Assembly: GCF_018613155.1 (NCBI RefSeq)
Contig: NZ_JAGGQU010000052.1
Coordinates: forward strand, 1 to 62,632
Direction of reading: 5' to 3'
Source: Bacillus sp. ISL-55
GTDB lineage: Bacteria; Bacillota; Bacilli; Bacillales; Cytobacillaceae
Length of the DNA stretch: 62,632 bases
The translations under genes were made by a program, and so were the position numbers. Of the stretch, positions 1 through 62,632 are shown piece by piece. Position 1 is the first letter of the stretch, and every line of letters begins with the position of its first letter. The notes under the pieces are model-generated. The model had not been told where the DNA came from and made no database searches. It saw only the letters and a list, made by a program, of their open reading frames with translations.

Positions 1-477
1 AGGTCTAAATCTCCATTTAAATTTTTCATGTTTACTTCGATATGTGTCTAGCTCCAGCGCCTAGCCCCTCGAGTCGCATGTTTTGTGTCGCCTCCTAGAA
101 ACTCCGAAACTTCAACTCCGCCGGCAGAAGCAAAAAGCGCTTCTTTGTCGGAGTCTCCAGTTTCTGCGTTTCTGGGCAGTCGGCTATACTTTTCGATTTC
201 GAGCCGCCCATTGAAGTCAAAGAACGACTTCATTGGGCGGCCCTCCGAGGCACACGACGTGCTAGACCCGCCAGCCACACGATGTGGCGTTTCAGGCGGG
301 CAGCGCTTGTCGGGGCTGAACGAGGCGCTTGCGCTTTTTGTTCCTAGGGAGGAAGAACTGTTTTTCACTGATGTTTTGTCGAAATATTTCGAAAACGATA
401 AAGAAAAAATGATTCTTTTAACATATTTCTATGGATTTTTATCTTTGTCAAATTCATTTGAATAATAATTTAGACCT
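1..477. repeat. Possible outer inverted repeat around the element
   Basis: The first ten bases, AGGTCTAAAT, are exactly the reverse complement of 468-477. The match extends imperfectly to 22 bases, with 17 of 22 identical (1-22 against 456-477). These could be terminal repeats of a larger small element containing the structured repeat. The left end coincides with the window edge, so the true boundary cannot be seen. Confidence 0.3.
48..347. repeat. Long structured GC-rich repeat element
   Basis: This is a GC-rich island in AT-rich surroundings. It starts with CTAGCTCCAGCGC at 48-60 and ends with a GGGGCTGAAC...GGCGCTTGCG block at 313-343 followed by CTAG. The interior holds nested inverted repeats: arms at 205-219 and 227-241 (15 bp, one mismatch), and a CCCGCC/GGCGGG hairpin at about 270-300. 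The two ends also recur, directly joined, as a 50-base short copy at 45221-45270. Reading frames inside it are open on both strands, but have no ribosome binding site and no recognisable protein, so I regard it as non-coding. It is likely a dispersed chromosomal repeat; mobility is not demonstrated. Confidence 0.7.
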
Positions 478-576
478 ATTTTTCTGGATAAAGACTGGAT
501 TTGACTGTCGAATTCATTATATTGCTAAAGTGTAGTTTTTGAATATAATGAAAATTAAGATAAAAGGAGGGGTAAT

Positions 577-1965
577 ATGTCGACAAGAAAAAAGCTTTAT
601 GCAGGAACACTCGCTGTTCTTCTGGGAGCGGCTACCATTTTTAATGCAGGCGTTACAAAAGGGGAAGCAGAAACAAATACAGAAAATACATACCTGGTCA
701 TCTTTAAAGACCAGCAGGGACTTCCAGCAGGTTACGCGGATGCGATCAAAAAAGCCGGCGGCCAAGTGGAAGATAAATTAGACAAGCTTGGTGCTGTAGA
801 GGTTAGCTCAAAAAATACCAACTTTTTGAAGGAAGTAAAGAAGTCATCTCTAGTTTTAGAAGCTGGTGTAGAAAATACTGTTTATCCGGAACAGACGATT
901 GATGGAGAGACAGTGGCTGTTGATGACCTAGCTGATGGAGCTGATATTTACAATAATTTTATGTGGGATATTAAACAGGTAACCAACGATGGTGAGTCCT
1001 GGAAATTGCCAGGAGGAACTGGTTTGTCTGTAGATGGCGAGGATATTGTGGTCGGTGTTATTGATACAGGCATTGATTACAATCATCCAGATTTAAAAGA
1101 AAATTACGTTGGCGGTAAGTCATTCGTACCTGGTTATGATGATCCGATTGACCAGAACAGCCACGGTACGCACGTTGCTGGTTCAATTGCAGCGAATGGA
1201 AGAGCCCTGGGAGTAGGGCCGGATCTGAAAGTGGCCTCATACAGAGTATTCGGTCCATCTGGCGGTGCAGCAACTTCGCATATTGCTGATGCACTAATGG
1301 CAGCAGCAGATGATAATGTAGACGTTGTAAATATGTCCCTTGGCGGATATGACTGGTTCCAGGACCCAGCATACGCAACGAAAGATATTGTAGCAGACGT
1401 TCAGTTATTCAACCGTGCAATCCAGTACGCAATCAAGAAGGGTGTAACGGTTGTCGGTTCTGCTGGTAACAATGCAGTGGATATTAGCAGTCCGGGAAAA
1501 TTATCAGGGGATGATGGTGGTGCAACTCACAGGAGTCCTAGCAGCCAGACAATGATTAGAGTTTCTGCTGGCGGTGCTTTAAAGAATCTTGCATTTTACT
1601 CTAACTATGGCGTAGGTAAAATTGACGTAATGGCGCCGGGCGGCGATCTTGGACCGAACTATGATCCTTCAACAGGTGAGGGAAGAGATAATAGCTACCT
1701 AGCTTTGAGCACAGTTCCGGTTTTTAATGATAATAAAGAGGTTATTGGTCACGCATATGGCTATAAAGGCGGAACTTCAATGGCAGCGCCAAAAACTGCC
1801 GCACTTGCAGGTGTTGTCATCGCTAAGCACGGCAAGGATAAGCTTACTCCTGCTCAAGTCAAGGCGATCATCCAGAACTCTGCTGAAGATTTATTCAAGC
1901 CGGGTTATGACGAGCAAAGTGGGCATGGTCTGATCAATGCAGTAAATGCACTGAAATTGAAATAA
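577..1965 (+). CDS. Secreted subtilisin-like serine protease (S8 family)
   Basis: A 462-residue preproprotease, predicted to be exported and to degrade extracellular protein. An N-terminal signal peptide (about residues 1-31, KK followed by a hydrophobic run and an A-E-A type end) is followed by an inhibitor-I9-like propeptide (about 37-105) and the catalytic domain. The subtilase triad is complete: Asp163 in VIDTGID, His196 in SHGTHVAG and Ser401 in GTSMAAP. The start has a strong AAAGGAGGGG ribosome binding site. It is monocistronic and ends at a terminator at 1975-2008. There is no C-terminal cell-wall anchor. The family is certain; the substrate is not predictable. Confidence 0.95.
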   Translation: MSTRKKLYAGTLAVLLGAATIFNAGVTKGEAETNTENTYLVIFKDQQGLPAGYADAIKKAGGQVEDKLDKLGAVEVSSKNTNFLKEVKKSSLVLEAGVENTVYPEQTIDGETVAVDDLADGADIYNNFMWDIKQVTNDGESWKLPGGTGLSVDGEDIVVGVIDTGIDYNHPDLKENYVGGKSFVPGYDDPIDQNSHGTHVAGSIAANGRALGVGPDLKVASYRVFGPSGGAATSHIADALMAAADDNVDVVNMSLGGYDWFQDPAYATKDIVADVQLFNRAIQYAIKKGVTVVGSAGNNAVDISSPGKLSGDDGGATHRSPSSQTMIRVSAGGALKNLAFYSNYGVGKIDVMAPGGDLGPNYDPSTGEGRDNSYLALSTVPVFNDNKEVIGHAYGYKGGTSMAAPKTAALAGVVIAKHGKDKLTPAQVKAIIQNSAEDLFKPGYDEQSGHGLINAVNALKLK

Positions 1966-1974
1966 ATTCAATGC

Positions 1975-2008
1975 AAAACCGGACAGGAACTTTCCAGTCC
2001 GGTTTTTA
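1975..2008 (+). terminator. Terminator after the S8 protease
   Basis: An AACCGGAC/GTCCGGTT stem is followed by a T run. Confidence 0.85.
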
Positions 2009-2092
2009 TGTTGAAAAAAGGTAGAATGATTGGGCTCTTTGATTAATAGACTTAGAATGACGAAGTAGATTTTCCCCAAGGAGATAATAGAT

Positions 2093-2884
2093 ATGAGTAT
2101 TCAGCAATATTACCAGCAGACAGCCTATATCAGTTTAAACGGTTCTATTATATCAGCGGGTCTTCTTACGATGATTTTGGCGGCAAGCCTGCTGTTTTCC
2201 TGGAATATACCTCTGTTCCTGGTGGCAGTACCATTCTTGTTTTTAGTTTTCCTCCATTACAATCGCTTTATTTTATATAAAAACAAATCAGAAGAGAGTG
2301 CGGAAGCATTTCATCGATATGATGATAAACAAATTTTAAAGCAAAATCACCTGCTTATCGCTTTTGCTCCTGCACCAGCAGTACGACTACTATTTTTTAC
2401 TCCGGACGGAATGCTGGCTGGCGAATTAAGAGAACTCAGGACTAGAAGCTACCGCTGGCTTATCCCTTATTTTTTAGATAAAAGAATCATGAAAGAATTT
2501 GGAATCTATGATTCCAAAGGAAAACTTCAAGGAATGCTAAAACAGGAGCGTTATAGATTTAAAATACTGAATGAGCAAAAAGATATTATTGGTATATTTT
2601 TAGAGAAAAAGAGAGACAAAGAGACAATTGGTTCAGTTATCTTAGATGGTGGAAGAAAGTTGAAAATTGATAAGACACCAGGCTCGATTCGTGATTTTAA
2701 ACTTGTCCGAGAAGACGGCAATACGGCCGCCACGCTGCGAAAAGGCTGGATGCCATTGGAGTGGACAAGGTTTTTCAAAGAAGCCAATACCCCTGTGTTA
2801 ACGTTCGACTATACAATGGGAAAGGCAGAACGGTTGGCAGTATTTGCTGCTCTTGCAAGCCTTTATATGTATTACGATCATTAA
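2093..2884 (+). CDS. Membrane-anchored tubby/LURP1-like protein of unknown function
   Basis: A 263-residue protein. Two adjacent hydrophobic segments (about 19-60) probably anchor it in the membrane. The rest is a soluble, beta-rich region with repeated patterns such as LLFFTPDGMLAGEL, FGIYDSKGKLQGML and DIIGIFLE, as in tubby C-terminal-like/LURP-one domains. That resemblance is from memory of the pattern and is not a database hit. The start at 2093 is preceded by AAGGAGATAATAG. No functional partner is evident; the next gene is 87 bases downstream. Confidence 0.7.
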   Translation: MSIQQYYQQTAYISLNGSIISAGLLTMILAASLLFSWNIPLFLVAVPFLFLVFLHYNRFILYKNKSEESAEAFHRYDDKQILKQNHLLIAFAPAPAVRLLFFTPDGMLAGELRELRTRSYRWLIPYFLDKRIMKEFGIYDSKGKLQGMLKQERYRFKILNEQKDIIGIFLEKKRDKETIGSVILDGGRKLKIDKTPGSIRDFKLVREDGNTAATLRKGWMPLEWTRFFKEANTPVLTFDYTMGKAERLAVFAALASLYMYYDH

Positions 2885-2971
2885 TTTGAAAATTGCTCCA
2901 CTTCCGAAAATTTTGTTTATCTCCGATTCAAAGAGGTTAACAAATAATAGAAACTAGAAGGAGGTTGGGAC

Positions 2972-3301
2972 ATGGTAAACCAACAATATCAGGATTGTAT
3001 CCATGCGTGCTTAGAATGTATTGAAGCCTGTAATGTTTGTTTTGATTCCTGTTTGAAAGAAGAAAATGTGAAAATGATGGCAGAATGCATCAGAATGGAC
3101 AGGGAATGTGCTGAAATCTGCGGCATGGCAGTAACCGCGATGCAGACAAACAGCCACTTTGTGAACCAGATTTGCGGCTTGTGTGCGGAAATCTGTGAAG
3201 CTTGCGGCAATGAATGCAAAAAGCATGACCATGAACATTGCCAAAAATGTGCCGAAGCCTGCTTTAAATGCGCAGAAGAATGCAGAAAAATGGCATCTTA
3301 A
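2972..3301 (+). CDS. Four-helix-bundle copper-binding protein (DUF326/Csp-like)
   Basis: A 109-residue cytosolic protein with 19 cysteines, spaced mostly three or four residues apart along predicted helices (for example C9, C13, C16, C20, C23, C27 and C90, C93, C97, C100, C104), plus a His-rich turn at 85-89. This is the signature of the DUF326 family and of copper storage proteins (Csp3, YhjQ-like), which hold many Cu(I) ions inside a four-helix bundle. There is no signal peptide, so a cytosolic copper store or buffer is likely. It has a strong AGAAGGAGG ribosome binding site. It stands alone with a terminator at 3309-3340; no copper pump or CsoR gene is adjacent. Confidence 0.9.
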   Translation: MVNQQYQDCIHACLECIEACNVCFDSCLKEENVKMMAECIRMDRECAEICGMAVTAMQTNSHFVNQICGLCAEICEACGNECKKHDHEHCQKCAEACFKCAEECRKMAS

Positions 3302-3308
3302 TAACAGG

Positions 3309-3340
3309 AGAACCAGCAAACCAAAAGCTGGTTCTTTTTA
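3309..3340 (+). terminator. Terminator after the DUF326 gene
   Basis: AGAACCAGC pairs with GCTGGTTCT, followed by TTTTT. Confidence 0.85.
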
Positions 3341-3350
3341 TATATATAAA

Positions 3351-3714
3351 GGTAAAAGTAGAAGCACTGCATTGCCTCAAACTCGACTGAAAAAGAAAAA
3401 GGGTAAAAGCAGAAAGCTTGCATTGCCTCAAACTCGACTGAAAAAAGAAAAAGGGTAAAAGCAGAAGGCTTGCATTGCCCCAAACTCGTCTGAAAAAAGA
3501 AAAAGGGTAAAAGCAGAAGCGCTGCATTGCCCCGAAATCGCTTGAAAAAGGAAAAAGGGTAAAAACAGAAAGCTTGCATTGCCCCAAACTCGTCTGGAAA
3601 AAGAAAAAGGGTAAAAGCAGAAGCACTGCATTACCCCAAACTCGTCTGGAAAAAGAAAAAGGGTAAAAGCAGGAGGCTTGCATTGCCCCGAAATCGCCTG
3701 AAAAAGGAAAAAGG
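3351..3714. repeat. 52-bp tandem array, seven units, sequence type A
   Basis: Seven units begin with GGTAAAAGCAGAAG-like sequence at 3351, 3402, 3454, 3506, 3558, 3610 and 3662. The spacing is 51 bp once and then exactly 52 bp. Each unit ends in an A-rich AAAAAGAAAAAG stretch. A central GCAGAAGCGCTGC-type patch varies between units in a correlated way. The array lies between the DUF326 gene and dapF. Its sequence is unrelated to the three TGTCA/TGACA arrays elsewhere in the window, but the period is the same. The reverse strand has no stops in any frame, which produces spurious Phe-rich reading frames. Confidence 0.95.
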
Positions 3715-3828
3715 AAAAAGGAAATCGTAAAAAATAACACGAATTTTACCCCATATTACCTTCCGTATTGAACAATTCCAATATTTATGGCATCTTGTAA
3801 TATAACGAAGTATTTTGGGGGCGTTAAA

Positions 3829-4809
3829 ATGATAATCGATTTGATTAAATGTCATGGTTCAAATAATGACTTTCTATTGATAGATGAAACGGACCGGAAT
3901 TATAAATTTGATGATTTTAAAAGGCGTGATCTTGCATTGATGCTTTGTGACAGGGAATCATCACTGGGTGCAGATGGCATCTTGTTCATCCGTTCAAGCA
4001 AGGTTGCAGATGCACAATATCGAATTTTTAATTCTGACGGTACAGAGGCTTCGATGTGCGGCAATGGCCTTCGCTGTGCAGGACGTTATGTCTGCGAAAA
4101 GCTTGGCGTCGAGGAAGCCGTGATTGAAACGATGAAAGCAAACCTCAAGGTGAAGAAGCATGAGGAGATTTTCATTGATATTCCAACTTACCAGGTGGAA
4201 ATTTCCCCTGTAACTTTTAAACTAAGGGATTTGCCGTTAAATCTTGACCAGGAAACACTGATTCAGGAGAAGATTCCGCAGTTGTCTGAGGAATTGACGT
4301 TTTCAGCACTCGCAGTCCCTAATCCTCATTTGGCGGCTGTAGTCAGTAAAGAGCAATTGGAATCCGATTTGCAGACCAGATTGAGTGAAATGGTAAATAA
4401 TCCTAATGATTTATTTCCTGACGGAGTCAATGTCAGCTTTATCAGGCTCCTTGAAAAAGGGAGTATCTATGTGAGAACTTATGAACGAGGAGTAGGCTAT
4501 ACGAATGCTTGTGGAACAGCGATGTCAGCATCCACTCTTGTCACATGCCTGATGGGGGAGAATGAAATTGACCAGCCAATAAATGTGTACAATAATGGCG
4601 GGATGGTTCAATGCGCTGTCCGTAAAGAGGAGGAGACTTATACAATCGATTTGATCGGCAATGCTACTTTTGTATACTCGGCTCAAATTGAAGTTGATTT
4701 TTCACAAGAGGGTTTACTTGAGGAAATCCTGGAACAGGAAGATTTTAACGAAGATATCCTGTACAGCAAGTTGCAGGAGCATGCTAAAAAGTATCTAAGT
4801 AAATTTTAA
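3829..4809 (+). CDS. dapF: Diaminopimelate-epimerase-family protein (DapF-like)
   Basis: A 326-residue protein of the PLP-independent epimerase fold; DapF interconverts LL- and meso-diaminopimelate for lysine and cell-wall synthesis. Both catalytic cysteines are visible: Cys77 in MCGNGLRC and Cys228 in ACGTAMS. The N-terminal HGSNNDF corresponds to the usual HGLGNDF. I chose the ATG at 3829, which has GGGGGCG upstream and gives the normal N-terminus; an upstream ATG at 3787 lacks a binding site. It is about 40-50 residues longer than typical DapF, with an acidic helical tail after residue 285. It is not in a lysine operon, so a paralogue acting on a different amino acid is possible. Confidence 0.8.
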   Translation: MIIDLIKCHGSNNDFLLIDETDRNYKFDDFKRRDLALMLCDRESSLGADGILFIRSSKVADAQYRIFNSDGTEASMCGNGLRCAGRYVCEKLGVEEAVIETMKANLKVKKHEEIFIDIPTYQVEISPVTFKLRDLPLNLDQETLIQEKIPQLSEELTFSALAVPNPHLAAVVSKEQLESDLQTRLSEMVNNPNDLFPDGVNVSFIRLLEKGSIYVRTYERGVGYTNACGTAMSASTLVTCLMGENEIDQPINVYNNGGMVQCAVRKEEETYTIDLIGNATFVYSAQIEVDFSQEGLLEEILEQEDFNEDILYSKLQEHAKKYLSKF

Positions 4810-4815
4810 ACGAAG

Positions 4816-4847
4816 AAAATCCTGAGGAACTTCCTCAGGATTTTTTT
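4816..4847. terminator. Bidirectional terminator between dapF and ligD
   Basis: ATCCTGAGGAA/TTCCTCAGGAT is flanked by A and T runs between the convergent genes. Confidence 0.85.
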
Positions 4848-6679
4848 GTCTTTAAAACATTCAACACCGGTTCGAAATTCTGCTCTTCTTTTGCAGTAAA
4901 GTACGTCCTGAACGGACAGCCTAACTTCTGCACGCGCTGGATAATTGATCCTAAATGAAAATCCTCAATATTTAACTTATCGTCCACTTCCTCCCAGAAT
5001 AGCGGAGTGGCTACACCTGCATGTGACTTACCGCGGGCTGAATAGGGACTGACAATTGTCTTGCCTTCAGCATGCTGGATGTAATCAACATATAGTCGGC
5101 CGCCCCTGTTTTTCTTCAATCGCTCAATCGTGAACGATTCTGAGTCTTTTGAAACAAGATAGTTCGCGATAAAGGCGGTGAACAATTTGGTATCATCATA
5201 GCTATAAGTATTATCCGGGAGCGGGATATACACCTGCAGTCCTTTATTTCCAGAGGTTTTTATAAAGCTGATCAGTTTTAATTCATCCAATACCTCTTTA
5301 ATATAAAGAGCAGCTTTAATCGCCAAATGGAAGTGATCCCTTGATGGTGGATCCAGATCAAAGACAATTTCATCTGGCCCTTTGCTGTTAATTGTTTGGA
5401 AGGGGATATGAAATTCAATGGCGATTTGATTCCCGAGCCAAAGCAAGGTTTTCATATTATTGCAGACTATATACTCAATTCCTTCAGATTTCGAAGTTTC
5501 GACGAAGTCTGGTGCATAATCGGGAACGTTTTTTTGGTAAAAGGCTTCGCCAAACATGCCGTGAGGATAGCGAATCACTGTTAATAGCCGGTCTTTCAGA
5601 AAAGGTAACATATAGGGAGAAATCTCCCTTAAATAATGAATGTAATCAACCTTTTGAATCGGCGGTTCTTCCCAAATTGGCTTGTCTGGATGGGTGATTT
5701 CAATATCGAGTGGCAGATTCTTCTGTTGGAATACGAATTTTTCATACGTACATGAATCTGGACTTAAATCGAACCGGAATTGATGGAAATGAGGCTCACG
5801 AAGCTGCTCCTCATAGATTTCTAAGTATTTAACATCAAGGCATATGCCTGGTTCTACATAGATGAATTGGTCGTTTTCGCCACTTTTATTTTGCTTGATA
5901 ATCTGATGAAGAGCATTTTTTTCTTCTGGCTTAAAGCCGAAAATCACAAGACCGATTTGGTGAATACTTGAGTCTTTATAAACGGAGATATAAAAGTATC
6001 CATTGGATTTCTCATATGCCGTCACAAAGCAGGAGACAAATTTCCAGTTTTTTGTCTTAATCCATGCTTCCGTCCGTTTGCCTTCCTCCCATTTGCTATT
6101 GTGTTGTTTGGCAATTATACCTTCACCATCGTAGATAACGACGTTTTCCCATAAGCCTTTCAAATCCGTTTCACTTGGGACAAGTTGTACCAAGTCCGGG
6201 TTTTGGTGGTCGGGAGAGAGTGGGAGACCAATCTCGGAAAAAAGGGATTGAAGTTTTTTCCGCCTGTCTTTGTAACCTGCAGATGCTATACTTTTTCCTT
6301 CTATCCTCAAAAGATCGAACACCATCAGCCTGCATGGATTCCTATCTCCTTCTGCTTTTATTTTTCCCTGAGACCTCATTCTTCCCCTGATTTGGATCGC
6401 GCCAAAATTCGCCTTATATGGATTCTCCATGTAAACGAGCTCTGCGTCCAATGTCAGAGGGAGATATGGCTGGAACTTTTCCTTTTTGGCAGCCAGGAAC
6501 TCAGATAATTCCGGAAACAGCGGAAGCAGCGGTTTCCCATTCCGGCTTGTCAGTTCAATTTCCTGATCCCAAGTCAACAGGGCTCGGAAGCCATCAAATT
6601 TTATTTCATAACGCCATTCATCCCCTTGTGGCGGTTCGAACGCAAGTGTAGGGAGCATTGGTTTCAGCATTTTCGCCAT
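4835..6679 (-). CDS. ligD: ATP-dependent DNA ligase/polymerase LigD
   Basis: A 614-residue two-domain enzyme of bacterial non-homologous end joining. The N-terminal half is the ATP-dependent ligase with the adenylation motif EIKFDG (Lys27). The C-terminal half, from about residue 325, is the primase-polymerase domain (IVFDLDPP and the later TSGNKGLQVYIPL motif). The order is the Bacillus YkoU order, and no phosphoesterase domain is seen. I place the start at 6679 (MAKML), which matches the family N-terminus and has GGTGAAAGG just upstream, rather than 14 codons earlier. It is divergent from ku, with 125 bases between them. In B. subtilis the homologous pair is a sporulation (sigma-G) gene set that repairs breaks in germinating spores; the same role is inferred here. 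Confidence 0.95.
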   Translation of the reverse strand: MAKMLKPMLPTLAFEPPQGDEWRYEIKFDGFRALLTWDQEIELTSRNGKPLLPLFPELSEFLAAKKEKFQPYLPLTLDAELVYMENPYKANFGAIQIRGRMRSQGKIKAEGDRNPCRLMVFDLLRIEGKSIASAGYKDRRKKLQSLFSEIGLPLSPDHQNPDLVQLVPSETDLKGLWENVVIYDGEGIIAKQHNSKWEEGKRTEAWIKTKNWKFVSCFVTAYEKSNGYFYISVYKDSSIHQIGLVIFGFKPEEKNALHQIIKQNKSGENDQFIYVEPGICLDVKYLEIYEEQLREPHFHQFRFDLSPDSCTYEKFVFQQKNLPLDIEITHPDKPIWEEPPIQKVDYIHYLREISPYMLPFLKDRLLTVIRYPHGMFGEAFYQKNVPDYAPDFVETSKSEGIEYIVCNNMKTLLWLGNQIAIEFHIPFQTINSKGPDEIVFDLDPPSRDHFHLAIKAALYIKEVLDELKLISFIKTSGNKGLQVYIPLPDNTYSYDDTKLFTAFIANYLVSKDSESFTIERLKKNRGGRLYVDYIQHAEGKTIVSPYSARGKSHAGVATPLFWEEVDDKLNIEDFHLGSIIQRVQKLGCPFRTYFTAKEEQNFEPVLNVLKTKKS

Positions 6680-6804
6680 CCTTTCACCAGTCGTATTTAT
6701 ATTGTTCCTGTTTAAGCTCAAACTAGTACGCTGGCAAATGTTTTAATGCATGATAAATCCATTCTTAAGCACATTAGTAATAAAACGATAAGGTGGAGAA
6801 CGTA

Positions 6805-7662
6805 ATGCATACAATTTGGAAAGGGAGCATCAGCTTTGGGCTCGTCAATATCCCAATCAAGCTTCATGCTGCGACTGAGGATAGAGATATTAAACTGCGT
6901 ACCCTTCATAAAGAGTGCCACTCACCAATTAAATATGAGAAGACATGTCCTGTGTGTGATGTTGAAGTAAAAAACGAAGACATCGTGAAGGCTTATGAAT
7001 ATACGAAAGGAAAGTTTGTTGTCCTTGAAGAGGAAGACCTTGAAGCATTGAGGAAGGAAAACGAAGATAAAGCCGTGGAAATTATCGATTTTGTAAAAAT
7101 TAATGAAATCGATCCAATTTACTTTCAGCGGAGCTATTTTATGTCCCCAAACGAGGGTGGCGGCAAAGCATATTCTCTTCTCAGGAAGGCTTTGGAGGAA
7201 TCGCAAAAGGTTGGTATTGCCAAAATAATCATAAGGGCAAAAGAGCAGCTCGCAGTAGTTAGAGTCTATAACAATACACTCGTAATGGAAACGATCCATT
7301 TCCCCGATGAGGTAAGAAATGCTGTAGATGTGCCGAATGTACCGGAAGAAGATAAGGTTACGGAAAAGGAACTGGACACCGCGATCATGCTTATCGATCA
7401 GTTGACAACTGAGTTTGAACCAGAGAAATACAAGGATGATTATCGTACAGCATTATTAGAGCTGATTGAAGCAAAGCGTACCGGTAAAGAACTTGTCACT
7501 CCTACAGAAAAAGAACCTGTTTCCAATGTTACAGATCTTATGGCTGCACTTCAGGCCTCCATAGACCGTACGAAGCCAGAAAAGAAGAAAGAGACAGCTC
7601 CAGCAGCAAAGAAGAAAAAAACTGCCGCGAAACCAAAGGCAAAGGAAAAGAAACAAGCATAA
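6805..7662 (+). CDS. ku: DNA end-binding protein Ku
   Basis: A 285-residue bacterial Ku homologue (YkoV). It forms a ring on double-strand break ends and recruits LigD. The N-terminus HTIWKGSISFGLVNIPIKL is the classical Ku start, which fixes the ATG at 6805 behind AAGGTGGAG. The core beta-barrel is followed by a Lys/Ala-rich tail (about 250-285), typical of Bacillus Ku and probably a DNA-binding extension. The gene is divergent from ligD. CPVCDVEV near residue 48 is a partial zinc-like pair. Confidence 0.97.
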   Translation: MHTIWKGSISFGLVNIPIKLHAATEDRDIKLRTLHKECHSPIKYEKTCPVCDVEVKNEDIVKAYEYTKGKFVVLEEEDLEALRKENEDKAVEIIDFVKINEIDPIYFQRSYFMSPNEGGGKAYSLLRKALEESQKVGIAKIIIRAKEQLAVVRVYNNTLVMETIHFPDEVRNAVDVPNVPEEDKVTEKELDTAIMLIDQLTTEFEPEKYKDDYRTALLELIEAKRTGKELVTPTEKEPVSNVTDLMAALQASIDRTKPEKKKETAPAAKKKKTAAKPKAKEKKQA

Positions 7663-7683
7663 AGAAAGCACCTGTTATGACCG

Positions 7684-7714
7684 AACCGGCCCCCCTGTAT
7701 TGAGGCCGGTTTTT
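7684..7714 (+). terminator. Terminator after ku
   Basis: An ACCGGCC/GGCCGGT stem is followed by TTTT. Confidence 0.85.
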
Positions 7715-7792
7715 CAATTTCTGCAGTACACTTTAAAGGAAAATCACAAATCAAAGAAGAATAAGTCATTATAGTAAAAGGGGGATTTTTTT

Positions 7793-8674
7793 ATGAGGAG
7801 AGTTCTTGTGCTTGGTGGAACCCAGTATTTCGGGAAAAAGCTGGTCCAAAAGCTGATAGAAAATGGCGATGAAGTAACGATAGCCACAAGAGGAAGTAAA
7901 AGTGATCACTTCGGTGAAAAAGTGAAGCGTCTTGTGGTTGATCGTGAAAAGAAAGAGACGATGGCAGCAGCCTTCGAAGATAAAGAATGGGATCTGGTGT
8001 ATGACCAATCCTGTTTTTCACCAATTGAGGCGAGGGATACTGCAGAGGTGTTGAAGGGAAAAGCGGGTCGCTATATTTTCACTTCTACTCAGGCTGTGTA
8101 TGAGTTTGGTACGCTCCATGCAGAAGAAAACTTTGATCCGTATACATACAAATTTACATACAAAAGCAGACAAGAGTACCCAGGATATGAAGGATACAAA
8201 GAGGCAAAAAGAGCTTCTGAAGCGGTATTTCACCAGCTTGGTTATTTTGATGTTGTTTCAGTCCGATTCCCGATTGTCGTCTCTGAAGATGATTACACAG
8301 AGCGCTTGAAATTTCATTTTGATAAAATCCTTGCGGGTGAGCCAATAGGCATTCCAAACCCTGATTTCCGCTACAGCTTCATACATGCTGATGAAGCGGC
8401 AAGCTTTTTGTTGGAAATTGGGAAATCAACCTTTGAAGGGCCAATCAATCCAGGATCGGCAGGAGATATTAGTTTACGAGAATTGGTCGATAAAATCACT
8501 TTGCTGGCCAATAAAGAAGCTGTTGTGGAGAACAGCAACACAAGCGGTACTGTCTCACCTTATGCATTGCCTGGGTCCTGGTCGATTGACACTTCCCTTG
8601 CAGAAGGGCTTGGCTATAAATTCACCGATTTGAATAAATTGCTGGATCAGTTGGTTAAGTATTATCTTCAATAA
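7793..8674 (+). CDS. NAD-dependent epimerase/dehydratase family protein
   Basis: A 293-residue Rossmann-fold protein with the N-terminal nucleotide-binding motif VLGGTQYFGKKL. It belongs to the atypical extended short-chain dehydrogenase class, including the isoflavone-reductase/mRNA-binding type. In place of the standard active-site YxxxK, YEGYKEAKR at about 125-133 provides Tyr and Lys. The start has AAAGGGGG upstream. It is monocistronic with its own terminator. The substrate cannot be predicted. Confidence 0.85.
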   Translation: MRRVLVLGGTQYFGKKLVQKLIENGDEVTIATRGSKSDHFGEKVKRLVVDREKKETMAAAFEDKEWDLVYDQSCFSPIEARDTAEVLKGKAGRYIFTSTQAVYEFGTLHAEENFDPYTYKFTYKSRQEYPGYEGYKEAKRASEAVFHQLGYFDVVSVRFPIVVSEDDYTERLKFHFDKILAGEPIGIPNPDFRYSFIHADEAASFLLEIGKSTFEGPINPGSAGDISLRELVDKITLLANKEAVVENSNTSGTVSPYALPGSWSIDTSLAEGLGYKFTDLNKLLDQLVKYYLQ

Positions 8675-8689
8675 AATGACTAAATGGTA

Positions 8690-8728
8690 AAACCAGGTGC
8701 TGATATCCCGTACACCTGGTTTTTTTTA
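8690..8728 (+). terminator. Terminator after the epimerase gene
   Basis: AACCAGGTG/CACCTGGTT is followed by an eight-T run. Confidence 0.9.
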
Positions 8729-8925
8729 TTCTGCTGTGTACCTTACTGAATGGGAAGACATATTTATTTCTCCTCACTGTTAATTTCTTTTTAGGATATT
8801 TATGGAAGAATTGGAGGCTTGAAAGGAAAAAATAAAAGGTTTTTGGGTGCTGGCTGTCAAATAATATTAAGACTAGATTTATTTGCGGTGTAAGAACGAT
8901 AAGTTTTTAACGGGGGGGCAGGCAG

Positions 8926-9459
8926 ATGGAAAAGAAAAGCAAATGGAAACTTATGATTTTACCTGCAAGTCTGTTTTTGCTGGCTTTTGGTTTATATATC
9001 GGCTATTCAATGTGGGAGACGGGTAGTCTTCAAGAAGTCGGGGGAAAAAGTGGTTCAAGCAATCTTAAAAACGGAGGTCAGACTGTCGCTGTGTTCCAGG
9101 AAGAGTCTGAACAGGAAAACTATTCAACAGTTGGCAGTTTCATTAGTGAATTTCATACTAAATATAACGATACTCTCGGCTGGGGCAGAATAGATTCTGT
9201 TGATTGGGAAGAGCAAAGGGAGATCGCTTCTGAAATCCTGTCTGTTCTGGTAACTGTCGAAACAGACAATACTGCACTCCAAACTGATTTTGATTCGATT
9301 TTAAATTACTCTAAGACTATTGTAGATGGGAAAAAAGATAAGAAGATATTACTTCAGCTTCACCGATATTTTCATGACCTTGATATTGAGTTTAACAGTT
9401 ATAATAGGACGAGTGATTATTTTAATGTGACTAAATATAAAGACCCTGAGAATGGTTAA
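8926..9459 (+). CDS. Hypothetical protein with N-terminal membrane anchor
   Basis: A 177-residue protein I do not recognise. A basic start (KKSKWK) leads into one transmembrane helix (about 8-26), and the remainder is predicted outside the membrane. The soluble part is acidic and helical, rich in Glu, Asp, Ser and Asn, with no cysteines and no obvious catalytic motif. The start follows a G-rich GGGGGGGCAGGC site. The phosphodiesterase gene follows 56 bases later, so they may be co-transcribed. Confidence 0.7.
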   Translation: MEKKSKWKLMILPASLFLLAFGLYIGYSMWETGSLQEVGGKSGSSNLKNGGQTVAVFQEESEQENYSTVGSFISEFHTKYNDTLGWGRIDSVDWEEQREIASEILSVLVTVETDNTALQTDFDSILNYSKTIVDGKKDKKILLQLHRYFHDLDIEFNSYNRTSDYFNVTKYKDPENG

Positions 9460-9515
9460 TCCATTTCCACCAGGGTAACATAACAAAGAAAAGCAGGCGA
9501 AGGGAGTGGGCAGCC

Positions 9516-10013
9516 GTGAAAATCGTTGTCATTTCTGACACTCATATGCCGAAGAAGGCAAAGAAGTTACCTGAGAGGCTGCTCCTTGATTTGGAAGATT
9601 GCGATTACATAATTCATGCTGGCGATTGGCAGACCGAGGAACTATATAATCAGCTTAAACAGTATGGACCCGTTATTGGGGTTACCGGAAATGTGGATGG
9701 CCCTGAACTCAAAAGTCTGTTCAAAACGAAAGCATTATTCCGAGCTGGCGATTTTCATATAGGTATTGTCCATGGACACGGCACCGGGAAAACTACCGAA
9801 AAAAGGGCACTGGAAACATTCGAGGATGACGAGGTCGATTGTATTATTTATGGCCATTCACATATTCCCGTCCTAAAGGAAATCAATGGCGTAATAGTTT
9901 TTAATCCCGGCTCACCGACTGATAAAAGAAGACAGCAGGAATTCTCTTATGGTATCCTGACAGTCGGAGAGGAAATTAGGGCAGAGCATATCTTTTTTAA
10001 AGATAAGATTTAA
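9516..10013 (+). CDS. YfcE/MJ0936-type metallophosphoesterase
   Basis: A 165-residue calcineurin-like phosphoesterase. The metal-binding motifs appear in order: SDTHMP near the N-terminus, HAGDW, TGNVDG, HGHGT and YGHSHIP. This small family hydrolyses phosphodiesters using two metal ions; the natural substrate is usually unknown. It starts at GTG 9516, behind GAAGGGAG. It is probably cytosolic. The downstream unknown gene at 10053 is 39 bases away and likely in the same transcript. Confidence 0.92.
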   Translation: MKIVVISDTHMPKKAKKLPERLLLDLEDCDYIIHAGDWQTEELYNQLKQYGPVIGVTGNVDGPELKSLFKTKALFRAGDFHIGIVHGHGTGKTTEKRALETFEDDEVDCIIYGHSHIPVLKEINGVIVFNPGSPTDKRRQQEFSYGILTVGEEIRAEHIFFKDKI

Positions 10014-10052
10014 ATCAACATATGAAATTGAAGACAGGAGTGTTATACAATA

Positions 10053-10448
10053 ATGAAAACCTTTGAAGTGAAGTTTCACGCAGAAGACCAGGTGGAAACA
10101 ATGAAGATACAGAAATTGAGCAGTGGAGATTATGACCAGGCTACTGAAGGCGGAACACGTCATTTATTTGATTTAGATACGAATATAGGGTTTTTTGTCT
10201 TTTTTGATGCAGAAGATAAAGATGGAAAAGAATATTATTTGATGCTTCAGTATGAGGACCAGAATGAAGAGCCATCGAATTGCTACGGATTCGAACTAAA
10301 GGATTTCTATGAATTTTCAGCATTATATTTGAATGATCTGGAATTTACTGAAGAACTTAATGAAGATGCAGGTGAACTTGGTCCTGTACAACACCTTGCT
10401 CACCTCCTTTTTCATATCGTTGAGGAAGGTAAGTCAGTCGAAGTATAA
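10053..10448 (+). CDS. Hypothetical acidic cytosolic protein
   Basis: A 131-residue soluble protein, strongly acidic (many Asp and Glu), with no signal peptide, membrane segment or cysteine cluster. I do not recognise a domain. It has GACAGGAG upstream and an AT-rich spacer. It ends at a bidirectional terminator facing the convergent gene at 10486-10797, another small acidic protein. Confidence 0.75.
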   Translation: MKTFEVKFHAEDQVETMKIQKLSSGDYDQATEGGTRHLFDLDTNIGFFVFFDAEDKDGKEYYLMLQYEDQNEEPSNCYGFELKDFYEFSALYLNDLEFTEELNEDAGELGPVQHLAHLLFHIVEEGKSVEV

Positions 10449-10458
10449 AATCAAATTG

Positions 10459-10488
10459 AAAAAAGAGCAGAAATTCTGCTCTTTTTTA
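10459..10488. terminator. Bidirectional terminator
   Basis: AAAAGAGCAGAA/TTCTGCTCTTTT lies between convergent genes. Confidence 0.85.
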
Positions 10489-10797
10489 ATTGGCATCCTC
10501 AACCGTTTCATCCTCAGCAGGCAAGTTTTCCTCACAATAGTTCTTTGCTTGTGCCACTTCATCATCCTCAAGTTCAAAATCGAGAACCTTTTCCGTTTCC
10601 TGTTCAATGAAGTAGCTCTGCAGAATCCGTCTCTCATCGCCGTTTACGAGGAAAAGAACCTTCAAAAGCAGACCTTTTTCAGTATAGAGCTCGTCCTCCT
10701 CGTCAACCTCAATATTTAAAAAGTATTCATATCTGTTCCCTGTAAGAAGTCCGAATGGATCTTCAAGGAGTTCGACAGTATGTCCGGTAATATTCAT
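10486..10797 (-). CDS. Small acidic conserved protein (DUF6509-like)
   Basis: A 103-residue soluble acidic protein. The opening NITGHTVELLEDPFGLLTG and the following beta-rich region resemble a small family conserved in Bacillus that I recall as DUF6509; this assignment is from memory. Its function is unknown. The C-terminal third is a run of Asp and Glu. It has no operon partner. Upstream of it lies a gene-free region that leads into the 52-bp array at 11.1 kb. Confidence 0.7.
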   Translation of the reverse strand: MNITGHTVELLEDPFGLLTGNRYEYFLNIEVDEEDELYTEKGLLLKVLFLVNGDERRILQSYFIEQETEKVLDFELEDDEVAQAKNYCEENLPAEDETVEDAN

Positions 10798-11108
10798 GAA
10801 TGCTCATCCTTTTAATTTTGTCACCTCTATTATATATCGAAAACATCAAAAACAATCAAGAAATTCGCCGTGAAGCGAAAGAATGCAGGATAGAGAGCAG
10901 CTTTTCAGGACTTAATGAAAACGGGGAAGTATGTAGAAATTGAAACCAGGAACATATCTATTTTTTAGAGAACTAGGGCAGAAACTGAGAATATAACTGG
11001 TCTTTATATGTTCCGTTGCATGCGCTGGGATAGAGACCAATACCACATCTGCAATTATAAACAAAGAAAATCCAGTGTTGTTTAAACAGCTTTTTGATTT
11101 GAGGGCAA
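10798..11108. other. Gene-free stretch before array
   Basis: About 310 bases without a credible reading frame. I see no RNA gene or strong hairpin. The promoter of the 10797 gene on the minus strand presumably lies in the first 100 bases. Confidence 0.5.
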
Positions 11109-11836
11109 TGCTGGAAAGAATCGATTATTATTGTGAAAGGTTTCAGGTGGTAGACCCCTAAGCTGTCAAGAAAACATGGTTATTGTGACAGGTTTCAGGT
11201 GTCAGAGCACAAAGCTGTCAAGAATCCGCCGTTATTATGACAGGTTTCAGGTGGCAGAGTCCAAAGCTGTCAAGAAAACGTGATTATTGTGACAGGTTTC
11301 AGGCTGAAGAGCCCAAAGCTGTCAAGAAAACGTGATTATTGTGACAGGTTTCAGGCTGAAGAGCCCAAAGCTGTCAAGAAAACTTGATTATTGTGAAAGG
11401 TTTAAGGTGACAGAGCCCAAAGCTGTCAAGAAAACGTGATTATTATGACAGGTTTTAGGTGTTAGAGCTCAAAGCTGTCAAGAAAACGTGATTATTATGA
11501 CAGGTTTCAGGTGTTAGAGCTCAAAGCTGTCAAGAAAACGTGATTATTGTGACAGGTTTCAGGTTGTGGAGCCCAAAGCTGTCAAGAAAACATGATTATT
11601 GTGACAGGTTTCAGGTGGTAGAGCCCAAAGCTGTCAAGAAAACGTGATTATTATGACGGGTTTCAGGTGTTAGAGCCCAAAGCTGTCAAGAAAACGTGAT
11701 TATTATGACAGGTTTCAGGTGTTAGAGGTCAAAGCTGTCAAGAATCCGCCGTTATTGTGACAGGTTTCAAGCTGAAGAGCTCAAAGCTGTCAAAAATCCG
11801 CTATTAATAAGACACCTTCCGGAAATGTGACGCTCC
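11109..11836. repeat. 52-bp phased inverted-motif array, type B (14 units)
   Basis: AGCTGTCAAG recurs at 11161, 11213, 11265, 11317, 11369, 11421, 11473, 11525, 11577, 11629, 11681, 11733 and 11785, always exactly 52 bp apart, with a degenerate copy at 11109. Each unit contains TGTCA, 17 bases, then TGACA (centre to centre 22 bp), then GGTTTCAGG. Variation is concentrated in the loop between the half-sites and in positions 38-48 of the unit. It lies between two minus-strand genes and has no coding potential. Confidence 0.97.
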
Positions 11837-11857
11837 AACACCAGAGTGTACTCTTAT

Positions 11858-12478
11858 TCAAAGAAACAGCTTCAGTGCCTGATAGCCAAAAAACAGAGCA
11901 AAGCCAATTAATGAAAGTCCGGATATAAGAGAAATGAAAGTCAGTAACCTTGTTGTAAGAAGCTTTCGGAAGCTGCTGGAAATAGCGGCCATAATGATAT
12001 CCCAGAGAACAAGCCCCAGTATGATACCTAAGCTGTATATGACAAGTTCTCCGGTGCTGGACGAGGAAGCAGTCTTGGCAAGCACTGATCCGTAAATTCC
12101 CAGCCAAAATAAAATGGTAAGCGGGTTGGAAATGGACATGATAAACCCGGATAAAAAAGACTTGAAAGTGGAATTCTCACTTCGATTATCCATGACGATT
12201 TTCCCGGAGTTCATGATGGTTTCTATTCCTGTATACATCAACACAAAGAATCCAAACAGCCAGAGAAAAGATTGCATGAACGGGGTCTCAAGAAAATTAA
12301 CCACTCCAAGATAAACAGTCAGCATGTAGATAATATCTGCCGTGAGAGCGCCTAGACCAAGAAGCCACGCCTGGAAAAAGCCGCTCTTGATTCCTTTATC
12401 CATCTGCGCGGCATTTACGGGCCCAATCGGGGCGGCGAGTGATAATCCAAGAATAATATAGCCTAAGAAGACATTCAC
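11858..12478 (-). CDS. LysE-family amino acid exporter
   Basis: A 206-residue integral membrane protein with about six hydrophobic segments. The family motif near the N-terminus, LAAPIGPVNAAQMDKGIKSGF, is typical of LysE/RhtB exporters of amino acids. I choose GTG 12478, because the apparent upstream TTG start lies inside the GGAGG ribosome binding site. A close paralogue is encoded at 13538-14170 on the other strand, with ydjO and a tRNA gene between them. The substrate is unknown. Confidence 0.9.
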   Translation of the reverse strand: MNVFLGYIILGLSLAAPIGPVNAAQMDKGIKSGFFQAWLLGLGALTADIIYMLTVYLGVVNFLETPFMQSFLWLFGFFVLMYTGIETIMNSGKIVMDNRSENSTFKSFLSGFIMSISNPLTILFWLGIYGSVLAKTASSSSTGELVIYSLGIILGLVLWDIIMAAISSSFRKLLTTRLLTFISLISGLSLIGFALFFGYQALKLFL

Positions 12479-12657
12479 TTTTAAAAATACCTCCAATAGT
12501 TAAAGCGTAATTTGCTTGTACTATTTCTATTCAGACATCTGAAGGTGTACAACCTATTTTTGTATAAAGTAAATATTTTTTTTAGGCAGTTTTAATAAAT
12601 TTTGAAGCTGAAGAATATACTAGTAACTGTTGCTCCGGCACTACCGGAGTGTCTCTT

Positions 12658-12686
12658 TTGGTAAAAATAAGAAAGTGTGGTAAAAT
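12658..12686 (+). promoter_or_regulatory. Predicted promoter of the ydjO leader
   Basis: TTGGTA at 12658, a 17-bp spacer and TAAAAT at 12681, with TGG just before the -10 (extended -10). Transcription would begin near 12693, leaving an untranslated leader of about 210 bases before ydjO. Confidence 0.5.
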
Positions 12687-12710
12687 GGAATAGATATCAA
12701 CTTTCGGATC

Positions 12711-12761
12711 ATTCATTTATTATAAAAAGTTTCATTTGCCAGCTTTTTATAATAAATGAAT
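12711..12761 (+). promoter_or_regulatory. 19-bp perfect hairpin in ydjO leader
   Basis: The arms at 12711-12729 and 12743-12761 are perfect complements separated by 13 bases. They are very AT-rich and followed by TCTTTTTATC. In the predicted transcript the hairpin starts within about 20 bases of the 5' end. It may be a terminator, an RNA stabiliser or a temperature-responsive structure. A second small hairpin, CTCCGG/CCGGAG, lies at 12633-12649. Confidence 0.6.
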
Positions 12762-12905
12762 CTTTTTATCAATCGAACGATGATAAGGTCTTTTGATTAT
12801 TTTGTTGCCTGCATTTTTTCAAGTGATGCTGACAATCAACTTGATTATATGTAGGGGCTACTAAATCGAAAAGGACCATAACTAAACCTATAGGAGCGTG
12901 AGGAA

Positions 12906-13112
12906 ATGGCATTTGGAAGAAAACCGCCTGAAGAGATCGTAACCGCTGAAACGAAAGTATGGGTATGTACTTCTGATGATTGCAAATGCTGGGTTCGCGA
13001 CAACTTTAAAAGCAGCAATGTCCCCGCTTGCCCAATTTGTCAAAGTGATATGGAGCAGACAATTAAGGTTCTTGAAGTGGTTAACAACCACAGCCAGAAT
13101 TTAATTGGATAA
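12906..13112 (+). CDS. ydjO: YdjO family cold-inducible zinc-knuckle protein
   Basis: A 68-residue protein resembling B. subtilis YdjO. Two cysteine pairs (CTSDDCKC near 21 and CPIC near 43) suggest a bound zinc. The motif WVRDNFxSSxxPxCPxC is characteristic. The molecular role is not known; the B. subtilis gene is annotated as cold-inducible. AGGAGCGTGAGGAA precedes the ATG. The long structured leader upstream is consistent with post-transcriptional control, which is inferred. A terminator follows at 13125-13157. Confidence 0.85.
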   Translation: MAFGRKPPEEIVTAETKVWVCTSDDCKCWVRDNFKSSNVPACPICQSDMEQTIKVLEVVNNHSQNLIG

Positions 13113-13124
13113 TCATAAGGTAAA

Positions 13125-13157
13125 AACAGTCTGGTTGAATTTCCAGGCTGTTTTTTT
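13125..13157 (+). terminator. Terminator after ydjO
   Basis: AACAGTCTGG/CCAGGCTGTT is followed by seven T. Confidence 0.85.
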
Positions 13158-13259
13158 GCTTTTTTGAAAGGTTGTTTGCCGCGGGCATGGAAGTTCTGTG
13201 CCATAGGCCTCATAAGAAATTAAGCGTAAAGTTTACTACAACAAAGTTTTTAATAAACA

Positions 13260-13290
13260 AAAAAAGTGCCCATTGTATAGGCACCTTTTC
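13260..13290 (-). terminator. Terminator of tRNA-Leu
   Basis: On the minus strand AAGGTGCC/GGGCACTT is followed by a T run, immediately downstream of the tRNA. Confidence 0.85.
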
Positions 13291-13294
13291 TGTA

Positions 13295-13378
13295 TGCGGA
13301 TGAGAGGACTTGAACCTCCACGGTGTTGCCACCACTAGAACCTGAATCTAGCGCGTCTGCCGATTCCGCCACACCCGC
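13295..13378 (-). tRNA. tRNA-Leu (CAG)
   Basis: An 84-base class II tRNA. The acceptor stem GCGGGTG pairs with CATCCGC with discriminator A. The anticodon stem CTAGA/TCTAG encloses the loop TTCAGGT, giving anticodon CAG. A long variable arm and the GGTTCAAGTCC T-arm are present. The terminal CCA is not encoded. It is a single gene with its own terminator. Confidence 0.97.
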
Positions 13379-13537
13379 GTATTTATATAAGAATTATAGC
13401 ACATAAACTATTGAATACAATTATAAAATTTCACTCACTTAAGATAATATGATTTTTAAAAAATTGGACAGGTTGTATTAGGATTGGATTCCCACACATA
13501 CAATGTACAAAGTTTTTGTGTGGTGGGGGATGAGGTC

Positions 13538-14170
13538 TTGAGTGTCAGTTTACTAGTCAGTTATATATTCCTTGGATTAACATTGGCAGCCCCGATTGGT
13601 CCGGTAAATTCAGCCAGGCTGGATAAGGGGATTAAAAATGGTTTTTGGCATGCCTGGATTGTAGGGACAGGCTCAATGATCGCCGATGCTATTTTTATGC
13701 TGTTAATCTATTTAGGTCTTGTGAATTTTTTGGACATGCCTATCATTCAGATATTTCTATGGTTATTTGGCGGATTCGTCCTCATCTACTCTGGAATTGA
13801 ATGTATTGTAAAGGCGAATAATATTGATCTAGCTTTCAGCCGTGGTAAAGAATCGATGTTCAAATGTTTCCTTACGGGATTTATCATGTCGATCAGCAGT
13901 CCTTTATCAATCCTTTTCTGGTTGGGTATCTATGGTTCGGTACTTGCAAAAACCGCCAGCAACTATGGACGTACAGATCTTTTGATTTATAGCAGTATGA
14001 TTTTTCTTGGCTTGGCACTGTGGGATATTTTTGTCGCGGCAATCACGACCGGCTTCAGGAGATTTTTGAATTATGGCAGTTTGAGGGCTATTTCAATATT
14101 GTCTGGCCTCTCTTTGCTTGGTTTTGGAATATATTTTGGATACCAGGGCATCAAAGCCTTAATACTATAG
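13538..14170 (+). CDS. LysE-family amino acid exporter (second copy)
   Basis: About 210 residues and clearly paralogous to the protein at 11858-12478: it shares LAAPIGPVNSARLDKGIKNGF, the SGFIMSIS-type motif (here TGFIMSISSPL) and the C-terminal GLSLLGFGIYFGYQ. About six transmembrane segments are predicted. The start is uncertain. TTG 13538 fits the family length, but GAGG lies very close to it; longer forms from 13484 would add an unusual leader. It is monocistronic, with a terminator at 14186-14210. Confidence 0.88.
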   Translation: MSVSLLVSYIFLGLTLAAPIGPVNSARLDKGIKNGFWHAWIVGTGSMIADAIFMLLIYLGLVNFLDMPIIQIFLWLFGGFVLIYSGIECIVKANNIDLAFSRGKESMFKCFLTGFIMSISSPLSILFWLGIYGSVLAKTASNYGRTDLLIYSSMIFLGLALWDIFVAAITTGFRRFLNYGSLRAISILSGLSLLGFGIYFGYQGIKALIL

Positions 14171-14185
14171 AGATACTATTAGCTG

Positions 14186-14211
14186 AACCTCCGTTTTGGA
14201 GGTTTTTTTAT
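14186..14211 (+). terminator. Terminator after second LysE gene
   Basis: AACCTCC/GGAGGTT followed by T7. Confidence 0.85.
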
Positions 14212-14239
14212 TTTCTGATAACGGTCAAAAACATTCATA

Positions 14240-14307
14240 AAATCTTTATTTTTGATTAAAATTGATTGTTTTTGAAAGAAAATGATTGATATTTGAAATC
14301 GATTACA
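14240..14307 (+). promoter_or_regulatory. cre site and putative FruR repeats upstream of fru operon
   Basis: TTGAAATCGATTACA at 14293-14307 matches the CcpA consensus WTGNAANCGNWNNCW at every position, indicating carbon catabolite repression. Just upstream, TGATTG-type direct repeats separated by A/T-rich spacers (14260-14292) are plausible FruR operators. The operator assignment is inference. Confidence 0.65.
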
Positions 14308-14345
14308 TTATGATGAAAATACGAAGCAAATAGGAGGAATGGCTC

Positions 14346-15098
14346 ATGTTAACACCTGAGCGCCACCAGCTCATCTTACAAATGATTAAAGAAAAGCCAA
14401 TAGTAAAAATACAGGAAATAGTTGATCTCACTGAAGCTTCGGAATCAACCATTCGCCGCGACCTGACAATCCTTGAAGAAGGGAAGTTCCTCAAAAGAGT
14501 GCATGGGGGAGCAGCCAGGTTGAGGGGGAAACTCCAGGAGCCAAGCATGATTGAAAAATCCACCAAAAACCTTCAAGAAAAAAAGCAAATCTCTCAATAT
14601 GCTGCAAGTCTTGTCGAGGAAGGTGACAGTATTTATCTTGATGCCGGATCGACTGTTTTTGAGATGATCAGTTCTCTTCATGTTAAAAATATTGTGGTGG
14701 TCACCAATGGTCTCATGCATTTACCGCAGCTGCTTGAAAGAGATATAGAAACATATGTGATTGGCGGATATGCCAAGCCAAAAACGAACGCGATCATCGG
14801 AAGGGGAGCTTTGGCAAGTCTTGAACAGTATCGCTTTGATAAATGCTTCCTCGGAGTGAATGGTATCCATCCTCATTCAGGGTATACGACACCAGACCAG
14901 GAAGAAGCAATGATCAAGCAAAAAGCGATGGCTTTATCTCGAGAATCGTTTGTGCTTGCTGATGACAGCAAGTTTTCGGAGATTACATTCGCGAAAATAG
15001 CAGACTTGCATGAAGCGACGATCATCACCAATACAATTGATGAAGATCATAAAGGTCAATATACGAGCAAAACTTCAATAAAGGTTGTGACATCATGA
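14346..15098 (+). CDS. fruR: DeoR-family regulator of fructose operon
   Basis: A 250-residue repressor. It has an N-terminal winged helix (about 6-57, with SESTIRRDLTILEE as recognition helix) and a C-terminal DeoRC sugar-phosphate sensor domain. FruR controls fruKA, with fructose-1-phosphate as the usual inducer. The start follows TAGGAGGAATGGCTC. The fruK start overlaps its end by four bases, so translation is coupled. It is the first gene of the operon, so it also regulates itself. Confidence 0.93.
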   Translation: MLTPERHQLILQMIKEKPIVKIQEIVDLTEASESTIRRDLTILEEGKFLKRVHGGAARLRGKLQEPSMIEKSTKNLQEKKQISQYAASLVEEGDSIYLDAGSTVFEMISSLHVKNIVVVTNGLMHLPQLLERDIETYVIGGYAKPKTNAIIGRGALASLEQYRFDKCFLGVNGIHPHSGYTTPDQEEAMIKQKAMALSRESFVLADDSKFSEITFAKIADLHEATIITNTIDEDHKGQYTSKTSIKVVTS

Positions 15099-16006
15099 TA
15101 TACACTCTGACTCTTAATCCATCAGTTGATTACATCGTTGAAGCAGATGAAATCCAGCTAGGCAGTTTGAATAGAAGTTCAAATGAAACAAAGCTTCCCG
15201 GCGGCAAAGGGATTAATGTTTCAAGGGTCCTTCGTTCCCTTGGAGTTGAAAGCAGTGCAACTGGTTTTATTGGAGGCTTCACCGGCAAGTATGTCGAGGA
15301 GTTTCTTAACCGGGAAGGCGTACAAACAAGATTTGTCAATGTCGAAGGTGATACCCGTATTAACGTTAAGCTTAAGGCCGCAGCAGAAACAGAAATAAAT
15401 GCCCGCGGTCCTGAAATCTCAACAATGGCAATGGAGTCATTGAAGAAGCAGATCATGCTGCTTGGAAATGGCGATTTTCTGATCCTTGCTGGAAGCATTC
15501 CCTCCAGCATGCCAGAATCGATCTATAAAGAAATTGTCCAAATCTGCAAGAAGAGTGGGGCAGAAGTAATCGTAGACGCTGAAGGTGACTTGCTAAAAAG
15601 CATTCTTGATTACAGGCCATTCCTGATCAAGCCAAATCACCATGAATTGGGACAGTTGTTCAACAAGCAAATCACTAGTACTGACGAGGCCATTTTTTAT
15701 GGGAAAAAACTAGTTGAAGCAGGTGCTAAAAATGTCATTGTCTCATTGGCTGAGAAAGGTGCCGTCTATATCAATGAAAACGAGGCCTATAAAGCCGATG
15801 TTCCTCAAGGTGAAGTCAAAAGCTCAGTAGGTGCCGGGGATTCAATGGTTGCTGGTTTCGTGGCCCAGTATCTAAAAACTGGAGATCGAAAAGAAGCATT
15901 CCGCTATAGTGTTGCATCTGGAAGTGCAACAGCGTTTTCAATCGGATTATGTACACCTGATAAAGTTGAACAACTTCTTCTGGAAGTAAAAATACAAAAA
16001 GCCTAG
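15095..16006 (+). CDS. fruK: 1-phosphofructokinase
   Basis: A 303-residue PfkB/ribokinase-fold kinase, converting fructose-1-phosphate to fructose-1,6-bisphosphate with ATP. The N-terminal LNPSVDYIV and LPGGKGINVSRVL motifs and the C-terminal SVGAGDSMVAGF, with the catalytic Asp, are all intact. Its length equals that of B. subtilis FruK. It is the middle gene of fruRKA, using the product of the FruA transporter. Confidence 0.97.
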   Translation: MIYTLTLNPSVDYIVEADEIQLGSLNRSSNETKLPGGKGINVSRVLRSLGVESSATGFIGGFTGKYVEEFLNREGVQTRFVNVEGDTRINVKLKAAAETEINARGPEISTMAMESLKKQIMLLGNGDFLILAGSIPSSMPESIYKEIVQICKKSGAEVIVDAEGDLLKSILDYRPFLIKPNHHELGQLFNKQITSTDEAIFYGKKLVEAGAKNVIVSLAEKGAVYINENEAYKADVPQGEVKSSVGAGDSMVAGFVAQYLKTGDRKEAFRYSVASGSATAFSIGLCTPDKVEQLLLEVKIQKA

Positions 16007-16021
16007 TAAGGGGGAGAAACC

Positions 16022-17881
16022 ATGAGAATTACAGAACTACTAACTAAAGAGACGATTCTGTTATCCATGAGTGCTGCATCAAAGCAAGATGCAGTGAATG
16101 AGCTCGTAGGAGTGCTAGAGCGGGCGGGGAAAATTACAGACCGAAATGCTTTTGAAGAAGCGATCCTAAAACGTGAACAACAAAGCACCACAGGCGTAGG
16201 GGATGGGATTGCTATTCCGCACGCGAAAACTTCAGTCGTGAAGGATGCGGCAATTGTATTTGGACGGTCAGAGGCTGGAGTCGATTATGAATCGTTGGAC
16301 GGACAGCCTGCACACCTGTTCTTCATGATTGCAGCACCTGAAGGCGCAAACAACACTCATCTTGAAGCACTTGCACGACTTTCCTCCATTTTGATGAATG
16401 CCGATGCCCGTAAAAAACTGCTTGAGGCAAAAACAGCTAATGATGTCATTGGAATCATTAATAGCTACGATCAGGAAGAAACCGAAGAGAAGATTGAACG
16501 GAACAATAAAAAATTCATTGTAGCAGTAACTGCATGCCCTACTGGAATAGCTCACACATATATGGCTGCTGATTCATTAAAAGCGAAAGCGGCTGAAATG
16601 GGCGTTGATATCAAGGTGGAAACGAATGGCTCTGGAGGGGCAAAGAATGTCCTGACACAAGAAGACATTGAAAACGCTGAAGCAGTCATCATTGCTGCTG
16701 ATACAAAGGTTGATATGGACAGATTTGCCGGAAAGCCATTAATTGATGTACCTGTTGCAGACGGAATCCGCAAGCCAAAGGACCTGATTGAAAGGGCTGT
16801 CAAAAAGGATGCTCCACTCTACAAGGCATCAGGCAATGCAGCTGCAGAAAAGAAAGAAAGCCGGGGCGGAGTCTATAAGCATCTGATGAATGGTGTATCG
16901 AATATGCTTCCTTTCGTTGTCGGGGGCGGTATCTTAATTGCTATTTCCTTTATGTTCGGCTATAACGCCTTTAATCCAGATGATCCATCTTATCACCCAA
17001 TTGCCAAAGCGTTGATGGACATAGGCGGAGGAAGCGGTGCGTTTGGATTACTAGTGCCAATTCTTGCAGGTTTCATTGCATTAAGTATTGCTGACAGACC
17101 AGGTTTCGCTCCAGGTATGGTCGGTGGATTGCTTGCTGCAACTGGCGGTGGTGGATTCCTCGGAGGTTTGGTTGCCGGATTCCTCGCTGGCTATCTAGTG
17201 TTGGGATTGAAGAAATTATTCGCAGGACTTCCTGCTTCACTTGAGGGAATCAAGACCATTCTCTTGTATCCATTGTTCGGTATTGCTTCAACAGGATTCA
17301 TCATGTTGTTCTTGGTAAACAAACCAGTCGGTGCCCTGAATCAGGCAATCACAGACTGGCTTTCTGGATTAGGAACTGGGAATGCTGTAGTGCTTGGAAT
17401 TGTTTTGGGATTAATGATGGCATTTGACATGGGCGGTCCAGTTAATAAAGCAGCCTATGTATTTGGAACTGGCTTGCTTGCAAATGGTGTATATGAGCCA
17501 ATGGCTGCGATTATGGCAGCAGGTATGGTGCCTCCGCTTGGTATTGCGCTTGCGACAACTTTCTTTAAAAAGAAGTTTACCAAGGAAGACCAGGATGCTG
17601 GAAAGGCTAACTATATTATGGGGCTTTCTTTCATCACTGAAGGTGCTATTCCATTCGCAGCAGCAGATCCACTGCGAGTTATTCCTTCAGTAATGGCTGG
17701 ATCAGCTGTTGCCGGCGGATTGACGATGATGTTTAACATTGGACTGAGAGCCCCACACGGCGGATTGTTCGTAGTACCGCTCGTTGAAGGAGGATGGCTG
17801 TTATACCTTGCTTCAATTCTCATCGGTTCTGTTGTCACAGCAATTTTGCTTGGAATTTTGAAGAAACCAGTTGCCAGATAA
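16022..17881 (+). CDS. fruA: PTS fructose transporter, EIIABC
   Basis: A 619-residue membrane permease that imports fructose and phosphorylates it at C1. It is a fusion of three PTS modules: EIIA (1-about 145, phosphorylated His67 in GIAIPHAKT), EIIB (about 165-265, Cys172 in TACPTGIAHTYMA) and the EIIC membrane domain (about 285-619). AAGGGGGAGAAACC precedes the start, 15 bases after fruK. It is the last gene of the operon, ending at a strong terminator. Confidence 0.97.
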   Translation: MRITELLTKETILLSMSAASKQDAVNELVGVLERAGKITDRNAFEEAILKREQQSTTGVGDGIAIPHAKTSVVKDAAIVFGRSEAGVDYESLDGQPAHLFFMIAAPEGANNTHLEALARLSSILMNADARKKLLEAKTANDVIGIINSYDQEETEEKIERNNKKFIVAVTACPTGIAHTYMAADSLKAKAAEMGVDIKVETNGSGGAKNVLTQEDIENAEAVIIAADTKVDMDRFAGKPLIDVPVADGIRKPKDLIERAVKKDAPLYKASGNAAAEKKESRGGVYKHLMNGVSNMLPFVVGGGILIAISFMFGYNAFNPDDPSYHPIAKALMDIGGGSGAFGLLVPILAGFIALSIADRPGFAPGMVGGLLAATGGGGFLGGLVAGFLAGYLVLGLKKLFAGLPASLEGIKTILLYPLFGIASTGFIMLFLVNKPVGALNQAITDWLSGLGTGNAVVLGIVLGLMMAFDMGGPVNKAAYVFGTGLLANGVYEPMAAIMAAGMVPPLGIALATTFFKKKFTKEDQDAGKANYIMGLSFITEGAIPFAAADPLRVIPSVMAGSAVAGGLTMMFNIGLRAPHGGLFVVPLVEGGWLLYLASILIGSVVTAILLGILKKPVAR

Positions 17882-17885
17882 AGCG

Positions 17886-17920
17886 AAAGACCTGCAGGGT
17901 TCATTCTGCAGGTCTTTTTG
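17886..17920 (+). terminator. Terminator of fru operon
   Basis: AAAGACCTGCAG/CTGCAGGTCTTT followed by TT. Confidence 0.9.
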
Positions 17921-17991
17921 TACATATGAGAATATTCCCTCCTCCTTCCTTAATATGCTTATGTGAGGTGAATTTCAAAGGAGGAGAAGGG

Positions 17992-18792
17992 ATGGAGAGG
18001 GATTACAAAGCTGCTGCCTTGTATGAGCACCGTTTTTGGCTACAGGTTCTTGGTGACCACGGGAGATTCCTGCATGAGGCGCTGGTACCTGTAGAGCAGG
18101 AGGAAATAGAAACGGCAAAGTACTTTATTAATACTTTTGACAGGCTGCTGCAAAGGGTGGAAACAACTGATCTCATTCATTTGAGCATGAGAGCGGACGA
18201 AGAAGCGAAGAAAATCAGGCAATTTAAGCTGGACCTAATAGAAAAAATGCTGACTGGCAATGTGAAAATTCATTTTGGCCCAACTTTTATCAACCATATG
18301 GTCAATGAGGTTGAGGAATATATCAGAGTTCTTGAGTATCTTAAAAGGGGTGAAGTGCCGCCGGTGTTCCACGAATTACACCATCATACTGTCTGGCTGC
18401 TTGATGCGGCAGGCCATGCTGGTGCTATTCAAAGTAACCTCGATCAGGTTGAAAAGCGCCTGAAGACAAAAAGTGAGAAATACATGAAGCATTTTGAGGA
18501 TTTCTATTTAAAAGCAGTCGAGATGACTGGTTACTTGAGAACGAATTTAACTTCCTTTCCAGCTTTGCAAAGAATGAATCAAGAAGTATCATTGGAAATT
18601 CAGCTGTTCATGAAATTTCTTGATGAGTTAAAGGAGCTGGAGTTAACTGAACAGGCATTGGGAAGCTTTGCACCGCTGATGGCTGATCATATGTTCAGGG
18701 AAGAGTGCTATTATATTTCTAAAGTTGCAGAAGCCGCCTCGCTGAATATGCCGGACTGTGATCCTGGCAAGCCTAGATTGAAGACAAACTGA
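17992..18792 (+). CDS. DUF2935 protein
   Basis: A 266-residue soluble, all-helical protein with two similar halves, each containing conserved acidic and histidine residues (for example EHRFWLQVLGDHGRFL near residue 12, and MADHMFREECYY near residue 235). This fits the DUF2935 family, a duplicated four-helix bundle thought to bind metal; the function is unknown. I use the ATG at 17992, preceded by AAAGGAGGAGAAGGG, because the upstream extension lacks both a binding site and family similarity. It is monocistronic, with a 12-bp hairpin at 18801-18832 after the stop. Confidence 0.85.
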   Translation: MERDYKAAALYEHRFWLQVLGDHGRFLHEALVPVEQEEIETAKYFINTFDRLLQRVETTDLIHLSMRADEEAKKIRQFKLDLIEKMLTGNVKIHFGPTFINHMVNEVEEYIRVLEYLKRGEVPPVFHELHHHTVWLLDAAGHAGAIQSNLDQVEKRLKTKSEKYMKHFEDFYLKAVEMTGYLRTNLTSFPALQRMNQEVSLEIQLFMKFLDELKELELTEQALGSFAPLMADHMFREECYYISKVAEAASLNMPDCDPGKPRLKTN

Positions 18793-18800
18793 ACACGGCG

Positions 18801-18832
18801 GATACTGGATGAGTCCTGATTCATCTAGTATC
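18801..18832 (+). terminator. Hairpin after DUF2935 gene
   Basis: GATACTGGATGA pairs with TCATCTAGTATC. The T run is weak, so its termination efficiency is uncertain. Confidence 0.5.
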
Positions 18833-18855
18833 TTAGCCCTAATTTCGTTTTATAA

Positions 18856-18869
18856 AGAACATATGTTCT
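18856..18869 (+). promoter_or_regulatory. LexA/DinR (SOS) box
   Basis: AGAACATATGTTCT is a perfect palindrome containing the full GAAC-N4-GTTC core of the Bacillus SOS box. It lies about 24 bases upstream of an extended -10 (TGGTATACT, -10 at 18890-18895), i.e. across the -35 region of the small toxin-like gene at 18958. Confidence 0.7.
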
Positions 18870-18957
18870 CGTTTTGGACAAGATTATGGTATACTTTAGA
18901 AGCAATAGTCAAACCTCCAGGTTGATCGGCTAGCCCCAGAGGAAGGGGGTGATGCCT

Positions 18958-19041
18958 ATGACAGTATTCGAGAGCTTTATGGCAATGTTTTCTTTTGCCA
19001 GTCTTATCCTCGCACTCCTGACGTTAAGCCAAAAAAAATAG
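18958..19041 (+). CDS. Small holin-like toxin of a type I toxin-antitoxin locus
   Basis: A 27-residue peptide that begins MTVFESF, continues with one hydrophobic helix (about 8-23) and ends in QKK. This is the layout of the short holin-like type I toxins found in Firmicutes (TxpA/BsrG-like and related families). The very strong site GGAAGGGGGTGATGCCT before the ATG is also typical. The 5' leader contains ACCTCC and AGCCCC stretches that can pair with this site, as expected if translation is held off. An antisense transcript appears to overlap the 3' end. Membrane insertion and toxicity are inferred; the reading frame is clear. Confidence 0.75.
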   Translation: MTVFESFMAMFSFASLILALLTLSQKK

Positions 19042-19160
19042 ACCTCTCATAACCGTAATACAGTGAGAGGTCCATCTGCTTATTTGCCGATCTTCTAAGG
19101 GAACGGCTATTGCGGAGACTGTCGGTGGGCCAACACCGGCAGTCATTCTGTACAAATATA
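19032..19160 (-). ncRNA. Predicted antisense RNA antitoxin
   Basis: On the minus strand, GTGACT (19191-19196) and TATCCT (19168-19173) with a 17-bp spacer and a TG extended -10 form a promoter. Transcription would start near 19160 and read toward the toxin. It ends at the hairpin GACCTCTCA/TGAGAGGTC (19041-19072), followed on that strand by a T8 tract at 19031-19038. The T tract is the complement of the toxin's own Lys codons. A second stable hairpin lies at 19117-19144 (11 bp, one mismatch). The RNA would be about 125 bases and overlap the toxin mRNA tail. Confidence 0.6.
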
Positions 19161-19285
19161 CAATACAAGGATACCATACAGGACTGGTAAAGTCACGATT
19201 ATAAGCACCTTTATGCATGAGATGTTTTGCCATTTGGTTATACTGAGGAAGTTATGTTAATCCATGCATAGGGAGTGAATGGGAA

Positions 19286-20056
19286 GTGACTTTATGCAGT
19301 TTAGAGTATGGTGATCTCTTTTACGAAGAGATTGGGCAAGGAAGTCCAATTATCTTTTTGCACCCACCGGGAATGGGAAGGAAGGTGTTTCATTTTCAAA
19401 GGCCACTGGGCCAACGATATAGACTCATCCTTCCTGACTTAAGCGGTCATGGTGATTCCACAGCTGTACTAGAAAAGGTTACAATCCAAAAGTATGCCGA
19501 AGAAGTTTTGAGGCTGGTCGATTCTATAGGAATGGAAAAAGTCACATTGTGCGGCTATTCCTCCGGAGGCAGCATCGCACAGGAATTTTCCCTGACATAC
19601 CCGGAAAGAACTAAATCGCTTATCCTTTCCGGAGGCTTTGCAGAAGTACAATCACCCGCATTGAAATATGAGCATTTGATGGGAATGTATTTCGTTAAAC
19701 ATTCCCCTGAAACCCTTGCAAAGGTGATTGCAACTGCACATACCTTTGATAAAATTTACAGGACTGAACTCATTGAACATATGTTGAAAACAGATTTGAA
19801 TACATGGTTCCACTTTTACAACGAATCATTGAATTACTCTTGCAGCAGAAGACTGAAAAATTTAAAAGTTCCTTTGCTGCTTATTTATGGTTCGAGAGAT
19901 TTCATCAACCAGCACATAAGGGCCTATGAAAGAGAGTTGGGACATTTTCAAAAAGCCATTATTCCAAAAGTCTCACATCAAGTTCCTGTTAAGAAATGGC
20001 AGGAGTTTAACGCTAAAATTGAACAGTTTATGGAAATGCAATCAGACTGTCCTTGA
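19286..20056 (+). CDS. Alpha/beta hydrolase
   Basis: A 256-residue alpha/beta-hydrolase-fold protein. HPPGMG is the oxyanion region. The nucleophile elbow is GYSSGG with Ser92; the acid is likely in YGSRDFINQH and the histidine in SHQVPVK near residue 233. It is predicted to be cytosolic. GTG 19286 is the start, preceded by GGGAGTGAATGGGAA. The substrate is unknown. It is convergent with the MFS gene, with a shared terminator. Confidence 0.88.
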   Translation: MTLCSLEYGDLFYEEIGQGSPIIFLHPPGMGRKVFHFQRPLGQRYRLILPDLSGHGDSTAVLEKVTIQKYAEEVLRLVDSIGMEKVTLCGYSSGGSIAQEFSLTYPERTKSLILSGGFAEVQSPALKYEHLMGMYFVKHSPETLAKVIATAHTFDKIYRTELIEHMLKTDLNTWFHFYNESLNYSCSRRLKNLKVPLLLIYGSRDFINQHIRAYERELGHFQKAIIPKVSHQVPVKKWQEFNAKIEQFMEMQSDCP

Positions 20057-20090
20057 AAAACGCATTGTTCAGTTAGACAATGCGTTTTTT
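20056..20090. terminator. Bidirectional terminator
   Basis: AAAAACGCATTGT/ACAATGCGTTTTTT between convergent genes. Confidence 0.88.
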
Positions 20091-21363
20091 ACGTCCCTTT
20101 TTTATCTGGTTTTATGGCAAGAAATGTTGCCAAAGCGGCAGCGATGCTTAAAGCGGTTAGGATAATGAACATTAGTTTATTTGAATTTTTCATCATAAGA
20201 GCGATGATGGGAGGACCTGCGGCCACTCCTATGAACCTCATTGAGCTATATATGGATGTGATGGTACCTCGTTCTTCTTTTTCAATACTCTCAGTGATTA
20301 AGGCATCCAGTGGCGGCAGGCTTGCACCTATACCGATGCCGGCAACAAGGAACATGGAAATCAAAAACCATAACTCTCTTGAGAAACTCAGGAGGGCCAC
20401 TGCTATACCAAGCAAAACTAAGCTGGAGAACGTAATCCATTTCATAAGGACCATATTCTTTTTTATTACTTTACCTGTAATAAATGATGAAAGGCATAGA
20501 GCTCCTAACGGCAGGGCAAGAACCAGTCCTTTTTTCAAATCCTTTATACCATATTTGTTCTCCAGAATATCGGACAGGTAAAATAAGACTCCAAACAACA
20601 CGAACATGACAATCGCACCAATAAAAAAGATGGCATACAGCCAACGCCCATTTTCAGTGAAAATCAATTTTATTTTCTTAAGGAAATCCTTGAATGGCAG
20701 TGGTTCTTGTTTCTTTTTTGGACTTTTAACCAGGAAGATCATCATGATTATAGACAGGGCGCAGAAAACTGGTATTGAAAAGAACGGGATAAACCAGATG
20801 ATTCCTGCCAGGAATGACCCTAATACAGGGCTGAGAACCTTTCCAAGTGTGTTAGCAGTTTCGATTTCTCCCAGAGCTCCGCTTACTTCATCATCGTTTT
20901 TGAACATATCTCCAACCAATGGCAAAACAATTGGAAAAGCACCGGCTGCTCCAACGCCCTGCAAGGCTCTTCCGATTAAGACAACCCAGTAACCATCGTT
21001 CATTTGCCATGAGGCCCACCCTGATATAGTGCCGCCGATACCAGTTATGATCAGGCTTGGAATTATGACTTTCTTTCGACCAATATGATCAGATAAATAC
21101 CCGGCTAACGGGATTAAAAATATTGCTACAATTGAATATACGGTTATGATCAGGCTCGATTGAAAGGCGGTAATACCCATCTTTTTCTCCATGACAGGCA
21201 AAACTGGAATCAGCATCGAATTTCCAAGTGTCATCACGAGTGGAATGGAAGCGATCGAGACAATTGCCCATTTTTGATTATTGGCACCATCCTTTTTCGA
21301 GTCCTTTTCTTTTTTATTTGAAACTCCTCCAGCTTTAGGAAACAAGTTTTCAATATAATTCAT
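20089..21363 (-). CDS. MFS drug-efflux-type transporter
   Basis: A 424-residue major facilitator protein with about 12 transmembrane helices. The loop 2-3 motif GYLSDHIGRKKVI and the drug-antiporter motif C-like stretch GPPIIA in helix 5/11 regions are visible. An unusual 30-residue Lys/Asp/Asn-rich cytoplasmic segment precedes helix 1. It resembles Bacillus multidrug-proton antiporters (Blt/YfiS-like); the substrate is not known. No regulator gene is adjacent. Confidence 0.88.
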   Translation of the reverse strand: MNYIENLFPKAGGVSNKKEKDSKKDGANNQKWAIVSIASIPLVMTLGNSMLIPVLPVMEKKMGITAFQSSLIITVYSIVAIFLIPLAGYLSDHIGRKKVIIPSLIITGIGGTISGWASWQMNDGYWVVLIGRALQGVGAAGAFPIVLPLVGDMFKNDDEVSGALGEIETANTLGKVLSPVLGSFLAGIIWFIPFFSIPVFCALSIIMMIFLVKSPKKKQEPLPFKDFLKKIKLIFTENGRWLYAIFFIGAIVMFVLFGVLFYLSDILENKYGIKDLKKGLVLALPLGALCLSSFITGKVIKKNMVLMKWITFSSLVLLGIAVALLSFSRELWFLISMFLVAGIGIGASLPPLDALITESIEKEERGTITSIYSSMRFIGVAAGPPIIALMMKNSNKLMFIILTALSIAAALATFLAIKPDKKGT

Positions 21364-21524
21364 GATCGTAACCTGCCTTTTTTCATACTAATTTTAGTGT
21401 GGACTTAAACTAGAGAAAAAACAGATGTCTTTTTATGGGAAAGGTTTTTCTGTGAAAATCCTTATGGAGTTTTTGGAGTGAAAAGGATAAAATAATTGGA
21501 AAAGGCTTGAAGGTTGGTGGAATT

Positions 21525-22166
21525 ATGCCCCAAATATTGTACTTGAATGTCGGGAAGCCGGAGCTTAAGAACTGGCACGGCAAACAAGAATTATCAGCAA
21601 TTGATAAAAAAAGAGTGATACAAGCTTTACTGACAAAAGAATCCTTTCAGGGAGATGGCGTGGCAGCAACAGAGTTTCATGGAGGACCTGATAGAGCTGT
21701 TTGCTTTTATCCTGCACAGCATTATTCAAAATGGTCTGTTGAATTTGGAAAGGAATTAGCACCTCCAACCTTTGGCGAGAATATTTCAGCTCAGGGAATG
21801 TTGGAAGATGATGTCTATATAGGTGATATCTATAAGCTTGGAGAAGCTGTCATCCAGGTGACACAGGGAAGGATACCGTGTTCAAAGATTTCGAAGAATA
21901 ACCAAATTGACACGCTGCTGAAAAGGGTGGTGGAGACTGGCTATACCGGCTATTTTTTCCGTGTTCTCCAAGAGGGTATGGTTTTTGAGGACTCCGAAAT
22001 TAATTTCTTAGAGAGGAAACAAAACAAGTTTTCGATTTTAATGGCTAATGAAATTTATTTTCATAATAGGAAGGATTACCAGGCAATTGAAGAACTCTTG
22101 GGGATCGAGGAACTGGCAGAAGACTGGAAGGGTAACCTTGAGAAACTTTTAAAGCAGAAAAATTAA
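21525..22166 (+). CDS. MOSC-domain protein (YiiM-like)
   Basis: A 213-residue protein with a MOSC domain, the sulfur-carrier domain of molybdenum cofactor sulfurases. It includes TEFHGGPDRAVCFYP, FGENIS and QGRIPCSKI, with the conserved cysteine at about residue 125. YiiM relatives detoxify N-hydroxylated bases using molybdenum cofactor. The start ATG 21525 follows GGTTGGTGGAATT. It is monocistronic, just upstream of the trp leader. Confidence 0.88.
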   Translation: MPQILYLNVGKPELKNWHGKQELSAIDKKRVIQALLTKESFQGDGVAATEFHGGPDRAVCFYPAQHYSKWSVEFGKELAPPTFGENISAQGMLEDDVYIGDIYKLGEAVIQVTQGRIPCSKISKNNQIDTLLKRVVETGYTGYFFRVLQEGMVFEDSEINFLERKQNKFSILMANEIYFHNRKDYQAIEELLGIEELAEDWKGNLEKLLKQKN

Positions 22167-22184
22167 AAATATTTCAATTTTTGT

Positions 22185-22213
22185 TTGACATTTGTGTATT
22201 ACCGCTTTAATAT
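22185..22213 (+). promoter_or_regulatory. Promoter of trp leader
   Basis: TTGACA at 22185-22190, a 17-bp spacer and TAATAT at 22208-22213; TATAAT also begins at 22211. Confidence 0.6.
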
Positions 22214-22223
22214 AATGAATAAT

Positions 22224-22503
22224 ATATGAATGAGCGATGACGAAGAGTAGTAACTGAAACGGGTACTCAAGAGAGCTGATGGTTGGTGAGAATCAGTGTA
22301 ACTGTTGCAGCGAATGGACTTCCGAGCTTCCAAACCGAACCCTTCAGGCAGTAGGCTTTGGCGAAAGGCCTTATCGTTACAAAAGGCAGGCATTAAGCAT
22401 TCAGTGCTCGATGCTGTTAAGTGAGCTGTTTTACAGCTAATTAAGGTGGCACCACGGGTCTCTCGTCCTTATTGTATTCAATAAGGATGGGGGCCCTTTT
22501 TGT
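22224..22503 (+). promoter_or_regulatory. T-box riboswitch 1 (tryptophan)
   Basis: A canonical T-box leader. It has an extended stem I with GA-rich internal loops, the specifier TGG at 22315-22317 within GCGAATGGACT, the T-box sequence AAGGTGGCACCACGGGT at 22443-22459, and a terminator (22464-22503) ending in T5. Uncharged tRNA-Trp should bind and favour the antiterminator, switching on the trp operon. Confidence 0.92.
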
Positions 22504-22534
22504 TTATACTGAAAAACCCCATAATTTTATTATG

Positions 22535-22830
22535 TAAACTCGATGAGCAAGAAGAGTAAGCAGGATTTTTCTGTTACAGAGAGCCGGGAATGGTGTGAAC
22601 CGGTACAGAAATACTTGTCGAATGGCCTTGTGAGAGGCAGCCTGAAGTAATAGTAGGGCTGCCCGGATTCCTCCGTTAAAAGGATAGGGTATATCGAAAG
22701 CTTTTTTTGGTTTTCCTGTACCTGAAGAGAGGGAGTCTCTAGGCTCCAATATGAGGTGGCACCGCGGTCCAATCGTAATCGTCCTCTATACAGCACAATC
22801 TTTGTGCATGTATAGGGGACTTTTTTATTT
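22535..22830 (+). promoter_or_regulatory. T-box riboswitch 2 (tryptophan)
   Basis: A second complete T-box directly in series. The specifier TGG is at 22623-22625 in TCGAATGGCC, the T-box GAGGTGGCACCGCGGTCC at about 22753-22770, and a terminator with stem GTCCTCTATAC/GTATAGGGGAC followed by T7 at 22780-22826. Tandem Trp T-boxes require two tRNA-binding events for read-through and are known from trp operons of other Bacillus species. Confidence 0.92.
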
Positions 22831-22847
22831 TCTGAAGGAGGATTTAT

Positions 22848-24245
22848 ATGAAGGTTGAATCACCAAATATCTTTATTGAAGAGATTGAAGGAGATACATT
22901 AACGCCTATATCCATCTATCAAATGATTTCCGGAAAGAAAAAATTCCTTCTGGAAAGTTCTCATAAACATAATGATTCCGGTCGTTTTTCTTTCATTGGC
23001 TGTGACCCCGTTTATGAGCTATTGAATGAAAAGGGAGAGACTTATCTGGCAAGGAAAGGTATTAAGGAGCGAATACAGGGTTCTTTTTCTGAGGCGCTGA
23101 AGGAGTTGCTTCCAAAATTAAATACTGAAATTGATATTCCTTTCATAGGAGGCGGTGTAGGTTTTGTAAGCTATGATTTCATTCGCGATTTTGAGGAAAT
23201 TGGCCCGCTAAAAGAGGACCCTCTTGATATGCGTGAAGCGCATTTGATGTTCTTCAATGAAGTCATTGTATTTGACCATCTTAAACAAAAAATCAACCTG
23301 ATTGGCATTCCGTTTCCAGGATTCAGCAATGATGATCTTTTTAAGAAAATCAAGAAACGGAAGAAAGAACTTGATTCGCCAGTCAAAAAGCAGCCAGTCA
23401 TTCGATTTTCACTTTCTGATTTTAAATCATCGCAAAACAGGGAGGAGTTTGAGAAATCGGTCAGAGTTGCAAAGAGCTTGATTGAAGAGGGAGAAATCTT
23501 TCAGGTTGTACTGTCAAGAAGGCTTTCCGGTGATGCAAAAGGAGATCCATTTTCGTTTTATCGAAAGCTTCGAGTCGATAATCCTTCACCTTACATGTAC
23601 TTTATAGATTTTGAGGAATATGTGGTTGCCGGCACATCCCCTGAAAGTCTCGTGAAATATCGTGATGGAACAATGATTACCAACCCAATTGCTGGCACCA
23701 GACCAAGGGGTAAAACAGCTGATGAAGATCTAAAACTGGAAGCGGAATTAATCCAGGATGAAAAGGAATTGGCCGAACATAAGATGCTCGTCGATCTGTC
23801 AAGGAATGATTTAGGGAGGATAAGTGAGGTTGGGAGTGTGAAAATTGATAAATTCCTGGCTGTTGAGAGATATCAGTTTGTCATGCATCTTGTATCCGAA
23901 GTAAGCGGGAGGCTGCTGCAAGATGCTCACCCAATCGATGGTCTGGCGGCATGTCTGCCTGCAGGAACAGTATCAGGAGCTCCAAAAATTCGCGCGATGC
24001 AAATCATCAACGAGCTTGAAGCTGAAAAAAGAGGGGTTTATTCAGGTGCAGTCGGTTATTTCTCTGCTTGTGGAAGCATGGATTTTGCCCTCGCGATCAG
24101 AACATTGGTTGTCAAGGATGGCAAAGGATATCTTCAGGCGGGTGCCGGTATTGTATATGATTCTGATCCTGCAAAAGAGTTCGATGAAACCAACCATAAA
24201 TTAAAAGCATTGATGGAGGCAGCCAATGATCCTACTGATCGATAA
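22848..24245 (+). CDS. trpE: Anthranilate synthase component I
   Basis: 465 residues; with TrpG it converts chorismate and glutamine to anthranilate. The N-terminal LLESS motif at about 35-39 is the tryptophan feedback site. The chorismate-binding half carries GTSPESLV, TNPIAGTRPRG and GAPKIRAM. The start follows GAAGGAGGATTTAT, immediately after T-box 2. The end overlaps trpG by 20 bases, coupling synthesis of the two subunits. Confidence 0.97.
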   Translation: MKVESPNIFIEEIEGDTLTPISIYQMISGKKKFLLESSHKHNDSGRFSFIGCDPVYELLNEKGETYLARKGIKERIQGSFSEALKELLPKLNTEIDIPFIGGGVGFVSYDFIRDFEEIGPLKEDPLDMREAHLMFFNEVIVFDHLKQKINLIGIPFPGFSNDDLFKKIKKRKKELDSPVKKQPVIRFSLSDFKSSQNREEFEKSVRVAKSLIEEGEIFQVVLSRRLSGDAKGDPFSFYRKLRVDNPSPYMYFIDFEEYVVAGTSPESLVKYRDGTMITNPIAGTRPRGKTADEDLKLEAELIQDEKELAEHKMLVDLSRNDLGRISEVGSVKIDKFLAVERYQFVMHLVSEVSGRLLQDAHPIDGLAACLPAGTVSGAPKIRAMQIINELEAEKRGVYSGAVGYFSACGSMDFALAIRTLVVKDGKGYLQAGAGIVYDSDPAKEFDETNHKLKALMEAANDPTDR

Positions 24246-24828
24246 TTACGATTCATTTACCTATAACCTATACCAATACTTGAGTGAAATGGGCGCTGAA
24301 GTGGAAACGGTCCGGAACGATAAAATATCGGTTCGGGAAATCTCCAGCATGCAGCCCGAAGCAATCGTCCTTTCGCCCGGTCCGGGAAGGCCTGAGCAAG
24401 CAGGCATCTGTGTCGAGGCTGTTAAACAACTGACCCCATCAATCCCAATCCTTGGTATATGTCTTGGCCATCAGGCGATAGCCCATGCATTTGGCAGTTC
24501 GATCATCAAGGCTAAAAGAATCAGGCATGGCAAGGAGTCGAAGCTTGTGCATACCGGAACTTCACTAATGAATGAATTGGAGAAACATCCTGAAGTAATG
24601 AGATATCATTCTTTGGTGATCGAGCGGGCGACGTTGAATGAAGATTTTGAGGTTCTGGCTGAAGCAGCTGATGATGGGGAAATCATGGCTATCAAACATA
24701 AACTTTATCCTTTATACGGACTTCAATTTCATCCGGAATCAATTGGCACGAAGAGCGGAAAGCAGATTTTATCAAATTTTCTAAGTGAAATCAGAGAGGG
24801 GATTTTAACTCATGAAACATTATCTTGA
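24226..24828 (+). CDS. trpG: Anthranilate synthase glutamine amidotransferase
   Basis: 200 residues, class I glutamine amidotransferase; it supplies ammonia to TrpE. The catalytic Cys79 lies in LGICLGHQ, and the His-Glu pair is in LQFHPES. Its place inside the trp operon differs from B. subtilis, where the amidotransferase sits in the folate operon as pabA, and resembles the B. cereus group. It may also serve PabB; that is inference. Confidence 0.96.
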   Translation: MILLIDNYDSFTYNLYQYLSEMGAEVETVRNDKISVREISSMQPEAIVLSPGPGRPEQAGICVEAVKQLTPSIPILGICLGHQAIAHAFGSSIIKAKRIRHGKESKLVHTGTSLMNELEKHPEVMRYHSLVIERATLNEDFEVLAEAADDGEIMAIKHKLYPLYGLQFHPESIGTKSGKQILSNFLSEIREGILTHETLS

Positions 24829-25837
24829 AATGGTGGTCGAAGGGAAATCGTTGTTGGAGCATGAAATGGAAGAAGCTGTACAGGAAATTTTTAACCAGGA
24901 TACAACAGATGCCGAAATAGCATCGTTTTTGACAGGACTCAAGTCAAAAGGAGAAACCGCCGAGGAAGTATCTGGGCTGGTTAAGGCAATCAGAAAACAT
25001 GCGCTGAATTTTACAAAAAATATACCGAATGTTCTGGATAATTGCGGAACAGGTGGAGATGGATCCAAAAGCTTCAACATTAGCACCACTTCTGCATTTG
25101 TCATTGCAGGGGCCGGTATTACAGTAGCAAAGCATGGGAACAGAAGCGTATCGAGCAAGACCGGGAGCGCGGATGTATTGGAGGCACTCGGTGTCAGCCT
25201 TGACTTCTCTCCAAAAGCAACAGAAGAAACTCTTGAGCAGAATGGGATTGCTTTCCTTTTTGCACCCCATGTCCACCCAAAATTGAAACAAATCATGAAG
25301 GTAAGAAGGGACCTGAAAATCCCTACAATCTTTAATTTAATCGGGCCGCTTACAAATCCAGTACAGCTTGATTACCAGCTGCTCGGGATCTACCGCAGGG
25401 ATATGCTCGATAAGTTTGCCCATGTGCTTTCGAACCTGAACAGGAAGCGGGCGATCGTCATTAACGGAGCTGGAGGAATGGATGAAGCATCTCTTGCTGG
25501 TGAAAACGAAATGGTCATCGTTTCAGAAGGAAAAATCAATCGTTTCAAACTTCAGCCAGAAGAAGTGAACTTGCCAGTTTACGATAACAGCAAGATCAGG
25601 GGTGGGGATGCACGAGATAATGCAGATATTTTACTCCAGGTCCTTCAAGGTAAAAAAGGCGCACACCGGGATACTGTGCTGCTGAATGCAGGTCTTGGAA
25701 TTTATACCGCCGGGAAGACAGAAACGATTCTTCAGGGAGTGAATCTCGCAGCGGAAAGCATTGATTCAGGCAGAGCATTGGCAAAACTTGAGAACTTAAT
25801 CAGCATCAGCAATCGAAACAAAAAGGCGGTAGGGTGA
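24812..25837 (+). CDS. trpD: Anthranilate phosphoribosyltransferase
   Basis: 341 residues; transfers phosphoribose from PRPP to anthranilate. The PRPP motif DNCGTGGDGSKSFNIST (about 72-88), KHGNRSVSSK and the NLIGPLTNP motif are intact. It begins inside trpG (17-base overlap) at ATG 24812 with GAGAGGGG upstream. Its length is typical for the family. Confidence 0.97.
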   Translation: MKHYLEMVVEGKSLLEHEMEEAVQEIFNQDTTDAEIASFLTGLKSKGETAEEVSGLVKAIRKHALNFTKNIPNVLDNCGTGGDGSKSFNISTTSAFVIAGAGITVAKHGNRSVSSKTGSADVLEALGVSLDFSPKATEETLEQNGIAFLFAPHVHPKLKQIMKVRRDLKIPTIFNLIGPLTNPVQLDYQLLGIYRRDMLDKFAHVLSNLNRKRAIVINGAGGMDEASLAGENEMVIVSEGKINRFKLQPEEVNLPVYDNSKIRGGDARDNADILLQVLQGKKGAHRDTVLLNAGLGIYTAGKTETILQGVNLAAESIDSGRALAKLENLISISNRNKKAVG

Positions 25838-25838
25838 G

Positions 25839-26633
25839 ATGGGGACAATACTTGATTCAATCATAGAAAGAAAAAAAGCGGAGGTGGAAGAGCTGAGGAA
25901 GTCAGCCAAGGATATATCTGAAATTTCCTCGAAGCCACGCTCTTTGCTAAAGGCCTTAAGAGAGGCAAATAATGTTGCCATCATTTCTGAATTTAAGAGA
26001 GCGTCACCTTCTAAAGGAGACATTAATCTTTCATTGGATCCTGCTCAGCAAGCCAAACTCTATGCGCGGGCAGGTGCATCGGCTATATCGGTGTTAACGG
26101 ATGAAAAAGGTTTTAAAGGAACCTTCACTGATTTGAAAAAGGTCAGAGAAGCAGTAGACCTTCCAATTCTTTGCAAGGATTTTATCGTTGATCAAATTCA
26201 AATAGACATGGCCCGTTCTGCAGGAGCGGATGTCATTTTGCTTATTGCCTCCGCATTGTCTCTAGAGAAATTGGCAGAGCTTTACGATTATGCTTCAGAA
26301 AAAGGGCTTGAGTGCCTCGTTGAAATCCATGACGAAACAGATCTGGAAAAAGCTCTCTATATAAAAGCTCAAATCATCGGAATCAATAATCGCGATTTAA
26401 AATCATTCGAGGTCAATCTCATAAACACCGAGAAGCTAGGACCGCTTATAAAAAAGGCAGGAGCGTTTCTGATCAGTGAAAGCGGGATGAAATCAAGAGA
26501 CGACATCGTCCGTGCAGCAGCAGCTGGCGCAGACGGAGTCCTGATAGGGGAAACATTCATGACTTCCGCTGATCTGATTGAAACCTTTCATGCATTCACT
26601 GTTCCAGTAGTGAGGGATTCTCATGAAGGTTAA
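25839..26633 (+). CDS. trpC: Indole-3-glycerol phosphate synthase
   Basis: 264-residue TIM barrel that closes the indole ring. The N-terminal helix IIERKKAEVEEL, SEFKRASPSKG with the catalytic Lys/Glu, LCKDFIVD and SESGMKSRDDI are all present. It starts one base after the trpD stop codon (AGGGTGAG site). It overlaps trpF by 11 bases. Confidence 0.97.
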   Translation: MGTILDSIIERKKAEVEELRKSAKDISEISSKPRSLLKALREANNVAIISEFKRASPSKGDINLSLDPAQQAKLYARAGASAISVLTDEKGFKGTFTDLKKVREAVDLPILCKDFIVDQIQIDMARSAGADVILLIASALSLEKLAELYDYASEKGLECLVEIHDETDLEKALYIKAQIIGINNRDLKSFEVNLINTEKLGPLIKKAGAFLISESGMKSRDDIVRAAAAGADGVLIGETFMTSADLIETFHAFTVPVVRDSHEG

Positions 26634-27240
26634 AATTTGCGGAATAAGAACAATCGAGGCAGCACAGCATGCGGTTCAATGCGGGACTAATGCTTTGGGT
26701 TTCGTTTTTGCAGCCAGCAAAAGAAAAATAACAGCTTTAGAGGCAAAGAAAATCATTGAAGCTTTACCGGAACATGTCTGGAAGGCAGGGGTTTTTGTGA
26801 ACGAAGATGCTGCAACAATAAAGAAAATCGCCGAAACTGCCGGCCTTACACATATTCAGCTTCATGGTGATGAGAATCCTGATGACTATCGATCAACTGG
26901 CCTGCCATTAATCAAGGCTGTTTCCGTTAAGTCACCGGAGGACCTCGAAAAAATTGATACTATAAGAGCTGATTATATTCTCCTGGACAGTCCTCCAGAA
27001 GAATATCGGGGAGGAAACGGTTCACGTTTTGAGTGGGATCTGGCAAAAGCAATCGGAAAGTCAAAGGGCAACATCATTTTGGCGGGTGGATTGGACCCTG
27101 GGAATATCAGCGAAGCAATCGCGAAGGTCAATCCCTTTATGGTTGATGTCAGCAGCGGTGTCGAAACAAACGGAGAAAAAGATTTAGCTAAAATAAATGA
27201 TTTTATAAATAATGCAAAAAAAGAGAGGGAGGAAGTTTGA
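26623..27240 (+). CDS. trpF: Phosphoribosylanthranilate isomerase
   Basis: 205-residue TIM barrel, Amadori rearrangement of PRA to CdRP. It has the N-terminal VKICGIRT with catalytic Cys7, ALGFVFA, and LAGGLDPGNI followed by VDVSSGVE at the phosphate site. It overlaps trpC and abuts trpB, whose ATG follows the stop codon directly. Confidence 0.96.
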   Translation: MKVKICGIRTIEAAQHAVQCGTNALGFVFAASKRKITALEAKKIIEALPEHVWKAGVFVNEDAATIKKIAETAGLTHIQLHGDENPDDYRSTGLPLIKAVSVKSPEDLEKIDTIRADYILLDSPPEEYRGGNGSRFEWDLAKAIGKSKGNIILAGGLDPGNISEAIAKVNPFMVDVSSGVETNGEKDLAKINDFINNAKKEREEV

Positions 27241-28446
27241 ATGATTACAAATACTTATAATTTGCCCGACGAAAAAGGCCATTTTGGAAATTATGGCGGA
27301 AGGTTTGTACCCGAAACGCTGATGCATGCTGTTCTTGAATTGGAGAAGGAATACAACAGAGCTTTGGCAGACGAGGAGTTCCATGTCGACTTGCAAAAAT
27401 TAATGAAGGATTATGTTGGGAGGGAAACGCCATTATACCTGGCTGGTAATCTAACAGAGCATGCTGGTGGAGCAAAAATATACCTAAAGCGAGAGGACCT
27501 CAACCATACAGGTGCACATAAAATAAACAATACAGTCGGGCAGGCCTTGCTGGCAGTAAGGATGGGCAAGCGAAAGATTGTTGCTGAAACAGGGGCGGGA
27601 CAGCATGGAGTTGCTACTGCAACAGTCTGTGCCTTGCTCAATTTGGAATGTGTGATTTTCATGGGGAAAGAGGATATCAGACGCCAGCAATTAAATGTTT
27701 TCAGAATGGAACTTCTTGGAGCAAAGGTCATCAGTGTAGATGCAGGCAGCGGTACATTGAAGGATGCGGTCAATGAAGCTCTCCGCTACTGGGTGACACA
27801 CGTGCGCGATACTCACTATATCCTTGGATCAGTAATGGGTCCGCACCCGTTCCCAAAAATGGTCCGTGACTTTCAAAGTGTCATCGGCAAAGAAACGAAA
27901 CAGCAATTTTTCGAAAAAGAAGGGAAGCTTCCTGATGCACTAGTTGCTTGTATTGGCGGCGGCAGCAATTCGATTGGCTTATTCTATCCATTCATTGATG
28001 ATAAAAGCGTGTCGATTTATGGAGTAGAAGCTGCTGGTCTCGGCCTGGCAACTGACAAACATGCCGCATCACTATCTAAAGGGAAACCAGGTGTCCTTCA
28101 CGGTGCGATGATGTACCTTCTTCAGGATGAAGACGGACAAATTCAGGAGGCGCACTCGATATCGGCTGGACTGGACTACCCTGGCATCGGCCCTGAACAC
28201 AGCTATCTGCATGATATTAATAGAATCACATATGAATCGGTAACGGATGATGAAGCACTTCAAGCATTTCAACTGCTTTCAAAGTTAGAGGGAATCATCC
28301 CTGCTTTGGAAAGTGCACATGCCATTGCGTACGCAGTCAAGCTAGCTGCTGGGATGAGCAAAGATGAGAGTATCGTTGTCTGTTTATCTGGCCGTGGTGA
28401 TAAGGATGTGCAGGCAATTAAGGACAGGATAGGAGGAATGGAATGA
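27241..28446 (+). CDS. trpB: Tryptophan synthase beta chain
   Basis: 401 residues, PLP enzyme joining indole and serine. The PLP lysine is in [14 protein letters not shown] (about residue 92), with ETGAGQHG, the GGGSNSIG phosphate loop and the LSGRGDKD end. The AGAGAGGGAGGAAGTTTG site lies within the trpF end. It overlaps trpA by four bases, as expected for an alpha2beta2 complex. Confidence 0.98.
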
Positions 28447-29216
28447 TGGATAGAATTCAAAAGGCTCTGACTGAAAAAGGAAAAAAGGCTTTTGTTCCAT
28501 ATATAATGGCTGGAGATGGAGGGCTCGAAACCCTAAAAGAAAAGCTGCTATTTTTACAAGAATGTGGTGCAGATGCCGTAGAAATTGGTATCCCATTTTC
28601 TGATCCCGTTGCAGATGGGCCTACAATCCAGGAAGCTGGTATCCGGGCGCTTAGCAGAGGAACTACGTTGAGAAAGGTGCTGGAGAAGGTTCAAACTTTC
28701 AAAACTGAAATCTCAATCCCTCTTATTCTAATGACCTATTTGAACCCCCTTGTGGCATATGGGCTCGAGAAGTTTGCCGAGGATGCTGAAACGGCAGGAA
28801 TATCAGGCTGCATTATCCCTGACCTGCCTATTGAGGAGGAAGATTTCATTCTACCGTCGCTTAAGGAGCATGAAATCTCTTTAATCCGGTTAGTGACGCT
28901 CACAACTCCAGTTGAGAGAATAAAAGAAATCGGCTCCAAGGCCACAGGATTCATTTATGCTGTTACCGTAACTGGTATCACTGGTGCAAGAAACAACTTC
29001 AGCGGGGATTTGACTAATTTCCTCAATATGGTAAAAAGTAACAGCTCTGTCCCTGTGCTGGCAGGGTTCGGAGTTTCAAACGCTGATCAAGTAAGAGAAG
29101 TGTGCAAGCATTGTGATGGTGTCATAGTTGGGAGTAAAATTATTGATTTATTCGAACAAGAAGATCTGGATGGAATAAGACAGCTTGTGGGAACTGCTGT
29201 AGAGGTTAGGGTATGA
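28443..29216 (+). CDS. trpA: Tryptophan synthase alpha chain
   Basis: 257-residue TIM barrel that cleaves indole glycerol phosphate and channels indole to TrpB. It has VPYIMAGD, the catalytic Glu in [23 protein letters not shown] and [13 protein letters not shown]. It is the last gene of the operon, followed by a terminator at 29263-29300 shared with the convergent methyltransferase gene. Confidence 0.98.
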
Positions 29217-29262
29217 CTTTATTAGAATGGATGAAAAACACCAACCAGTAGCAAACGAAAAT

Positions 29263-29300
29263 AGCCGCTGCATATCAAGCAGCGGTTACTTCTTTTCTGC
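29263..29300. terminator. Bidirectional terminator after trpA
   Basis: An AGCCGCTGC/GCAGCGGTT stem between convergent genes. Confidence 0.8.
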
Positions 29301-29894
29301 GGTTACACAAACCGTCAAAACTGGTCTTACCTGCAGATAAGAGATCTCCGGGTCTTTGAAACCGGCACTAAGCAAATCTTTTTTCATTCGTTCTCCCAGT
29401 TGTTTTGTAGTTTGAGCCGTCGACCCATCTTCGCGAGGCTGGACAGTAAGGACGATTCTCCCACCTGGTTTCAACAATCGATGCAAGTGATTTAAGGAAG
29501 TCAGCGGCTTCTCCCAAAGTGGGTAATTGTTAACAGAAATGATTTTATTATAGGAATGTTCGGGCTGGAAGTTGGCGACATCCCCAGTAGTTAGTTGTAC
29601 TTTACCTTGTTCAATCCAATCTTTATTTCTCTTTTCCGCCTCGTTTTTCATTTTGGCAGATAGATCTATTCCGTCGACTTCTATTCCGCGGTAATTGGAC
29701 ATTAAAGTCTTAATTCCATATCCAGGCCCAAATCCAATTTCTAAAATACGGTCATATTTATGGACTTGAAGCTTTTGTATGCTCCACTTATTAATTTTCC
29801 GGTTCTCAAAATACATGATCGTCCCTGCTAGCTTTCCTAGAATTCCTTTTGGTTGCTCGAACTGCTTCGCCATTGAATCTATCATTTTAGTCAC
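29286..29894 (-). CDS. Class I SAM-dependent methyltransferase
   Basis: A 202-residue Rossmann methyltransferase. SAM motif I is ILEIGFGPGYG (about 49-59), the acidic residue follows in EVDGIDLS, and motif IV is ISVNNYPLW. Such Bacillus proteins act on small molecules, but the substrate is not known. It is monocistronic. The upstream 370 bases (29895-30273) are gene-free and hold its promoter and that of the next gene. Confidence 0.85.
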   Translation of the reverse strand: MTKMIDSMAKQFEQPKGILGKLAGTIMYFENRKINKWSIQKLQVHKYDRILEIGFGPGYGIKTLMSNYRGIEVDGIDLSAKMKNEAEKRNKDWIEQGKVQLTTGDVANFQPEHSYNKIISVNNYPLWEKPLTSLNHLHRLLKPGGRIVLTVQPREDGSTAQTTKQLGERMKKDLLSAGFKDPEISYLQVRPVLTVCVTAEKK

Positions 29895-30273
29895 TCCTGA
29901 TTTGATTATCCAATATTTGAACTGTTTTTCTCTTTTATACCAGTTTTCCTTTATTATTAAACTTAATGACGTCCATTAACCTATAATTGGAACCTTTTTG
30001 AGAGATGACTAGGAAATAGATTGATTAAAGACAGTCTATTCTGAAAATTATTTCTCGGGAAAGCGCAGAAAAAGACAGGATCCTACATTAAGACGATGAT
30101 TGATGAAGAATAATGACTGAATTTGTCGTATGCAAAATCGATTTTTTTTAAAAAAGCGTGCGATTTGTTACAGTACAATACAATATTTGTTGTTTATACT
30201 TTACTTAAAGTTTTCCATGGATGAAGCCGAAAAGGACGAAATATATAGTTTCTTATAAAGGACGTTGGACGAG
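29895..30273. other. Divergent intergenic region
   Basis: No credible gene. Near 30195-30207 TTTATACTTTACTT is a plausible -10 region for the rightward gene. AAAATCGATTTTTT followed by AAAAAAGC around 30136-30160 is a weak stem. Nothing further is supported. Confidence 0.4.
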
Positions 30274-30852
30274 ATGAAAATGTACGAAGCTCTTCTCGAT
30301 ATTTTAGAAAAAAAAGGAAATGCCACGATTCCAGTGATCTGCATGGAAATGAGTGAACAAGACCCTGGCATTGTTAGTGATAGGCAGGGTATGGTTGAAC
30401 CTTCATATATAAAAACACTTGTCAGCAGCAATAAAGAATTATTCCTTGTGAAAGATGATATCGTATCAATTAGGCCTGATAGAGAACCCGTTCTAATGAC
30501 TGTCGTGCTGCACGGATATCCTGGTCCTGAAATGAGGGTTAGGATCGATTTTAAAAGGAATACTTTTACCTACTTTGAATGGCATCTCGACTCCAAATCT
30601 TCCGGGCCGCTGAAGGTAGGCACCTTTGGCAGCGTAGAGGATTTCAAGAAGAAATTGTATCCCTTGAGATTGTGGGATTGGGAAGAAGATTACCAAACAG
30701 AAGGTATTGTTGTAGACGGTACCAGCTGGTCAGTAAAATTAAAAACAAAAGGAAAGACCTATGAAAGCAGAGGCCTTGATTCCTTTCCGGATCAGTGGAA
30801 GGAATTCTGCCAGTCAGTCAGTATACTTGTCGGCAAAAACTTTTACTGTTAA
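30274..30852 (+). CDS. Hypothetical protein with winged-helix-like N-terminus
   Basis: A 192-residue soluble protein. Residues 1-70 (ALLDILEKKGNATIPVICMEM, then SYIKTLVSSNKELFLVKDDIVSIRP) look like a small HARE/winged-helix fold. The C-terminal part has many aromatic residues (YFEWHLDS, LRLWDWEEDY, DGTSWSVKLK) and reads as a beta-rich domain I do not recognise. I use ATG 30274, with AAAGGACG upstream. It ends at a terminator and stands alone before mnmH. Confidence 0.7.
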   Translation: MKMYEALLDILEKKGNATIPVICMEMSEQDPGIVSDRQGMVEPSYIKTLVSSNKELFLVKDDIVSIRPDREPVLMTVVLHGYPGPEMRVRIDFKRNTFTYFEWHLDSKSSGPLKVGTFGSVEDFKKKLYPLRLWDWEEDYQTEGIVVDGTSWSVKLKTKGKTYESRGLDSFPDQWKEFCQSVSILVGKNFYC

Positions 30853-30878
30853 CCGCGGAGATTCTGCGGTTTTTTTCT
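30850..30878 (+). terminator. Terminator
   Basis: AACCGC/GCGGTT followed by T7. Confidence 0.85.
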
Positions 30879-30994
30879 ATTTAAAATTTGAAAGGATTGT
30901 TTGATTTAAGGTTATAATGGTGAAAACTCTGCTAGTTTTAGGTACAATAGATAGATGTAGGTTTAAACATACGACCATGGAGGTCAATCGGATA

Positions 30995-32053
30995 ATGAAA
31001 GACATATCAGTACAAGAATTAGTCAACTCAAAGGAATATATACCAGTCGATGTCAGGGCGCCGATCGAGCATCGTGAATCGGCAATACCTGGGTCGGTCA
31101 ATATACCATTATTCACTGATGAGGAAAGACAAGAGATAGGGACGCTTTATAAGCAATCAGGTGAAGAAGCTGCCAAATGGCGAGCTATGGAGATTGTTTC
31201 TCCAAAGCTGCCACATTTGCTTGGTGAAATAAAGGACCTTAAGAAGACAGGTGCTGAGCCTGTGATTCATTGTTGGAGAGGCGGGATGAGGAGCAAATCT
31301 GTTGCATCCTTCCTTGGATACGCAGGATTGCCGGCTCTGCGCCTGGAGGGTGGTTACCGGGCATACAGGGAATATATTTTGGAAAGAATTCCTCAACTTT
31401 TGCCAGGTAAGGCCATCGTCCTGCATGGGATGACAGGAACTGGAAAAACCGACATTTTGCATGCTCTCCAGGAACAGGGATATCCTGTTGTTGATCTTGA
31501 AAAAATGGCAAACCATAGAGGATCCATTTTTGGCATGATTGGCATGGGAGAGGCACACAATCAAAAAACATTTGATGCATTGTTATTTGAAAGGCTGAAT
31601 GAAATTAAAGGCTCTGCCTACTTTATTATTGAAGCGGAGAGCAAAAGAATTGGGCGTGCAGCTCAGCCGGAGGAAATGCTCGAGAAAAAGGTGAACGGAA
31701 TTCATTACATGGTCAAAAGCTCAATACCTAAAAGAGTACAACGGATATACAATGAATATGTTCAGCCTTTCCTCGGAGAAGCCTGGTTTGAAGAGGAAGT
31801 CAGGGAGAAGGTATCGAAATTAATCAAACGAATCAACCATGAAGTTTCTCCATCCCTTGCCATGGCCATGGAAGAAAAAAACTATAAAGAATTAATCGAG
31901 ATTTTACTCGTCCATTATTATGACCCTCGCTACAACCATGCACTTCTGGAATATAATGGACCTTTTAAGGAAATCGATGCAGATGACCCGGAGGTTATAG
32001 AGAATATTGTAAAAGAAATACAGAAGACATTTTCTGATTCAACAGCGGTTTAA
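30995..32053 (+). CDS. mnmH: tRNA 2-selenouridine synthase
   Basis: 352 residues; replaces sulfur by selenium (through a geranylated intermediate) at the wobble 2-thiouridine of some tRNAs. The N-terminal rhodanese domain has the catalytic Cys93 in HCWRGGMRSKS; the P-loop GMTGTGKT at 145-152 starts the second domain. ATG 30995 follows TGGAGGTC; a longer open frame upstream lacks a site. No selD gene lies nearby, although selenophosphate is needed, so it must be encoded elsewhere or the enzyme must act differently. A strong terminator follows. Confidence 0.92.
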   Translation: MKDISVQELVNSKEYIPVDVRAPIEHRESAIPGSVNIPLFTDEERQEIGTLYKQSGEEAAKWRAMEIVSPKLPHLLGEIKDLKKTGAEPVIHCWRGGMRSKSVASFLGYAGLPALRLEGGYRAYREYILERIPQLLPGKAIVLHGMTGTGKTDILHALQEQGYPVVDLEKMANHRGSIFGMIGMGEAHNQKTFDALLFERLNEIKGSAYFIIEAESKRIGRAAQPEEMLEKKVNGIHYMVKSSIPKRVQRIYNEYVQPFLGEAWFEEEVREKVSKLIKRINHEVSPSLAMAMEEKNYKELIEILLVHYYDPRYNHALLEYNGPFKEIDADDPEVIENIVKEIQKTFSDSTAV

Positions 32054-32075
32054 AATAATTGAAAAAAGGTAATTA

Positions 32076-32115
32076 AAGAAGGAAAGCAGGTAGATGCTTT
32101 CCTTCTTCTTTTTTG
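32076..32115 (+). terminator. Terminator after mnmH
   Basis: A 13-bp stem, AAGAAGGAAAGCA/TGCTTTCCTTCTT, followed by T6. Confidence 0.9.
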
Positions 32116-32244
32116 CTCTTGTCCTGGAAGTTCTAAATTTGAATTTATTTAACAGATTGAGATTAAATTATGATTTTTGTCACGTAAAATTTCTGAATAT
32201 TTGATATATAATTAAATGAGAACCATTTAACAGGAGGATTAAAT

Positions 32245-32481
32245 ATGCGCGAATCGAAAAATTGCCACCACCGTTTTTCAATGCACGAGGAGAATGCGGG
32301 ATTTAGAACGAATGATGGTGTAGACATTTTTACAGCTGGAGCAAGATTTCAAAAGTGTATCACATGCGGGCATATTGAATTGCCTGTAGAACAAAGTGAA
32401 ATGATTGAGCCTAGTCAGATTGAAAAAAGAAATAACCTTTTTGCACCAAAAAATATGTATGCAACTTTAATGAGTTTATAG
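32245..32481 (+). CDS. Small hypothetical protein with CxxCGH motif
   Basis: A 78-residue soluble protein. It has NCHHRF near the N-terminus and CITCGHIELP at 38-47, a possible one-and-a-half zinc knuckle. I do not recognise it. The start is well defined by AACAGGAGGATTAAAT, and it has its own terminator at 32503-32527, so it is a real single gene. AAATGAGAACCATTTAA precedes it. Confidence 0.75.
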   Translation: MRESKNCHHRFSMHEENAGFRTNDGVDIFTAGARFQKCITCGHIELPVEQSEMIEPSQIEKRNNLFAPKNMYATLMSL

Positions 32482-32502
32482 ATAGGATAAGCAACAAATC
32501 TA

Positions 32503-32528
32503 AAAGCCGGTCTAACCGGTTTTTTTGT
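32503..32528 (+). terminator. Terminator
   Basis: AGCCGGT/ACCGGT followed by T8. Confidence 0.85.
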
Positions 32529-32642
32529 TGTTCTTTTTTAATAGGAATAGTTTTACTGCGATAATAAAAGCATGTTATTGAATTAACACTATATTGATAG
32601 TCAAAACCTTTGGTTAAAAGAAAATATCATGTTAGAATATTA

Positions 32643-32657
32643 ATGTAAACGGTTGAT
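32643..32657 (+). promoter_or_regulatory. Possible cre site upstream of odhA
   Basis: ATGTAAACGGTTGAT matches the CcpA consensus WTGNAANCGNWNNCW except at the conserved C near the end. Catabolite repression of odhAB would be expected. Confidence 0.35.
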
Positions 32658-32757
32658 ATCTGAATAATAATATTATTCTTTGAAATTACAGTTAAAAAAG
32701 AGCACTACAGGGTAACAGATAATTAGTGAATATTAGAAATGGCAAGGGGGTTTTTTT

Positions 32758-35613
32758 GTGAAAAAGCCAGTGTCGGGAAACAGGGTTATATGGCCGGGTT
32801 TTCATGGACCTAACCAGGGATATGTCGAAGAATTATATGAAATGTTCCTACAAGATCCGGATTCCGTTGATGCAGATATCAGGGAATATTTTGAAAAAAA
32901 TTCTAATCTACAATCTTCATCTTCATATGAAAGTAATCAAGTAATTCCTGCAGTAAAGGCAGCAGGATCTCCGGCAAAAATTGCAGCTGCATTAAGATAT
33001 GCTGATTATATCCGTTCTTATGGCCACTTATCTGCCAATATTTATCCATTACAGTTTGGAAGCAAAGATCCGCAACTTGAAGATTATGAGAAATGGGGAT
33101 TGACTGAAGCTGACTTGATGGATATGCCAGTGGAGATCGTATGCCCTAGTGCTCCTTCTTCCATTAGAAATGGCAAAGAGGCCTTTCAATTTCTTCAAAA
33201 GGTTTACTCCGATACGATTGCGTACGAATTTGAACATGTAAATGAAATGGCTGAAAAAGAGTGGCTTAGGCAGAAGGTTGAGTCTGGCGCACTAATTCCT
33301 AAAATTAATAAAGATAGAAAAACCAGTTTATACGAACGCCTTACAGAGGTCGAGAATTTCGAAAAGTATTTGCACCGGACCTTTGTAGGACAAAAGAGGT
33401 TTTCAATCGAAGGACTGGATTCAATGGTTCCGCTTCTTGATGAGGTCATTAGTGGAGCAGTCAATAATGGTGTTGAAACAATCAATATTGGCATGGCCCA
33501 TAGAGGAAGGCTTAATGTCCTTGCCCATGTTTTAGGTAAACCATATGAAATGATTTTTGCTGAATTCCAGCATGCCCCAAATAAAGAGCTTGTTCCATCA
33601 GAAGGTTCGATTGGAATTAATTTCGGCTGGACTGGCGATGTGAAATATCACCTTGGACTTGACCGGAAAATCAAGTCGGATACTACTGCCAATGCGAGAC
33701 TGACATTGGCTAATAACCCAAGCCACCTTGAGTTTGCAGGTGCAGTGGTTGAAGGTTTTACTCGTGCTGCGCAGGATGACAGGGATGAACCGGGTTATGC
33801 GAAATATGATCCTGTGAAAGCAATGGCTATCCTGATCCATGGTGATGCCGCATTCCCGGGGCAGGGTATTGTGGCTGAAACTCTGAACCTAAGCCGTTTG
33901 CACGGATATAAAACTGGCGGAACGATTCATGTTATTGCCAATAACACGATTGGATTCACAACCGAATCAATGGATTCTCGATCCACACGTTATGCCAGTG
34001 ACCTGGCGAAGGGATATGAAATACCGATCGTCCATGTCAATGCAGATGATCCGGAGGCATGCTTGATGGCAGCCAGGCTGGCATTTGAGTACAGAAGGAA
34101 TTTCGGAAAAGATTTTTTGATTGACCTGATTGGGTATCGACGATTTGGCCATAACGAAATGGATGAGCCAATGACAACAAATCCTGAAATGTATGTGCTC
34201 GTCCACAAACATCCGACAGTGAAGAAAATCTATGGTGATAAACTTATAGACCAAGGATCTATGTCAGAAGAGACAAGAACCGAAATTGAGCAGAAAGTAT
34301 CGGGCAGGCTGACAGAAGCATACGAAAAAGTCCCGAAAAAAGAGAAGGAAGTAACGAACGAACCAGATATCCCGGATGTAGTGGAAATGGGAATACCACA
34401 GATAGAAACTGGCGTGCCAATCGACGTACTAAGAAAAATAAATAGTGATCTCCTTAATTGGCCTGAAGGTTTCAATGTCTTCAATAAATTAGAGAAAATC
34501 CTTCAAAGAAGAAAGGATGCATTTTCTGACAACGGTAAAATAGATTGGGGTCTGGCAGAAACTTTGGCGTTTGCTTCAATAATAAAAGATGGAACACCAG
34601 TCAGACTTACTGGACAGGATTCTGAGAGAGGAACCTTTGCCCAGAGGAACCTTGTCTTGCATGACAGCGAAACTGGCGAGCAATTTTCACCGCTCCATGT
34701 TTTGCCCGGCGCAAGAGCATCCTTCTCCATTCATAACAGTCCGCTATCTGAAGCAGCTGTAGTGGGCTTTGAATATGGGTATAACGTATTCGCCCCAGAA
34801 ACTTTAGTCCTTTGGGAAGCACAATATGGTGATTTTTCTAATGCTGCCCAGGTACTGTTCGACCAGTTTGTGGCGGCTGGCAGAGCGAAGTGGGGACAAA
34901 AATCAGGTCTAGTCATGCTTCTGCCTCACGGATATGAAGGACAGGGACCAGAGCATTCCAGCGGAAGAGTTGAAAGGTTTTTAACACTAGCAGCTGAAAA
35001 TAACTGGACTGTTGCCAACCTTTCTTCTGCGGCTCAATATTTCCATATTCTACGCAGACAGGCTGCGATTTTAAAGCAGGAAGCTGTTCGTCCGCTGGTT
35101 TTGATGACACCTAAAAGTCTTTTGAGGAACCCTACGGTTGCTGCGGATCCGCGACAATTGGCAGAAGGTAGTTTCAAGCCGATCATCGAACAGCCAGGAC
35201 TTGGCAGCCAGCCAGAGAAAGTGGAGCGGGTGGTGTTGTGCACTGGAAAAGTGAGCATAGATATCGCTGAAAAGATCCAGCCGGAAGAGCATGGATGGCT
35301 GCATGTATTGAGAATCGAGGAAATCTATCCTTTCCCGCTTGAATTATTAAAAGAAAAGTTAGAACGTTATCCGAACTTAAAAGAAATTGTCTGGGTTCAG
35401 GAAGAACCTAAGAATATGGGAGCATGGACATTTGTTGAACCTAGAATCAATGAAGCAGCACCGAATGGACTGGAAGCTTCCTATATTGGTAGAAGAAGAC
35501 GTTCAAGTCCGGCAGAGGGAGATCCGAACATCCATAAGTTGGAGCAAGCAAGAATTGTAAATGATGCACTGACAAGGACAAATGGAGGAGGAAATGAAAA
35601 TGGCAGAGATTAA
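32758..35613 (+). CDS. odhA: 2-oxoglutarate dehydrogenase E1
   Basis: 951 residues, thiamine-diphosphate-dependent E1 of the TCA-cycle complex that decarboxylates 2-oxoglutarate. It has the N-terminal [18 protein letters not shown] subunit-binding segment, [11 protein letters not shown], the TPP motif [17 protein letters not shown] and GHNEMDEP. The start is GTG 32758, behind GCAAGGGGG. It overlaps odhB by 14 bases. Its length agrees with the Bacillus homologues. The E3 subunit is not here; in this group it is shared with pyruvate dehydrogenase. Confidence 0.98.
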
Positions 35614-36892
35614 AGTTCCTGAATTAGCCGAATCAATCACCGAAGGAACGATTGCCCAATGGCTGAAAAAAAAGGGTGATCAAGTCGAGAAAGGTGAATA
35701 TGTCGTTGAACTGGAGACCGATAAAGTTAATGTTGAAATTATCTCTGACTTTGATGGAGTATTAACAGAGCTCCTCGCTGAAGAAGGAGATACAGTGAAG
35801 GTTGGGGAAGCAATCGCCATTGTTGGTGAACAGGGCAGCGCAGCAAACGATCAGCCTACTGCAGAAGCAGGCAGGGTGAAGGAATCCCCAGATGAATCTG
35901 CTAAGGATGAAAATGGCTCGGTCGAAGGACAAAACACCGACAAAAAACCTACTGTTGACCAGGCTAGTAATGAGGCAGCCTCGGAACGTATCATTGCTTC
36001 ACCTGCAGCAAGAAAACTGGCAAGGGAAAAGGGCATTGACTTGGGCAAGGTAGTTTCCCAGGATCCGCTAGGCAGAGTAAGGAAACAGGATGTCGAGTCA
36101 TATTCTCCAGAGCAAAAAAATAACCAAAAGCCAGCTGTGGAAAAAATTGAAGCTGCGAAGGCTAGCCCTGCAGGCAAATCAGATGATGATAGCCGGGTTG
36201 AGCGAATCAAGATGTCACGGAGACGCCAGACTATTGCCAACAGGCTGGTTGAGGTTCAGCAGACAGCGGCAATGCTCACGACCTTCAATGAAGTCGATAT
36301 GACAGCGGTTATGGAGCTAAGAAAGAGATGGAAGGATCGTTTCTATGAAGAGAATGATGTTCGTTTAGGATTCATGTCATTTTTCACGAAAGCTGTGGTA
36401 GCCGCCTTGAAGAAGACTCCTTACTTGAACGCCGAAATCCAGGGAGACGAAATTGTCCTCAAAAAGTTCTATGACATCGGAGTCGCTGTTGCTGCCGATG
36501 AAGGACTTGTTGTTCCAGTCATCAGGGACGCGGACAGGAAAAATTTTGCCGAGATTGAAAATGATATTAACGAGCTAGCTGAAAAGGCTCGTACAAACAA
36601 ACTTTCCTTGAAGGACCTTCAGGGAGGAAGCTTTACTATTACCAATGGAGGCGTATTCGGGTCATTGCTATCTACACCTATTATCAATGGTCCGCAAGTA
36701 GGAATCCTTGGAATGCACACAATCCAGTTGCGCCCCGTTGCCATCGATAAAGAAAGAATGGAAAACAGGCCAATGATGTACATCGCATTATCCTATGACC
36801 ACAGGATTGTTGATGGCAAAGAAGCCGTCACTTTCTTAAAACGAATTAAGGAACTGATGGAAGACCCAGAATCACTGCTGTTACAAGGATAA
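35600..36892 (+). CDS. odhB: Dihydrolipoyl succinyltransferase E2
   Basis: 430 residues, E2 core of the 2-oxoglutarate dehydrogenase complex. The lipoyl domain (1-about 80) has Lys42 in [10 protein letters not shown]. An acidic, Ala/Pro-poor linker and the E3-binding domain (about 133-170, [16 protein letters not shown]) follow, then the catalytic domain ending in [15 protein letters not shown] 35600 with GGAGGAAATGAAA gives the family N-terminus [12 protein letters not shown]. The 14-base overlap with odhA couples translation. Confidence 0.98.
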
Positions 36893-36898
36893 CTTTTA

Positions 36899-36935
36899 GA
36901 AGCACTGCCGCGAATTTTTGTGGCAGTGCTTTTTG
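36899..36935 (+). terminator. Terminator of odhAB
   Basis: AGCACTGCC/GGCAGTGCT followed by T5. Confidence 0.9.
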
Positions 36936-37015
36936 GGGCTTGAGAACTCTATGAAAAAAGGAAGAGCAGTTGGAAAGCGATAGAATTTTGGTAGATATTA
37001 AAATGTAGAAGTCAA

Positions 37016-37495
37016 AGCTGTCAAGAATGTATAGTTATTATGACAGGTTTCCGTGTTGAGAGCCAAAACTGTCAAGAAAATGTGATTATTGTGACAGCTT
37101 TCCGGGTTGAAAGCCCAAAGCTGTCAAGAAAACGCCGTTATTGTGACAGGTTTCAAGGTTGAAAGCCCAAAGCTGTCAAGAAAACGCCGTTATTGTGACA
37201 GGTTTCAGGGTGTAGAGCCCAAAGCTGTCAAGAAAACGTGATTATTATGACAGGTTTACGGGTGTAGAGCCCAAAGCTGTCAAGAAAACGCCGTTATTGT
37301 GACAGGTTTCCGGGTTGAGAGCTCAAAGCTGTCAAGAAAACTTGATTATTATGACAGGTTTACGGGTTGAGAGCCCAAAGCTGTCAAGAAAACGTGATTA
37401 TTGTGACAGGTTTCAGGGTGTAGAGCCCTAAAATGTCAAGAAAACGTGATTATTGTGACAGGTTTCCGGGTGTGTAGCTCAAAGCTGTCAAGGAC
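37016..37495. repeat. 52-bp phased inverted-motif array, type B (10 units)
   Basis: AGCTGTCAAG-type motifs at 37016, 37067, 37119, 37171, 37223, 37275, 37327, 37379, 37431 and 37483. The first step is 51 bp and all others 52 bp. Each unit carries TGTCA, then TGACA 22 bp on, as in the array at 11.1 kb, but the distal part reads GGTTTCCGGGTTGAGAGC or close variants. The array fills the space between the converging odhB and NERD genes. Confidence 0.97.
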
Positions 37496-37524
37496 TGCCC
37501 GCTGATTCAGAACAGCTACTCGAA

Positions 37525-38433
37525 TTACTCAAAATAGGTATCCTTGGTCGTTCCCGATGCTCGATAGTTCTTTTTTAACACCCTCAAAAACGTCCTCCTA
37601 CTAACCTTCCCATTACACCACTCATAAACGGTTTGCGTAGTGATTTTCTGTTCAGGAAACAGCACTTTGATTTCCTCTATGTGCCGCACGATTGCCTTTT
37701 CTATTCTTTCATGGGTACCGCACTTGCCGCAAACAAGGTCATAGTCAGCGATTTCGGAATTCAAAGACCCGCATTCCGAGCAATTCATTCCTTTTTCCAG
37801 TTGATCGTATTGGTAGTCAGGCAGTGTGGCGAATGGATTTTTAACCTGGTGCAGTGAAAGCAATGATTGGGCGAGTTTCTTGTGGCTTTCGTCCAATTTT
37901 GAGGGGGTACTGTTTAACTCTTTTAGGAATCGATTAATTTGTGTTGGTAGAATGATCGGTTGGTCCATTGGGGCATGGTATAGGGTGAACTCAGGATTGT
38001 TGAAAACAACGGAGGAACGGACTAGGTGATTCATCTTAAGGGTTTGCAGCAGCTGGCGGAAAAGAGTCTCACTCCGTGTCAACTGAATGATGGGGTTTTT
38101 GTATTCTCGACTGCTGCGGACGGAAAATAATTTATCTCCTTCGAGATAGTAATCGCCTTCGTGATATTTGACATCGATAAGATAGACTCCATCCTGGGAA
38201 ATGATTACTTTATCCAGCTGGAAATATGAGTTATTCACTTTAAGCAGGAGATCGTCGATGATAAATCTTTCTTCCGCGAGGGTTTCGGTCATCCGGTCGA
38301 ATAACACTTCTCCAGTAAAACCCTTTTCCATAGTCCAAAGCTGAAATTTTTTCTGGGATGACAACTCCATCCGCCTGTTCAAATGCCGTAATGCGATTAA
38401 TTCAATTGGTTCAGTGCGTGATTTTAGTAGCAT
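37525..38433 (-). CDS. NERD-domain protein with zinc ribbon
   Basis: 302 residues. The N-terminal part (about 40-150) fits the nuclease-related domain: GFTGEVLFDRMTE, then DKVIISQDGVYLIDVKYHEGDYY, where an Asp followed by V-K is the usual nuclease-fold core. A four-cysteine knuckle (CSECGS...CGKCGT, about 217-238) is followed by a basic helical tail with a helix-turn-helix-like YEWCNGKVSRRTFLRVL. NERD proteins are suspected nucleic-acid enzymes; function unproven. Its 3' end abuts the second repeat array. Confidence 0.82.
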   Translation of the reverse strand: MLLKSRTEPIELIALRHLNRRMELSSQKKFQLWTMEKGFTGEVLFDRMTETLAEERFIIDDLLLKVNNSYFQLDKVIISQDGVYLIDVKYHEGDYYLEGDKLFSVRSSREYKNPIIQLTRSETLFRQLLQTLKMNHLVRSSVVFNNPEFTLYHAPMDQPIILPTQINRFLKELNSTPSKLDESHKKLAQSLLSLHQVKNPFATLPDYQYDQLEKGMNCSECGSLNSEIADYDLVCGKCGTHERIEKAIVRHIEEIKVLFPEQKITTQTVYEWCNGKVSRRTFLRVLKKNYRASGTTKDTYFE

Positions 38434-38579
38434 GGTTCACTTCCTTTCTATAAGCTAATTTTAAGCTAAACTCACAAGTAGATATGTGAATTCTTTGTTA
38501 ACTTTTCATCTCGTTATGTGTCAGCAAAGCATCTTAACTTTTCCCCGGATAATCAGACAAACTCTAATAAGCTAAAAAA

Positions 38580-38620
38580 AAACAAAAAAACCGCTTAACT
38601 GCCAATCGGCAGCAAGCGGC
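38580..38620 (-). terminator. Terminator of sda
   Basis: On the minus strand CCGCTTGCTGCC/GGCAGTTAAGCGG is followed by T7. Confidence 0.85.
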
Positions 38621-38658
38621 TTTGTCACCAGGGTACAAAGGTTTTTCTTGTTTCTTTT

Positions 38659-38793
38659 TTAACGGTTTTTAAACGGTCTTAGTCCTCTTTTGGATATTTC
38701 TGTTTTTAAAACTTTTGCCCATTCTTTATCACTTTCCGACTTTAATGCATCACGATACGAGACCACCAACTGTTCATTGCTCATAATTTTCAT
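38659..38793 (-). CDS. sda: Sporulation kinase inhibitor Sda
   Basis: A 44-residue peptide matching the Sda pattern: LSxExLxxSYxxA (here MSNEQLVVSYRDA) followed by EISKRGL near the end, a helical hairpin. Sda binds KinA and blocks phosphorelay signalling when DNA replication is disturbed. The start ATG 38793 has GAGGAGGA six bases upstream; an in-frame ATG two codons earlier touches the site. A terminator follows directly. In B. subtilis sda is DnaA-controlled; I found no clear DnaA box here, but a palindrome overlaps the promoter. Confidence 0.88.
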   Translation of the reverse strand: MKIMSNEQLVVSYRDALKSESDKEWAKVLKTEISKRGLRPFKNR

Positions 38794-38829
38794 TTGCATT
38801 CCTCCTCGGTAAGAATGGATTGAATTTTC

Positions 38830-38866
38830 AAACTATATTATATAGTTTCATTCATTGTAAAGGTTT
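38830..38866 (-). promoter_or_regulatory. sda promoter with overlapping palindrome
   Basis: On the minus strand TTTACA and TATAGT with an 18-bp spacer form a promoter. A perfect 9-bp inverted repeat AAACTATAT-T-ATATAGTTT at 38830-38848 covers the -10, so a repressor site is possible. Confidence 0.5.
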
Positions 38867-39006
38867 ATTAAAGATTTGAAAACCCATTATGAATATTTTT
38901 TATTAGAAATATTTTCTTGTTCTGGAAGCATGCAAAAAGGACAAAACATCATAGTCACATTATTAAACAAAAAAAGCTTGCATTTTATTATTCGAAATTA
39001 TAATAT

Positions 39007-39022
39007 ATACCCATAAGGGTAT
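39007..39022 (+). promoter_or_regulatory. CsoR/CstR-like operator
   Basis: ATACCC-ATAA-GGGTAT, a perfect 6-bp inverted repeat immediately after TATAAT in the promoter of the rhodanese/MBL gene. This form resembles operators of the CsoR/CstR repressor family, the latter sensing persulfides. The regulator gene is not in the window. Confidence 0.55.
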
Positions 39023-39077
39023 TAAATGGGGATTTGATACTCGACCTAATCAATTTTTTACACTGGGAGGAATTATT

Positions 39078-40211
39078 ATGGGTATGAAGGCTATCACTGC
39101 TGAAAAATTAAATGAATGGGTAGTAGAAAAAAAGGACTTTTTTATATTTGATGTAAGAAATGTGAAGGACTTCGAAGATTGGAAGGTTGAAGGTGCAAAT
39201 ATTGAATATCTCAATATCCCTTACTTCGACTTAATTGATGGTGTAGACGAAGTGGTTGGTCAGCTTCCGAAGGATAAAGACATCGTAGTGATTTGTGCTA
39301 AAGAAGGCTCTTCTGTTATGGTGGCTGAAATGCTTGCTGATGCTGGATTTGAAGTTTCTTATCTATCTGGCGGAATGAAGTCTTGGAGCGAATACTTATA
39401 TCCAGTTGAGGTATATAAGGATGAAAAAGTTAAGGTCCTTCAATTCATTCGTGTTGGAAAAGGCTGTCTTTCTTACATGGTTCTTTCTGAAAATGAGGCA
39501 CTTGTTGTGGATCCATCAAGGTTCACCAACCGTTACACTGAAGTTGCACAAAGGGGAAATGTGAAAATCACTCACATCGTTGATTCTCATCTTCATGCTG
39601 ACCACCTATCCGGCGGCAAGGAGCTGGCTGATGTCACAGGAGCGAAATACTACCTGATGAAGAGTGAAGGCGCAGTATTTGACTTTGAAGCGCTGGAACA
39701 GCATGATAAAATTGAATTTGAGAATATCACACTTGAAGTGTTGGCTGTTAAGACACCTGGACATACCCCGGGAAGTGTTTCTTTCTTTGTGAATAATAAA
39801 CTTCTTTTCTCAGGCGATACTATCTTTGTAAATGGTCTTGGACGCCCGGACCTAGGCGGAAAAGCTGCAGAGTGGGCAAAAGACTTGTATGATACCGTTT
39901 ATAGCAAGGTGTCACAAATCGCTGATGACGTTATTGTTTTACCTGGCCACTATGCTGCGTTTGATGACGAAGTAAATGCAGAAGGTTTCATTGGAAGCCA
40001 GTTAGGTTTGATTCGGAAGCAAAATGAAATCATGGAAGGCAAGACAGTTGAAGAGTTTGTCGATCATGTAGCACAATCAGCATCCAGCGAGACACCACCA
40101 AACTTTGAAGATATTGTTGCGATCAACCGCGGTGTAAAAGAAGTGACAGCAGAAGAAGCGATGGAGCTTGAAATCGGCCCTAACCGCTGCGCTGTGCACC
40201 ACGCTCACTAA
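39078..40211 (+). CDS. Rhodanese-metallo-beta-lactamase fusion, persulfide-dioxygenase type
   Basis: 377 residues. The N-terminal rhodanese domain (about 5-110) has Cys73 in ICAKEGSS; the metallo-beta-lactamase domain (about 120-330) has H171-L-H173-A-D175-H176, the later PGHTPGS and LPGHYAAF. This domain set fits sulfide/persulfide detoxification. The order, rhodanese first, is opposite to S. aureus CstB. The operator-like palindrome ATACCC-N4-GGGTAT in the promoter supports a sulfur-stress role. The start follows GGGAGGAATTATT. The substrate is inferred. Confidence 0.85.
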   Translation: MGMKAITAEKLNEWVVEKKDFFIFDVRNVKDFEDWKVEGANIEYLNIPYFDLIDGVDEVVGQLPKDKDIVVICAKEGSSVMVAEMLADAGFEVSYLSGGMKSWSEYLYPVEVYKDEKVKVLQFIRVGKGCLSYMVLSENEALVVDPSRFTNRYTEVAQRGNVKITHIVDSHLHADHLSGGKELADVTGAKYYLMKSEGAVFDFEALEQHDKIEFENITLEVLAVKTPGHTPGSVSFFVNNKLLFSGDTIFVNGLGRPDLGGKAAEWAKDLYDTVYSKVSQIADDVIVLPGHYAAFDDEVNAEGFIGSQLGLIRKQNEIMEGKTVEEFVDHVAQSASSETPPNFEDIVAINRGVKEVTAEEAMELEIGPNRCAVHHAH

Positions 40212-40218
40212 AAAACAA

Positions 40219-40247
40219 GAGAGGAAAGCCCAGCTTTCCTCTTTTTA
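40219..40247 (+). terminator. Terminator
   Basis: AGAGGAAAGC/GCTTTCCTCT followed by T4. Confidence 0.85.
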
Positions 40248-40266
40248 AGTCTTGATTGCTTGTGAG

Positions 40267-40428
40267 GTGAGAATTTGGAAGAAAATAAGAAAAACAACCA
40301 TTGTGAAGGCGGGTCCTGAGGCATCGGACCAAATCGTACAAGGCAAGAGGGAAAAGGAAAGTTTTCAGGCTTTCCTCCTATATGACCGGCCACGTACGTA
40401 TGGCTCCTGGCAGGAGTCATTTATTTGA
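40267..40428 (+). CDS. Possible 53-codon reading frame
   Basis: GTG 40267 to TGA 40428 gives a 53-residue basic peptide (starts MRIWKKIRK, ends QESFI). The binding site is weak (TTGTGAG adjacent to GTG) and I do not recognise the protein. The surrounding 300 bases otherwise hold two hairpins. It may be a small gene, a remnant or chance. Confidence 0.2.
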   Translation: MRIWKKIRKTTIVKAGPEASDQIVQGKREKESFQAFLLYDRPRTYGSWQESFI

Positions 40429-40464
40429 TTTCTAAATTATTTTAATTACGATTTTCGAAAAAAA

Positions 40465-40494
40465 CCGCCCTTTTCAGTTAAAAAGGCGGCTACA
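40465..40494. other. Hairpin before the FAD protein gene
   Basis: CCGCCCTTTT/AAAAAGGCGG. The T run (T7) is on the minus strand, so it would terminate leftward rather than rightward transcription. Confidence 0.5.
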
Positions 40495-40513
40495 TAATCA
40501 GGAGGAGTATTAG

Positions 40514-41083
40514 ATGCTAGATGTATTAGTGATTGGAGGGGGGATTTCAGGTGGATCGGCAGCAATTTACACTTCCCAGGGCGGGTTGAAAACTGCCGTC
40601 ATTGATTCAGGGAAATCCCAGATCAAACAGGTTTCGAAGCTTTTTAATTATCCGGGAATTAAAGAAATTACCGGTTCGAAACTCCTCGAAAATATTAAAC
40701 ACCAGGCTCTCGCTGCAGGCACTGAATGGATTGAGGGGGCAGTGGAAACTGTCAACAAGAATGATAACGGCTATTCAGTTATTTTGGCTGACGGTAAAGA
40801 GTTTGCTTCCAAGCATTTGGTTATTGCCACGAATCTTCATACTTCGCTGCTTGAGAGCCTTGGGTTCGAACTGGAAGTAAATGAGAAGGTACCAAGTGGG
40901 AAGATTAAAAAGGTACTGGGAATTGATCATGATGGAACTACAAAGCTCCCTAACCTTTATATCACAAGCTTGTTAGCGGGTCTTTCCAGTCAATCCGTTA
41001 TTGCTGCGGGACATGGCGCTTCTATAGGTATATCGATAGTGTCAAAGGAAACCGGGAAAAGTTATATGTGGCACGACAAATAA
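40514..41083 (+). CDS. Thioredoxin-reductase-like FAD protein, short form
   Basis: 189 residues. It has the N-terminal dinucleotide motif VIGGGISGGSAAIY and, near the end, a GHGASIGISI segment as in the FAD-binding C-terminus of thioredoxin reductases, but neither the NAD(P)H domain nor the CxxC pair. Such one-domain flavoproteins are common in Bacillaceae, often called pyridine nucleotide-disulfide oxidoreductase; the partner is unknown. It starts after a CAGGAGGAG site. Its position after a persulfide-type gene may hint at thiol redox work; that is inference. Confidence 0.8.
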   Translation: MLDVLVIGGGISGGSAAIYTSQGGLKTAVIDSGKSQIKQVSKLFNYPGIKEITGSKLLENIKHQALAAGTEWIEGAVETVNKNDNGYSVILADGKEFASKHLVIATNLHTSLLESLGFELEVNEKVPSGKIKKVLGIDHDGTTKLPNLYITSLLAGLSSQSVIAAGHGASIGISIVSKETGKSYMWHDK

Positions 41084-41087
41084 GGAT

Positions 41088-41119
41088 AAGCAGGGAATTT
41101 TTTTTCCTGCTTTTTTTTA
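41088..41119 (+). terminator. Terminator
   Basis: AAGCAGG/CCTGCTT followed by T7. Confidence 0.85.
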
Positions 41120-41155
41120 TTTTTAGAAAAAAGGAAGGAATACATTTCAAAAATA

Positions 41156-41202
41156 TTGAATATTCAAACTAAGGTGGTATAGTAATAGGTAAACGCTTAC
41201 AT
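41156..41202 (+). promoter_or_regulatory. Promoter and cre site of the acyl-CoA synthetase gene
   Basis: Read on the minus strand, ATGTAAGCGTTTACC (41188-41202) matches the cre consensus at all but the last base. It lies just downstream of TATAGT (-10 at 41178-41183). TTGAATATTCAA at 41156-41167 is a 12-bp palindrome over the -35. Catabolite repression is likely; the palindrome could bind a fatty-acid regulator, but does not fit the FadR consensus exactly. Confidence 0.6.
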
Positions 41203-41230
41203 AATTTAACTTATCTAGGAGGTTAATAGA

Positions 41231-42880
41231 TTGGAGAATTTGCTGCCATATACTGTAGGTGAATTATTGGAGGTTCAAGCCAAAAAGTACCCAGAACACG
41301 AAGCGGTTGTTTATGCTGACCGCAACCTGAGGATGAATTACAAAGAGTTCAATAGGCTATGTCGAAAAGCTGCCAGAGGATTGATGAAACTGGGAGTGAA
41401 AAAAGGAGAGCACATTGCTGCCTGGTCTTCTAATACCCCGGAATGGGTAGTGTCGCAATTCGCCACCGGAAAGATGGGTGCAGTTCTTGTTACTGTCAAC
41501 ACAAATTATCGGACTGCTGAATTGGAATATCTTCTAAAGCAGTCAGACTCAACGACCATCATTTTGATGGAACAATTTAAAGACGCCTCTTATATTGACA
41601 TGGTGTACGAAATTGTTCCAGAACTGAAAACGAGTCAGCCAGGCAAGCTTGAAAGCAGCAATCTTCCATATTTGAAAAATGTCATTGTAATGGGAGAAAA
41701 GCGTTTTCCGGGGACATACAGCTGGCAGGATATCCTGGATATGGCGGATGATGTGACAGAGGAAGAACTCGACGAGCAAATGGCAACGCTTAAACAGAGT
41801 GAAGTCATCAATATGCAATATACTTCAGGTACAACTGGATTTCCAAAGGGAGTTATGCTGACCCATAGCAATATTGTAAATAACGCGTATAATGTTGCAT
41901 CCGCCATGAAGCTTACGGACCAGGATAGACTTTGTATTCCGGTGCCCTTTTTCCATTGCTTCGGCTGTGTCATGGGAACACTGGCTTGTGCCACAGTGGG
42001 CGCCACAATGGTGCCGGTCCAGGAATTCAGTCCGAAGGCAGTTCTTGAGACGGTTGAAAAAGAAAAGTGTACAGCGCTTCACGGCGTTCCTACTATGTTC
42101 ATCGCCGAGCTGAATGACCTGGAATTTGAAAAATACGACCTGTCTTCCTTAAGGACCGGCATCATGGCTGGTTCCAATTGCCCGATTGAAGTGATGAAAG
42201 CTGTCAATGAAAAAATGGGGGCTAAGGAAATAACAATTGCCTACGGCCAAACTGAATCCTCCCCTGTTATAACGCAGACAAGGACGAATGATCCCCTGGA
42301 ACTTAGGGTAGAAACGGTAGGAAAAGCGCTTCCGGAGGTCGAGGTGAAAATCGTCAAGCCAGGCACGATGGAGGAAGTTCCAAGAGGAGTCCAGGGAGAA
42401 CTTTGCACACGTGGCTATCATGTAATGGACGGATATTATAAAAATCCTGATGCAACGAGGGAAGCGATTGATGCAGAAGGCTGGCTCCACACAGGAGACC
42501 TGGCAGTAATGGATGAAAACGGGTATTGCCGTGTAACCGGCCGACTAAAAGATATGATCATTAGAGGCGGGGAGAATATCTACCCGCGCGAAATCGAAGA
42601 GTTCCTTTACAGACATCCAAAAGTTCTTGATGTCCAGGTAGTAGGCATCCCAGACAGCGTATATGGTGAGGAAGTCATGGCCTGGATTATTTTAAAGGAT
42701 GGAGAGTCTGCCACAGCAGATGAAATCAAAGAATATTGCAAAGGAAAAATCTCGAAACACAAGATACCGAGATATATAGAGTTCACGGAAAGCTATCCAA
42801 TGACCGCTTCAGGTAAAATTCAAAAGTTCAAGCTTAGAGAACAGGCGATGGAAGCTGTAGAAGAGCTAAAGAGAGTATAA
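41231..42880 (+). CDS. Fatty-acyl-CoA synthetase (AMP-binding)
   Basis: 549 residues of the ANL superfamily; activates a carboxylic acid through an acyl-adenylate to the CoA thioester. The P-loop-like YTSGTTGFPKG is at about 197, AYGQTESSP later, GWLHTGDLAVMDENG with the AMP ribose-binding Asp, and the C-terminal catalytic Lys in MTASGKIQKFKLRE. The start is TTG 41231 behind AGGAGGTTAATAGA. It is monocistronic. A medium/long-chain substrate is likely from resemblance to Bacillus YngI-type enzymes; not certain. Confidence 0.9.
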   Translation: MENLLPYTVGELLEVQAKKYPEHEAVVYADRNLRMNYKEFNRLCRKAARGLMKLGVKKGEHIAAWSSNTPEWVVSQFATGKMGAVLVTVNTNYRTAELEYLLKQSDSTTIILMEQFKDASYIDMVYEIVPELKTSQPGKLESSNLPYLKNVIVMGEKRFPGTYSWQDILDMADDVTEEELDEQMATLKQSEVINMQYTSGTTGFPKGVMLTHSNIVNNAYNVASAMKLTDQDRLCIPVPFFHCFGCVMGTLACATVGATMVPVQEFSPKAVLETVEKEKCTALHGVPTMFIAELNDLEFEKYDLSSLRTGIMAGSNCPIEVMKAVNEKMGAKEITIAYGQTESSPVITQTRTNDPLELRVETVGKALPEVEVKIVKPGTMEEVPRGVQGELCTRGYHVMDGYYKNPDATREAIDAEGWLHTGDLAVMDENGYCRVTGRLKDMIIRGGENIYPREIEEFLYRHPKVLDVQVVGIPDSVYGEEVMAWIILKDGESATADEIKEYCKGKISKHKIPRYIEFTESYPMTASGKIQKFKLREQAMEAVEELKRV

Positions 42881-42886
42881 ATGTAG

Positions 42887-42917
42887 AGGATGGAATCTCA
42901 GGATTCCATCCTTTTTT
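42887..42917 (+). terminator. Terminator
   Basis: AGGATGGAATC/GATTCCATCCT followed by T5. Confidence 0.9.
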
Positions 42918-43039
42918 ACTCGTGTTTCCCGTTGATTTCTTAGAATCGATGTTCACTCTGTCTTGAACTTTTCCTTCTATATACAAATTAACTCTATATG
43001 TCTAAAATTAACTAAAGAGTATATTATGGAGGAACAAGT

Positions 43040-43609
43040 ATGCTTATAAGTGAAAAGGGTTTCAATATTAAGGATATGAAGTATACAATTCGATCTGCAG
43101 TAGAAGCGGATGCAGAGGCTTTGTCTGATTTAAGGCTGAAAATCGATGGTGAAACTGAAAATCTCGATAGGGAACCTGGTGAGGCATTCATTGATCCGCA
43201 GGGTTTTCAATCTATTATAAAAGCAGACAGTGAGAGTGCCAGAAACATATTTTTGGTGGCAGAAACGAATGGAAGGCTTATTGGGTTTTCGAGGTGTGCT
43301 GGATATGATTTGAAGAGGTTTAGGCACAAGGTGGAGTTCGGGGTAGGTGTTTTGAAAGAATTCTGGGGTTATGGTATCGGAAAAAACCTTTTACAGGCAT
43401 CGATTTCCTGGGCAGACGAGAACGATATTAAAAAAATGACTCTCCATGTGATGGAATCTAATGAAAATGCCAGGAGACTTTATGAAAAGCTTGGATTTGA
43501 AATCGAGGGCATTTTGAAGAATGACAAACTACTGTCTGATGGCGAATTCTATAATATGATTGTAATGGGACGGTTAAATAATCTGAATAGAGGGATAAAC
43601 AATGATTAG
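43040..43609 (+). CDS. GNAT acetyltransferase
   Basis: A 189-residue GCN5-type N-acetyltransferase. The acetyl-CoA site reads VGVLKEFWGYGIGKNLL (about 109-125), followed by VMESNENARRLYEKLGFEIEG, typical of the family. The start has TGGAGGAACAAGT. The stop overlaps the start of the next gene by eight bases, so it is co-translated with a threonine-aldolase-like enzyme; a joint role in amino-acid metabolism is possible but unproven. Confidence 0.9.
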   Translation: MLISEKGFNIKDMKYTIRSAVEADAEALSDLRLKIDGETENLDREPGEAFIDPQGFQSIIKADSESARNIFLVAETNGRLIGFSRCAGYDLKRFRHKVEFGVGVLKEFWGYGIGKNLLQASISWADENDIKKMTLHVMESNENARRLYEKLGFEIEGILKNDKLLSDGEFYNMIVMGRLNNLNRGINND

Positions 43610-44696
43610 TGCATTACAGGAAGCTTTTGATAAATCGACCTATCCATTGCCAGGCCATGGCAGACGGAACGTTCAAGTCCTGAAGGATGCTTTTGAAAAT
43701 ATCGACGGACAACTAGATAGTGATATTTACGGAACTGGAAAGGTAATCGATGCCTTTCAGGATAAAATCGCAGCTTTCCTGGGCAAGGAGAAGGCAGTTT
43801 TCTTTCCGAGCGGAACGATGGCCCAGCAAATCGCAATGCGTATTTGGTGTGATGAAAAAGAATTGCAAACAGTAGCATACCATCCGTTAAGTCACCTGGA
43901 AATCCATGAGGAAGATGGACTAAAGGAATTACATAATATTAAAACAATCTTGATTGCAGACGAAACACGTGTTATTGAGCTTGATGACGTTGTATCAATG
44001 GATGAGGATGTTGCTTGCCTTTTGCTGGAATTGCCGCAAAGGGAAATAGGCGGGCAACTGCCTAGCTACGAAACTCTCGTGGAAATTTCAAAACATTGCC
44101 GAAAGAATGGCATTAAGCTGCATCTAGATGGAGCCAGACTACTTGAGGTGCTGCCCTTTTATGAGAAGGCAGCTTCTGAAGTGTGCGAGCTTTTTGACAG
44201 TGTCTATCTTTCTTTTTACAAAGGAATCGGAGGGATTGCCGGTGCAATCCTTGCGGGGGAAGCTGGGTTCATTTCTGAATCAAAGGTTTGGAAAAGGAGG
44301 TACGGCGGCGATTTGATCAGCCTCTACCCGTATATCATTTCGGCAGACCACTATTTCGATCAGAAATCACACAAAATGCCGGAGTATTATGAAAATGCCA
44401 AGGAGCTTGCGGGTTTTTATAATTCTTGTCATAACGTTACCACACTGCCGCAAATTCCAGTTTCGAACATGTTTCATGTCCATTTCCCTCATTCTAAAGA
44501 GAAAATAGAAACAATTTTGGTAGAAGTGATTCGCGAAACAGGAGTGGGAATCATTAATCACCTGAAGGCAACTGGAGAATCTTCATGTTATTTTGAAGTG
44601 AGCATTGGGGACCGCTATCAGGAAATCCCAAAAACAGCTGTTAAAAATGCATTTCTGCAGCTGGATAGATTGATGAAGAAGAAATTTTCTTATTGA
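43602..44696 (+). CDS. Threonine-aldolase-family PLP enzyme
   Basis: 364 residues, fold type I beta-eliminating lyase family. FFPSGTMAQQIAMRIW, HLDGARLLEV (PLP-contact Asp) and SFYKGIGGIAG (Schiff-base Lys, about residue 207) are the key motifs. Members split threonine or related beta-hydroxy amino acids to glycine plus aldehyde. The length is slightly longer than bacterial LtaE. It is translationally coupled to the GNAT gene. The exact substrate is open. Confidence 0.87.
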   Translation: MISALQEAFDKSTYPLPGHGRRNVQVLKDAFENIDGQLDSDIYGTGKVIDAFQDKIAAFLGKEKAVFFPSGTMAQQIAMRIWCDEKELQTVAYHPLSHLEIHEEDGLKELHNIKTILIADETRVIELDDVVSMDEDVACLLLELPQREIGGQLPSYETLVEISKHCRKNGIKLHLDGARLLEVLPFYEKAASEVCELFDSVYLSFYKGIGGIAGAILAGEAGFISESKVWKRRYGGDLISLYPYIISADHYFDQKSHKMPEYYENAKELAGFYNSCHNVTTLPQIPVSNMFHVHFPHSKEKIETILVEVIRETGVGIINHLKATGESSCYFEVSIGDRYQEIPKTAVKNAFLQLDRLMKKKFSY

Positions 44697-44868
44697 TTGT
44701 ATTTAATTTTGCAAATAATTAGCACCTTATTGACGAAATTAAGAACATCATTATGAACATTTTGTTACAACTGCGCTAGCTTTATATTAATTAATACCAT
44801 TTCTCCCTATAATATAGTGTATACACCTGAACTTGATGAGGGTTTAGGGATTTTGGAGGTATGGTCGT

Positions 44869-45138
44869 ATGAAATGGCTATGGGTTTTATTGCTGTCGAT
44901 CATAAGTGGTTTGTTCCTTATTAAAGGGATTGAGCTTTGGTCGGTCATTGACCATGTGGATCGGGATGGCATCGGTATAACATTTCTTGGCTTTAGCATA
45001 AACGATAGAGTTTTAAATGAAAGTATATCAGGTTATGCACTTGGATTTACCATTGCATCTATCATTCCATTCCTTGTAGCAGCGAATATTGCACTTAGGG
45101 TTAAAATGAAAAAGAATCTAAATGCTGAAAAAATATAG
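44869..45138 (+). CDS. Small two-helix membrane protein
   Basis: 89 residues with transmembrane helices at about 3-22 and 52-76 and a short, partly acidic loop between. Not recognised. TTTTGGAGGTATGGTCGT gives a clear start. It is followed by an imperfect terminator hairpin (45137-45175). No genetic partner. Confidence 0.75.
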   Translation: MKWLWVLLLSIISGLFLIKGIELWSVIDHVDRDGIGITFLGFSINDRVLNESISGYALGFTIASIIPFLVAANIALRVKMKKNLNAEKI

Positions 45139-45175
45139 ATAAGTCAGGCTCAAAGAAGCTTGGCTTATTTTTTTA
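45137..45175 (+). terminator. Imperfect terminator
   Basis: ATAAGTCAGGCT/AGCTTGGCTTAT with GU pairs, followed by T7. Confidence 0.65.
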
Positions 45176-45220
45176 TCGTTAGGGATTTAGATGTAGATTA
45201 ACACATGGAGTATTCTTATT

Positions 45221-45270
45221 CTAGCTCCAGCGCTTGTAGGGGCTGAACAAGGCGCTTGCGCTTTTTGTTC
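45221..45270. repeat. Short copy of the structured repeat
   Basis: CTAGCTCCAGCGC is joined directly to TTGTAGGGGCTGAAC and GGCGCTTGCGCTTTTTGTTC. This equals the two ends (48-60 and 303-343) of the long element at 48-347 without its middle. It lies 69 bases before the SRAP gene. GGCGCTTGCGC can fold as a small hairpin. Confidence 0.8.
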
Positions 45271-45338
45271 TGACAGAAGATGTTACATCGTGAAAAGGAC
45301 GGGAACTATAATAAAAAACACCATTTGGAGGAGAGAAC

Positions 45339-46007
45339 ATGTGTGGAAGGTTTTCGCTATTTGAGGACATAGGTACGTTAAAGGAGCAATTTGGGTTCGA
45401 ATATCCGGATGATCTTGATGCAAGGTACAATATAGCTCCCGGACAGGACATCTTGACGGTGTTTGATAATGGGGAAGGCAGGATAGGGACTAGAATGAGG
45501 TGGGGATTGATTCCTTTCTGGGCGGATGACGAAAAAATCGGTTACAGAATGATCAATGCACGCGCTGAGACAGTTGATGAAAAAGCGAGTTTCAAGCATG
45601 CCCTTAAACAAAGGCGCTGCCTGATCCTTGCTGACGGATTTTACGAATGGAAAAAAGACGGCAAACAAAAACAGCCATACCGATTCGGTATGAAAAATAA
45701 AAAGCCTTTTGCGTTAGCCGGGCTTTGGGAGAATTGGAATAAGAATGGTAAGGAGATTACTTCCTGTACGATTATCACGACTAGTCCAAATGAAGTTACC
45801 GAGAAAGTTCATGACAGGATGCCTGTGATTCTTCCGGAAGACAAGCTTGATATTTGGCTCGACAGTTCTATTGCTCAACCTCAAAAACTTAAACAGCTTT
45901 TGCTCCCATTCGATGCCGACGCGATGGAAGCCTACCGAGTTTCGACCGAAATTAATTCTGCCAAAAATGAAGGAAGGGAGCTGATTGCTCCAATTAACAG
46001 TTTATAG
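45339..46007 (+). CDS. SOS-response-associated peptidase (SRAP/HMCES-like)
   Basis: 222 residues. Cys2, exposed after removal of Met in MCGRFSLF, is the catalytic residue that cross-links to abasic sites in single-stranded DNA. The other conserved elements, PGQD, RWGLIPFWA, NARAET, CLILADGFYEWKK and VHDRMPVIL (active His), are all present. It starts after TTTGGAGGAGAGAAC. I see no SOS box near it. Role: shielding abasic sites; well established for the family. Confidence 0.95.
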   Translation: MCGRFSLFEDIGTLKEQFGFEYPDDLDARYNIAPGQDILTVFDNGEGRIGTRMRWGLIPFWADDEKIGYRMINARAETVDEKASFKHALKQRRCLILADGFYEWKKDGKQKQPYRFGMKNKKPFALAGLWENWNKNGKEITSCTIITTSPNEVTEKVHDRMPVILPEDKLDIWLDSSIAQPQKLKQLLLPFDADAMEAYRVSTEINSAKNEGRELIAPINSL

Positions 46008-46113
46008 GTAAAAAATACCTTTTACTCCGGGATGTTTAATACAAGTCTTGATTGTGGTAAAGAAAGACACAGCCAAACACCAAGATGAAAACATCCTGGA
46101 AAGAGGGGTTAGC

Positions 46114-46317
46114 ATGAATGGTTTTACTAAAACAGGATTTTATGAACTGATTTACAAAAATGAACGTTTTTCTTTTTTACAATATATTCGTAAAGATGTA
46201 ATCTGTGATGTTTGTTATATAACTTTGAAAAATGTGATTACGGGCGAAACAATGACATTTGATCAATCGGAAGTGCGTGGTTTGAAAATAGCGGGCGAGG
46301 AAGCGAATGCCAGCTAA
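46114..46317 (+). CDS. Small hypothetical protein
   Basis: 67 residues from ATG 46114, which has AAGAGGGG at a good distance; an upstream extension to 46048 lacks a site. The peptide is soluble with two cysteines (CDVCY near 29) and beta-like pattern (FYELIYKNERFSFLQYI). Not recognised. A separate small gene follows 68 bases later. Confidence 0.6.
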   Translation: MNGFTKTGFYELIYKNERFSFLQYIRKDVICDVCYITLKNVITGETMTFDQSEVRGLKIAGEEANAS

Positions 46318-46385
46318 CTGTTGCCTAATGGATCATCTTTTCTTTATACTATAGTATAAGAATTTATTTAAAGGAAGTGCAGAAG

Positions 46386-46592
46386 ATGATCCATACGAAC
46401 TGGCACGAACGCGAAACGATTAAAACTCTTAAGTGCGTTCACACAGATGCAAAAAAATACATTGTAAATAACAAGCTGACAACTGGAAAGGTATATGAAG
46501 TGAAAAACGAAACCGAGGAATTTTATTTCATTGTTGATAATTCCGGCAAGGTTGGCGGCTATTACAAAGAATATTTTGAAGAGGTAGAATAA
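46386..46592 (+). CDS. Small conserved protein (DUF6501-like)
   Basis: 68 residues; MIHTNWHERETIKTLKCVHTDAKKY..., a basic/acidic mixed beta-rich peptide resembling a Bacillus family I recall as DUF6501; not checked. I use ATG 46386 (AAAGGAAG eight bases before) rather than GTG 46377. A terminator follows. Confidence 0.72.
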   Translation: MIHTNWHERETIKTLKCVHTDAKKYIVNNKLTTGKVYEVKNETEEFYFIVDNSGKVGGYYKEYFEEVE

Positions 46593-46598
46593 GTGCGC

Positions 46599-46630
46599 AG
46601 GCTGTCCGGGAGACCGGGCAGCCTTTCCTT
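46599..46630 (+). terminator. Terminator
   Basis: AGGCTGTCCGG/CCGGGCAGCCT followed by a T-rich run. Confidence 0.8.
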
Positions 46631-46697
46631 TGGGAATTCTTTTTTACATTAAGCCGCTATCTCCCTTACGTACATGTTCATATATACATATTAATAA

Positions 46698-46832
46698 ACG
46701 TTCGGGATTCTTTTCGAGGCGGCTTCTGAAGAAAGACTAGTTTTACTATTGTTTGAGAAAACGAAAGAAGAACATTTACTAATGGAGGAATTCCCAGATG
46801 ATCTTCTCCAGTGGTATGATAAAGGAATATAA
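46698..46832 (+). pseudogene. Possible gene remnant (C-terminal fragment)
   Basis: A 44-codon stop-free stretch with protein-like composition, ending in EEFPDDLLQWYDKGI and then TAA. The only ATG (46782) would give 16 residues, and no binding site precedes the longer form. Could be the last part of a lost gene, or chance. It runs directly before the acetyltransferase gene. Confidence 0.25.
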
Positions 46833-46853
46833 AACCAATTGGGAGTTGGGAAG

Positions 46854-47438
46854 ATGGATAAAAAGGTCACTCTAGATGGTGAAACTGTAAAGCTTTTGCC
46901 AATGGAAATTAGTCAGCTTGATGGTTTGTGGGAAGCCGGGCAAAATCAGGCTATATGGGAATTTACATCTTCGAAGGTCAAAAGCAAAGAAGACATGAAA
47001 AAGGTTATTGAAGCTGCAATGGTTGAGAGAGAGAAAGGAACACAGATACCATTTGTTGTCCTTGATAATAAATCGGTTAAAATAGTTGGCAGCTCAAGAT
47101 ATCTTGATATTTCAGAAGGGCATAAATCACTTGAGATAGGATGGACATGGTACAGTCCAGAATACTGGAGAACAAGTGTGAATACAGAAACAAAATTGCT
47201 CATGCTCCAATATGCTTTTGAAAAAATGAAAGTAAACAGAGTGCAATTTTGTACTGATTTCAGGAATTTACGCTCCCAGAATGCTATTTCCCGTCTCGGT
47301 GCCCAAAGAGAAGGGGTATTGCGCAAACATCGAATTATCGCTGACGGTTATGTCAGGGACACCGTTGTCTTTAGCATTCTAAAAGAAGAGTGGCCACAGA
47401 TTAAAACAGCATTACAAGATAAATTGAATCGAAAATAG
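46854..47438 (+). CDS. GNAT acetyltransferase, RimJ/RimL type
   Basis: 194 residues. It follows the RimJ/L pattern: VKLLPMEISQLDGLWEAGQ at the N-terminus, IGWTWYSPEYWRTSVNTETKLLML as the acetyl-CoA loop, and RVQFCTDFRNLRSQNAISRLGAQREGVLRKH. ATG 46854 is preceded by GGGAGTTGGGAAG. The crcB pair follows within 25 bases and may share the transcript. The target (peptide N-terminus or small amine) is unknown. Confidence 0.88.
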   Translation: MDKKVTLDGETVKLLPMEISQLDGLWEAGQNQAIWEFTSSKVKSKEDMKKVIEAAMVEREKGTQIPFVVLDNKSVKIVGSSRYLDISEGHKSLEIGWTWYSPEYWRTSVNTETKLLMLQYAFEKMKVNRVQFCTDFRNLRSQNAISRLGAQREGVLRKHRIIADGYVRDTVVFSILKEEWPQIKTALQDKLNRK

Positions 47439-47462
47439 CATGGCAAAAGGAAGGTTATTTCA

Positions 47463-47852
47463 TTGGTATATCTAGGAGTAGGGCTTGGGGGAATGTTAGG
47501 AAGCCTCTTGCGGTACTTGGTCAGCCTTAGCACAAGCGAATTATTTAATAATGGATTTCCCATGGGTACATTAATTGCCAATTACACAGGCTCTTTGTTC
47601 TTGGGGTGGTTCACAGCCCGTATCATAGCAAGAAGAAAACTGAATCCTGTACTGTCGGCAACAATTGGTACGGGTCTAACAGGATCATTTACAACATTCT
47701 CAACCTTCAGCCTTGAAACGCTGGTAATGATAGAAAACGGCAGTATAGGGTTGGCAATATTCTATGTGGTGATCAGTGCTATCGGCGGACTGGCCCTTGC
47801 CGCGGCAGGTTATAAGCTTGGTGCTGGACTTGGCAGGGAGGCGGGAAAATGA
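47463..47852 (+). CDS. crcB: Fluoride channel CrcB/Fluc, subunit 1
   Basis: 129 residues, four transmembrane helices. The signature GxxGSLLRY, then ANYTGSLFLGW and the TGLTGSFTTFSTFS motif that lines the fluoride pore. The start is TTG 47463, behind AAAGGAAGG. It overlaps the second crcB by four bases. Paired genes usually encode oppositely oriented halves of a heterodimer. No fluoride riboswitch was seen upstream. Confidence 0.93.
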   Translation: MVYLGVGLGGMLGSLLRYLVSLSTSELFNNGFPMGTLIANYTGSLFLGWFTARIIARRKLNPVLSATIGTGLTGSFTTFSTFSLETLVMIENGSIGLAIFYVVISAIGGLALAAAGYKLGAGLGREAGK

Positions 47853-48199
47853 GTGGGTTTTTTCTGGTTGCTTTAGGTGGAATGGCTGGAGCCTTATCAA
47901 GGTTCGGTGTCCAAAAGGTAATGCCCCAATCGGTGCTGCCTGTCGCTACACTTACGGTGAACCTCCTTGGGTCTTTTCTGCTTGGGTGGATTGTTGGTCA
48001 AGGAATCCAGGGTAATTTATATCTTTTTGCAGCCACAGGATTCATGGGGGCATTTACCACTTTTTCGACACTGAATGTTGACTTAGTCAAGCTAGTCAAC
48101 AGCAAAGAAAACAAAGCTGTGGTGTTGTATGTAGTCAGTACTTATATCGGTGGTCTATTGAGTGCAGCTGCAGGACTTGTTATTGGGAGATTATTATAA
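47849..48199 (+). CDS. crcB: Fluoride channel CrcB/Fluc, subunit 2
   Basis: 116 residues, four transmembrane helices. It has GGMAGALSRFGVQ, TVNLLGSFLLGW and TGFMGAFTTFSTLN, the counterpart motifs to subunit 1. Translation is coupled through ATGA. Exports fluoride passively. A long stem-loop terminator follows. Confidence 0.93.
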   Translation: MSGFFLVALGGMAGALSRFGVQKVMPQSVLPVATLTVNLLGSFLLGWIVGQGIQGNLYLFAATGFMGAFTTFSTLNVDLVKLVNSKENKAVVLYVVSTYIGGLLSAAAGLVIGRLL

Positions 48200-48205
48200 G
48201 AATGG

Positions 48206-48264
48206 AAAACTGCACAGCAGATGTTAGACACATAATCTAACCTCTGCAGGTGCAGTTTTTATTT
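48206..48264. terminator. Terminator after crcB pair
   Basis: AAAACTGCAC pairs with GTGCAGTTTT, enclosing TTAGA/TCTAA, then a T run. Confidence 0.8.
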
Positions 48265-48277
48265 TGCTATGAACAGA

Positions 48278-49999
48278 TTATGATAGATCTCTTTTCTTTT
48301 TCAATAGCTCGGTAAGGTCCTTGTCGAGCTGCTCATATCCAGGCTCACCCTTTGCCATGAAAGACAATCTGCCAATGAGGGCGTTGATTTCATTTTGCAG
48401 AACCATCAATTGTTCTTCTTTTTCCTTACTTTCTGCAATCGGAGAAGCGTTTTGGTTGTTAAATTCCTTCATCCCATACTCTTTCCTGCTAATCTTTCCG
48501 TGTTCAATCAATAGAAGTTTATTGCTGATCTTCTCCTGAAAATAAACATCATGTGAGACTGTTATTATAGATCCCTTGAAATCCAGCAATGTTTTTTCAA
48601 GACTTTCCCTGCTGGCCAAGTCGAGATGGTTCGTAGGTTCGTCTAGAATCAGCAAATCGATTTCTGCCAAAAGCATCATCACTAGCTTTACTCTCGTTCT
48701 TTCACCAAGACTCAGCTGGCTGATTGGAACTGTGAGTTTTTCTTCTGGAAGTCCAATATTGGAAAAAATCGTCCTCGCTCTGCCAATCGATTCTCTATCA
48801 GTTAGTCCAGTAAACTCCAGGGCCGTTTTAAAGGGAGGGAGATCTGAAACATCCTGGCTGAGATAACCAACCCTTATCGTTTCGCTGACCCAAACTTCCC
48901 CTGATGTAGCTGGTTCTTGCCCAAGCAGTATTTTAATGAAGGTTGTTTTTCCGCTGCCATTTTTACCTAATAGAGCCATTCTTTCTCCGTGATTCATATA
49001 AAAATGGCTCTCTTCAAACAAACAGCGGCTGCCGAAGGATTTGGAAAGCTCGCGGGCTTCTAAAATGCGTTTTCCTCTCTTTCGGCTATCCTGAAATTCG
49101 AAGCGCACCTTGGCTTCCTCCTGGGGTGCTTTAATCTCATTTTTTTCAAGCTCCTGATTCAGCCGTTTCATCTTTGACTTTATTTGATTATCCATCTTCT
49201 TTGCTTTCACACGATGGTATTCCTTGTATCCTATTTGTCTTCTTTCAGAGGCCGAACCTTGTTTCGTCGAATCCCGGTGAGCTTTTTCAGACCAGTTTTT
49301 AAGATTAGCCATTTGCTGTTCAATTTGTTGTTTATGTTTTTGTTGTATTTCATATTGATGCAGCTGAATTTCATATAATCTTTCTTTTTCCTGACGGTAT
49401 GAAGAGTAGTTGCCTTTGAATGATTTTGTTGCTCCATCCTCGATTTCGATAATCTCTGCCACGGTCCGGTCGAGGAAATATCGGTCATGGGAAATAATGA
49501 TTACGGCGCCCTTAAAAGTTTTCAACTCGTCAATCAGCCACTCTACTCCTTGCAAGTCAAGATGGTTTGTTGGCTCATCTAATATGAGAAGTTCTGGCCT
49601 GCTTGCCCATACACTTGCAAGAGAAATTTTCAATTTTTCCCCGCCGCTTAACTTACTCCAATCAGGATCAGCCAAATCAATATCCTTGTTAAGACCTAAC
49701 TGACTTGAAAGCTGAAAGAGTCCGTTTTCAGCAAGAAAACAGGTGTCCTCAAAGTCATGGATAGAATATTCAGTGGATTGTTTAAGGTAGCCAATGTTCA
49801 CGCTGCTGTTAAAAGTGTCGATTATTCCTTTATCAGGGATGATGCTCCCGTATATAATATTCGCCAATGTAGTCTTGCCGGCGCAATTATTGCCGACCAG
49901 TCCAATACGGCTTTTTTGTTTTATCTCAATATCAGCATTTTGCAATATTTGTTTTTCATTAAAGCTCTTCTGAATACCTCTTATTTTCATGATTGTCAT
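48278..49999 (-). CDS. ABC-F ribosome-protection ATPase, VmlR-like
   Basis: 573 residues with two ABC domains and no membrane segment. Walker A GNNCAGKTT (about 37-45) and GKNGSGKTT (about 346-354), signatures LSGGEKLK and LSLGERTR, two copies of LDEPTNHLD. The linker holds EKAHRDSTK and GYKEYHRVKAKKMDNQIKSK, as in VmlR/Vga proteins that displace lincosamide, streptogramin A and pleuromutilin drugs from the ribosome. AAAGGTGG precedes the ATG. The long leader with terminator supports drug-induced expression. Resistance spectrum is inferred. Confidence 0.9.
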   Translation of the reverse strand: MTIMKIRGIQKSFNEKQILQNADIEIKQKSRIGLVGNNCAGKTTLANIIYGSIIPDKGIIDTFNSSVNIGYLKQSTEYSIHDFEDTCFLAENGLFQLSSQLGLNKDIDLADPDWSKLSGGEKLKISLASVWASRPELLILDEPTNHLDLQGVEWLIDELKTFKGAVIIISHDRYFLDRTVAEIIEIEDGATKSFKGNYSSYRQEKERLYEIQLHQYEIQQKHKQQIEQQMANLKNWSEKAHRDSTKQGSASERRQIGYKEYHRVKAKKMDNQIKSKMKRLNQELEKNEIKAPQEEAKVRFEFQDSRKRGKRILEARELSKSFGSRCLFEESHFYMNHGERMALLGKNGSGKTTFIKILLGQEPATSGEVWVSETIRVGYLSQDVSDLPPFKTALEFTGLTDRESIGRARTIFSNIGLPEEKLTVPISQLSLGERTRVKLVMMLLAEIDLLILDEPTNHLDLASRESLEKTLLDFKGSIITVSHDVYFQEKISNKLLLIEHGKISRKEYGMKEFNNQNASPIAESKEKEEQLMVLQNEINALIGRLSFMAKGEPGYEQLDKDLTELLKKKRDLS

Positions 50000-50058
50000 A
50001 AAAAAATTCCACCTTTCGTTTTGTGACTATTGAATGAAGGTGAGTATTTTATCCATTT

Positions 50059-50092
50059 AAAAAAACCTCCCAGGTGTCACCCGGAAGGTTCT
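50059..50092 (-). terminator. Attenuator terminator in ABC-F leader
   Basis: On the minus strand AACCTTCCGGGT/ACCTGGGAGGTT is followed by T7, 60 bases before the ABC-F start. Confidence 0.85.
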
Positions 50093-50180
50093 GCAATACA
50101 TTCACAATAGATTTAAACGCCACAAAACAAGCATAGTTGCGCCAAAAGGCAACATGCTTTGATCAGGTTAAAAATCGACT

Positions 50181-50290
50181 GGGAATGGCAAAAAGAGCAG
50201 ACTAATCCTATTTTCGGGCAACACGTTTTTCATATTAGAAAAATCGGGCAGAAAATAAGATTAGTATTTCATCGGCTCTTTACCATTCCC
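50181..50290 (-). promoter_or_regulatory. Long-range stem in ABC-F leader
   Basis: GGGAATGGTAAAGAGC (minus strand, 50290-50275) can pair with GCTCTTTTTGCCATTCCC (50198-50181), and inside it ACTAATC with GATTAGT. The stem encloses the MKY reading frame and sits upstream of the terminator, as expected for ribosome-controlled attenuation. Confidence 0.65.
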
Positions 50291-50302
50291 TTCAGATATC
50301 AT
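50261..50302 (-). CDS. Candidate leader peptide of ABC-F gene
   Basis: A 13-codon frame (MISEGNGKEPMKY) begins at 50302, a few bases from the predicted transcription start. Within it ATG 50272 gives the tripeptide MKY with AAAGAG upstream. An alternative frame, MVKSR, overlaps by ATGA. Which one is translated is not decidable from sequence. Confidence 0.4.
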   Translation of the reverse strand: MISEGNGKEPMKY

Positions 50303-50310
50303 TAATTTAA

Positions 50311-50340
50311 AGTATAACTGGATGGAAAGTAGGGTGTCAA
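50311..50340 (-). promoter_or_regulatory. Promoter of ABC-F leader
   Basis: TTGACA (50335-50340) and TATACT (50311-50316) on the minus strand, 18-bp spacer. The transcript would start near 50304, giving a leader of about 300 bases. Confidence 0.75.
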
Positions 50341-50353
50341 CCATATAATTCCA

Positions 50354-50390
50354 TTAAAAAAGCCTGGGGTGCAGCAATTTCCCAGGCATT
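50354..50390 (-). terminator. Terminator of yidC2
   Basis: GCCTGGG/CCCAGGC on the minus strand, followed by T6. Confidence 0.85.
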
Positions 50391-50396
50391 AATGTA

Positions 50397-51167
50397 TTAA
50401 ACTTGGTTCTCAACCCTAATTGGACTTTCTTTTTGGGCATAGACCTTTCTAGCCAGTAAGGTTTGTACAATCAAGAACATCCCGCCAACTGTCCAGTAAA
50501 GGGGCAGGGCAGACGGGGCGTTTAATGAAAACATCACAATCATAACTGGTGACAGCAACCCCATGAACTTCATCTGCTTTTTCTGTTCCTCCGTTACATT
50601 GGACATCGAGACCTTAAACTGAAGGTAGTAAATCAGCCCGGCAGCTGCCGTGATCCAAATATCAGAATGTCCCAGGTTGAACCAGAGGAAGGAGTGACTG
50701 GCAATTTCGGCAGAACCTCTAATCGCATAATAAAGGCCCATCAAGATTGGCATCTGGACCAGCATCGGCAGACAGCCAACAGAAAGGGGATTTACTCCAT
50801 GCTTCTGATAGAGTCCCATCATTTCCTGCTGTAATTTTCTTTGCTCGGCCGCATCCTTAGTGGCTTTAATCTTTTTCTGGATCTCATCCATTTCAGGCTT
50901 GAGGACTTCCATCTTTTCTTTCATGTTCTGCTGGTTTTTGTACTGTTTTAACATTAAGGGCATTAACACCAGCCTGATGAGCACTGTAATCAAAATAATC
51001 GCCAGACCGTAGCTTTCGCCTGTGATGCCGGCGAATAGCTTGATGAGCCAGGTGAAGGGATTGATGAATGTTGATTGGAAGAACGATCCCTCGCTTGTCA
51101 ACGCCTGGCAGCCAGTTAATAGTGCTGGTATAAGTAGAACAATAATCATGGTGAAAAGCTTTTTCAT
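50397..51167 (-). CDS. yidC2: Membrane insertase YidC2 (YqjG-type)
   Basis: 256 residues. It has a lipoprotein signal (LLTGC with Cys20), then the Oxa1/YidC/Alb3 core of five transmembrane helices. The positively charged hydrophilic groove is supplied by Arg in LITVLIRLVLMPLMLKQY; a coiled-coil-like cytoplasmic loop at 80-120 and GCLPMLVQMPILMGLYYAI follow. Inserts proteins into the membrane, alone or with Sec. It has an AGGAGGAG site, which is masked by pairing with the leader gene directly upstream (21-base gap); this arrangement marks it as the regulated YidC2 rather than SpoIIIJ. Confidence 0.92.
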   Translation of the reverse strand: MKKLFTMIIVLLIPALLTGCQALTSEGSFFQSTFINPFTWLIKLFAGITGESYGLAIILITVLIRLVLMPLMLKQYKNQQNMKEKMEVLKPEMDEIQKKIKATKDAAEQRKLQQEMMGLYQKHGVNPLSVGCLPMLVQMPILMGLYYAIRGSAEIASHSFLWFNLGHSDIWITAAAGLIYYLQFKVSMSNVTEEQKKQMKFMGLLSPVMIVMFSLNAPSALPLYWTVGGMFLIVQTLLARKVYAQKESPIRVENQV

Positions 51168-51215
51168 TTTTCTCCTCCTAATTTATATCTAGTTAGCAAC
51201 TAAAGGAGAAAAATG
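51165..51215 (-). promoter_or_regulatory. Hairpin masking the yidC2 start
   Basis: In the RNA CATTTTTCTCC (51215-51205, inside the leader gene's 3' end) pairs perfectly over 11 bp with GGAGAAAAATG (51175-51165), which holds part of the ribosome binding site and the AUG of yidC2. Confidence 0.8.
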
Positions 51216-51476
51216 ACTGTCCTCATCACCCGGATCGATTTTAATTTTTATTCGCTTAAGAAATTGAAGGTGAAACTTCAAACCAAGTTCAGCTTTATTG
51301 TTAAAAGCTGTTTGAGAAGTGGATGGCTTTAACTTGATCCGCAATAAACACGATTGGATATTAGAGGCGTCACGGTATAACCAGAAGACGGACATCGACA
51401 TGCTGATGAGCAAAGTCAAATAAGCGCTGTAAACGGCGGTTGCATCAACGGACTGAGCGTATATTTCCAATAGCAT
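51189..51476 (-). CDS. MifM-like ribosome-stalling leader peptide
   Basis: 95 residues from ATG 51476 (GAGGTGATGAC site), the same length as B. subtilis MifM. One transmembrane helix (about 13-35) is followed by a basic tail (KFHLQFLKRIKIKI, about 67-80) and an acidic patch D84-E85-D86 that ends nine residues before the stop; MifM's arrest region likewise combines basic/hydrophobic residues with an acidic patch near its end. Sequence identity is low, but position, length, topology and the downstream hairpin agree. A ribosome halted at the acidic patch would sit on the left arm of the hairpin and free yidC2. That mechanism is inferred by analogy. Confidence 0.72.
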   Translation of the reverse strand: MLLEIYAQSVDATAVYSAYLTLLISMSMSVFWLYRDASNIQSCLLRIKLKPSTSQTAFNNKAELGLKFHLQFLKRIKIKIDPGDEDSHFSPLVAN

Positions 51477-51658
51477 GTCATCACCTCTTTTCAATTATTG
51501 CTTAATTATATTAGAAAAATCGACTCAGAGCAATCCATATAATATATACGGAAATAAGCTTAGAAGGTTTCATTTCCTAAATAGTGGGGGTTTCAAAAGT
51601 TAGAATAGTGGCTATGTATATAAAACAAACTTCCCAATCCGAAAAGGAGTGGCAAATA

Positions 51659-51979
51659 ATGAAAAAAGTAGTATATGGGCTAATGATTAATTCAGGTGAC
51701 GCTGACGAAATGCTGTGGGACCATGGTGTGTGGGAAACAGAAGAAGCAGCGAATGAATATATTGAAAATGAAATGTCAACGATAAGCGGCGTTTGGGCGG
51801 GAGAGCTAAAGGTCAATGACTCCATTCCAGAAGCAGCAGGTTTTGATGGAGAAGAAATGATAGAATGCCCACTATGTGGGATCGAGTACAATCCAGAGGA
51901 CGTAAACACTGTTGATTACGATGAAGCTGTGTGCATCAACTGTGAGCCCGGATATAAGGAAAATATGAATATAGCATAA
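51659..51979 (+). CDS. Hypothetical zinc-knuckle protein
   Basis: 106 residues, acidic (MKKVVYGLMINSGDADEMLWDHG...). Two CxxC pairs, CPLC near 77 and CINC near 97, probably bind zinc. Not recognised. ATG 51659 has AAAAGGAGTGGC; longer starts upstream lack a site. Terminator at 51988-52016. Confidence 0.7.
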   Translation: MKKVVYGLMINSGDADEMLWDHGVWETEEAANEYIENEMSTISGVWAGELKVNDSIPEAAGFDGEEMIECPLCGIEYNPEDVNTVDYDEAVCINCEPGYKENMNIA

Positions 51980-51987
51980 GACGGATT

Positions 51988-52016
51988 GCCATGGACTAGA
52001 CGTCCATGGCTTTTTG
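51988..52016 (+). terminator. Terminator
   Basis: GCCATGGAC/GTCCATGGC followed by T5. Confidence 0.9.
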
Positions 52017-52111
52017 ATAACAGATTGTTATTTGGTTAAGAAGGCTGGAATTATTGCATTTCAAATGTTGTTTGCTTTCTTGAATAGGTATCTGCTTAGT
52101 CATCAACTTTA

Positions 52112-52138
52112 GTTCCGTATTTATCTTAGCTACGGAAC
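52112..52138. other. Small inverted repeat
   Basis: GTTCCGTA/TACGGAAC, 11-base loop, in the gap before the third array; no T run. Function unknown. Confidence 0.4.
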
Positions 52139-52188
52139 GACTTAGTAATTATTAGGATATTTAGACAGGGTTTCTAAAAAAGGGTCAA

Positions 52189-52830
52189 TGCTGTCAAGAA
52201 AGTCTCGGAATTGTAACAGCTTTTCAGGGAAAGGGGTCAAAGCTGTCAAGAAAATCCCGTTATTGTGACAGCTTTTCAGGGAAAGGAGACAAAGCTGTCA
52301 AGAAAATCTCGTAATTGTGCCAGCTTTTCAGGGAAAGGAGGCAAAGCTGGCAAGAAAAGCTCGTTATTGTGACAGCTTTTCAGAGAAAGGAGGCAAAGCT
52401 GTCAAGAAAAGCTCGTTATTGTGACAGCTTTTCAGAGAAAGGAGGAAAAGCTGTCAAGAAAGTCCCGTTATTGTGACAGCTTTTCAGAGAAAGGAGGAAA
52501 AGCTGTCAAGAAAGTCCCGTTATTGTGACAGCTTTTCAGAAAAAGAGGTCAAAGCTGTCAAGAAAGTCCCGTTATTGTGACAGCTTTCAGGGAAAGGAGG
52601 CAAAGCTGTCAAGAAAAGCTCGTTATTGTGACAGCTTTTCAGAGAAAGGAGGAAAAGCTGTCAAGAAAGTCCCGTTATTGTGACAGCTTTTCAGAAAAAG
52701 AGGTCAAAGCTGTCAAGAAAGTCCCGTTATTGTGACAGCTTTTCAGAAAAAGAGGTCAAAGCTGTCAAGAAAGTCCCGTTATTGTGACAGCTTTTCAAAA
52801 AAAGACGAACAAGCTGCCAAAAGTGCTGGT
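52189..52830. repeat. 52-bp phased inverted-motif array, type B (13 units)
   Basis: GCTGTCAAG motifs, counted from the base before, at 52189, 52241, 52293, 52345, 52397, 52449, 52501, 52553, 52604, 52656, 52708, 52760 and 52812. All steps are 52 bp except one of 51. Here the arms are extended: AAAGCTGTCA and TGACAGCTTT form perfect 10-bp inverted repeats in most units. The distal part reads TTCAGAGAAAGGAGG. It fills the gap between two converging genes. Confidence 0.97.
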
Positions 52831-52853
52831 TATTGTGAAAAAAATTACAATCC

Positions 52854-53579
52854 CTAATAAGTGACTGTATCAAAGATTCCAACGATTATTAAAGTGTATC
52901 CTGCTAATTTTTGCACCACTGAACCCAGTTTGCGACTTTTTTTCATCAATGACCCGTTCAGGCCGATGTAGGAAATGATTGCAGCAAAGATAATCAGCGG
53001 GATGGAAGTGCCAATGGCAAAGACTGTAGGCAGAACTGCTCCGTATGATGTATTCAGGACAATCGGCATAAGTGTAAAGAAGAATAAGGAAAACATTGTA
53101 GGACAGAATGCGATTGAAAAGCTTACCCCCATTAAAAAAGATCCTGTTTTTCCATTGCCTGTCCATTGTGGCAAAACTGAAGTGAAGCGATTGATCCAAT
53201 TAAATGCGAAGACTCCAATAAGTGACAGGCCGATCAAAATGAAAAGAGGTCCCATCAGTTTTCGGAACCAGGAAAAGAAGCCCGGCAACATTTGCTGGAA
53301 ACTCTGGCCTGCTAGCCAGACTGCATGGCCTAGCAGTGTAAAGACGAATATTTTCCCCAGGATGAAGAACATAATCTCGATCCACTGGCCTTTCGTTTGC
53401 AGACTTCGGTTGCCATAGTAAGTGATTGCACCGAGATTGCCTGTCAGCTGGCATGGAGCAAGAGCGCCGACAAGACCCAGCAAAAAGCTAGCCAATAATG
53501 GAATTTGTTCAGTCTGGTTCACAAGGGTGAAAAATGGTCCGCTCAGAAAATTACTGATTTCTGTAAACAGTTGATACAT
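52854..53579 (-). CDS. CcdA/DsbD-like membrane protein
   Basis: 241 residues with about six transmembrane helices. ALAPCQLTGN in the first conserved helix and FCPTMFSLFF in the fourth place one Cys each in positions like those of the CcdA/DsbD electron carriers; databases also label such proteins sulfite exporter TauE/SafE-like. Probably transfers reducing equivalents across the membrane. The start follows GGAGGTACTTT (minus strand). pflA lies upstream on the same strand but a terminator separates them. Confidence 0.75.
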   Translation of the reverse strand: MYQLFTEISNFLSGPFFTLVNQTEQIPLLASFLLGLVGALAPCQLTGNLGAITYYGNRSLQTKGQWIEIMFFILGKIFVFTLLGHAVWLAGQSFQQMLPGFFSWFRKLMGPLFILIGLSLIGVFAFNWINRFTSVLPQWTGNGKTGSFLMGVSFSIAFCPTMFSLFFFTLMPIVLNTSYGAVLPTVFAIGTSIPLIIFAAIISYIGLNGSLMKKSRKLGSVVQKLAGYTLIIVGIFDTVTY

Positions 53580-53642
53580 AAAGTACCTCCACTAAACTAT
53601 TACCACTATGATACTAAAAATATATCCAAAATGTATGCAGAG

Positions 53643-53672
53643 AAAAACAGCAGGAGAGAATCCTGCTGTTAT
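53643..53672 (-). terminator. Terminator of pfl genes
   Basis: AACAGCAGGA/TCCTGCTGTT followed by T4 on the minus strand. Confidence 0.85.
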
Positions 53673-54409
53673 TTCACTGCTATATGGGCTGTCAACAGCT
53701 TATATGCATTCTCCACTTCATCGTCTGAAGGAGGTTCAACATTTTTAAGAGGGTACTCGAGCCCTAATGCTTCCCATTTATATACACCAAGCTTATGATA
53801 CGGCAAGACTTCAAGTTTTTGGACATTGTCCAGTGTCCCAATAAACTCACCCAATTTTGAGAGATCCTCGATTTCATTTGTGACCCCAGGGACCAGAACG
53901 TGACGAATCCAAATTGGAACTTGATGATCAGATAAAAAGCGGGCGAAATCCAAAATGTGATCATTGGCCATACCTGTCAGTTTGATATGTTTTTTTCTAT
54001 TGATATGTTTTAAATCTAATAGAATCAGGTCAGTGTAATTCAATAGCTCAGCCAGCTGCTCTTGAAAAAGAGGGGCCGTTGAATAACATCCACCTGAAGA
54101 ATCAATAGTGGTGTGCACTCCGAGCTTTTTGCACTCCTTAAAAAGTTCAGTAATAAAAGGGATTTGTAATAGTGGCTCACCTCCGCTTACAGTGATGCCG
54201 CCTCCAGATGATTCAATAAAAGGGAGATAGGATTTCAGATCATCAATGATTTCGGAAACAGACATCTGTTTTCCGGTGCCGATCTCCCAGGTGTCTGCAT
54301 TATGGCAAAACTGGCAGCGCAGCAGGCACCCCTGTGTGAAGATGACATAACGAATCCCCGGTCCGTCTACAGTCCCAAAAGTTTCAATAGAATGAATGTT
54401 TCCGATCAT
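53669..54409 (-). CDS. pflA: Pyruvate formate-lyase activating enzyme
   Basis: 246 residues, radical SAM. The 4Fe-4S cluster cysteines are C28, C32 and C35 in CLLRCQFC, followed by the [16 protein letters not shown]-binding motif. Abstracts a hydrogen from Gly of PflB to make the glycyl radical. ATG 54409 has AAAGGAGAAATCATC; longer forms are unlikely. It lies 80 bases after pflB, with a hairpin between them. Confidence 0.95.
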
Positions 54410-54427
54410 GATGATTTCTCCTTTCAT

Positions 54428-54474
54428 TAAAACAGGAGTTCCCGCCATGGGAAAGGAGAGAAGCTCCTGTTTCG
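54428..54474 (-). terminator. Hairpin between pflB and pflA
   Basis: AACAGGAGCTTC/GGAACTCCTGTT on the minus strand, followed by TT; likely a partial terminator reducing pflA relative to pflB. Confidence 0.6.
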
Positions 54475-54489
54475 GTACACTTGTATTAT

Positions 54490-56715
54490 TTACATTGTTT
54501 CATGGAAGGTCCGGTTGATGACATCCATTTGCTGTTCACGTGTAAGCTTGATGAAGTTGACTGCATATCCAGATACACGGATTGTCAGCTGTGGATATTC
54601 TTCAGGATGCTCCATAGCATTTAACAGAGTCTCCCGGTTAAACACGTTTACGTTTAAGTGATGGCCATCTTTTATTGCGTAGCCATCAAGGATGGAAACT
54701 AGGTTATTTGTACGGCTGTCTTCATCTTTTCCAAGCGCTTTTGGCACGATGGAGAATGTGTTTGAAATTCCGTCCAAAGCATAGCTGTATGGAAGCTTTG
54801 CAACAGATGACAGGGAAGCGAGTGTTCCTTTAGTATCGCGGCCATGCATTGGGTTGGCACCTGGAGCGAATGGTTCACCAGCACGTCTTCCATCCGGTGT
54901 ATTTCCTGTCTTTTTACCATACACGACGTTGGAAGTAATCGTTAAGATTGACATCGTATGAACAGAATTGCGATATGTCGGATGCTTGCGCAGCTTTGTC
55001 ATGAAGTTTTTCACAAGTTCAACTGCGATGCTGTCAACACGGTCATCGTTGTTTCCGTATTTAGGGAAGTCGCCTTCTGTTTCAAAATCAACGGCAATGC
55101 CGTTTTCGTCACGGATTACTTTTACCTTTGCATGCTTGATTGCGCTCAATGAATCTGCTACAACGCTTAAACCTGCAATTCCTGTTGCCATTGTGCGTAA
55201 AACTTCCGTATCATGCAGCGCCATTTCGATTCTTTCGTAGCTGTACTTATCATGCATGTAGTGAATGACATTAAGAGTATTGATATAAAGGCCGGCAAGC
55301 CACTCCATTACAGTATCGAATTTAGCCATGACTTCTTTATAGTCGAGAACATCGGAAGTGATCGGGCTTAAAGCAGGAGCAACTTGGATCTTAAGCTTTT
55401 CATCGACACCGCCATTGATTGCGTAAAGCAAAGCTTTCGCCAGGTTGGCGCGTGCTCCGAAGAACTGCATCTGCTTACCGATTTCCATTGCGGAAACGCA
55501 GCAGGCAATTCCGTAGTCATCGCCATATTCACAGCGCATCAAGTCGTCATTTTCATATTGGATAGAGCTTGTTTTGATTGACATCTCAGCACAATACTTC
55601 TTGAAGTTCTCAGGCAGGGCAGGGGACCATAACACAGTCAGGTTTGGCTCTGGAGCCGGTCCAAGGTTATCAAGTGTATGAAGGAAGCGGAAAGAGTTCT
55701 TCGTTACAAGCGATTGCCCGTTATGTGCCATACCGCCGATTGACTCGGTTACCCATGTAGGGTCACCGCTGAATAGCTCGTTGTAGTCAGGAGTACGTGC
55801 AAATTTCACCAGGCGAAGCTTCATGACGAAATGGTCGACAATTTCCTGTGCTTCTTTTTCAGTAAGTGTACCGTTTTGCAGATCACGTTCAATATAGATG
55901 TCCAGGAATGTTGCGACACGGCCAAGGCTCATAGCTGCTCCATTCTGTTCTTTGATTGCTGCAAGGTATGCAAAGTAAACCCATTGGAATGCTTCTACCG
56001 CATTGGATGCTGGCTTGGAAATATCATAGCCGTAGCTCTGGGCAAGCTGCTTCAATTCATTCAATGAACGGTATTGCTCCGAAATTTCTTCCCTCAGGCG
56101 CATTGTGTCCTCAGTCATGACACTGCTCGTCGTTCCATGATCTTTCTTCTTTTTCTCCATCAGGAAGTCTACGCCATAAAGAGCTACACGGCGGTAGTCA
56201 CCAATGATGCGGCCGCGTCCATAAGCATCTGGCAAGCCTGTGATGATTCCGGCTTTACGAGCCTGGAGCATTTCTTTTGTATAGACATCGAATACACCCT
56301 GGTTATGAGTCTTACGGAAGTCAGTAAAGATTTTTTCTACTTCTTTATCCAGTTCATAACCATATGCCTCGCATGCTGCTTTCGCCATACGAATACCGCC
56401 AAAAGGCTGCATAGAGCGTTTGAATGGCTGATCGGTCTGGAAGCCTACAACTCTCTCTTTGTTCTGATCAAGATAGCCAGGACCATGGGAAGTAATAGTG
56501 GATACCACTTTGGTATCCATATCAAGAACACCGCCATTTTCACGTTCCTGCTTTGTTAATTCCATAACCTGCTGCCAAAGTTGAAGAGTTTCCTCAGTTG
56601 CCCCTTCAAGGAATCTGGAATCACCGGTATATTCAGAAAAGTTTTTTAAGATAAAGTCCCGAACATCGATTTCTTCCTGCCAAGCACCATTTTTAAAGCC
56701 TTTCCATTGTTCCAT
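54490..56715 (-). CDS. pflB: Formate C-acetyltransferase (pyruvate formate-lyase)
   Basis: 741 residues, glycyl-radical enzyme; pyruvate plus CoA to acetyl-CoA plus formate under anoxia. The catalytic Cys-Cys is in [10 protein letters not shown]; the radical Gly716 is in RVSGYAVNF, 26 residues from the end. It starts after GAGGTGAATTTAA. The radical is made by PflA, encoded downstream. Implies mixed-acid fermentation, which B. subtilis lacks. A Rex-like site lies upstream. Confidence 0.98.
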
Positions 56716-56801
56716 TTAAATTCACCTCTAAAGTAGATGTTTATATAACAGTTACCACACTTTTATCATACTACGGATATAACAGATTGAGTGTGACATA
56801 T

Positions 56802-56819
56802 TTGTGAAATTATGAACAA
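56802..56819 (-). promoter_or_regulatory. Rex-like operator
   Basis: TTGTGAA-ATTA-TGAACAA agrees with the Rex consensus TTGTGAA-N4-TTCACAA at 12 of 14 positions, about 90 bases before pflB. Rex senses NADH/NAD and represses fermentation genes; inferred. Confidence 0.45.
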
Positions 56820-56996
56820 GGTAATATTGATATGAGTTTTGTTGATGTATTTAGATTAGGTTTTTAAAACTGTTCTATAATTGTGTAGATTTTTCCTGGT
56901 GCTGTTATATAAGAAGTTCTTTATATATATAATTCTATCAGGAAAATTAATACTGTGTTTATAGTGTTATGTATGTTTTGTGTCAATTACGGCAAA

Positions 56997-57028
56997 AGAA
57001 AAAACAGGATACAATATCCTGTTTCAGT
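56997..57028 (-). terminator. Terminator of cupredoxin gene
   Basis: AAACAGGATA/TATCCTGTTT, T6 on the minus strand. Confidence 0.85.
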
Positions 57029-57059
57029 GTGATTCCATGCGGAACATTATACCGATTAT

Positions 57060-57509
57060 CTAATCGACAACAATATAGGCGATCATTGGCCCATTATGTT
57101 CAGCTGAAGGATGTGTCAGACAGATCAGCCTGTAGGTCCCCTCTTTATCAAATTGTAAAGGGACGACTGTTTCCTCACCTTTTTTCACTACGCCTTTTAT
57201 ATCGGTTCCTTCAATGATGAAAGGGTGTTCTTTTCCGTTGACTCCTAGAATCTTTAAACGAACTTTTTCGCCTTTTTCCAAAAAGATTGTTCCTGGATCC
57301 CATCGGTATGCTTCGATTTCCTTGCCATCATCTGTGGTAGATTTGAACTCGCCTGTCACCAAGTGGATTTCGCGGATTTGTTCATTTTGTCCGCCTATTG
57401 CCGGAGTGGCATCAGGCTTTAGACTCAACCAAAGAGAACCGATGATGGCAATAAAAACGATTAAGCCAATAAAATATAATGTTTTTCTTTTTAACACAAA
57501 GAAATGCAT
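57060..57509 (-). CDS. Membrane-anchored cupredoxin
   Basis: 149 residues. One N-terminal membrane helix (about 11-30), then a cupredoxin domain outside the membrane. Type 1 copper ligands are suggested by H95 (EHPF), C130, H133 or H138 and M142 in CLTHPSAEHNGPM. An electron carrier or copper-handling role is expected. The start follows GTAAGGAGGTGAAAAC. No oxidase gene is adjacent. Which His is the ligand is uncertain. Confidence 0.85.
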   Translation of the reverse strand: MHFFVLKRKTLYFIGLIVFIAIIGSLWLSLKPDATPAIGGQNEQIREIHLVTGEFKSTTDDGKEIEAYRWDPGTIFLEKGEKVRLKILGVNGKEHPFIIEGTDIKGVVKKGEETVVPLQFDKEGTYRLICLTHPSAEHNGPMIAYIVVD

Positions 57510-57648
57510 GTTTTCACCTCCTTACTATCCTCTATAAATATCTATGCTCGTCCCCTTGCTGAACTTGTCTACTTTTTTTGATATTCTCTTGAATAGATTA
57601 TCAGGGCAAAAACAAACTATAGATTAGATACAAACCAAGGAGGCAAAT

Positions 57649-58842
57649 ATGTACCGTTTATTTACTCATAATGATTTGGATGGGGTGGCCTGCGGGATTT
57701 TATTCAGGCTCGCATTCGGTGACAAAGCCGATATCAGATATAATTCTGTCTCTGGACTTAATTTTCAGGTGGAGAAGTATTTCGAGAGAATGATTGACCG
57801 GATGAAAAAGGAAGACCACCTTTACATAACAGATTTATCTGTCAACCATGATGTCACTGAAAAAATCAATCTGTTTGTTAAAGAAGGGGGAAAGGCAAAG
57901 CTGATTGACCACCATAAAACAGCATTGAATTTCAATGAATATAGCTGGGGTATGGTAAAAGTAGAGGATGACTCGGGGACACTGACAAGTGCGGCATCAC
58001 TGGTATATGAATATTTAGTACAGGAAAATCATCTTGTCAGAACTGGCTCCCTTGATGAGTTTGTTGAGCTTGTCAGGCAATATGATACCTGGGACTGGGA
58101 CATCCTTAAGAATTACAAGGCAAAAAATCTAAATGACTTATTTTTTATGGTATCAATAGAAGAATTCGAAGAACGGATGGTACCACGTCTCAAATCCGGG
58201 GATAACTTTGATTATGATGATTTTGAAAAAAAGCTCCTTGAAATGGAAGAAGATAAGATCGAACGATATATCAGGAGGAAAAAACGTGAAATTATCCAAA
58301 TTGAAAATGATGGTTTATACGGCGGGGTCGTTCATGCAGAATCCTATCATTCGGAATTAGGGAACGAGCTGGGCAAGGAGTATCCACATCTGGACTATAT
58401 AGCGATTTTGAACTTGGGGGGGAAGAAGATAAGCTTCAGGACAATTCATGATGACGTAGATGTCTCTGCTGTTGCTGGCGAATTTGGAGGGGGCGGACAC
58501 GCCAAAGCTTCTGGATGCTCTATGAATAAGGAAGCTTACAACCGATATATTGAACAAGCATTCCCGCTTGATCCAATCAAGCCGGACGCTTTTAAAAATA
58601 CTTATAATCTAAAGGGATCGAAAAATGGATGTCTGTATGAAAATCGTGACCGGGAATTGTACCTGATTTATACCGATGGAACCCGGTATTTTGTTCAGCA
58701 GGAGAGTAAAGAGCGCCATGGACCCTTTGACAGCTTTGAAGCAGCTGAACGCTTTGTGAAAAGAGACTATGGAGCAGCACTCGCCAGGGATGACGTATAT
58801 ATTTCCTATCTCGAAAATATCGTTTTTAACGGGAGGAATTGA
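57649..58842 (+). CDS. DHH-family phosphoesterase
   Basis: 397 residues. The N-terminal DHH domain shows HNDLDGVACG, a later TDLS and LIDHHKTA metal-binding motifs; the DHHA1 domain ends in GGGGHAKASG at about residue 285. A further C-terminal region (about 310-397, aromatic-rich) is unassigned. Relatives degrade short oligonucleotides or cyclic dinucleotides. The start has CAAGGAGGCAAAT. Substrate unknown. Confidence 0.9.
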   Translation: MYRLFTHNDLDGVACGILFRLAFGDKADIRYNSVSGLNFQVEKYFERMIDRMKKEDHLYITDLSVNHDVTEKINLFVKEGGKAKLIDHHKTALNFNEYSWGMVKVEDDSGTLTSAASLVYEYLVQENHLVRTGSLDEFVELVRQYDTWDWDILKNYKAKNLNDLFFMVSIEEFEERMVPRLKSGDNFDYDDFEKKLLEMEEDKIERYIRRKKREIIQIENDGLYGGVVHAESYHSELGNELGKEYPHLDYIAILNLGGKKISFRTIHDDVDVSAVAGEFGGGGHAKASGCSMNKEAYNRYIEQAFPLDPIKPDAFKNTYNLKGSKNGCLYENRDRELYLIYTDGTRYFVQQESKERHGPFDSFEAAERFVKRDYGAALARDDVYISYLENIVFNGRN

Positions 58843-58909
58843 GTATGGCCTACGGGTGACGTGCGAGGCTGTCACTGCCGGTCCATTGATTTATAAGGTA
58901 TTTACATTT

Positions 58910-58943
58910 AGGTCACCGATGTTCATTATTGGTGACCTTTTTT
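58910..58943 (+). terminator. Terminator of DHH gene
   Basis: AGGTCACC/GGTGACCT followed by T6. Confidence 0.9.
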
Positions 58944-59178
58944 ATTGAATTAATATATATTCTCATACCACTGCGCATCGGTTCCCCACAACCTCGCTTA
59001 TTCAACTCCCTAAGGTCTTCACCTTTGTTTTTAAAAGCAGAACGGACTTGGCTGGGTGATTAATTCTTTACAAACTTTTTCGATTATTCCAGTTTGATTA
59101 AAAAATAATAACACCAAACATCTTTCGACAAGATTCTGTTAAAATGGTTGGAGAGAATAGGACACTGGATGTGGTTTG
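58944..59178. other. Intergenic region before carboxypeptidase
   Basis: No gene or stable hairpin. Near 59132-59143 GTTAAAATGG is a plausible -10 for the dac gene. Confidence 0.4.
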
Positions 59179-60345
59179 ATGAGGAAGTTTTTAGCCCTGA
59201 TAATGTTGTTATTTGTAAATTTAAATGATTCTGCTGAACTTGTTAAAGCAAGAGCGGATGAACCTGTCTTAACATCTGAGGCAGCTGTTTTGATGGATAC
59301 CCAATCGGGTGCCATACTATTCGGGAAAAATGAAGAAACAAAGATGTACCCTGCGAGCCTGACAAAGATTGCAACTGCCATTTATGCTATTGAAACAGCT
59401 GACTTGGATGAGCAGGTCGTAGTTAGTGAGGAAATTGAGAATATCGATGGCACGAGAGTATATTTAAACGCTGGTGAACAGGTGTCTTTGAAGAAGTTGG
59501 TTCAGGGAATGCTGATCAACTCAGGAAATGATGCCGCATTGGCAATTGCTATTCACCTGGACGGTACTTTAGAAAGTTACTCCAAAAATATAAATAAGTT
59601 CCTGGAAACAAACATTGGTGTAGAGGATACTCATTTCGTCAATCCACATGGTTTGTTTGATGAAAATCATTTTACTACAGCCAAGGACCTTGGTTTGATA
59701 TTGAACTATGCAATGAAGAATCCGGATTTCCGGGAGATCTTTGGCACGAAACAAATGGAGTGGGATGGGGAGTCTTGGGATACAACGATTCTTTCTCATC
59801 ATCGTATGCTAAAAGGTGAAATCCCTTACAAAGGAGTAACGGGCGGAAAGACAGGTTTTGTGGACCAGTCGAAGCAAACGCTTGCTACTACAGCAGATAA
59901 CGGGAAGTTGCAGTTGACAGCCATTTTATTGAAATCAGAATATAAACGGAAAATCTATGAAGATACGTCAAAACTCTTTGATTTCGGCTTTGCTAATTTT
60001 CATTCAGTTCAAATCAGGAAAGGTGAGAAATTCAATAGTGGCAATCTCAAATTCAAGGCGGGAGAAGGTCTCTACTTGACTGAGCCTAACGGTGAAAGCA
60101 ATCGAGTAGTTGATGAGGACGGAGTATTAAGAGTTGAGAACGGCAGCGGTGAAACGATTCATTCTGTTGAATTAAAGCCTTTGATTGAGAAGAAACCAGA
60201 AGTGAAGCAAACCACAGAACAACCTGAGCAAAGCGGGATGCTGTCTATGAATACCTTGCTAGGTGCAGCGTTGTTTGTCTTGGCGGCTATTGGATGGGTG
60301 ATGAACCGAAAACAAAAGAAAAAAAGAAGAATCCGCAGCAGATGA
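59179..60345 (+). CDS. D-alanyl-D-alanine carboxypeptidase (DacF-like PBP)
   Basis: 388 residues from ATG 59179, low-molecular-weight penicillin-binding protein trimming the terminal D-Ala of peptidoglycan. Signal peptide (1-about 26), SxxK with Ser60 and Lys63 in YPASLTKIATA, SGN in NSGNDAALA, and KTG in TGGKTGFVD. A beta-rich C-terminal domain and a final membrane helix followed by KKKRRIRSR anchor it. The ribosome binding site is weak. Whether it acts in vegetative cells or spores is unknown. Confidence 0.93.
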   Translation: MRKFLALIMLLFVNLNDSAELVKARADEPVLTSEAAVLMDTQSGAILFGKNEETKMYPASLTKIATAIYAIETADLDEQVVVSEEIENIDGTRVYLNAGEQVSLKKLVQGMLINSGNDAALAIAIHLDGTLESYSKNINKFLETNIGVEDTHFVNPHGLFDENHFTTAKDLGLILNYAMKNPDFREIFGTKQMEWDGESWDTTILSHHRMLKGEIPYKGVTGGKTGFVDQSKQTLATTADNGKLQLTAILLKSEYKRKIYEDTSKLFDFGFANFHSVQIRKGEKFNSGNLKFKAGEGLYLTEPNGESNRVVDEDGVLRVENGSGETIHSVELKPLIEKKPEVKQTTEQPEQSGMLSMNTLLGAALFVLAAIGWVMNRKQKKKRRIRSR

Positions 60346-60372
60346 GTGATCATCTGCTATTTTTATTTTTTT
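60335..60372 (+). terminator. Terminator of dac gene
   Basis: CAGCAGATGA/CATCTGCT followed by T-rich sequence. Confidence 0.75.
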
Positions 60373-60390
60373 GTGAAGAGCCTTAACATA

Positions 60391-60442
60391 AACACAATGT
60401 TTTTTTACATTGTGTTAATAAGAGATTAATAGTTTCCTAGTA
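60391..60442 (+). promoter_or_regulatory. PhoP box and hairpin upstream of phosphatase
   Basis: Direct repeats TTTACA (60404), TTAATA (60415), TTAATA (60426) and a weaker CTAGTA (60437), each 11 bp apart, fit the TT(A/C/T)A(C/T)A repeats bound by PhoP. Overlapping the first repeat is a 10-bp perfect inverted repeat AACACAATGT/ACATTGTGTT (60391-60416). TATATT at 60441 may be the -10. Confidence 0.65.
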
Positions 60443-60483
60443 TATTAAAAGGCGTAGTAAATAACTTTTCTGGAGGTCTTGAA

Positions 60484-61869
60484 ATGATTAAAGCAAACTT
60501 TAAAAAGAAGATTCTCCCGATCGCTGTTCTTTCAACTGTAGCGTTCGGCAGCCTTGTAGGTGCATTCAATGCAGAAGCGAAAAATGAAGGAAAAAATAAC
60601 AGTGCAGAAATTAAGAATGTTATTTTCTTAATCGGTGATGGAATGGGAGTTTCCTATACCTCAGCATACCGATATTTGAAAGACAATCCTGAAACAGAAG
60701 TAGCAGAGAGGACCGAATTTGACAAATACCTGGTAGGTAATCAGATGACTTATCCGGAAGATCCTGAAGAAAACGTAACGGATTCTGCTTCAGCTGCAAC
60801 AGCGATGTCTGCGGGAATCAAAACTTACAATAATGCGATCGCAGTGGATAATGACGGTTCTGAGGTGAAAACTGTTTTGGAAGCCGCAAAGGAAAAAGGT
60901 AAAGCTACTGGACTTGTAGCAACTTCTGAAATTACACATGCCACACCGGCTTCTTTTGGAGCACATGATGAAAGCCGCAAGAACATGAATGCCATTGCAG
61001 ATGATTATTATCAGGATCTAATCAACGGTGAACATAAGGTTGATGTTCTATTAGGTGGAGGTAAAGATCTATTTGTCCGTGCTGACAGGAACCTTGTTGA
61101 GGAATTCAAGAAGGATGGTTATAGCTATATTGGAAATAAACAAGATTTAATGAAGGATCGTAATGAAAAAGTACTTGGTCTTTTTGCCCCTCGTGGAATG
61201 GACAAGATGATCGACCGCAACGAAGAAACGCCTTCCCTTGAAGAAATGACCCAATCTGCAATCGACCGTTTGAGCAAAGATAAGGATGGCTTTTTCCTTA
61301 TGGTAGAAGGGAGCCAGGTTGACTGGGCTGGACATGACAATGATATCGTTGCAGCAATGAGTGAAATGGAAGATTTCGAGAAAGCATATAAAGCTGCTAT
61401 CGAATTTGCCAAGAAGGACAAGCATACTATAGTCGTTGCGACTGCCGACCACTCAACAGGTGGATATTCAATTGGTGCTGATGGGATATACAACTGGTTC
61501 GGCGCTCCTATCAAGGCTGCTAAGCGGACTCCAGATTTCATGGCAGCGGAAATTGCTAACGGCGCGGAAGTGGAGGAAACTTTAAGGAAGTATATTGACT
61601 TTAAAGCTCAGGAATTACCTGAATTAACTGCAGAGGAAATACAATCTGTAAAAGATGCTTCGACCAAAAAGTCTAGAGACATTGATGATGCTATAGAAAA
61701 GATCTTTGACAAGCGTTCAAACACAGGTTGGACAACTGGCGGGCATACTGGTGAAGACGTCCCTGTGTTTGCATTTGGTCCTGGAAAAGAGCGTTTTTAC
61801 GGACAGATCGACAACACTGACATTGCGAAAAATATCTTTGACATCCTAGAAAATGGAAAGAGAAAATAA
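60484..61869 (+). CDS. Alkaline phosphatase
   Basis: 461 residues, secreted, PhoA family; liberates phosphate from monoesters. Signal peptide (1-about 32, ending FNAEA), metal-binding FLIGDGMGVS, the nucleophile Ser101 in TDSASAATAMSAG, ATADHSTGG and the late GGHTGEDVPVFA with zinc-binding histidine. The strong CTGGAGGTCTTGAA site and PhoP-type repeats upstream indicate phosphate-starvation control. Resembles B. subtilis PhoA/PhoB; which one is uncertain. Confidence 0.96.
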   Translation: MIKANFKKKILPIAVLSTVAFGSLVGAFNAEAKNEGKNNSAEIKNVIFLIGDGMGVSYTSAYRYLKDNPETEVAERTEFDKYLVGNQMTYPEDPEENVTDSASAATAMSAGIKTYNNAIAVDNDGSEVKTVLEAAKEKGKATGLVATSEITHATPASFGAHDESRKNMNAIADDYYQDLINGEHKVDVLLGGGKDLFVRADRNLVEEFKKDGYSYIGNKQDLMKDRNEKVLGLFAPRGMDKMIDRNEETPSLEEMTQSAIDRLSKDKDGFFLMVEGSQVDWAGHDNDIVAAMSEMEDFEKAYKAAIEFAKKDKHTIVVATADHSTGGYSIGADGIYNWFGAPIKAAKRTPDFMAAEIANGAEVEETLRKYIDFKAQELPELTAEEIQSVKDASTKKSRDIDDAIEKIFDKRSNTGWTTGGHTGEDVPVFAFGPGKERFYGQIDNTDIAKNIFDILENGKRK

Positions 61870-61875
61870 TTAATT

Positions 61876-61920
61876 TGAGAATCTCCCGCAGGTGCCTTGG
61901 AACCGCGGGAGATTTTCTGA
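61876..61920 (+). terminator. Terminator of phosphatase gene
   Basis: AATCTCCCGC/GCGGGAGATT followed by TT. Confidence 0.75.
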
Positions 61921-61935
61921 AAAGGGGTTTTCAAA

Positions 61936-62592
61936 ATGAAAAGATATTTTCTGCTTATAATAGCTATATCTATTCTATCTGGCTGTTCGATAGCCAAGGA
62001 GGAATCAAGTAAAGAAACAAAGGCTGCTGAAACAGCTGGAAGTCAACAACTGATTGAAAATCAGGATGTATATGTCCCTAATCCCCAAGTGACTGATGAT
62101 TACGCGCTGAAGAAGGCAGGTGATTCTATTTCTGACAATAAAGGTGAGTTAACGCTTAAGGCAGTGAAAGATGTAAATAAAACGTTTAATCTGGATGGAA
62201 TCGTTTATACCATAAAAGATGTTAAATTGCTGCACTTTATCCCTGATTACAGTCTGATTGATTTCTACCATCCATATACACATGAAGAAGAATTTGATTT
62301 TGTTAAAATTGGAGTTGAATTACAGAACAATTCTAAGGAAAGCTATCGTTTTGGGCCGTTAGCAATAGTGAATATCAATGACTCAATTCATAAAACATGG
62401 GAAGATGACTTTTACTTGGAAGAGTTACATGGTGAGATTTTAGCTGGACAAAAGAAGCAGGGGAATCTTGGTTTTATTGTGGACGATCTTGATAACATCG
62501 ATACAGTGGAAATCCTGTCAGGGGAACTGGTCGATCAGGATAAAAAGAAAATCGCAGAACCTGTAAAGCACGTTGTATCAATAGGCCAATAA
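61936..62592 (+). CDS. Lipoprotein with DUF4352-like domain
   Basis: 218 residues. Lipobox LSGC (Cys17) with acylation expected, a Ser/Glu/Lys-rich linker, then a beta-sandwich domain (about 80-200) with DFVKIGVELQNNSKESYRF, the hallmark of DUF4352/telomere-like immunoglobulin folds in Bacillus lipoproteins. AAAAGGGGTTTTCAAA precedes the ATG. Function unknown. Partial read-through from the phosphatase gene is possible. Confidence 0.85.
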   Translation: MKRYFLLIIAISILSGCSIAKEESSKETKAAETAGSQQLIENQDVYVPNPQVTDDYALKKAGDSISDNKGELTLKAVKDVNKTFNLDGIVYTIKDVKLLHFIPDYSLIDFYHPYTHEEEFDFVKIGVELQNNSKESYRFGPLAIVNINDSIHKTWEDDFYLEELHGEILAGQKKQGNLGFIVDDLDNIDTVEILSGELVDQDKKKIAEPVKHVVSIGQ

Positions 62593-62632
62593 AAGCAAGG
62601 AAGCCATGAAGTATGAACTGTGCCCCCGTTTA

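What the first reader, a model, noticed from the sequence alone, without database searches (positions are those of the whole stretch)
11109..11836. Array of an inverted TGTCA/TGACA motif phased at exactly 52 bp
Thirteen copies (plus one degenerate) of AGCTGTCAAG lie at strictly 52-bp steps over 0.7 kb, with no indels. Each unit has TGTCA and TGACA half-sites 22 bp apart, then 30 bp to the next. 52 bp is close to five helical turns, so all sites would face the same side of DNA. Length is conserved better than sequence: the loop and distal 10 bases drift while spacing does not. This suggests a docking array for a DNA-binding protein, or a chain of hairpins if transcribed. The same family occurs at 37.0 and 52.2 kb. 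I know of no described system with this unit.
Basis: partly seen in the sequence, partly recalled or inferred. Interest (0 to 1): 0.85.

Follow-up and report, generated by a model that had tools for sequence, protein, structure and literature searches.

The report
Replication-oriented 52-bp bacterial satellite arrays
This bacterium carries very many arrays of a 52-letter DNA repeat of a kind already in the literature but unexplained, and in close relatives they nearly all point the same way relative to DNA copying, a clue to how they arise or work.

Summary
The array is real: 12 exact AGCTGTCAAG copies, one with a single mismatch and one degenerate copy, all steps 52 bp, no indels. It belongs to a published class, the 52-nt tandem repeats of Bacillus, catalogued for species of this genus (Mesobacillus), so the class is not undescribed. 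What I did not find in the papers I could read is its polarity. In complete chromosomes of six congeners, 68 of 71 sites of this family point the same way relative to replication. In an unselected sample of two of them (0.96 Mb, 37 arrays, seven clusters plus five singletons), related arrays share orientation on the leading strand in 44 of 46 pairs (23 of 23 across replichores), and 37 of 37 are purine-rich there. The 20-21-nt repeats of the same stretches show no polarity (16 to 13); one array-rich genome of another family (H. coagulans-like) shows only a weak bias (14 to 6). Most families are palindromic. Sites favour gene 3' ends; one site holds an array in 15 of 16 genomes with a clear orthologue. 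Many unrelated families with one length argue against one sequence-specific docking protein. My best but unproven mechanism is amplification and spread coupled to the lagging-strand template.

The parts
11109..11836 (+). Family F1 52-bp array (the finding): TGACAGSTTT-15-AAAGCTGTCA-17 units
37013..37492 (+). F1 array, 9.2 copies, between convergent genes; the orthologous 3' site holds a 52-bp array in 15 of 16 genomes with a clear orthologue
52179..52804 (+). F1 array, 12.1 copies, between convergent genes
3351..3714 (+). 52-bp array of an unrelated, non-palindromic family (GGTAAAAGCAG...CATTGCCC), same polarity as its relatives in G016 and G019 (compared by eye)
11858..12478 (-). LysE-type translocator gene whose 3' end faces the array (65 bp gap, no intrinsic terminator found by my scan)
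10486..10797 (-). DUF6509 gene on the other side of the array
36902..36929 (+). predicted intrinsic terminator of the 2-oxoacid dehydrogenase E2 gene (35582-36892), before the 37-kb array
37525..38331 (-). NERD-domain gene whose 3' end faces the 37-kb array (33 bp gap)
51988..52010 (+). predicted intrinsic terminator downstream of the ORF 51659-51979, before the 52-kb array
52854..53579 (-). DsbD-like transmembrane gene whose 3' end faces the 52-kb array (50 bp gap)

Best explanation
SHOWN: the array is one of a large set of 52-bp satellite arrays (about one per 26 kb in two sampled congeners) of several unrelated sequence families. They lie between genes, more often at gene 3' ends, and in this genus share one orientation relative to replication, whatever their sequence. 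Most units are palindromic, and in one family the arms change together on both sides. INFERRED: units are amplified and spread by a replication-coupled process acting on the lagging-strand template. Single-stranded unit-length segments are exposed there, many able to fold as hairpins, and are copied or annealed into other sites on the same template strand. Orientation is then fixed by fork direction and not by genes. Insertions survive mainly after genes, where they disturb no promoter. The constant 52 bp (five turns) would be a length set by that machinery or by a protein wrapped on the array. Whether the host gains a function is not shown.
For: Polarity of F1 (matches within 2 kb counted as one site, single matches included): G016 21 of 22 and G019 13 of 13 listed sites, G009 10 of 10 and G018 9 of 10, G011 3 of 3 and G015 12 of 13; GC skew fits the replichores in 20 of 20 G016 stretches and 60 of 60 G016 and G019 stretches. 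Unselected sample of 960,019 bases: 37 arrays, 37 purine-rich on the leading strand (mean 0.625 against 0.517 in 326 array-free gaps, 215 of them above 0.5); related pairs same orientation 44, opposite 2, across replichores 23 to 0; simulation with random orientation 0 of 20,000, with the 79% coding bias p=0.0007. Arrays between two lagging-strand genes are purine-rich on the leading strand too, 3 of 3. Internal control: 20-21-nt arrays in the same stretches 16 same, 13 opposite. Arm co-change in F2: pair 7-19, 37 of 41 distinct units Watson-Crick against 21.7 expected, three pair types. F1 recurs at many sites of a genome.
Against: No enzyme was found. IS200/REP-type Y1 transposase (PF01797) has no match in array-rich G015 and G006. 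In the H. coagulans-like genome G243, family-1 orientation on the leading strand is 14 to 6 and purine-rich in 14 of 22 arrays, so strict polarity is not general to the class. Three F1 sites point the wrong way, and of 16 arrays in stretches chosen around G016 F1 sites two are not purine-rich on the leading strand, one of them the inverted array. The window family at 3351 and its relatives are not palindromic, so hairpins cannot be the whole story. Folding is stronger on the leading-sense strand in only 24 of 39 consensus units, one tie. Polarity could equally be kept by selection. Sites in different species are partly orthologous, so the six genomes are not independent.
Confidence: 0.4

Rival explanations
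1. Functional polar docking arrays: a nucleoid, topology or DNA-translocase protein polymerises or wraps on DNA with a five-turn repeat and reads polarity from the purine-rich strand, so selection keeps arrays pointing with the fork.
For: 52 bp is five helical turns (arithmetic with 10.4-10.5 bp per turn, recalled) and spacing is kept while sequence drifts; the sampled families share polarity and purine bias; the array at the 37-kb site is present in 15 of 16 genomes with a clear orthologue while its loops differ between species.
Against: Seven clusters of unrelated arrays in two genomes, so no single sequence is read; no clear enrichment towards the terminus (11, 11 and 15 arrays in three distance bins), unlike what is recalled for KOPS-like signals; no partner protein found.
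Confidence: 0.27
2. RNA function: arrays are transcribed as chains of hairpins acting as 3' ends, terminators or small RNAs.
For: Palindromic units; 52-nt families detected in B. coagulans RNA-seq (PMC8625621, passages read); at sites A and C some array-free orthologues carry, by eye, canonical terminators that array alleles lack.
Against: 43 of 71 stop-array gaps already hold a terminator before the array (33.3 expected by length-matched controls), so many arrays lie after termination; purine bias follows replication even between lagging-strand genes (3 of 3); palindromes read alike on both strands.
Confidence: 0.15
3. Mobile hairpin elements moved in trans by a single-strand (HUH, IS200/REP-type) transposase that inserts into the lagging-strand template.
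For: Lagging-strand insertion is established for IS608 and ISDra2 (PMC6006769, passages) and would give this polarity; most units can form hairpins.
Against: PF01797 has no match in G015 and G006, both array-rich; I did not identify an isolated unit with clean target borders; constant 52-bp tandem steps are not a trait of those elements (recalled).
Confidence: 0.08
4. Ordinary neutral satellite: chance tandem duplication by slippage and unequal exchange without function or special coupling.
For: Edge units are degenerate; copy number varies between congeners at one site.
Against: Same 52-bp length in unrelated families, near-uniform polarity against a non-polar 20-21-nt control.
Confidence: 0.1

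Closest known systems
52-nt tandem repeats (satellites) of Bacillus, Subirana and Messeguer 2021 (PMC8161180, text and tables read, supplements not) and 2020 J Bacteriol (title from its reference list; text not held)
   Same: Constant 52-nt unit, several unrelated families per genome, non-coding, short conserved signals often with their reverse in the unit, mostly 4-10 copies; B. selenatarsenatis listed with 82 tandem repeats, 59.8% of them 52 nt, shared with B. boroniphilus and B. subterraneus.
   Different: The words orientation, leading strand, terminator and purine do not occur in the 2021 paper. Polarity, gene context and orthologous-site comparison here are additions to what I could read.
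BIME / REP / REPIN elements
   Same: Extragenic palindromic units in clusters with inverted arms (PMC6006769 passages); preference for gene 3' ends is recalled.
   Different: Unit length and architecture differ; those go with a REP transposase (PMC6006769 passages), here PF01797 is not required; strict replication polarity is not, to my recollection, a trait of BIMEs.
IS200/IS605 single-strand transposons
   Same: Insertion into the lagging-strand template, hairpins at the ends (PMC6006769 passages).
   Different: No encoded transposase, exact 52-bp tandem arrays, at least one non-palindromic family.
KOPS / SRS-type polar translocase signals (recalled)
   Same: Leading-strand polarity, G/A-rich strand.
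   Different: Arrays of long units, no common short motif shown, no clear terminus enrichment.
CRISPR arrays
   Same: Regular direct repeats.
   Different: Very many arrays per genome and no unique spacers; the variable part recurs between units.

Membership tests
52-nt tandem repeat class (PMC8161180) | Unit length 51-53 nt kept while sequence differs between families | tested here: met
   Periods 51-53 make 38 of 137 TRF rows of period 10 or more in 960,019 bases, 52 the commonest single period with 32; 1049 of 1083 single steps at 52 for F1
52-nt tandem repeat class (PMC8161180) | Non-coding, at least four repeats, several families per genome | tested here: met
   0 of 37 sampled arrays scored as inside a called gene; several clusters per genome; 12.8 copies here; some sampled arrays have fewer than four copies (for example, L241 8444-8573)
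BIME / REP | Extragenic, at gene 3' ends, avoiding divergent promoters | tested here: met
   Named loci and window: 29 tandem, 13 convergent, 1 divergent of 43 arrays with both neighbours called; unselected sample 19 tandem, 10 convergent, 4 divergent of 33, weaker and not significant against all gaps of 30 bp or more
BIME / REP | Cognate REP-associated Y1 transposase | tested here: not met
   PF01797 has no match in array-rich G006 and G015
IS200/IS605 or derived element | Replication-set orientation | tested here: met
   68 of 71 F1 sites
IS200/IS605 or derived element | Y1 transposase available in the genome | tested here: not met
   no match in G006, G014 and G015; 18 of 21 genomes have one
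KOPS/SRS-like polar signals | Enrichment towards the terminus | tested here: not met
   11, 11, 15 arrays in 316, 348, 296 kb from origin to terminus
KOPS/SRS-like polar signals | Recognition by FtsK/SpoIIIE | not testable with these tools
   needs binding or translocation assays
CRISPR | Unique spacers between repeats | tested here: not met
   Variable positions recur among units of one array
Known structured RNA | Rfam match over the array | tested here: not met
   4 Rfam matches in the window at gathering thresholds, none on an array

The most novel reading that the evidence does not exclude
The 52-bp satellites of Mesobacillus form one chromosome-wide, replication-polar system defined by length, strand composition and mostly palindromy and not by sequence: an unknown machinery that measures 52 bp and acts on one strand at the fork (most likely the lagging-strand template) makes, spreads and renews arrays of unrelated sequence in a single orientation.
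Probability: 0.3. Interest if true: 0.85.

Novelty: new member of a known kind. Interest (0 to 1): 0.6.

Why it matters
The 52-nt satellites are a stated puzzle in the literature: constant length, free sequence, no known function. If they are laid down or kept with strict replication polarity in one genus, the search for a cause narrows to processes that see fork direction, and the question becomes testable by flipping a site or re-sequencing lines. It would also give bacteria a satellite system whose identity is geometry and not sequence.

Tried and rejected
1. 'Arrays replace terminators': suggested by sites A and C, where some array-free orthologues (G014, G016, G009 at A; G014, G016, G011, G020, G013 at C; read by eye) carry canonical terminators and array alleles do not; the general test failed (43 of 71 gaps do hold a terminator).

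2. Y1 transposase as obligatory partner: rejected, no match in G006 and G015.

3. Strict polarity as a property of the whole class: not supported in the H. coagulans-like genome G243 (14 to 6). One search had listed only plus-strand places for G243 and misled me for one step.

4. Orientation set by neighbouring genes: about 25 of 34 by an informal tally, not scripted; weaker than the replication rule.

5. Terminus enrichment: not clear. Stronger folding on one strand: 24 of 39 with one tie, not decisive.

6. Unit-level covariation within F1: not run, because the arms hardly vary; done on F2 instead, where pairs 6-20 and 7-19 pair beyond expectation but 8-18 and those further in mostly do not.

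7. Viral contigs: 0 stretches with the exact F1 pattern. Rfam: nothing on the arrays.

8. Corrections to my own notes: G002 and G012 were counted at the 37-kb site with changed arms; one search shows that the G012 gene is nearer a paralogue (80% against 66%) and the G002 gene is ambiguous, with the E2 neighbour found in neither, so both were dropped. Site counts for G015 and G019 (13 of 14, 14 of 14) were recounted from the listings as 12 of 13 and 13 of 13.

Full report
What is there. The window holds four arrays with a 52-bp period: 3351-3714, 11127-11793, 37013-37492 and 52179-52804. The last three share one unit (family F1); the first is unrelated in sequence. In the array of the finding the 12 exact AGCTGTCAAG copies are all 52 bp apart. 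Written out in full the unit is TGACAGSTTT-15 nt-AAAGCTGTCA-17 nt (read), so 10-nt inverted arms alternate every 25 and 27 bp. The chance expectation in the window is 3.7 matches (up to one mismatch) against 38 found.

Where it comes from. The own genome (G000, 4.52 Mb, 69 contigs) has 227 exact copies of AGCTGTCAAGAA. The longer F1 pattern found 75 stretches among species genomes: M. boroniphilus, M. selenatarsenatis, Bacillus sp. ISL-37, ISL-41 and ISL-45, and records labelled Cytobacillus oceanisediminis DE0166 and Chryseobacterium sp. ISL-80. It found none in viral contigs. The genus is therefore inferred to be Mesobacillus. Of 20 congeners, 16 have at least two exact 12-mers and four (G002, G008, G010, G014) have none; among 40 genomes outside the genus counts are 0 to 3 except 9 in G030. 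A second palindromic family, F2 (TGTCCGA-...-TCGGACA), matches in 21 of 21 genomes of the genus, with 146 matches in G000 and 169 in G002, which lacks the F1 12-mer; but in G008 and G014 it does not exceed the reversed-pattern control (1 and 4 matches, control 1 and 4), so 18 of 20 congeners exceed their control.

Already described class. PMC8161180 (main text and tables read, supplements not) describes tandem repeats of constant 52-nt size and variable sequence in Bacillus, lists B. selenatarsenatis with 82 tandem repeats, 59.8% of them 52 nt, shared with B. boroniphilus and B. subterraneus, and proposes nucleoid proteins or small RNAs without proof. The words orientation, leading strand, terminator and purine do not occur in it. 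PMC8625621 (passages only) reports that B. coagulans 52-nt families appear in RNA-seq; orientation and replication do not occur there. The 2020 J Bacteriol paper is not held, so I cannot say what it contains. Searches in which I looked for print on this: (listings and abstract starts).

Gene context. Sampled arrays are intergenic: 0 of 37 overlapped a called gene. In 43 arrays of the named loci and window with both neighbours called, 29 lie between tandem genes, 13 between convergent and 1 between divergent genes (contig-edge arrays, arrays lacking a called neighbour and one coding repeat left out). In the unselected sample of G016 and G019 the rule is looser: 19 tandem, 10 convergent, 4 divergent of 33, four edge arrays left out; against array-free gaps of 150 bp or more divergent is under-represented (p=0.04) and convergent over-represented (p=0.004), but against all gaps of 30 bp or more neither reaches 0.05 (p=0.49 and 0.07). 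In 43 of 71 stop-array gaps an intrinsic terminator precedes the array, 33.3 being expected from 158 control 3' ends of which 94 have one.

Orthologous sites. Downstream of the orthologues of the three F1-flanking genes: at the 37-kb site 15 of 16 genomes with a clear orthologue (G000 and 15 congeners, 77% identity or more) show a 52-bp array by TRF; in the other, G006, the 119 bases held before the contig end read as array units. Hits in G002 and G012 were dropped: the G012 one is a paralogue and the G002 one ambiguous. At the 11-kb site 9 of 20 show a 52-bp array (one, G005, of another family) and a tenth, G017, ends in a unit at a contig edge; at the 52-kb site 8 of 21 do, G005 and G004 end in unit-like sequence at contig edges, and G003 has unit-like sequence that TRF did not report. 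Some array-free orthologues hold a standard terminator (by eye).

Polarity. In the complete chromosomes G016 and G019 the F1 12-mer is on the plus strand from 0 to 2.46 Mb and on the minus strand from 2.9 Mb on, with one exception array in G016 (60 of 90 G019 matches were listed, all 34 forward ones among them, 30 reverse ones unseen). GC skew of 20 stretches of G016 is positive up to 2.40 Mb and negative from 2.64 Mb, which fits an origin at the record start; all 60 stretches of G016 and G019 agree with these replichores. Counting matches within 2 kb as one site, single matches included: G016 21 of 22, G019 13 of 13 listed, G009 10 of 10, G018 9 of 10, G011 3 of 3, G015 12 of 13 (100 of 108 matches listed), together 68 of 71. 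For G009, G011, G015 and G018 a longer F1 pattern was used and the origin was placed by synteny of the window genes with G016, not measured. Sites are partly orthologous, so these are not 71 independent events.

Sampled families. In 60 stretches of G016 and G019 taken without regard to arrays (960,019 bases) TRF found 37 arrays of about 52 bp, in seven clusters of two or more and five singletons; clustering by single linkage joins some F1 and TGTGCCC-type arrays. With the leading strand on top, 37 of 37 have more than 50% purine (mean 0.625; 326 array-free gaps mean 0.517, 215 above 0.5), base composition A 0.369, G 0.258, C 0.180, T 0.194 against A 0.321, G 0.197, C 0.170, T 0.313. Of 46 related pairs at different sites 44 share orientation; 23 of 23 across replichores do. 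Random orientation reached this in 0 of 20,000 simulations; orientation drawn with the 79% coding bias in 0.07%. The 20-21-nt arrays of the same stretches give 16 same and 13 opposite. In stretches chosen around G016 F1 sites 14 of 16 arrays are purine-rich on the leading strand; the two that are not are the inverted array and one near the terminus. The window fits: GC skew +0.112, all four arrays purine-rich on the plus strand (0.573 to 0.665).

Limits of the polarity. G243, the one genome of 397 in the order with more than two copies of a B. coagulans family motif (14 of 397 have any), shows 14 of 20 motif-bearing arrays in one orientation on the leading strand (by local GC skew) and 14 of 22 arrays purine-rich. 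Strict polarity is thus shown for Mesobacillus only.

Structure. 24 of 39 consensus units have inverted arms reached by at most 1 of 40 dinucleotide-preserving shuffles; mean arm 8.9 against 5.5; the 3351 family and relatives have none beyond shuffles. In F2 the pair at positions 7 and 19 is Watson-Crick in 37 of 41 distinct units against 21.7 expected, with three pair types, slid control 0 of 41; pair 6-20 is 39 of 41 against 32.2; pairs further in mostly do not pair. Few independent changes underlie this.

Mechanism. Sequence-specific docking by one protein is hard to reconcile with many unrelated families. What the families share is length, polarity, purine bias and mostly palindromy. I therefore favour replication-coupled amplification and spread from the lagging-strand template, with a functional polar docking array as the main rival. 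No enzyme or protein was identified, and Y1 transposase is not required.

Verdict.

Noticed in passing
window 3351-3714: A 52-bp array of an unrelated, non-palindromic family; its relatives in G016 and G019 share its polarity by eye.
   Followed up: partly
L134, L135, L136, L137, L143 (NERD-domain paralogue of window 37525-38331): The paralogous gene also has a 52-bp array just downstream, of TTCGGACA/TGTCCGAA type, in 5 of 5 genomes checked, as if the 3' ends of this gene family were favoured sites.
   Followed up: partly
window 22228-22789: Two T-box leaders in a row (Rfam RF00230) ahead of an operon starting at 22848.
   Followed up: no
window 50058-50304 (-): Match just above threshold to Bacillus sRNA ncr1575 (RF02452, 61.2 bits against 60).
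   Followed up: no
L022, L032, L061 (labelled Cytobacillus oceanisediminis DE0166) and L015, L019, L030 (labelled Chryseobacterium sp. ISL-80): F1 arrays in records with names outside Mesobacillus; the L022 array consensus equals that of G020 at the 37-kb site up to the strand shown, so the record names look wrong.
   Followed up: partly
L239, L255, L261 and others in G016 and G019: Non-coding 20-21-nt arrays (26 at periods 19-22) in families such as TCGCTATATAAA and ATCGCCAATAAAA, not polar as a class (16 to 13), though the TCGCTATA pairs listed are uniform.
   Followed up: partly
window 14259-14298; L016 6727-6766; L056 2394-2433: A similar 20-bp two-copy repeat (AAAATGATTGATNTNTGAAAG-like) recurs at several loci.
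   Followed up: no
orthologues of window 11858-12478 (site A): Array alleles keep what looks like the left arm of the terminator seen whole in G009 and G016, as if the array had broken it (by eye).
   Followed up: partly
G016:C1 441173-441444, G018:C1 1188479-1188717, G015:C1 2872825-2873375: The three F1 arrays that point against replication; the G018 and G015 ones may be one orthologous locus by rough synteny.
   Followed up: no
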